20,264 bases of DNA from a virus: positions 1-20,264 of IMG/VR virus record IMGVR_UViG_3300042905_003585. One strand, written 5' to 3'. The translations under genes were made by a program, and so were the position numbers. The notes under the pieces are model-generated. The model did no database searches, had not been told where the DNA came from, and saw only the letters and a program-made list of their open reading frames with translations. This document shows, piece by piece, positions 1 through 20,264 of this stretch (its first letter is position 1; each line of letters opens with the position of its first letter).

Positions 1-2
1 GT

Positions 3-383
3 CTTACTCCCCAGCGTTACGGTAACTACATGAATTACTTGTACAACGATAAGGGCCTGCTTGGTCTTGGTATTATCAAAGGAACCACAGAAAACCTACA
101 AGGCAATCCTGAAGTTCGCATGCTTGGGTTCCCGGTTACCTTACCAATGGTTGGCGGTTTTACTGCAGGTACTCTTGCTGCACGGCAGGCGTCCATTGCT
201 TTGAATCGACCAGGTACCTCACCAGTTAAAAAATTACTAGGAACCATTGCCGCAGCAGCAGGTGGTTCAGTGGCTGGTGTTGCAGCCGGTAATCTTACCA
301 ATTCCGCAATTGCTGCAGGTAATCGACCGCAACTTCCAACAACTTCTGAATATTATTCTTCTACTGCTCAGCAGAACATGTAG
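3..383 (+). CDS. Partial Gly/Ala-rich virion-associated protein (5' end outside window)
   Basis: The frame is open from the first complete codon of the window to the TAG at 381-383. The in-frame ATG at 30 has no ribosome-binding site and the codons before it read sensibly (LTPQRYGNY), so the gene very probably starts upstream. The visible 126 residues include a small-residue-rich stretch with helical Gly/Ala spacing (roughly 55-95 residues after the ATG), which could be a membrane-active or glycine-zipper segment, and a polar Ser/Thr/Gln-rich C-terminus. I do not recognise the family. It leads a run of similar low-complexity proteins ahead of the terminase, which suggests an internal or ejected virion protein. 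That role is inference only. Confidence 0.6.
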   Translation, partial: LTPQRYGNYMNYLYNDKGLLGLGIIKGTTENLQGNPEVRMLGFPVTLPMVGGFTAGTLAARQASIALNRPGTSPVKKLLGTIAAAAGGSVAGVAAGNLTNSAIAAGNRPQLPTTSEYYSSTAQQNM

Positions 384-387
384 ACTG

Positions 388-393
388 TAAAAT
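388..393 (+). promoter_or_regulatory. -10-like hexamer TAAAAT
   Basis: TAAAAT lies 24 nt before the ATG at 418, in a gene that lacks a Shine-Dalgarno sequence. It is preceded by TAGACTG, and the 9-mer TAGACTGTA recurs at 1602-1610. No convincing -35 box is visible. It belongs to a series of similar hexamers at similar distances from other starts. Confidence 0.45.
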
Positions 394-417
394 ATTCCTA
401 TAAGCAACGCATAAGTT

Positions 418-1179
418 ATGGCATCGCAGTACCAGTTTCCCATGGAAGGCATGATGGGACCGTCGACCCCCCTGGGCGTCGTCACCGCCAAATCAACTAT
501 GCAGGATCCTAACTACAATTCAAAATATCAAGATCCCGGCTTATTCGATCCTCTTCTTTCTAAGTTACGTTCTGGGGTAGAGAAAGGTGTTGCTGGAGTT
601 GAAGCGCGAGGCGGCGCAAGCGCACTTGCTTCTAAGGGTCTCGGTATCGCTGGCAAATATGCACCGTTGATTGGCGGCGGTCTTGCTTTGATGCAGGGCG
701 ATGTAACTGGTGCTATTGGTTCTACCGCGGGCGGTATACTAGGCGGTGTCATTGGAGGCGCCCCTGGAGCAATTATCGGCGCCACTGTTGGCGGCGGTGC
801 TGCTAAAGCTCTTGCCGGTGGTGCTGCCAAAGCTGTTGAAGCAGTAACTGGCGCAAAACGTGAAGCAGGACAATCTGGGATTCTTGGTGGTGCCATCCCC
901 GGTCTTACCACGGGCGATCTTCAAGCTGCTGAAGCACTTCGTAGTGGCAACGTCAAAACTGCTGAACAAATGCTTCCGCTTTATCAACAGTATCGCGGCG
1001 TTGATATGCAAAACCAAATGCAGCTTAACCAACAACTTGGTCAACTCACTGGCGCATTAAATCGTCAAATGTACGCTGCACAACTTGCAGGCGGTGCACA
1101 GCAGCAGGCTGGCCAAACAGTGCGCGATATTCTTGCCTCTTCTAATCCTTATGCTGCTTCCGTCTTTAGGGCTGGTTGA
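418..1179 (+). CDS. Glycine-zipper-rich probable internal virion protein
   Basis: 253 residues; ATG at 418 without a clear ribosome-binding site. Residues about 80-145 are built from Gly/Ala with GxxxG-like spacing (GGILGGVIGGAPGAIIGATV), the pattern of glycine-zipper helices that pack in or against membranes. The C-terminal third is Gln-rich and helical. A bacterial outer-membrane Gly-zipper protein is unlikely because there is no signal peptide and the neighbours are phage genes. An internal protein ejected into the cell envelope to form or line a DNA channel would fit, but this is inference from composition. The next gene begins 2 nt after the stop, which points to cotranscription. Confidence 0.65.
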   Translation: MASQYQFPMEGMMGPSTPLGVVTAKSTMQDPNYNSKYQDPGLFDPLLSKLRSGVEKGVAGVEARGGASALASKGLGIAGKYAPLIGGGLALMQGDVTGAIGSTAGGILGGVIGGAPGAIIGATVGGGAAKALAGGAAKAVEAVTGAKREAGQSGILGGAIPGLTTGDLQAAEALRSGNVKTAEQMLPLYQQYRGVDMQNQMQLNQQLGQLTGALNRQMYAAQLAGGAQQQAGQTVRDILASSNPYAASVFRAG

Positions 1180-1181
1180 TC

Positions 1182-1589
1182 ATGACCCAATCACCTTTTG
1201 ATCTGACAAAATTTATAAGTGACACTGAGCAGCTTAAGGGCCTTAGCTCTGAAGATCGTGCATTTGCTTTAAACCAAATGTATCAAAAGTCTGATCCTTT
1301 TAGTGACTTACTGGCAGCGGCTTTAAAAAACAACACGATTGAAAGAACTCGCGAGCTTGTAAATATACAAAAGGAACTTGACAAAGATCGCATGAGGGAA
1401 GCCGGTAAATACAAAGCCCTGTTTGATTTACCAAATGCGTTGATTAACGCATACTCTGTTCCTTCCAGGATTCAAGCCCAAGGTGCAGCTGATATTGCGC
1501 AAATGATGTCCCAGGGTGCTGCAAACATTCCTAATCTGACAAACTATCAACGCGGTTCGTTTAACTTCAGCCCGAATCGTTATTTCTAA
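1182..1589 (+). CDS. Unknown helical phage protein (135 aa)
   Basis: The gene starts at ATG 1182, two nt after the stop of the upstream gene. A TTG six nt earlier (1176) is a possible alternative. The protein is mostly helical and charged, with a coiled-coil-like central part (residues about 45-80, rich in Lys, Glu and Arg), then a Gln/Ala segment and a Phe/Asn/Arg-rich C-terminus (NFSPNRYF). I recognise no domain. Its position between two Gly/Ala-rich proteins and its length suggest a small structural or adaptor protein of the particle. Function unknown. Confidence 0.6.
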   Translation: MTQSPFDLTKFISDTEQLKGLSSEDRAFALNQMYQKSDPFSDLLAAALKNNTIERTRELVNIQKELDKDRMREAGKYKALFDLPNALINAYSVPSRIQAQGAADIAQMMSQGAANIPNLTNYQRGSFNFSPNRYF

Positions 1590-1601
1590 TGTGAATGACA
1601 G

Positions 1602-1615
1602 TAGACTGTAGAAAT
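1602..1615 (+). promoter_or_regulatory. Repeat of TAGACTGTA with promoter-like context
   Basis: TAGACTGTAGAAAT resembles TAGACTGTAAAAT at 381-393, sharing nine identical bases. If both are promoters, transcription here would begin near 1620, inside the first codons after ATG 1614. That favours the internal start at 1731 for the downstream gene. Confidence 0.3.
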
Positions 1616-1730
1616 GGAATTTCCCAACTATTCTTCTTCTTTTAGCAACACGAATTTTAATTCGTTTACCCCAGTTGCTTTTGGTGAAAATACAGGGAGT
1701 TTAAGCAAAGGAGTAAGTAAAGGAGGAAAA

Positions 1731-2201
1731 ATGGCTTTTGATCCGCTTACATTAGGTTTGGCTGGCGCAGGCGCATTAGCTTCTGTGTTTGGCGCAAATA
1801 GAGCAGCTGATACGCAAGCAAAAGTTGCCAATGCAAAGCTGGGGCTTGGGGCCGACCAGCTCAAATGGCAGGTGATGCTTGGCCGCGAACAAGGATATGG
1901 CCAAGCTGCCCAGGAAATTGGAAATCGCACAGCACAAGGCACCTGGATGCCAGACCTGGAACTTGGCAGGCAGCTTTATGCAAAAAAGTTTCAGCTTGGC
2001 CCACTTGCTGAAATGGAATCAGCCACTTTTTCTGATCGTGCTCGACGTGGTTTTGCCCTTGAAAATTCTCTTGAAGCACGCGAGCAAAGTCAAAGAGAAA
2101 ACAGGGCAGCGTTAAATCGTTCCCTGGCTGAAAAAGAAGCCGCTATGGCTGGCATGTTTGGTCCCATTGCTAGACCTAATTTGAGCACAACGTTCGTTTG
2201 A
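1731..2201 (+). CDS. Unknown phage protein with hydrophobic N-terminus and coiled-coil tail
   Basis: 156 residues from ATG 1731, chosen because AAAGGAGG lies just upstream (AGGAGG at 1721-1726, 4 nt spacer), the strongest ribosome-binding site in the first 4 kb. The frame stays open up to ATG 1614, so a 195-residue form is possible. The N-terminus (FDPLTLGLAGAGALASVFGA) is a Gly/Ala-rich hydrophobic helix, followed by Ala/Gln/Glu-rich helices with heptad-like spacing (residues about 110-145). This layout, a short hydrophobic helix plus coiled coil, is common among phage internal or ejection proteins. I assign no family. Confidence 0.65.
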   Translation: MAFDPLTLGLAGAGALASVFGANRAADTQAKVANAKLGLGADQLKWQVMLGREQGYGQAAQEIGNRTAQGTWMPDLELGRQLYAKKFQLGPLAEMESATFSDRARRGFALENSLEAREQSQRENRAALNRSLAEKEAAMAGMFGPIARPNLSTTFV

Positions 2202-2211
2202 GGATTGAATC

Positions 2212-3105
2212 ATGGGTGGCGGCGGCACTAGAGTTGAATACAAATCCCCTGAAATTCCAAGGGACAATACTTTTGCTGAGTATTTAAAGTATCAGCAAGA
2301 AAGAGAGGCGCGTGCAGAGCAGCGTGCTGATACGGAAAAAGCAGAACAAAAAGCAGCTGCCGAGGCACGTAAATCATCTGGTGCAGCTGCATACTCCGGA
2401 ATGCGTTCCGGAATTGAATCTCAACTTCGCCAGGGTTTAATTTCGTACAATGATGCAGCGTCACAATTACGTGATTATGCATCCAAATATGATCTTTCTC
2501 CACCGGAGCAAGACGTTGCTGGATTGACGGATATCTATACAAAAGAACTTCTCCCTGGTCGGCGTGCCACAGGCATTACGTCTGCGTATAAAGAAGTATT
2601 GGGTCGAGAGGCTAAAGAAGAAGAAAAAACAGAAGCACTGGAACGTTTTAATCAGGGCTACTACAGTACCGTCCAGGATCTTCGCGATTCTCTCGCAAAG
2701 GGTCAAGAGTATCAAGATAAGTTCAACAATAGCTATCTTGATAATTACTACGACACAACGTTTGGCAAGCAGGCGACTGACGCTGCTGGCAAGAAAACAG
2801 GACAACGTACTTTCAAGTTTGACAAGAATCTTCTCCCCACCTACGCAGACACAACCAAAGCAAGGGCTGGGGTCCAGCTGCCAAACTTTGCTGATAGCTT
2901 CACGGGGACTCCCAGTGAAATTGAAGAGAACCTACAAAACGTACGTGACACCCGCAAGTATCTTTACAGCGCTGGGTTGACCAACCTTCAAGGAGAGATC
3001 GACAAAGAAACCCAGAAGTTGAAAAATGAAGGCTCCAAAGAAGTCGCAAGAATAAATCGCGAAACTAGTGTGTTTTCAAATCTTGTTTCTGGTTTTTGGT
3101 CATAG
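2212..3105 (+). CDS. Virion-associated protein with DUF4214/phycobilisome-linker-like segment
   Basis: 297 residues; ATG 2212 with GAGGA at 2200-2204. Residues about 18-52 form a highly charged helix rich in Glu, Ala, Arg and Gln. Residues about 123-172 (AYKEVLGRE ... FNQG ... DLRDSL ... EYQDKF) match the general pattern of DUF4214 and the related phycobilisome-linker helices: Tyr-x-x-Val-Leu-Gly-Arg near the start, a Gly turn, and a Glu-Tyr near the end. DUF4214 is known from surface and phage proteins; the phycobilisome-linker domain is cyanobacterial. The C-terminus is another charged coiled coil (residues about 250-285). Probably a structural or adhesion-related virion component. The domain call is by eye only. 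Confidence 0.6.
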   Translation: MGGGGTRVEYKSPEIPRDNTFAEYLKYQQEREARAEQRADTEKAEQKAAAEARKSSGAAAYSGMRSGIESQLRQGLISYNDAASQLRDYASKYDLSPPEQDVAGLTDIYTKELLPGRRATGITSAYKEVLGREAKEEEKTEALERFNQGYYSTVQDLRDSLAKGQEYQDKFNNSYLDNYYDTTFGKQATDAAGKKTGQRTFKFDKNLLPTYADTTKARAGVQLPNFADSFTGTPSEIEENLQNVRDTRKYLYSAGLTNLQGEIDKETQKLKNEGSKEVARINRETSVFSNLVSGFWS

Positions 3106-3116
3106 CTTGTTATTGC

Positions 3117-3122
3117 TATAAT
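3117..3122 (+). promoter_or_regulatory. Extended -10 promoter TGCTATAAT
   Basis: A perfect TATAAT with an extended TG-n element (TGCTATAAT, 3114-3122), 24 nt before the ATG at 3147. No consensus -35 at the usual spacing; TTGGTC at 3096-3101 is 15 nt upstream. This is the best promoter-like sequence in the first half of the window. Confidence 0.55.
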
Positions 3123-3146
3123 TTATTTAGTTAACACTTTTGCAAA

Positions 3147-3320
3147 ATGTCTACCGAGTTATCTGGAACCGATACGGCCACAGATTTTAACATTGATCGT
3201 TTTCAGGAATTACTGAATCGGCTTGAAGCCTCCAAAGGGCGTCAACAACGTCAAAAATCTGTTGAAGGTCGCCGCGACATCTTCTCCCAGGGCCTGGCAT
3301 CGATGATGTCCAACTTCTGA
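3147..3320 (+). CDS. Small charged protein (57 aa)
   Basis: ATG TCT ACC GAG ... TTC TGA gives 57 residues. The middle is a basic amphipathic helix (FQELLNRLEASKGRQQRQKS), and the C-terminus is short and hydrophobic (FSQGLASMMSNF). There is no Shine-Dalgarno sequence, but an extended -10 sits 24 nt upstream and the frame fills the gap between neighbours exactly. Function unknown; a small virion or assembly factor is plausible from its location. Confidence 0.6.
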   Translation: MSTELSGTDTATDFNIDRFQELLNRLEASKGRQQRQKSVEGRRDIFSQGLASMMSNF

Positions 3321-3329
3321 TTTTTCTTG

Positions 3330-3335
3330 TAAACT
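3330..3335 (+). promoter_or_regulatory. -10-like hexamer TAAACT, close to start
   Basis: TAAACT lies only 9 nt before ATG 3345. If it is used, the transcript would begin within a few nucleotides of the start codon and be nearly leaderless. Confidence 0.35.
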
Positions 3336-3344
3336 ATCTAAGCC

Positions 3345-3593
3345 ATGACAAGCAGTGTACCCGCTGGTCAAACAGACGTTGATGACTGGTTTGATCTAGA
3401 CAAGTACCGCCAGGCTGCTGGTGTGGCTTACGAATTTTCCAAGAAAAAAATGGAGACTGCTGGTGAACAAGAACGTGAAACCATCGGTAAGGGCGCAGAA
3501 GAACAACGTAGCTCTGCCGAACAAGGCCAGCAGTTCAAGCAACGCGATGAAGAGCGGGATTACGGGCAGGCCCAACGAGCTTATCGATATTGA
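3345..3593 (+). CDS. Small Glu/Gln/Lys-rich protein (82 aa)
   Basis: 82 residues. An acidic, aromatic N-terminus (DVDDWFDLDKYRQAAG) is followed by a long polar helix rich in Glu, Gln, Lys and Arg ending in AYRY. No Shine-Dalgarno sequence is visible. Composition suggests a solvent-exposed helix or coiled coil. The 3' end overlaps the next gene by 47 nt in another frame. I recognise no family. Confidence 0.55.
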   Translation: MTSSVPAGQTDVDDWFDLDKYRQAAGVAYEFSKKKMETAGEQERETIGKGAEEQRSSAEQGQQFKQRDEERDYGQAQRAYRY

Positions 3594-4080
3594 GTTATTT
3601 GATTCATGGGTTGACAATCTCGATGCGTCAACTCAGGAAACATTTTGCTCTTTTGCCAGCAACAATTATTCTGTAGTCGAAGTCTACTTGTATGCCCGGT
3701 TCTTGCGGTATACAGGTAGCATTACTGCGTGTGAGCTTTGGGTGCAAAACAATTACCCAAAGGCTGACCATCGTCAAAAACTTCTGTACGAAATTGACGA
3801 GATGCAGGAGGATGTTCGCAAACTCCGTGAAGATGTTGAGAACGGCAATGTTAAACGTGATGCGGGCGTTGCTCGCATTGCGTCAATGCAAAAAGAAATT
3901 CGTGGTCACATCGAACAAATTGACCGATTCACTGGCATGAAAGATCGCAAAGGCCTGTTAATGGCTGGTGCCGATCGTGCCATTCGTGAACTCCTATCCG
4001 TCTTCAAGGATGATCCCATTGAGATCCCCCTGGAAGAAGCGACCATGAGTGTGTGGGCAAAAATGCAACTTGACGAATAA
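3547..4080 (+). CDS. Possible terminase small subunit (coiled-coil protein upstream of terL)
   Basis: 177 residues from ATG 3547. The frame is open further upstream to GTG 3421, but that would overlap most of the preceding gene. After a short leader, residues about 15-65 are helical with two or three short segments that could form a DNA-binding head. Residues about 75-125 (EIDEMQEDVRKLREDVENGN and onward) form an obvious coiled coil. This head-plus-oligomerisation layout, and its place just before the large terminase, match phage small terminases, which bind the packaging site as rings. There is no sequence motif that proves it. Only a short Lys-rich gene separates it from terL. Confidence 0.5.
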   Translation: MKSGITGRPNELIDIELFDSWVDNLDASTQETFCSFASNNYSVVEVYLYARFLRYTGSITACELWVQNNYPKADHRQKLLYEIDEMQEDVRKLREDVENGNVKRDAGVARIASMQKEIRGHIEQIDRFTGMKDRKGLLMAGADRAIRELLSVFKDDPIEIPLEEATMSVWAKMQLDE

Positions 4081-4086
4081 CTGCCT

Positions 4087-4092
4087 TAAAAT
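4087..4092 (+). promoter_or_regulatory. -10-like hexamer TAAAAT
   Basis: TAAAAT begins 6 nt after the stop at 4080 and lies 42 nt before ATG 4135. No -35 box is clear. The leader is longer than for the other hexamers of this kind. Confidence 0.35.
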
Positions 4093-4134
4093 ATTGAGGT
4101 GCAATACAACATTGTTAACAGATAACTGATTTAA

Positions 4135-4299
4135 ATGGCTGGTAAAATCCCTCCGCAGTTTCTTGCGCACCTTAAGAAAAAAGATGCGAAGAAAGAAGAC
4201 GGCACTGAGATGTCGGACAAGGAAAAGCGTAAGGCTGCTTTAGAAAAAGCACGTAAGTATCAAAAGCAAAAGGCCAAAAAACAAGAAGACAAAAAGTAA
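4135..4299 (+). CDS. Tiny Lys-rich protein upstream of terL (54 aa)
   Basis: 54 residues from ATG 4135 to TAA 4297-4299. After a short neutral N-terminus (AGKIPPQFLAHL), almost half the residues are Lys with interspersed Glu and Asp, forming one long charged helix. There is no Shine-Dalgarno sequence. Location between the putative small and the large terminase suggests a packaging accessory or nucleic-acid-binding peptide. This is inference; the family is not recognised. A second tiny basic gene sits in the same relation to the portal gene (7111-7260). Confidence 0.55.
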   Translation: MAGKIPPQFLAHLKKKDAKKEDGTEMSDKEKRKAALEKARKYQKQKAKKQEDKK

Positions 4300-4301
4300 G
4301 G

Positions 4302-4329
4302 TAGTATTCAGTAATACTCTGAATTACTG
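4302..4329 (+). promoter_or_regulatory. Overlapping hairpins and -10-like TAGTAT before terL
   Basis: AGTATT (4303-4308) pairs with AATACT (4313-4318), while CAGTAAT (4309-4315) pairs with ATTACTG (4323-4329). The two stems share bases and cannot form together. TAGTAT (4302-4307) is also a weak -10 candidate, 24 nt from the GTG start at 4332. The arrangement may tune terL expression. Confidence 0.3.
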
Positions 4330-4331
4330 TT

Positions 4332-5861
4332 GTGCCAAGCTATACGCATCTTGCTTACCGCCGCAATGCTCAAGCCGCCGCACGCAGACAGCAAATACGC
4401 AAGCCACGTAACGCAGAAGCACTGAAGAAAGCCCAGGAAGATTTTGGCTTTTTCTGTGAATACGTAGCGGATAAACCACCGGCTGCTCATCACCTCAACT
4501 GGCATCGACACTTTGTCACCGAGGAGGACAGCAGCTGTCTCATTAAGATCGCTGGTCCCAACGTGGATCTCCTGGCACCCAGGGGCTCCGCCAAGTCCAC
4601 AGTGTTGGGTCTGCTTACGGCGTGGGCCATTGGCATCCATACGCACGCAGGGCTGCCACTGCAGATTCTTTATCTGTCCTATACGGTTGACATTGCTCGT
4701 TCCAAATCCTCCACCATTAAACGCATCATTGAAAGCAAACGATACCAAGAGGTTTTCCCTAAAGTTCGCCTTCTGAAGAACGCCACCAGTAATGAGTACT
4801 GGTCAATTGATCACAAGTTTGCTGGCATTGACGTAACAGGTGACGAACAGTTTACCCTTTGCGCAGCAGGCCTCAAGGGTTCGGTGACTTCCAAGCGTTC
4901 GCACTTGGTCATGATTGATGACGCCATCAAGTCAGCCGCAGATATTGCCAACCCTGACATCAGGAAACAGATGCAGGACAACTGGAACGCTGTGATTGCA
5001 CCCACCATGTTTGAAGGTGCACGAGCGATCTGCCTTGGTACTCGCTTCAGACACGATGACATTCACTCCACAACATTCAATGAACAAAACAACTGGCAAC
5101 AGATTGTTCTTTCGGCAATTCAAAACAATCCCATCACTGGGGAAGAGGAATCGTATTGGCCAGACATGTGGTCATTAGATTACCTGAAGGAGAAAAAACG
5201 GCAAGCACCAATTGCTTTCTCGTTCCAGTACATGAATCAAGTCATCCGGCAGAACGAACTTTCGTTGGCTCCGGAGTTGATTGTGAAAGCGGAAATTGCA
5301 ACGGAGTTTGACGCCCTTGGAGTTGGGGTTGACCTCTCCGCTGGCACTAAAGAGAAAAACGATTACACAGTTATGATTCTTGGTGGTCGCATTGGCGACC
5401 GCATTCATATCATTGATTACCGACGTATTCGCGTCATGGGTAACCTTGAAAAACTTGATGCCCTCAAGGAGTTGTTGAATGATTGGTCGGTGATTGCCAA
5501 AGACGAACAAAGCGGTTTGTATTACCCCAGCTATTCAACGTGCGACATTTGGAGTGAGGCCGTACAGTACCAGGCATCCCTGGAGGCAGACTTCAAACGT
5601 GTTTGCTTGAACAATGAAGGTCTCTACAATTTGATTTGGCATCCCGTCAAAGGTTTCAGGGCGGATAAATTGGCCCGTTTCCGTGGCATTATGGGAATGT
5701 TTGAGGACCGCAAGATTATCTTCAATCGTTTTCGTAACTTCACCAATATGTTTGAAGAGCTTACCAACTTTGGCGTAAGTAGTCACGACGATTGTGTTGA
5801 CGCTCTTGTCTGGCTCGTTACCGGATTAGCAAGGAAGGGACAGTTACACCTCGATTACTGA
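4332..5861 (+). CDS. terL: Terminase large subunit (packaging ATPase and nuclease)
   Basis: 509 residues, GTG start. TerL docks on the portal, pumps DNA into the prohead using ATP, and cuts the concatemer. The N-terminal ATPase domain has a Walker A loop (LLAPRGSAKST, about residues 80-90) and a Walker B strand (HLVMIDD, about residues 191-197). The second Asp stands where many terminases carry Glu; an Asp-Asp pair is also known in T7-type maturases. The nuclease domain begins near residue 330 with GVDLSAG plus a following KNDYT, and ends with the characteristic HDDCVDAL near residue 490. All three regions look intact and the length is normal. No inteins or frameshifts are seen. The gene lies upstream of the portal, the usual order. 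Confidence 0.93.
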   Translation: MPSYTHLAYRRNAQAAARRQQIRKPRNAEALKKAQEDFGFFCEYVADKPPAAHHLNWHRHFVTEEDSSCLIKIAGPNVDLLAPRGSAKSTVLGLLTAWAIGIHTHAGLPLQILYLSYTVDIARSKSSTIKRIIESKRYQEVFPKVRLLKNATSNEYWSIDHKFAGIDVTGDEQFTLCAAGLKGSVTSKRSHLVMIDDAIKSAADIANPDIRKQMQDNWNAVIAPTMFEGARAICLGTRFRHDDIHSTTFNEQNNWQQIVLSAIQNNPITGEEESYWPDMWSLDYLKEKKRQAPIAFSFQYMNQVIRQNELSLAPELIVKAEIATEFDALGVGVDLSAGTKEKNDYTVMILGGRIGDRIHIIDYRRIRVMGNLEKLDALKELLNDWSVIAKDEQSGLYYPSYSTCDIWSEAVQYQASLEADFKRVCLNNEGLYNLIWHPVKGFRADKLARFRGIMGMFEDRKIIFNRFRNFTNMFEELTNFGVSSHDDCVDALVWLVTGLARKGQLHLDY

Positions 5862-5865
5862 CTCT

Positions 5866-5871
5866 TAGAAT
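5866..5871 (+). promoter_or_regulatory. -10-like hexamer TAGAAT
   Basis: TAGAAT lies just after the terL stop and 19 nt before the GTG at 5891. It supports transcription of the next genes from their own site. No -35 box is visible. Confidence 0.4.
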
Positions 5872-5890
5872 ATTAAAAAACCTTGGATTC

Positions 5891-6163
5891 GTGGGACCAG
5901 AATATTTAGCTATTGCTCTTACGGCAGTGATCTCAGCTGCGACAGGTGGCTCCTGGGCAATGAGTAAGCTTATGAGCCGCCTGGGCGAAAGACTTAATTC
6001 ACAAAACCGAAGAGTGGATCTCTTGGAAGACCAAGTCAACCGCATGCCACTGGACTACGTATTGAAGGTGGACTTCTTAAGGGAAATTCAAGAAATGCAC
6101 AACAATTTTCGCGAGATCAATAATAAGCTTGATAAACTGATGGAAAAGCTTTTGAGCAAATGA
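5891..6163 (+). CDS. Small membrane-anchored coiled-coil protein
   Basis: 90 residues, GTG start without Shine-Dalgarno sequence; the -10-like TAGAAT at 5866 supports this start. Residues about 5-27 (AIALTAVISAATGGSWAMSK) form one transmembrane helix; the rest is a charged coiled coil ending EINNKLDKLMEKLLSK. This layout resembles XhlA/holin-accessory and other small phage membrane proteins. A lysis or membrane-attachment role is possible, but location between the terminase and portal could equally mean a virion or assembly part. The stop overlaps the start of the next gene (ATGA), so the two are probably translationally coupled. Confidence 0.65.
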   Translation: MGPEYLAIALTAVISAATGGSWAMSKLMSRLGERLNSQNRRVDLLEDQVNRMPLDYVLKVDFLREIQEMHNNFREINNKLDKLMEKLLSK

Positions 6164-6342
6164 GCTACATTCTTGAAGTACAAGAGGACGAAAACGGAGA
6201 TCAATACATTATTTTGCCCGACGAAGTGATCGAAGAGTTGGGTTGGCAAGAAGGCGATGTTTTAAATTGGGATGTACGCGGCGAAGGTATCGTAATTTCC
6301 AAGGTAAATGACGCTTCTGGTTACGAAGTTTTAGAGGACTAG
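6160..6342 (+). CDS. AbrB/MazE-like swapped-hairpin protein (60 aa)
   Basis: 60 residues; ATG 6160 overlaps the upstream stop (ATGA). The central part (YIILPDEVIEELGWQEGDVL ... GIVISKV) carries the SpoVT-AbrB fold signature: a Pro after a beta strand, a short helix, the Gly-x-x-x-Gly-Asp turn, then two strands. Members dimerise by strand swapping; bacterial ones are transition-state regulators or antitoxins that bind DNA. Small AbrB-like proteins also occur in phages, where their role is mostly unknown. This one is very acidic at both ends and has few basic residues, so DNA binding is uncertain. No toxin gene follows, which argues against a standard MazEF-type pair. Confidence 0.7.
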   Translation: MSYILEVQEDENGDQYIILPDEVIEELGWQEGDVLNWDVRGEGIVISKVNDASGYEVLED

Positions 6343-6345
6343 AAT
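6340..6345 (+). promoter_or_regulatory. -10-like hexamer TAGAAT
   Basis: TAGAAT overlaps the stop codon of the AbrB-like gene and lies 21 nt before ATG 6367. It has the same hexamer and a similar distance as the site at 5866. Confidence 0.35.
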
Positions 6346-6366
6346 AAGGGAAAACCAGATAGTCAC

Positions 6367-7101
6367 ATGAATCTTAGTGGAGAATTTAACGTTGCTGGAC
6401 CTATCGGCAATCGAGGCGGTTTACTTGCTGGTAGGCCAAACCCAATGATTGATCCGCGTTTTAAAATCAAAGGCGGAGAACCATGGAACAAAACACCACT
6501 TCTTCCGGGAAAAGAAACAAAAGAATTTAACGAACGCCCAATCCCATACCCAATGCAATTTCAGTTGCCTGGTGCTATGTTTCCAGCCGGTAACGTAGGT
6601 GGATTACTTGCACAGGCTGCTCCTGATATGCAATCTATGGGTGGTTTTCCTGGTGGGTCGATGGGGGATGCAGGTGGATTCCAGGGGCCTTCTGGATTTG
6701 GGCAAGGGCCTTCTTTGGAAGAAATGCGGCAACAGCAAGAAAGAATGAGGCAAGAAGCTGTTTTAAACCAAAGGAATCAGGAACGCCAAGCAATGGTTAA
6801 TGCGCCAATTAATTATGAACGTCCTCAACCTTTTACGCTTGATGTAGACGCAGCAGGAAATTCTTTAGAAAAAGTGGGCGGGTCTGCGGTAATTCAATTA
6901 GACCCAAATCAAAGGCTTCGTTTCGGAGGATCTTACATGCCTGGATACCAAGAGCAAAATGTTGCCATTCCCAGCGCAGCCAAGCTTGAAGCCGGGTACA
7001 ATACTCCTAGTTTTGGAATAAACGTTAATTGGCGTCCACAACGACAAGGTGGAGCCGTTGGTGGATTTGGTGGCCAAATGGATTACAGAACTCGCTTTTG
7101 A
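6367..7101 (+). CDS. Gly/Pro/Gln-rich protein with beta-strand C-terminus
   Basis: 244 residues, ATG 6367, no Shine-Dalgarno sequence. Residues about 1-115 are disordered-looking and rich in Gly, Pro, Met and Asn. Residues about 118-145 form a charged Gln/Glu/Arg helix (EEMRQQQERMRQEAV). Residues about 155-230 contain alternating hydrophobic/polar strands ending in FGINVNWRP, which resembles the last strands of a beta-barrel or beta-sandwich. No signal peptide. I do not recognise the family. Position between the terminase and portal suggests a minor virion protein. Confidence 0.6.
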   Translation: MNLSGEFNVAGPIGNRGGLLAGRPNPMIDPRFKIKGGEPWNKTPLLPGKETKEFNERPIPYPMQFQLPGAMFPAGNVGGLLAQAAPDMQSMGGFPGGSMGDAGGFQGPSGFGQGPSLEEMRQQQERMRQEAVLNQRNQERQAMVNAPINYERPQPFTLDVDAAGNSLEKVGGSAVIQLDPNQRLRFGGSYMPGYQEQNVAIPSAAKLEAGYNTPSFGINVNWRPQRQGGAVGGFGGQMDYRTRF

Positions 7102-7110
7102 AGACTACCA

Positions 7111-7260
7111 ATGAAAAAGAAAAAGCTCGTAAAGCAAGCACTTAAAAACCCACAGTTATTTTCGTCTGCTGAGTTAGCGTACTTTGATCGCTGGTTGTGG
7201 TTGCGAAAACAGCGCAAAAAAGCTGCTAAGATTGAGTTACGTAAAAAGGAAAATAGTTAA
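7111..7260 (+). CDS. Tiny basic protein upstream of portal (49 aa)
   Basis: 49 residues from ATG 7111 to TAA 7258-7260. The stop shares one base with the portal start (TAATG). The N-terminus is MKKKKLVKQALKNP and the centre is FSSAELAYFDRWLWLRKQRK, giving an amphipathic, Trp- and Lys/Arg-rich helical protein. The 1-nt overlap suggests coupled translation with the portal. Function unknown; binding to nucleic acid or to the portal/terminase is a guess from charge and place. Confidence 0.6.
   Translation: MKKKKLVKQALKNPQLFSSAELAYFDRWLWLRKQRKKAAKIELRKKENS
7227..7232 (+). promoter_or_regulatory. Extended -10-like TGCTAAGAT before portal
   Basis: TAAGAT preceded by TGC, 27 nt before the portal ATG and inside the small basic gene. 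Weaker than the perfect copies, but the distance matches. Confidence 0.3.
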
Positions 7261-9632
7261 TGGCTGTCGACGCTAAGTCTAGACTCAAGGAAATTATTGA
7301 CTCGTATCTTGAAAAAGACGGCGGGTCAATGATTGACACTGGCGTCGTAGCTTCACACCTAGCGCAGATGAAATTATTCGGCATCCGCCAGGGTGTCGAG
7401 TTTTTTCCTGTGCAAGATAACTTTGGTAATCAGCGCAAAGACTTTATTGATCGTGTAATCAAATACAACTCTCTCGACATCCGCTTCGATTCAATCTGGG
7501 ATTATTCACTTTGTGATGGACAAGGTCTTTTTTACATCCGTCCAACTCAGAACAACTATCGTCTTTACTACTTTCGTAAGCACGAATATCGTAGCTATTA
7601 CAACATTGATGGCGAGCTTGATGAAGTTGTAATCATCTACAGCTACAAAGTCAAGAACGGGTTTGGTTACCAGCAAGACATTGATTCCGCAAGTTTAAAT
7701 GGTCCGGCCACCATGGGACAGGGCGGTGCAAAGCGTTACATCCGCCTTTCAATCAAACGCAAAACGATTGAAGAAACTCACTCGGAAGGTGAGCTGTCGT
7801 TTGATAGCAACTACCAAGCAAATTTTGGCAGAACAAAAACGTTCACAAATACGCTGGGCTTTATTCCTTGCGTAGAAATTTTCCATAACGTCAAGGGTTT
7901 CTCCACTGAAGGTGTCGGTGAATTTGAAGCGTTAGCCAATCACATCTGCACGCATGATGAAATGGTTCGCACCATGCGCAAGAACGTACAGTTCTTTGGT
8001 AACCCCACGCTTCTTTCCTCCAGGCCCAAGACTGACTTGATGGAGGCCGGTGGCGAGAACGTTGTTCAGCGTCCTTCTATCGCAGCCAACTCTGGGTTTA
8101 GTGGCCCCAGTGGACTGAGTCAATCCCGATTCAAGGCTGATCCAATCCACCGTGGTGTTGACGGACAGATCCGAGTTCCACGCGTCATTGCAAACCTGGA
8201 ACCAAACGACCGTGTTGGTTACATTGTTCCTGATGCCATCACTGGCGACCAGAATTCTTTCGCACGTCAGTACCGAGAAGAGATTCGCACTGCCCTGGGT
8301 GGCGTTGACGAACTGTCAATTTCTGCAGGCGTGACTGCAACTGAGTACAAGTCATTGTTTGGTCGTGTTTCTGCCACGTCCAAGAAAAAGGCAATTGCCA
8401 TTTACACTTACGGTATCTGCCGTTGTTTTGAACTTATCATCTACCAGGAAGAACGTCTGTTCAGGGAAACGCTTGCCGCTGCTGCAGGATTAGAAAAACC
8501 CCTGGATCTCCCAGAGGAATCTAGTGCGGAAGACTTGGCAGCGTACAACGATGCCATGAGTGCATTTGATGATCAGGTCAAGCAGTTGATGATGGCTTGC
8601 CTTCAAACGCAGCAGATCCCGCCCGGTGTTTCTGGTTTAATTCCAGATGGCGATGTGACCATGCAGTGGCGTTGGCTTGGCCCTGTTTATGAGGATTCCA
8701 CTCAAGACATCCTGAACAACTCCATCGTGGTACGCAACTTACAGGAGTTAGGTGTTGATAGCATTGAGGCACTGAAATACCTCTTCCCGTCCAAGACGGA
8801 TGAGGAACGGGCCGAGATGTTATCTGGGTTTCCGTTCAGAATGGTGAATGAATTGCAGAGTGCATACTCTCAATTTGCTCGCCTTGTGGGGGGAATGATG
8901 CAAACTCCCCATCCGCAATCACCGGACTTACCGATGGCTGCGGACCCGCGATTAGATTTAACACCCTATCTATATCGCACTCTAGAAGCTTTACAAAAGG
9001 AGATGAGTTATGCAGGACGCTACCGTCCAATCGATCCCACAGACGAGCCAAGCACCAGTGGCCGTCGCGCCGAGCAGCTACGTGGTGGCAGCACCGCAAG
9101 CAGCTCCGGCCAGCTACCAGGCTCCGGCTCCGGTGGCGTATCAGGTGGGTACCAGTTACCCCCAAGCGGTACCTCAGGCAGCCCCCAGCTACCAATCCAG
9201 CCCTACTCAGTACGCCCCCCAATCCCAACCGGCGGCGGACTCGGCGGGGAATCCCTGGGAATCGGCGTTCAACAAGGTGGTGAATCTGCTGAGCGCACCA
9301 GTCCAATCCCCGTTCCAGGGTCAACCATCGCCGCCGATGACGGCGTATACCCCGGCCAATTACGGACAGTACAGCAGCCAAGCTACGCAACAATCGGCTC
9401 CGCAGACTTGGTCTCCCAACCAGGCCTACTCGCCCAGCTATTCCCCAACCTCCTCCAATCAATCCTTGCAGGAGGTGGCAAGCCAAATGGCGGACCTCCT
9501 GGGAATGAGCCAGGACAGTCGGTACGTGATGGACGCATTCGGGATCGAAGCTCCGGCAGTGCTGAACAACTACGCTCTAAACCTGGAGCAAATGCTGGAC
9601 AGCGCCGTCGCGTGGGGAAACCGCGCCGCTAA
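7260..9632 (+). CDS. Portal protein with long low-complexity C-terminal extension
   Basis: 790 residues; ATG 7260 after AAGGA at 7245-7249. The portal forms the dodecameric ring at one head vertex, through which DNA is packaged and ejected and on which TerL docks. Evidence is position (after terL, before scaffold and capsid), size, and a portal-like alternation of helices and strands through residue about 580, including an Asp/Arg-rich wing region and a stem-like segment around residues 340-385. No short motif is decisive. Residues about 584-790 overlap the next gene in another frame and are Gly/Ser/Pro/Gln-rich, ending in an Arg-rich tail (GQRRRVGKPRR). That part may be a real disordered tail or a by-product of the overlap. 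Confidence 0.8.
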   Translation: MAVDAKSRLKEIIDSYLEKDGGSMIDTGVVASHLAQMKLFGIRQGVEFFPVQDNFGNQRKDFIDRVIKYNSLDIRFDSIWDYSLCDGQGLFYIRPTQNNYRLYYFRKHEYRSYYNIDGELDEVVIIYSYKVKNGFGYQQDIDSASLNGPATMGQGGAKRYIRLSIKRKTIEETHSEGELSFDSNYQANFGRTKTFTNTLGFIPCVEIFHNVKGFSTEGVGEFEALANHICTHDEMVRTMRKNVQFFGNPTLLSSRPKTDLMEAGGENVVQRPSIAANSGFSGPSGLSQSRFKADPIHRGVDGQIRVPRVIANLEPNDRVGYIVPDAITGDQNSFARQYREEIRTALGGVDELSISAGVTATEYKSLFGRVSATSKKKAIAIYTYGICRCFELIIYQEERLFRETLAAAAGLEKPLDLPEESSAEDLAAYNDAMSAFDDQVKQLMMACLQTQQIPPGVSGLIPDGDVTMQWRWLGPVYEDSTQDILNNSIVVRNLQELGVDSIEALKYLFPSKTDEERAEMLSGFPFRMVNELQSAYSQFARLVGGMMQTPHPQSPDLPMAADPRLDLTPYLYRTLEALQKEMSYAGRYRPIDPTDEPSTSGRRAEQLRGGSTASSSGQLPGSGSGGVSGGYQLPPSGTSGSPQLPIQPYSVRPPIPTGGGLGGESLGIGVQQGGESAERTSPIPVPGSTIAADDGVYPGQLRTVQQPSYATIGSADLVSQPGLLAQLFPNLLQSILAGGGKPNGGPPGNEPGQSVRDGRIRDRSSGSAEQLRSKPGANAGQRRRVGKPRR

Positions 9633-9996
9633 TACCATCCAGGGTTACGCTAATTTCGCTGTTAACGAGCACCAAGAGAATCTTGCCTACAACGAGATCC
9701 TTACCAATCCTGATGTCCTGAGCGATTACACGCTTAAGTTCTTTGGTCCTGAAGGTCCGTACCCTGTGTACGAAAACGAGCAGGAACTTGAGACACGCGG
9801 TTATCCGACTCAGTCGATTGGTCAGTTCCAAGCTGGCAACTTCCCTGCTCCCCCGACAGCTGCTGCTCCGCAAGCACCTGAGAATTTCTGGGGCACTTTT
9901 GGCGAGATGATGAATCGCGATCCCCAGAACGCTTGGCGCGTCCTGAACCAAGCTCAGCCTCAGACCGTTGCAAACAAACTGTTTGTAATGGAATGA
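9010..9996 (+). CDS. Probable scaffolding/head assembly protein, starting inside portal gene
   Basis: 328 residues; ATG 9010 has AAGGAG about 7 nt upstream, one of the best ribosome-binding sites here, so the start is credible although it lies 623 nt inside the portal gene. Residues 1-155 are Pro/Gln/Ala/Ser/Tyr-rich and probably disordered. Residues 155-250 are helical and acidic (including LNNYALNLEQMLDSAVAWGN). The C-terminus has another Pro/Ala linker and a helical end (WRVLNQAQPQTVANKLFVME). An acidic, helical, partly disordered protein between the portal and major capsid genes is the typical position and build of a phage scaffold, which guides shell assembly and then leaves. No protease gene is visible nearby. 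Family not identified by motif. Confidence 0.7.
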   Translation: MQDATVQSIPQTSQAPVAVAPSSYVVAAPQAAPASYQAPAPVAYQVGTSYPQAVPQAAPSYQSSPTQYAPQSQPAADSAGNPWESAFNKVVNLLSAPVQSPFQGQPSPPMTAYTPANYGQYSSQATQQSAPQTWSPNQAYSPSYSPTSSNQSLQEVASQMADLLGMSQDSRYVMDAFGIEAPAVLNNYALNLEQMLDSAVAWGNRAANTIQGYANFAVNEHQENLAYNEILTNPDVLSDYTLKFFGPEGPYPVYENEQELETRGYPTQSIGQFQAGNFPAPPTAAAPQAPENFWGTFGEMMNRDPQNAWRVLNQAQPQTVANKLFVME

Positions 9997-10002
9997 TTTA
10001 AT

Positions 10003-10027
10003 GCCGGTAATTGAATAAATTACCGGC
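10003..10027 (+). terminator. Perfect 10-bp hairpin after scaffold gene
   Basis: GCCGGTAATT and AATTACCGGC form a perfect 10-bp stem with a 5-nt loop (GAATA), starting 6 nt after the scaffold stop. There is no U-tract after it (TGCTAAAATTTG follows), so it may be an RNA processing or stability element, or a weak terminator, rather than a classic intrinsic terminator. Confidence 0.5.
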
Positions 10028-10030
10028 TGC

Positions 10031-10036
10031 TAAAAT
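10031..10036 (+). promoter_or_regulatory. Extended -10 TGCTAAAAT for the capsid operon
   Basis: TGC plus TAAAAT (10028-10036) directly follows the hairpin. It would give a capsid mRNA with a leader of roughly 70 nt, longer than for other genes here. No -35 box is clear. Confidence 0.45.
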
Positions 10037-10048
10037 TTGTGTTAGATA

Positions 10049-10064
10049 AGACATGATCATGTCT
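10049..10064 (+). promoter_or_regulatory. 16-bp perfect palindrome upstream of capsid gene
   Basis: AGACATGATCATGTCT reads the same on both strands. It lies just downstream of the -10-like site and 51 nt before the capsid start. It could be a dimeric repressor or activator site, or a leader hairpin with a very tight loop. Confidence 0.45.
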
Positions 10065-10115
10065 GAATCTTTCACCTGACAACACACTTCCTGCGACACT
10101 GGAGGATAAAACAAA

Positions 10116-11279
10116 GTGTTTATTGATAACGACTTTCCAAAGATTTTAGGTGCGGAACTTTATCGTCCCCACCCTGCGTACATCGCTGAGATGGCTGTGG
10201 AGCCCGTGGTTGTCCACGACTTCACACGTCAGCCTGGTCAAACCGTTCAGTTAGACCGCTACAAGTTCTGGGGTACCCCTGGTACTAAGGACAGCCGTGA
10301 GCGTATTGCCGACCAAACGATCGGTACCGCTAACAGCCGTAACATCACCAAAGAGAAAGTTCTGGTGGTGCTTAAGGAGTACACCGGTCCTGCGGATCCG
10401 GGCGACCCGACTCAGCCCAGCACATTCAAGATTGCTCGCGAAACTCTGGTTACCGCTCAGCGCATGCTGCTGGATACCGGCAACCTGAATATGTTCCACC
10501 AGTCGATCGGTAGCCTGACGCTGCTTGACGACTATCGCCGGTGGCGTGACCGCGTGTTCATTGATGAACTGTCCAAAGCTGAAGCCAACGGTGTTGCTTC
10601 CACAACTCAAGGCGGTTACTACTTCGCTGGTAACAAGGTTAAGGATTCTTCCGGTCGTATTTCCTACACTGGTACTGAATACACCGCTGACCTGCAGCAG
10701 TTCCAGGTGCGTACCGACCTGCTGACCGTTGTTAAGGACCTGCGCAAGCGCAACGTTCCGACCTATGCCGATGGTCTGTATCGTTGTATTTGCGATCCCA
10801 CGTTCATGATGCACCTGCGTCGTGACCCTGACTTCCGTGAGATTGCTCGTTACGCTGGTAATCCTGGTCAAGGCATGTACATGGGCAACCCCATGCTGCC
10901 TAACAACGCCAGCTTCTACCAAGGCCCCCAGGCCGGTCAAGCCTACTTCCTGGCTGGCGAACCTGTCATGCCTACTGGTGTGCAGTTTGAAGGCGTTAAG
11001 TTCTTCGAATCCACCAACTTCCCGATCAAGAGCATCAACACTTCCTTTGACGGTGGTTCTAACTATGCCGTAAGGGAAGCTGCTCAAGGTTACTTCTTCG
11101 GTCCTCAAGCGATTGGTGTTGGTATCGGTGGTCCGAACGCTCAAGTTCTGATCAACAACAACGACGATTTCAGCCGTTTCATCATTCTTATTTGGCAACT
11201 GTACGCCGGTTTTGAAATCCTGAACAAGGACTTTGTGACCACCGCGTTCAGCTTCGTGCAAGATGACGGTAACATCTGA
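10116..11279 (+). CDS. Major capsid protein (N4-gp56-like)
   Basis: 387 residues, GTG start with GGAGG at 10101-10105. This is the shell protein, probably HK97-fold. The centre reads DLLTVVKDLRKRNVPTYADG, then YRCICDPTFMMHLRRDPDFREIARY (about residues 200-250), which matches the pattern of the N4-gp56 capsid family: a helix with Leu/Arg, an Asn-Val-Pro turn, then a strand followed by Pro and a Leu-Arg-x-Asp-x-Phe helix. The C-terminal part (AAQGYFFGPQAIGVGIGG) also fits. Codon choice (ACC, GGT, CGT, CTG) is more biased than in the neighbours, as expected for a highly expressed gene. It stands after the scaffold and before a probable decoration protein. Family assignment is from memory of motifs. 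Confidence 0.88.
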   Translation: MFIDNDFPKILGAELYRPHPAYIAEMAVEPVVVHDFTRQPGQTVQLDRYKFWGTPGTKDSRERIADQTIGTANSRNITKEKVLVVLKEYTGPADPGDPTQPSTFKIARETLVTAQRMLLDTGNLNMFHQSIGSLTLLDDYRRWRDRVFIDELSKAEANGVASTTQGGYYFAGNKVKDSSGRISYTGTEYTADLQQFQVRTDLLTVVKDLRKRNVPTYADGLYRCICDPTFMMHLRRDPDFREIARYAGNPGQGMYMGNPMLPNNASFYQGPQAGQAYFLAGEPVMPTGVQFEGVKFFESTNFPIKSINTSFDGGSNYAVREAAQGYFFGPQAIGVGIGGPNAQVLINNNDDFSRFIILIWQLYAGFEILNKDFVTTAFSFVQDDGNI

Positions 11280-11314
11280 TCAATAACGTAAACAACTAAC
11301 AAAAGGAAAAATAA

Positions 11315-12124
11315 ATGACCTATTTGTCCGCTAAAAAAATCTTCCCAGGCAACTGGGCAGAAGCCCTGAACGGCTGGTACAAGAACATCGACTCTATTGT
11401 CGAAGGCGGTACTGCTCTCGACAGCTCCCTTGGTGGCCCCACCTCGGTCCTTGCTCTGCCTGGTTACCGTTATTTCCAGCAGCGTGGCTATGTCGCAGTG
11501 ACAACCACCTCTGGTGCTGGTAGCGTCAACTCCGCTGCTGTGATCGTTCCCTCGCCCTATCGTCAGGATGACACTCGTCCCGACATCACGGGCATGGTGA
11601 TCTCTGGCAGCAGCACACTGCCTGCTTACGTGTACCGCACCGCCATTTCGGTTGCCTCTGGTTGGGGTGACGGTCGTGTTGCCTCTGGTGTGTATGCCGC
11701 TACCGGTAACGTCATTTCGTTCGGTCGCAGCAACGGTGGTGCACCTGTCGCCGCTTCTGGCGTGGGTGAAGGCGTGATTCAAGCCAACCTGACTTCCACT
11801 GTTTCCGGCCTCCAAGCTGGCGAAATCTACTTCGCTGGCGGCACTGCCGGTTATGGTACCAACGCCTTCCTGACCGCTACTGGCGCCGCTGGTGTCTCTG
11901 GTTCTGTGGTGAATTACCCGGTTACTGCCTCGACCACGCTGCGTGTGTTTGCTAAGGAAACTGCAAACTCCACCACAACTTCCGGTGGTTTCTACATCTC
12001 CAGCGGTGACGCCGCCGCCGGTCGTGTTGGTTACCTGGTTGTGGAAACCTGCTACGTCCAGCCTGACATTGCCCCTGGCTACGAAGACATCGAAGCTTAC
12101 CTGCTTGGCCGCACTGTCAGCTGA
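11315..12124 (+). CDS. Probable capsid decoration or minor structural protein (269 aa)
   Basis: 269 residues; ATG 11315 with AAGGAA at 11303-11308. After a helical N-terminus (AKKIFPGNWAEALNGWYKNI), the rest is Gly/Ser/Thr/Ala/Val-rich with many short strand-like runs, typical of beta-sandwich surface proteins. The C-terminus ends PGYEDIEAYLLGRTVS. It follows the capsid gene by 35 nt and shares its strongly biased codon choice, which suggests a high-copy virion protein such as a cement or decoration protein. The function is inferred from place and composition only. Confidence 0.65.
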   Translation: MTYLSAKKIFPGNWAEALNGWYKNIDSIVEGGTALDSSLGGPTSVLALPGYRYFQQRGYVAVTTTSGAGSVNSAAVIVPSPYRQDDTRPDITGMVISGSSTLPAYVYRTAISVASGWGDGRVASGVYAATGNVISFGRSNGGAPVAASGVGEGVIQANLTSTVSGLQAGEIYFAGGTAGYGTNAFLTATGAAGVSGSVVNYPVTASTTLRVFAKETANSTTTSGGFYISSGDAAAGRVGYLVVETCYVQPDIAPGYEDIEAYLLGRTVS

Positions 12125-12130
12125 ATAAGC

Positions 12131-12136
12131 TAAACT
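12131..12136 (+). promoter_or_regulatory. -10-like hexamer TAAACT
   Basis: TAAACT is 26 nt before ATG 12163 and immediately upstream of the hairpin at 12137-12161. Transcription from here would begin inside the hairpin's left arm or loop. Confidence 0.35.
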
Positions 12137-12161
12137 AGGACCAGAATTAACATCTGGTCCT
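12137..12161 (+). promoter_or_regulatory. 9-bp hairpin directly abutting a start codon
   Basis: AGGACCAGA (12137-12145) and TCTGGTCCT (12153-12161) form a perfect 9-bp stem with a 7-nt loop. The stem ends one base before ATG 12163, so on a read-through mRNA it would bury the ribosome landing site. No U-tract follows, so it is not a standard terminator, though it also marks the end of the capsid operon. Confidence 0.5.
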
Positions 12162-12162
12162 C

Positions 12163-12573
12163 ATGCTTTACCAGCACAAAAAAACTGGCGCTCGCGTCAA
12201 AGTTGTCAGTGAGTTTGATAATGGCGATTGGTTCATGGTCGAAGATCAGGACGGTCGCCTTTACACCGCTTACAACTCTGAACTTATCCCAGATGAAGAG
12301 GCTACCAAAAAAGTAAAAACTCTTCAAGTCAAAGATAAAGCAGCCAAAGAGGACCCACGGGATTTTCCCCCTGATCACCGTTTAAATGTCAATTCCGCTA
12401 CCGCACAAATGCTTGCGGATCACATTAAGGGAATTGGTCTTAAAACGGCACGTGAGATTAAAGACCTTCAGATGTCTCTGTCGGGTGAAAGATTCAATAA
12501 TCTTGAACAGCTGAAGCAAATCAAGCGTGTTGATTGGAATGCGGTCCTGGCGGCCGATTTGATTCGCGTATAA
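12163..12573 (+). CDS. Helix-hairpin-helix protein with small N-terminal beta domain
   Basis: 136 residues. Residues 1-45 look like a small beta barrel (GARVKVVSEFDNGDWFMVED, then LYTAYNSELIPDEE), similar to KOW/SH3-like modules. After a charged linker, residues 72-135 match the ComEA/helix-hairpin-helix pattern: LNVNSATAQML, then IKGIGLKTAREI with the Gly-Ile-Gly hairpin, then FNNLEQLKQIKRVDW. ComEA-type domains bind the DNA backbone without sequence preference. Standing right after the capsid and decoration genes and ended by a strong terminator, it may bind packaged DNA or act at the head-tail joint. That role is inference; the domain is clear by eye. Confidence 0.72.
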   Translation: MLYQHKKTGARVKVVSEFDNGDWFMVEDQDGRLYTAYNSELIPDEEATKKVKTLQVKDKAAKEDPRDFPPDHRLNVNSATAQMLADHIKGIGLKTAREIKDLQMSLSGERFNNLEQLKQIKRVDWNAVLAADLIRV

Positions 12574-12587
12574 CCATCTCCACCAAG

Positions 12588-12611
12588 CCCCTGGGAAACC
12601 AGGGGTTTTTT
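12588..12611 (+). terminator. Rho-independent terminator
   Basis: CCCCTGG (12588-12594) pairs with CCAGGGG (12599-12605) around a GAAA tetraloop, followed by six T (12606-12611). It lies 15 nt after the stop of the helix-hairpin-helix gene and is the only textbook intrinsic terminator noticed in the window. Confidence 0.9.
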
Positions 12612-12616
12612 AATCT

Positions 12617-12622
12617 TACAAT
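12617..12622 (+). promoter_or_regulatory. -10-like hexamer TACAAT
   Basis: TACAAT begins 6 nt after the terminator T-tract and 18 nt before ATG 12641. A new transcript starting here would be expected because the terminator isolates the gene from upstream reading. Confidence 0.45.
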
Positions 12623-12640
12623 GAAGAATAAAACGATACC

Positions 12641-13378
12641 ATGGCAGGCATAACATACTTAGGACAGGTGGGTTCTACCGGAGTATCAACCGGCCCCCAT
12701 AAGCATGTTTATGTTAAAGATCTTTCGACAGGACAATACATTGATCCCTCTACTATTCGTTCTGCTTTGGCTGGTGTTCGCATTGGCGAGCAAAGAGTAC
12801 CTGCACTGATTAAAAACAAAGAAGGTAAATACGATTTCAATCCACAAGCTGGGATCAGCCTGACTTCCAAGTATGGTCCGCGCAGTGCCCCAACCAAGGG
12901 AGCCAGTTCGTTTCACCGGGGAGAAGATTGGGCTCTTCCAGAAGGAACTCCAGTTTATTTCGAAGGCTCTGGTACATACAAACCCCTTGCTAATCAAGGT
13001 GGTTACGGCAACCTGGCAGCATTTACCACAGGAGATAACAAATACGAACTTGGTTTCGGACACATGAAATCCCTTGGCAAAGCCGGGGCTATTGCATCAA
13101 CTGCACCAACTGCGGCACCGACTCAACCACAAGGGGGTACAGATTCTCGCGCTGACGACATCATTAAAGCGTTTATGTACGGCGCTCAGTTGCAGGGTAA
13201 AGAACCAGAAAAACCCAAGAAAACAATACAAGACGCACTCAAAGAACAGTTGGTTGGAGGTTTAATTTCACAAGCACTCAACCCCATGGGATTCCTGGAT
13301 TCCTACAGAACAAACGATCCGTTACTTATGGGTCAATCCAGCGCCACATCAGATTATCTCAATGGCCTGTTTGGTTGA
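12641..13378 (+). CDS. M23-type peptidoglycan endopeptidase with permuted motif order
   Basis: 245 residues. M23 (LytM-like) zinc peptidases cut peptidoglycan cross-links. The normal order of ligands is HxxxD, then a His, then HxH within G-x-STGPHxH. Here the HxH part comes first (GSTGVSTGPHKH, His20 and His22), and the remainder follows: SKYGPR at about residues 77-82, FHRGEDWALPEGTPVYFEGSG with His92 and Asp96, GGYGN, then GHM with His141. All expected ligands are present, which argues for a working permuted enzyme. Residues 150-170 are an Ala/Pro/Thr/Gln linker. Residues 171-219 form a tail also found on the transglycosylase at 15126-15788. Probably a virion-borne entry enzyme. No signal peptide. 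Confidence 0.78.
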   Translation: MAGITYLGQVGSTGVSTGPHKHVYVKDLSTGQYIDPSTIRSALAGVRIGEQRVPALIKNKEGKYDFNPQAGISLTSKYGPRSAPTKGASSFHRGEDWALPEGTPVYFEGSGTYKPLANQGGYGNLAAFTTGDNKYELGFGHMKSLGKAGAIASTAPTAAPTQPQGGTDSRADDIIKAFMYGAQLQGKEPEKPKKTIQDALKEQLVGGLISQALNPMGFLDSYRTNDPLLMGQSSATSDYLNGLFG

Positions 13379-13389
13379 TTACTTGCTTT

Positions 13390-13395
13390 TATAAT
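13390..13395 (+). promoter_or_regulatory. -10 hexamer TATAAT
   Basis: A perfect TATAAT 22 nt before the GTG at 13418, in the 39-nt gap after the M23-type gene. It supports this GTG, which lacks a Shine-Dalgarno sequence, as the start. No -35 box is visible. Confidence 0.5.
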
Positions 13396-13417
13396 TGAAA
13401 GACAACGACACGTAGAA

Positions 13418-13879
13418 GTGCAGTTAAGCGACTACGACAAAAGTAGAGTTCGTTACCACCTCGGTTACTTTACTGTTTCTGTTCCGGCTGGCGATTACGC
13501 CCGCCTGGAAGAAGCAATGAACACCGTGCCGGATTCGTACTTCTACGACAAGCTCGCTATTCAGTTGGGTCGTTGTGACACAGCTGAAAAGAAAACTGAA
13601 GTTGCTACTTCTCCTTCTACGCGCCTTGAAAGCATTGCTGGTGACGTTGATCGTACCATTAGATCCAGCAATGCTAAAGAAGCCTTAAAGGTTTGGGATG
13701 AGATTTATCTCTACGAAACAAACCGTTTAGCCGGTATCCTTTACGTTCCAAACTACAAGGATCCGTTCCAGGCCAGATACCGTTACGAACGCTCTGGCGC
13801 TGAATTCATCCAGGCATTACCTGGACCTGCCGACACCGCAGTTGGCTCCCGTATTTATTTACATGAGGTTTGGAGGTAA
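13418..13879 (+). CDS. Possible head-completion/connector protein (153 aa)
   Basis: 153 residues, GTG start. The N-terminus (SDYDKSRVRYHLGYFTVSVP) and the rest form a compact mixed helix/strand protein without low-complexity segments. It has an Arg/Glu-rich helical centre and an aromatic C-terminal part (YKDPFQARYRYERSGAEFIQ ... YLHEVW). Size, solidity and place after the head genes suggest a head-tail connector or neck protein. No motif proves this. The following gene starts 2 nt after its stop, with its ribosome-binding site inside this gene's last codons, so the two are probably coupled. Confidence 0.6.
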   Translation: MQLSDYDKSRVRYHLGYFTVSVPAGDYARLEEAMNTVPDSYFYDKLAIQLGRCDTAEKKTEVATSPSTRLESIAGDVDRTIRSSNAKEALKVWDEIYLYETNRLAGILYVPNYKDPFQARYRYERSGAEFIQALPGPADTAVGSRIYLHEVWR

Positions 13880-13881
13880 GT

Positions 13882-14910
13882 ATGAATCGTCAACCACAAA
13901 AAAACACAGCTCAAAAACAACGCGCCAGGGAACAGCAAGCTGTTTTAAATAAGTTGCGTGGAGGCGGCGTTATTTCTGGTGCGCAACCAGCCAATCCCAT
14001 CATTGGCGCCATTCAAAGTTTTATTGGTGGTGCTGGTAAAGGTGCTATCCCTGCATTAGGTGCTGCACGTCTTGGTGGCCAAGAAGTATTAATGAATAGA
14101 GGTGGATGGGATACAAGGCGTGCTGGCAGTGGTTCAATTAATGTTGGTGGACAAACTTGGTATCCTGCTCAAAGGGGCCAAGATCTTGTTTACAAACGTG
14201 CACCTGGTTTAGTAGGCGGACAATACGGCAGTATTTTTTCGGGTCGCGGAACTGAACCGCCCGCTCCAGATTTACCGCCCCCCCTTGGCAATCGCTCAGC
14301 AGCAGAACTTGCTTACCAACAGGAAGTTTCTCGTGTTGCCCAACTAACTGCACAGGACCCTGAGCTTCAACGTTACGAAGAAGCTCGCCAAAAGGCAAAA
14401 CTTGCAGGTCCTGGTTCTGCTGCCGAACAATCTGCAGAAGATCTTGGGATGCAGATTTGGGCAAAAAAATATGGCAAACCAGGAGACCTTGCGTCACGCG
14501 TTAAGCCCGGTCAGGCTGGTTACGATGTCATCCAACGTACCCTTGGCGCGGGTCAGATGGGCTCACCGTTGAACTTACCGTTTGACACCAGCTCCCCCCT
14601 TGGAACTACGCCCCCTATTTCTCCTGCTTCTTATGATGCTGGCAAGGTGGCCCAAGGATTGGGTCTTTCCACTGTGCCCAGGAATGCCTTTGCTGGTGCC
14701 TCTGCGGCTCCTTATGCAGGCTTCAGTCAGGGCCCCACACTTCAGAGCGCCCCCCTAGGCTTCCCCTCAGAAATGCCCACTGCCTCATACGCAGGCGCAA
14801 CAGGTATCCAACCAATGGGGTCCGCTGTTGATAAGTTTGACCCTAAGGGGCTAGAGGCCCAAAGGCTCCTGGAAATGTTCAAGGACTCCATTTTCACTAC
14901 ACAAAAGTAA
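13882..14910 (+). CDS. Large disordered/helical internal virion protein
   Basis: 342 residues; ATG 13882 preceded by GGAGG (13872-13876). A TTG four codons upstream is a weaker alternative. The N-terminus is basic and Gln-rich (QPQKNTAQKQRAREQQAVLN), followed by Gly/Ala-rich hydrophobic segments (residues about 40-70). A charged helical block at about residues 135-215 contains LQRYEEARQKAKLAGPGSAA, then EDLGMQIWAKKYGKPG and VKPGQAGYDVIQ; I have a faint memory of similar blocks in cyanophage virion proteins. The C-terminal third is Ser/Pro/Ala-rich, ending in a short helix. Probably internal or tail-associated, but the family is not identified. Confidence 0.6.
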   Translation: MNRQPQKNTAQKQRAREQQAVLNKLRGGGVISGAQPANPIIGAIQSFIGGAGKGAIPALGAARLGGQEVLMNRGGWDTRRAGSGSINVGGQTWYPAQRGQDLVYKRAPGLVGGQYGSIFSGRGTEPPAPDLPPPLGNRSAAELAYQQEVSRVAQLTAQDPELQRYEEARQKAKLAGPGSAAEQSAEDLGMQIWAKKYGKPGDLASRVKPGQAGYDVIQRTLGAGQMGSPLNLPFDTSSPLGTTPPISPASYDAGKVAQGLGLSTVPRNAFAGASAAPYAGFSQGPTLQSAPLGFPSEMPTASYAGATGIQPMGSAVDKFDPKGLEAQRLLEMFKDSIFTTQK

Positions 14911-15125
14911 TCTCCTGGCATTGCAAAGCATGTAAGCCCAGCCGACTGGACACAGATCTTTGATCTACGGGGGCCAGTGTTGTTGCTTTAAACCCATGAT
15001 TCTCTGCCCGAAATTTGTTAAACGAACCCTGACCTACCTGGCATCAACACTGGTTCTTCAAACAGTATTTATCCCTGGTCTCAGAGCAAGTTCAAATTGG
15101 GTAGGAGATTGAAAAACCTAAAGCC
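14911..15125 (+). other. Longest intergenic stretch (215 nt) with competing stems
   Basis: Stem A joins ACTGG (14945-14949) to CCAGT (14974-14978) around an inner AGATC/GATCT hairpin (14954-14966). Stem B joins CCAGTGTTG (14974-14982) to CAACACTGG (15045-15053). The two share one arm and exclude each other, as in attenuators. Stem B encloses the start of a 38-codon reading frame. No clear terminator or TATAAT is seen. It may be a regulatory leader for the transglycosylase gene. Confidence 0.35.
14996..15112 (+). CDS. Possible 38-aa hydrophobic peptide
   Basis: ATG 14996 to TGA 15110-15112 encodes 38 residues: a basic start (CPKFVKRTL), a hydrophobic helix (TYLASTLVLQTVFIPG) and a short polar end. 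It looks like a signal peptide or tiny membrane peptide. There is no Shine-Dalgarno sequence and it may be chance, but it lies just before a wall-hydrolase gene, where phages often keep small membrane peptides. Confidence 0.3.
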   Translation: MILCPKFVKRTLTYLASTLVLQTVFIPGLRASSNWVGD

Positions 15126-15788
15126 ATGGCACCAGTACGCGTTGGAACACTAAAACCAGAAGACAGGCAAGCTGTATTCTCTTCAGCAAAACGGCTTGGT
15201 TTGGATCCGTACGAGTTTGGTGCGCTCATTCACCAAGAGTCTGGATTCCGCCCGAATGTTTACGGTGGTGCCGGTGGTAATTACTACGGACTAATTCAGT
15301 TTGGCGGCCCGGAACGCGCAAAGTACCTGGATAAATCCAAGCTTGGTAACTACACAATTGCAGAACAATTGCCTGCAGTTGAGCGATTTTTACGTGACCG
15401 TGGTTTTCAGCCTGGAAAAATGGGTATTGATCGTGCGTATGCCACGATTCTTGGCGGCAATCCAAATGTTTCTTTGACAGCAAAAGATTCGTTTGGTACT
15501 TCTGTTGCCTCCTCGATCCCTAAATTCAAATCTGGAGGTTCGCTTTACAAGGCTGCGCAAACAACCTTGGGAGATCCACTGACTCAACCTACGCCTGTTG
15601 CCGCTCCGCAACCAACGGCTAGCGGCCAACGTTCTGTAGAAGAAATTTTGTCTTCTGCTTTACAGGGCGCAGCAAAACCAGAGTTAAACAAAAGGAACTC
15701 TATCGCTGACGCGATGAAAGAAACAGTGCTGAAATCACTGCTTCCAGATTTGTCGGGACTGCTTAATCCCTTTGGCTTCCTTCAGTAA
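15126..15788 (+). CDS. Lytic transglycosylase (SLT/lysozyme-like), virion-associated
   Basis: 220 residues, ATG 15126. Residues about 18-65 match the lysozyme-like/SLT transglycosylase pattern: GLDPYEFGALIHQESGFRPN with the probable catalytic Glu38, then the Gly-rich turn and YYGLIQFG. These enzymes cleave the glycan strands of peptidoglycan. The catalytic domain is about 130 residues, followed by a Pro/Thr/Ala/Gln linker (about 150-170) and a helical tail (171-220) ending LNPFGFLQ, which resembles the tail of the M23-type protein. There is no signal peptide and no holin next to it, and virion genes surround it, so an entry enzyme carried in the particle is more likely than an endolysin. Confidence 0.78.
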   Translation: MAPVRVGTLKPEDRQAVFSSAKRLGLDPYEFGALIHQESGFRPNVYGGAGGNYYGLIQFGGPERAKYLDKSKLGNYTIAEQLPAVERFLRDRGFQPGKMGIDRAYATILGGNPNVSLTAKDSFGTSVASSIPKFKSGGSLYKAAQTTLGDPLTQPTPVAAPQPTASGQRSVEEILSSALQGAAKPELNKRNSIADAMKETVLKSLLPDLSGLLNPFGFLQ

Positions 15789-15793
15789 TCACA

Positions 15794-16060
15794 ATGTCTC
15801 GTTTTTACAAATACTCTGACTATGATTACCTTCCAAGCGAAGCCTTGAAAGTTGGGATTGGCGATAGCTTCCTCTCAGAACCACAAGCCGAAACAGATTA
15901 CCTAGCCGCTCGGAAATTTAAATTTCAACCAGCGGAAGACGGTAATCTGTTCGGTCGTTTTCTTGCATTGCAAAACAATCCCAATGCCCTGGTTGAATCC
16001 AAGATGAAATTGCCCGCAAATTTCCAAGCCTTTATGGCGATGTCAGGCATGGGTGGTTGA
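15794..16060 (+). CDS. Small unknown protein (88 aa)
   Basis: 88 residues, ATG 15794, five nt after the transglycosylase stop. The N-terminus is Tyr/Asp-rich (SRFYKYSDYDYLPSEALKVG), the middle is polar, and the C-terminus is helical with Met/Phe/Gly (FQAFMAMSGMGG). No Shine-Dalgarno sequence. It is probably cotranscribed with the transglycosylase. No family recognised; a small tail or adaptor protein is plausible. Confidence 0.55.
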   Translation: MSRFYKYSDYDYLPSEALKVGIGDSFLSEPQAETDYLAARKFKFQPAEDGNLFGRFLALQNNPNALVESKMKLPANFQAFMAMSGMGG

Positions 16061-16063
16061 CGT

Positions 16064-16069
16064 TATAAT
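16064..16069 (+). promoter_or_regulatory. -10 hexamer TATAAT
   Basis: A perfect TATAAT starting 4 nt after the upstream stop and 23 nt before TTG 16093. It supports the rare TTG start of the next gene. No -35 box is clear. Confidence 0.5.
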
Positions 16070-16092
16070 TAACAAAAAGCGGCACTGGAAAA

Positions 16093-16878
16093 TTGAGCTC
16101 GACATCTACAAACAAGCAGCCACTGTTGGTTGATAGGCCCTTATTTGATTCGGTGCGTGTTACAACACAAACCGTTGGTAGTGCAGCAAGTAATACTTTG
16201 TTTGTGCAAGGTGGCCAAGCGCCCTCCATCCTAGTAGACATGGATGCGTCGCTGAGCGAAGACAATAACAGTGGCGGTGTCATTGATTCCATCACAATCA
16301 CGCGCAACGATTTTTATCGCGGCCCCGACTACACGGTAAATTCCACAACGTCAGGCACACCAATCTCCCTGGTTAGCGGACAGATTGTTTTTGTATCCGC
16401 CACAGGTTCCCTCACTGGTGCTGGCGCACCATACAGTGGTTACGGCTATTACACATACACCGGTTCTGGCACGCTGACAGGCGTCAACAGTGCATTGAAT
16501 TATTCGGGCGGTACTACGTCTGGTTTCTTGTACAACGGTATTGCATACGGGGATCAACCCGCTGCTACCTTTGTCTTTTACCAGACACGTGGCACAACCA
16601 CACCAATCCCTGGCTCTGGTGACTACAAAGTGTTATTCGCCAAAACAATCCCCGCAAACAGCGGTGTGGTTGACTGTTCGGATGTGATGCCGCAACTGGC
16701 AGTTCCCAGTGTGAGCGCAGGTAATACCAACGGCCTTGGTACTACAGCTCCACTGCGTAACAAAGGAATTTACCTTGAGCGTGGCGACCGTGTTTACGTT
16801 GGCGTGTTCCCGGATGGTCCCAATAGTTCTGGTTACATCCCAGGTGTGCACGTTGCTGCGCAAGGCGGCTTCTTCTAA
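16093..16878 (+). CDS. Beta-rich tail or surface protein (261 aa)
   Basis: 261 residues from TTG 16093; the next in-frame ATG is about 50 codons later and would remove ordered sequence, so TTG is preferred. The protein is Thr/Ser/Gly/Val-rich with short strands throughout, including a Tyr/Gly/Thr-rich middle (YSGYGYYTYTGSGTLTG). The C-terminus contains NKGIYLERGDRVYVGVFPDG, a strand pair like those closing phage fibre or adhesin beta-sandwiches. The gene at 19881 has a similar style. It probably forms part of a tail, fibre or capsid-surface structure. No enzyme motif is visible. Confidence 0.62.
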   Translation: MSSTSTNKQPLLVDRPLFDSVRVTTQTVGSAASNTLFVQGGQAPSILVDMDASLSEDNNSGGVIDSITITRNDFYRGPDYTVNSTTSGTPISLVSGQIVFVSATGSLTGAGAPYSGYGYYTYTGSGTLTGVNSALNYSGGTTSGFLYNGIAYGDQPAATFVFYQTRGTTTPIPGSGDYKVLFAKTIPANSGVVDCSDVMPQLAVPSVSAGNTNGLGTTAPLRNKGIYLERGDRVYVGVFPDGPNSSGYIPGVHVAAQGGFF

Positions 16879-16881
16879 TCA

Positions 16882-18519
16882 ATGCCAAAAAAATTTGGTG
16901 GTTCGTTTGACGGTTTCAGCAAGCAACGAGCTTTTGAACCGTCAAAAGTAAAACCAATTACAACAGAGTTTTCACAGGGTAGTGTCCCAAACTCTTTTGC
17001 GGCTCTCGATCGGGAGTCCTCTTGGGCACGTTGGCGCCGTGGCTACGAGCTGGCCACAGCATCAGTAACGGACACGTCATACGAATATCCATTCTTATAC
17101 CAAGTACCGATCCCACAAGGAGCAACAGCAACACCTGGCTCTAACCCACCAGTATTACCTGGTATCTTCAAAGGTTTCCCAACGGTCAACAAAGAGTTTG
17201 GGATGCACTGGTCCGGGATCCGGGTCGCAGGAAGTCTTCGGTTTGATAACATACGCAACACTCGCGTTACCAATCCGTTCTATTGGCATGCCGCGCAATT
17301 CAACAACTATGAAAACATTGGTCAGTGGTTTGATCCGCAATTTTACATAACCACAAGAACTGCTTCGATTGCTTCCGTTACGGAAGATGATGAATATTGG
17401 TATGTCCAGTTGGCCGGTGATTGGAGTACACAAAATCCATTACCACCTCCGCTATACGTTGCACTCCCAGGAGTACCAGGGGGACTCAAGGCAATTAACG
17501 GTGAGATCTTAGAAGATCGAATTATCACTCAGAATGGTGTGCCGATTACCAGGGATACGATTGATCCGTTAACACAGAAGCGCTACGGATACGTTCAAGC
17601 CATCCTGGTAGACACCAACCCATTCACGGGTGTATTGACACTTCGCAAGCGTGGTTCCGTTGAGGCAACCCCAGATCGAGCACTGGTTACTCCTGCTACC
17701 AGGCCGCCAAACGTGGGGCGTTTCTTCATGACGGGTACGCGTTACTGCTGTTCTTGCCAAGATTTCACAAGGCGAGATTATGCATTCATGATGAATCTAA
17801 AAGATTCCAACCGTAGATGTTTCCCCAGGAATAGCATCGGCAACGTGAAGCCTGGTCGCAAGGAAATCATTACGCTCAATGGTCTCGTCAACAATAATGC
17901 AATGACACCAGGTAATGTCAATCGTGGAATGCAGATTGTTGCCCCTGCGCCAGAATATAATGTTCCACCAACCATCACACCAAACGCGTCGGTAGTAGAA
18001 GGTACGACCAGGGACAGTCCTGGTTTGTTTACAGACTTTGGCTCTGTTTACTTAAGGGGTACAGACCCAGCATTACCTGGTGCAAAATCAGACGGCTTGC
18101 CAACTTACGCTGACTACTCCACGGTAGGAAATGAGTTGGTATCCTTGACGGATACGTGGACCCCAGTCTTAGATGAATTTCGGTATTGCAAACATGTTTA
18201 CGCAATGCGCTTTAAGGAGGGCGTATTCCCGCCCGAGCCGTCAGATGTTCCAATAAGCAACGGCAGTTTGGTTGAATGGGAACAACAACTTGTGGATACA
18301 AATGAAAAAAACCAAGAAAGAATCAGCGTCGAACTAGCCAGGCACGCTGTTTCTTACATGGATGTACCACCGTATAACTGCCAGGCACCAATGATGATGC
18401 CAATGATGCAGAAGCTGTTTAACGTACCGTCGACCTTTATTCGCATGCAAGGCTTCTCAATGTTTGACAAGGAAGGAAATCTGTACATTCCTTCTCAAGG
18501 CGGCATGCCCGCAACTTAA
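16882..18519 (+). CDS. Large structural protein with split SWIM-like Cys/His signature
   Basis: 545 residues, ATG 16882, three nt after the previous stop, so probably cotranscribed. The N-terminal 280 residues are strand-rich with many aromatics and Pro (FYWHAAQFNNYENIGQWFDP). Near residue 290 comes RYCCSCQDFTRR (Cys290, Cys292) and near 436 comes RYCKHVYAMRF (Cys436, His438). Together these reproduce the CxC...CxH order of a SWIM zinc finger, but with 143 residues between the halves instead of the usual 6-25. The C-terminus is Met/Pro-rich, then helical. Its size and the neighbouring fibre genes suggest a tail or baseplate-like component. Family not recognised. Confidence 0.65.
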   Translation: MPKKFGGSFDGFSKQRAFEPSKVKPITTEFSQGSVPNSFAALDRESSWARWRRGYELATASVTDTSYEYPFLYQVPIPQGATATPGSNPPVLPGIFKGFPTVNKEFGMHWSGIRVAGSLRFDNIRNTRVTNPFYWHAAQFNNYENIGQWFDPQFYITTRTASIASVTEDDEYWYVQLAGDWSTQNPLPPPLYVALPGVPGGLKAINGEILEDRIITQNGVPITRDTIDPLTQKRYGYVQAILVDTNPFTGVLTLRKRGSVEATPDRALVTPATRPPNVGRFFMTGTRYCCSCQDFTRRDYAFMMNLKDSNRRCFPRNSIGNVKPGRKEIITLNGLVNNNAMTPGNVNRGMQIVAPAPEYNVPPTITPNASVVEGTTRDSPGLFTDFGSVYLRGTDPALPGAKSDGLPTYADYSTVGNELVSLTDTWTPVLDEFRYCKHVYAMRFKEGVFPPEPSDVPISNGSLVEWEQQLVDTNEKNQERISVELARHAVSYMDVPPYNCQAPMMMPMMQKLFNVPSTFIRMQGFSMFDKEGNLYIPSQGGMPAT

Positions 18520-18529
18520 GCAAATAGAT

Positions 18530-18535
18530 TAAAAT
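18530..18535 (+). promoter_or_regulatory. -10-like hexamer TAAAAT
   Basis: TAAAAT is 25 nt before ATG 18561, after the stop of the 545-residue protein gene. No -35 box is clear. Confidence 0.45.
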
Positions 18536-18560
18536 AGATTATTACGGTAGGTAGGCTGAA

Positions 18561-19862
18561 ATGTTACTGCTGACTTCCACGTCGGATGCTGTTCGTATTG
18601 TTACTTCGGCGGCAACGAATGTTGAAGTTCATGCTGCGTTTGCAGATAACAACAGCGGTAATGTGTCCGCCGGTAGGCTTGACACCAATATCACAACTGC
18701 CACAACAACTACAATTGTCACTGGTCCCACAACCTCTACTATTCAGCGCAACTTAAGAACCTGTTTTATCAAGAATGATGATCCAACTTTAAGCAACAGT
18801 ATTACCATCAATCACACTGATGGTGCACTAACAACCACGGTGTGGACCGGTTTGCTTCTCGCTGGCGAATCTGTGGTCCTCAATGAGAACGCAGATTGGG
18901 TTGTATACGATTCCGCCGGTTTGGCGAAGGTCTATACAATGATTGGCCCGACAGGTCCCACTGGCCCTAGTGGCGGACCCACCGGCCCTACTGGTCCCTC
19001 TGGTACTACAGGCCCCACAGGTCCAAGTGGCCCTACAGGTGCGAGCGGCATACAAGGCGTCACTGGCCCCCAAGGCGCAACTGGTATTCAAGGTATTACC
19101 GGTCCTACAGGCGTAGCTGGTCCTACAGGTGTCACTGGAGTTACCGGCGCCACAGGCCCCATTGGTATCACAGGTGCCACAGGTATTCAAGGTGTAACAG
19201 GCGTAGATGGAGCCACTGGTCCCACCGGTGCCGCAGGTATTGACGGCCCTACTGGTGCCACTGGTGTTCAAGGTATTACTGGTCCAACAGGTGCCACTGG
19301 CATACAAGGTCCCACTGGTATCCAAGGAGTTACTGGAGTAACGGGCGCAACAGGCATTGCGGGTCCTACCGGTGTCACAGGTGCTACCGGAGTTCAGGGC
19401 ATAACTGGTCCCACGGGTGCTACCGGTGTCGCAGGAGTTACCGGTGCCACTGGTACGCAAGGCGCTACAGGAGCCACAGGTGCCACTGGCGTGCAAGGTG
19501 CCACTGGCGTTGTTGGCATCACAGGGGCAACCGGCGTACAGGGCGTAACAGGTGCCACTGGAATCACAGGGCCAACAGGTGCTACTGGTGCGGGAATCAC
19601 AGGGCCAACAGGTGCCACAGGTGTAGGAATAACAGGTGCCACAGGAGTTGTTGGAATTACAGGGGCGACAGGTGTTCAAGGTACTACCGGTGCCACGGGC
19701 GTTGCTGGCCCCACTGGTGTTACAGGCGCCACAGGAGTGATAGGCATTACAGGAGCTACTGGCGTAATAGGTGTATCAGGTGCAACAGGGGCTACCGGCC
19801 CTGCAGGCGCAACAAAATACGGTGATATTCTTGCTCTTCAATACGGCGCAGCAGTGCCCTAA
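18561..19862 (+). CDS. Collagen-like fibre protein
   Basis: 433 residues, ATG 18561. Residues 1-128 form a beta-rich head (Thr-rich, with [20 protein letters not shown] and [12 protein letters not shown]) that probably attaches the fibre to the particle. Residues about 129-416 are Gly-x-y repeats, about 95 triplets, mostly Gly-Pro-Thr, Gly-Ala-Thr, Gly-Val/Ile-Gln and Gly-Val/Ile-Thr, with small interruptions ([26 protein letters not shown]). Bacterial and phage collagen-like proteins form trimeric triple helices without hydroxyproline. Thr in the third position is typical of such proteins and may be glycosylated. Residues 417-433 ([15 protein letters not shown]) form a short tip. Likely a host-contact or surface fibre. 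Confidence 0.88.
18945..19808 (+). repeat. Collagen-coding repeat tract (9-nt periodic)
   Basis: GGN NNN NNN codon triplets repeat through about 860 nt, with frequent units such as ggtgccactgg and ggtgttcaaggt. Codons vary between units, so this is protein-level repetition with degenerate DNA repeats. It is prone to recombination and to length variation between related phages. Confidence 0.85.
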
Positions 19863-19880
19863 CATTTACTTTTACCCGCC

Positions 19881-20264
19881 ATGCCCGCTAACACTTCGCC
19901 CATTTGGACGTTAACCCCAAACGTCAGCCATGCCGACATCTTGACTACAGCCACCAACACTAATACCACGGCCCCTGGTACAGTAGGGACCAACTGTTTC
20001 GTAGCATTTACATCTGGCGTAAACGGCTCTTACGTACAAAAATTCCGCTTCTCATTCGTTTCAACCACAAGTGTTATTAGCTCTGTTGCCACTACACTGC
20101 AAGTGTACTCATCCACTGTCAATACTGGTGCCACAACAACAGCCAACACCGACTTGCTTGCGATAGTTCAGGCTGCAGCGCAAACTGTCTCGGCAGTAAC
20201 AACTGCGCCCTACCAAATCGAGATTCCGTTTAACTTTGCAATTCCAGCTAACAGATTCCTACTC
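19881..20264 (+). CDS. Partial beta-rich adhesin-like phage protein (3' end outside window)
   Basis: ATG 19881 opens a frame that runs off the window after 128 codons. It begins PANTSPIWTLTPNVSHADIL, followed by a Thr/Asn-rich strand region, then NCFVAFTSGVNGSYVQKFRF, and later IEIPFNFAIPANRFLL. This opening and strand pattern resemble small beta-sandwich proteins that I recall near fibre genes in phages, especially cyanophages; the function is not established. It follows the collagen-like gene by 18 nt and may share its transcript. A weak TAACAT at 19860-19865 is 15 nt upstream of the start. Confidence 0.65.
   Translation, partial: MPANTSPIWTLTPNVSHADILTTATNTNTTAPGTVGTNCFVAFTSGVNGSYVQKFRFSFVSTTSVISSVATTLQVYSSTVNTGATTTANTDLLAIVQAAAQTVSAVTTAPYQIEIPFNFAIPANRFLL

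Follow-up and report, generated by a model that had tools for sequence, protein, structure and literature searches.

The window is the whole stretch of DNA analyzed here, a virus record of 20,264 bases. A gene at 12641-13378 (+ strand) encodes a protein of 245 residues, from ATG to stop, with a single copy of each half of an M23 domain in one frame. The motifs follow one another along the ORF in the order GSTGVSTGPHKH (starting at G8 and containing H20 and H22), SKYGPR, FHRGED (H92 and D96), GTPV, GGYGN and GHM (H141). This is the order, residue numbers included, that the original prediction had given, with the H20/H22 segment first, then H92/D96 and H141. The start it assigned, 12641, is also correct, but the frame runs on to 13378, beyond the end it had placed at 13070. 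Upstream, an in-frame stop lies only three sense codons ahead of the ATG, so no N-half is concealed before the start codon.

The segment that normally ends an M23 domain occupies residues 4-39 (12650-12757, + strand, as are all parts of the gene). It consists of a strand, GSTGVSTGPHKH, another strand and IDP, and was delimited by PDB and profile alignments and by half-profiles, with strands at residues 4-10 and 20-27 of the model. Its H20 (12698-12700) and H22 (12704-12706) are the putative counterparts of the catalytic His291 and the zinc ligand His293 of LytM. A connector, residues 40-71 (12758-12853), bridges the original C-terminus and N-terminus of the domain; the form in the Acinetobacter phage has 20 residues fewer here. 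The segment that normally begins the domain follows at residues 72-148 (12854-13084), running from SKYGPR to GHM, and was located by Pfam, PDB phmmer, VIA-align and profiles. H92 (12914-12916) and D96 (12926-12928) would match the LytM zinc ligands His210 and Asp214, and H141 (13061-13063) the catalytic His260. The remainder, residues 150-245 (13088-13375), is a helical tail, common to other hydrolases of these phages and putatively serving virion attachment; model confidence is low past residue 157.

A terminator-like hairpin at 12585-12608 (+ strand), a consensus match only, lies between the upstream HhH-motif gene and the M23 gene; seven terminator-like sites were counted in 12000-16100, where shuffled sequence gave 5.6 on average. 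A lytic-transglycosylase/lysozyme-like neighbour gene at 15126-15788 (+ strand) scores 21.2 bits against SLT, just under the cut-off of 21.3, and has the same kind of tail at its residues 152-219. At the window end, a collagen-like GPT/GAT repeat protein of 433 aa is encoded at 18561-19862.

Order of the M23 segments

A phmmer search of the PDB aligned the window protein with the M23 structure 3slu in opposite order. Query residues 59-148 matched residues 213-301 of 3slu and query residues 5-39 matched residues 309-341. Pfam PF01551 found two stretches in the protein, with a score of 32.3 bits against a cut-off of 28.7. The relative L079 also passes this cut-off (37.0 bits); the Acinetobacter domain L172 misses it at 22.0 bits, and the proteins of Synechococcus phage S-EIV1 and L306 gave no PF01551 match. 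Among the features of M23 membership, the H-x3-D zinc motif, the HxH motif and the third catalytic His are present. The linear order of an M23, HxxxD before HxH, is reversed, and the protein is therefore named a circularly permuted homologue and not a standard member. These alignments support reading the window domain as a circularly permuted M23 that would keep the M23 metal and catalytic residues. In such a permutation the chain would have been opened in the loop after the GHM/AHL strand, putting the HxH strand first. The former C-terminus would be linked to the former N-terminus by a stretch of ~32 residues, and the domain would stop where the first strand should attach.

Relatives sharing the order

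A scan of IMG/VR found 85 relatives, of which 80 were kept, from 74 metagenome ids and with contigs of up to 85.7 kb. A motif search showed the permuted order in all 80 loci and the canonical order in none; the window's own copy (L083) and an Acinetobacter phage locus (L002) are likewise permuted. The cultured Synechococcus phage S-EIV1 (spelled S-EIVl in its record) encodes a full-length homologue, 41% identical, with the identical swapped order. Its locus (L001) lacks the strict motif, yet it aligns in swapped order. Homologues of this kind, which the original prediction had proposed to look for, thus exist in number, and the close relatives in canonical order that it had named as the sign of an assembly rearrangement were absent among the 80 IMG/VR relatives of the window (0/80) and among 80 Acinetobacter-type loci (0/80). 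Since 80 loci from 74 metagenome ids and a cultured phage share it, the swapped order is no assembly artefact.

Selection on the gene was estimated from 16 pairs of representatives past the dS filter, pairs that are not independent. The dN/dS was 0.16 for residues 4-39, 0.19 for 40-71, 0.18 for 72-148 and 0.29 for the tail. The value for residues 4-39 argues that the N-terminal segment is maintained and is not a remnant. The unusual order, and a gene that starts abruptly at the HxH segment, could also come from a chance fusion of two broken M23 halves from different copies, the alternative offered with the original prediction, or from a rearrangement in assembly. Two results already contradict this: the order recurs throughout the IMG/VR loci and in the genome of a cultured phage, and both segments are under purifying selection. 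With 64 distinct window-like domain sequences and the low ratio over the N-terminal segment, the chance that it is right is close to nil. The swapped M23 is a conserved rearrangement and not a broken gene.

Apart from ordinary bacterial M23s, canonical proteins came up only among the most distant scan hits (L346 in the S-EIV1 scan, L366 and L370). L346, L366, L370 and L372 were considered as permuted relatives and ruled out by their canonical order. Nine phage records match only within residues 66-147, and MW202640, the one examined, is canonical. The family profile splits into two canonical-order pieces in three phage proteins (L393, L394, L395).

A search of bacterial genome contigs gave 400 relatives, of which 80 were kept. 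Among the 79 frames with both motifs, 75 are canonical, three are permuted (L172, L173, L243) and the last (L237) is canonical, its second motif being spurious. All three permuted frames are Acinetobacter tape-measure-like. In G001's phylum, 272 of 398 genomes have a match at E <= 1e-6, and among the matches listed only G001 itself spans the whole profile. Motifs allowed nine of 20 fetched loci from this phylum to be classed, one permuted (G001's own) and eight canonical. A half-profile test on the 80 bacterial-contig loci and 17 others gave six permuted, 67 canonical and 24 with the N-half only. The six are S-EIV1, four Acinetobacter and one Moraxella; in canonical rows the C-half lies 86-88 residues downstream, among the 12 rows listed.

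Two contigs have features of their own. IMGVR_UViG_3300034062_004592 (85,462 bp; L011, L019) carries the gene twice, close to either end. The two copies differ from each other and are 99% and 96% identical to the window; perhaps a strain variant was joined. The first bases of L164, a contig that carries the label of a bacterial MAG (LLD_282), already lie within a phage-type permuted M23 gene.

Putative metal site and predicted fold

Residues were counted with a 25-row profile. Some loci are the same contig fetched twice, so distinct domain sequences were also counted. The window-like set consists of 157 loci, without L366-L370 (L366 and L370 are canonical and L369 is cut short). A hit was obtained in 156 of the 157, representing 64 distinct domain sequences. 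H20, H92 and D96 are each present in 156/156 hits and are invariant over the 64 distinct sequences. H141 is present in 154/156, the other two matches ending before it at contig ends, and position 22 is H in 154/156 and D in 2/156. In the S-EIV1-like set 42 of 45 loci gave a hit (32 distinct), one of which is the canonical L346; the 41 permuted hits all have H20, D22, H92, D96 and H141. The same five residues are found in 160/160 Acinetobacter-type tape-measure loci (45 distinct). These counts are partly biased, since some of the short peptide patterns with which the loci were retrieved include the residues counted. Across 31 representatives at 95% identity, S-EIV1 included, H20, H92, D96 and H141 are present in 31/31 and H22 in 30/31. 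The original proposal of a permuted M23 that keeps its metal ligands thus gains support, order and residues being conserved among relatives.

In LytM, H210, D214 and H293 are reported to bind zinc, with activation of the water proposed for H260 and H291 (PMC4594094). Matched from motif order, H92 would correspond to H210, D96 to D214, H22 to H293, H141 to H260 and H20 to H291. H22 would then lie beside H92 and D96 in the folded domain.

HxD replaces HxH at position 22 in the S-EIV1 clade and in the Acinetobacter form, and part of the family may therefore be inactive or differently liganded. The domain might even be M23-folded and catalytically dead, acting as a wall-binding or regulatory module, since the third ligand is Asp and not His in 41 permuted S-EIV1-like and 160 Acinetobacter-type hits. 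However, the window group has all five residues as in active M23 enzymes, LytM itself counts an Asp among its three usual ligands, so that Asp could serve, and the HxD groups retain the remaining four residues. A dead domain is thus improbable.

An AlphaFold model of the window protein was computed from 30 aligned rows. The pLDDT is 92-98 over residues 1-150 except in two blocks, 81-90 (85) and 11-20 (72), the latter being the least confident part of the domain and containing H20. The tail is helical and poorly defined, and the whole-chain pTM is 0.60, which suggests a well-packed domain given that ~90 residues are poorly defined.

A structural comparison with VIA-align returned M23 structures in all of the top eight rows (4qpb, 6smk, 9gy1, 6ue4, 2gu1, 3slu, 6muk and 4rny), all of which are also PDB phmmer sequence matches. 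The best is lysostaphin 4qpb, with Z 6.4 and 2.2 Å over 87 residues; the ninth row is an unrelated chain with Z 4.0. It is the ranking and not the size of the scores that carries the argument, because every Z is below 8, a range flagged for common arrangements. The aligned range of the model starts at residues 38-44 and ends at 152-155, leaving the HxH strand (residues 1-37 or more) outside. An aligner that works sequentially is expected to drop this strand from a permuted chain. A Foldseek search of the PDB with the window model gave no match at E <= 0.001. The Acinetobacter tape-measure domain, modelled separately, has a pTM of 0.74, with M23 peptidases in its ten best rows.

The folded domain would rebuild an M23 site, with zinc on H92, D96 and H22 and the water activated by H20 and H141. 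Zinc binding and peptidase activity would be expected of such a site.

Shared tail, role and known systems

The window and S-EIV1 were compared over 23 and 19 genes respectively, giving 14 matches in a syntenic locus. The permuted M23 gene sits in a cluster with the terminase, portal-like and major head genes. Among the other 13 matched genes, nine are 64-87% identical, including the terminase, portal-like, capsid and HhH genes and the gene after the M23. The M23 gene is 41% identical to its S-EIV1 match and four further genes are also low, at 38-56%, so the M23 is not alone in diverging fast. Among the S-EIV1 genes compared, none matches the SLT-like gene at 15126-15788; at the corresponding position S-EIV1 has a Phage_lysozyme2 gene.

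Two other observations concern the S-EIV1 record. Its TerL (L001 2702-5242) contains an intein of ~330 residues (TIGR01445 and TIGR01443 hits), absent from the window TerL (4332-5861). A frame at L001 9481-10629 is 86% identical to the window major head protein over 387 residues; this region, annotated as a reverse-strand CDS and a short CDS, is probably mis-annotated.

The M23 tail is similar to those of the SLT-like gene and of the S-EIV1 Phage_lysozyme2 gene. The match has an E of 2e-5 without composition correction, a setting in which repeat-rich pairs also score well, and of 5e-4 and 0.002 with it. The window tail common to the two hydrolase genes (12641-13378 and 15126-15788) contains LNPxGFL. 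In relatives the tail stays while the catalytic domain is exchanged. In L340, L342 and L343 the leader and tail are near-identical but enclose another catalytic domain, with HxxGxAxD and HxH motifs that are reminiscent of M15-like (LAS) peptidases. Pfam matched this replaced domain only to Extensin-like_C (E 0.17, L342), and PHROGs to a family of unknown function at E 0.013 or worse; for L340, NCBIfam gave nothing and PDB phmmer only E >= 1.2.

S-EIV1 carries a separate PF00959 lysozyme ~9 kb downstream, and the permuted enzyme would therefore be left free for another role. From the shared tail, the swapped catalytic domains and the separate lysozyme, we infer that the tail may fix interchangeable wall enzymes in the virion. 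The tail held in common with the neighbouring hydrolase suggests that the permuted M23 is a virion-borne entry enzyme. It could instead be an endolysin that frees progeny at lysis. It is a small stand-alone protein, and of 14 PHROG families matched at E <= 0.1, six bear the name endolysin. Against this, the gene lies within the terminase/portal-like/major head cluster, in synteny with S-EIV1, which has a lysozyme of its own; the tail is common to two nearby hydrolases, and permuted relatives form part of tape-measure and virion proteins. A role in lysis thus appears unlikely, if rather less so than a dead domain.

The best-scoring named families are MepM and ShyA, both far below their own cut-offs. 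With these scores and general knowledge of Gram-negative-type walls, the D-Ala-meso-DAP cross-links of such a wall would probably be the bonds cut. The favoured explanation, held with good though not full confidence, is a naturally circularly permuted M23 metallopeptidase with the ordinary M23 site rebuilt. Its C-terminal tail would anchor it in the virion and it would open the wall during entry together with the neighbouring transglycosylase/lysozyme.

Permuted M23 domains are also found inside long virion proteins. There are 24 matching Acinetobacter phage records, in tape-measure proteins where so annotated; in L002, the one examined, the permuted domain spans residues 685-811 of a frame of 1440 codons. 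It is likewise embedded in a long chain in L392, a tail protein of a Moraxella phage. A structure search of viral models, whose best match is A0A510E7V3_3, led to cyanophage S-TIM5. The S-TIM5 virion protein AEZ65701.1 (997 residues) has GWVGYSGES...GAHLHMEIR, then HTGVD...AHLL. In the virion proteins of S-TIM5 (L397 12658-13107) and S-TIM66 (L398 1701-2162) the flanks compared are near-identical and the permuted domain is only ~40% identical, which suggests that this domain may have been exchanged. A search of viral contigs found no relatives of the S-TIM66 domain. An M23-like piece at residues 430-464 of the S-TIM5 protein (Pfam), ahead of the permuted domain, was considered as an intermediate of the permutation and rejected; it is read as a separate module because it is unchanged in S-TIM66 while the permuted domain differs.

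In a tree of the N-half the permuted rows fall in three places, or two without S-TIM5. A single origin is not rejected (AU p = 0.061 without S-TIM5), with 78-79 columns and long branches. A tentative idea, held at somewhat worse than even chance, is that permutation made the M23 a cassette with adjoining ends, which could be inserted in the middle of a tape-measure or hub protein or hung on a virion tail. It would have arisen two or three times, in S-EIV1-like, Acinetobacter/Moraxella and S-TIM5-like phages, and some lines would have Asp where others have the His zinc ligand.

The permutation, natural and conserved, shows which M23 loop can be opened. It accounts for some phage wall enzymes, the S-EIV1 protein for example, being overlooked or only half recognized by standard profiles, and it offers a testable model in which virion-borne hydrolases are built as exchangeable modules. 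The Asp replacing the third zinc ligand raises a clear question. The family is already in databases as sequence; no description of a permuted M23 (or LytM or lysostaphin) was found in the open-licence literature.

NlpC/P60 enzymes have a fold other than that of M23, and their permuted members, unlike the window M23, use cysteine/histidine catalysis. Circular permutation has a precedent in this superfamily, described as including wall enzymes, in the YaeF/Poxvirus G6R and LRAT-like families (PMC6403190). Among the phage proteins the closest parallel is S-EIV1 AHV82231.1, deposited as 'peptidase M23 family', for which Pfam-A gave no match at E <= 1. It is a full-length homologue with the swapped order in a syntenic locus, but only 41% identical and with Asp at position 22. 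The Acinetobacter/Moraxella tape-measure and tail form has the same order and gives one continuous profile match; unlike the window protein, it lies inside a long protein, has a shorter connecting stretch and carries HxD. S-TIM5 AEZ65701.1 and S-TIM66 UYE96869.1 share the permuted order of HLH, HxGxD and AHL motifs, but they are very diverged (6.4 bits with the family profile, N-half only) and the domain lies ahead of a Phage_lysozyme2 domain. Finally, canonical M23 enzymes (LytM/lysostaphin, MepM, ShyA and NMB0315) have the HxxxD, third His and HxH motifs found in the window protein, in which, unlike in them, the halves are swapped, with a connecting stretch between and a phage-specific tail after.
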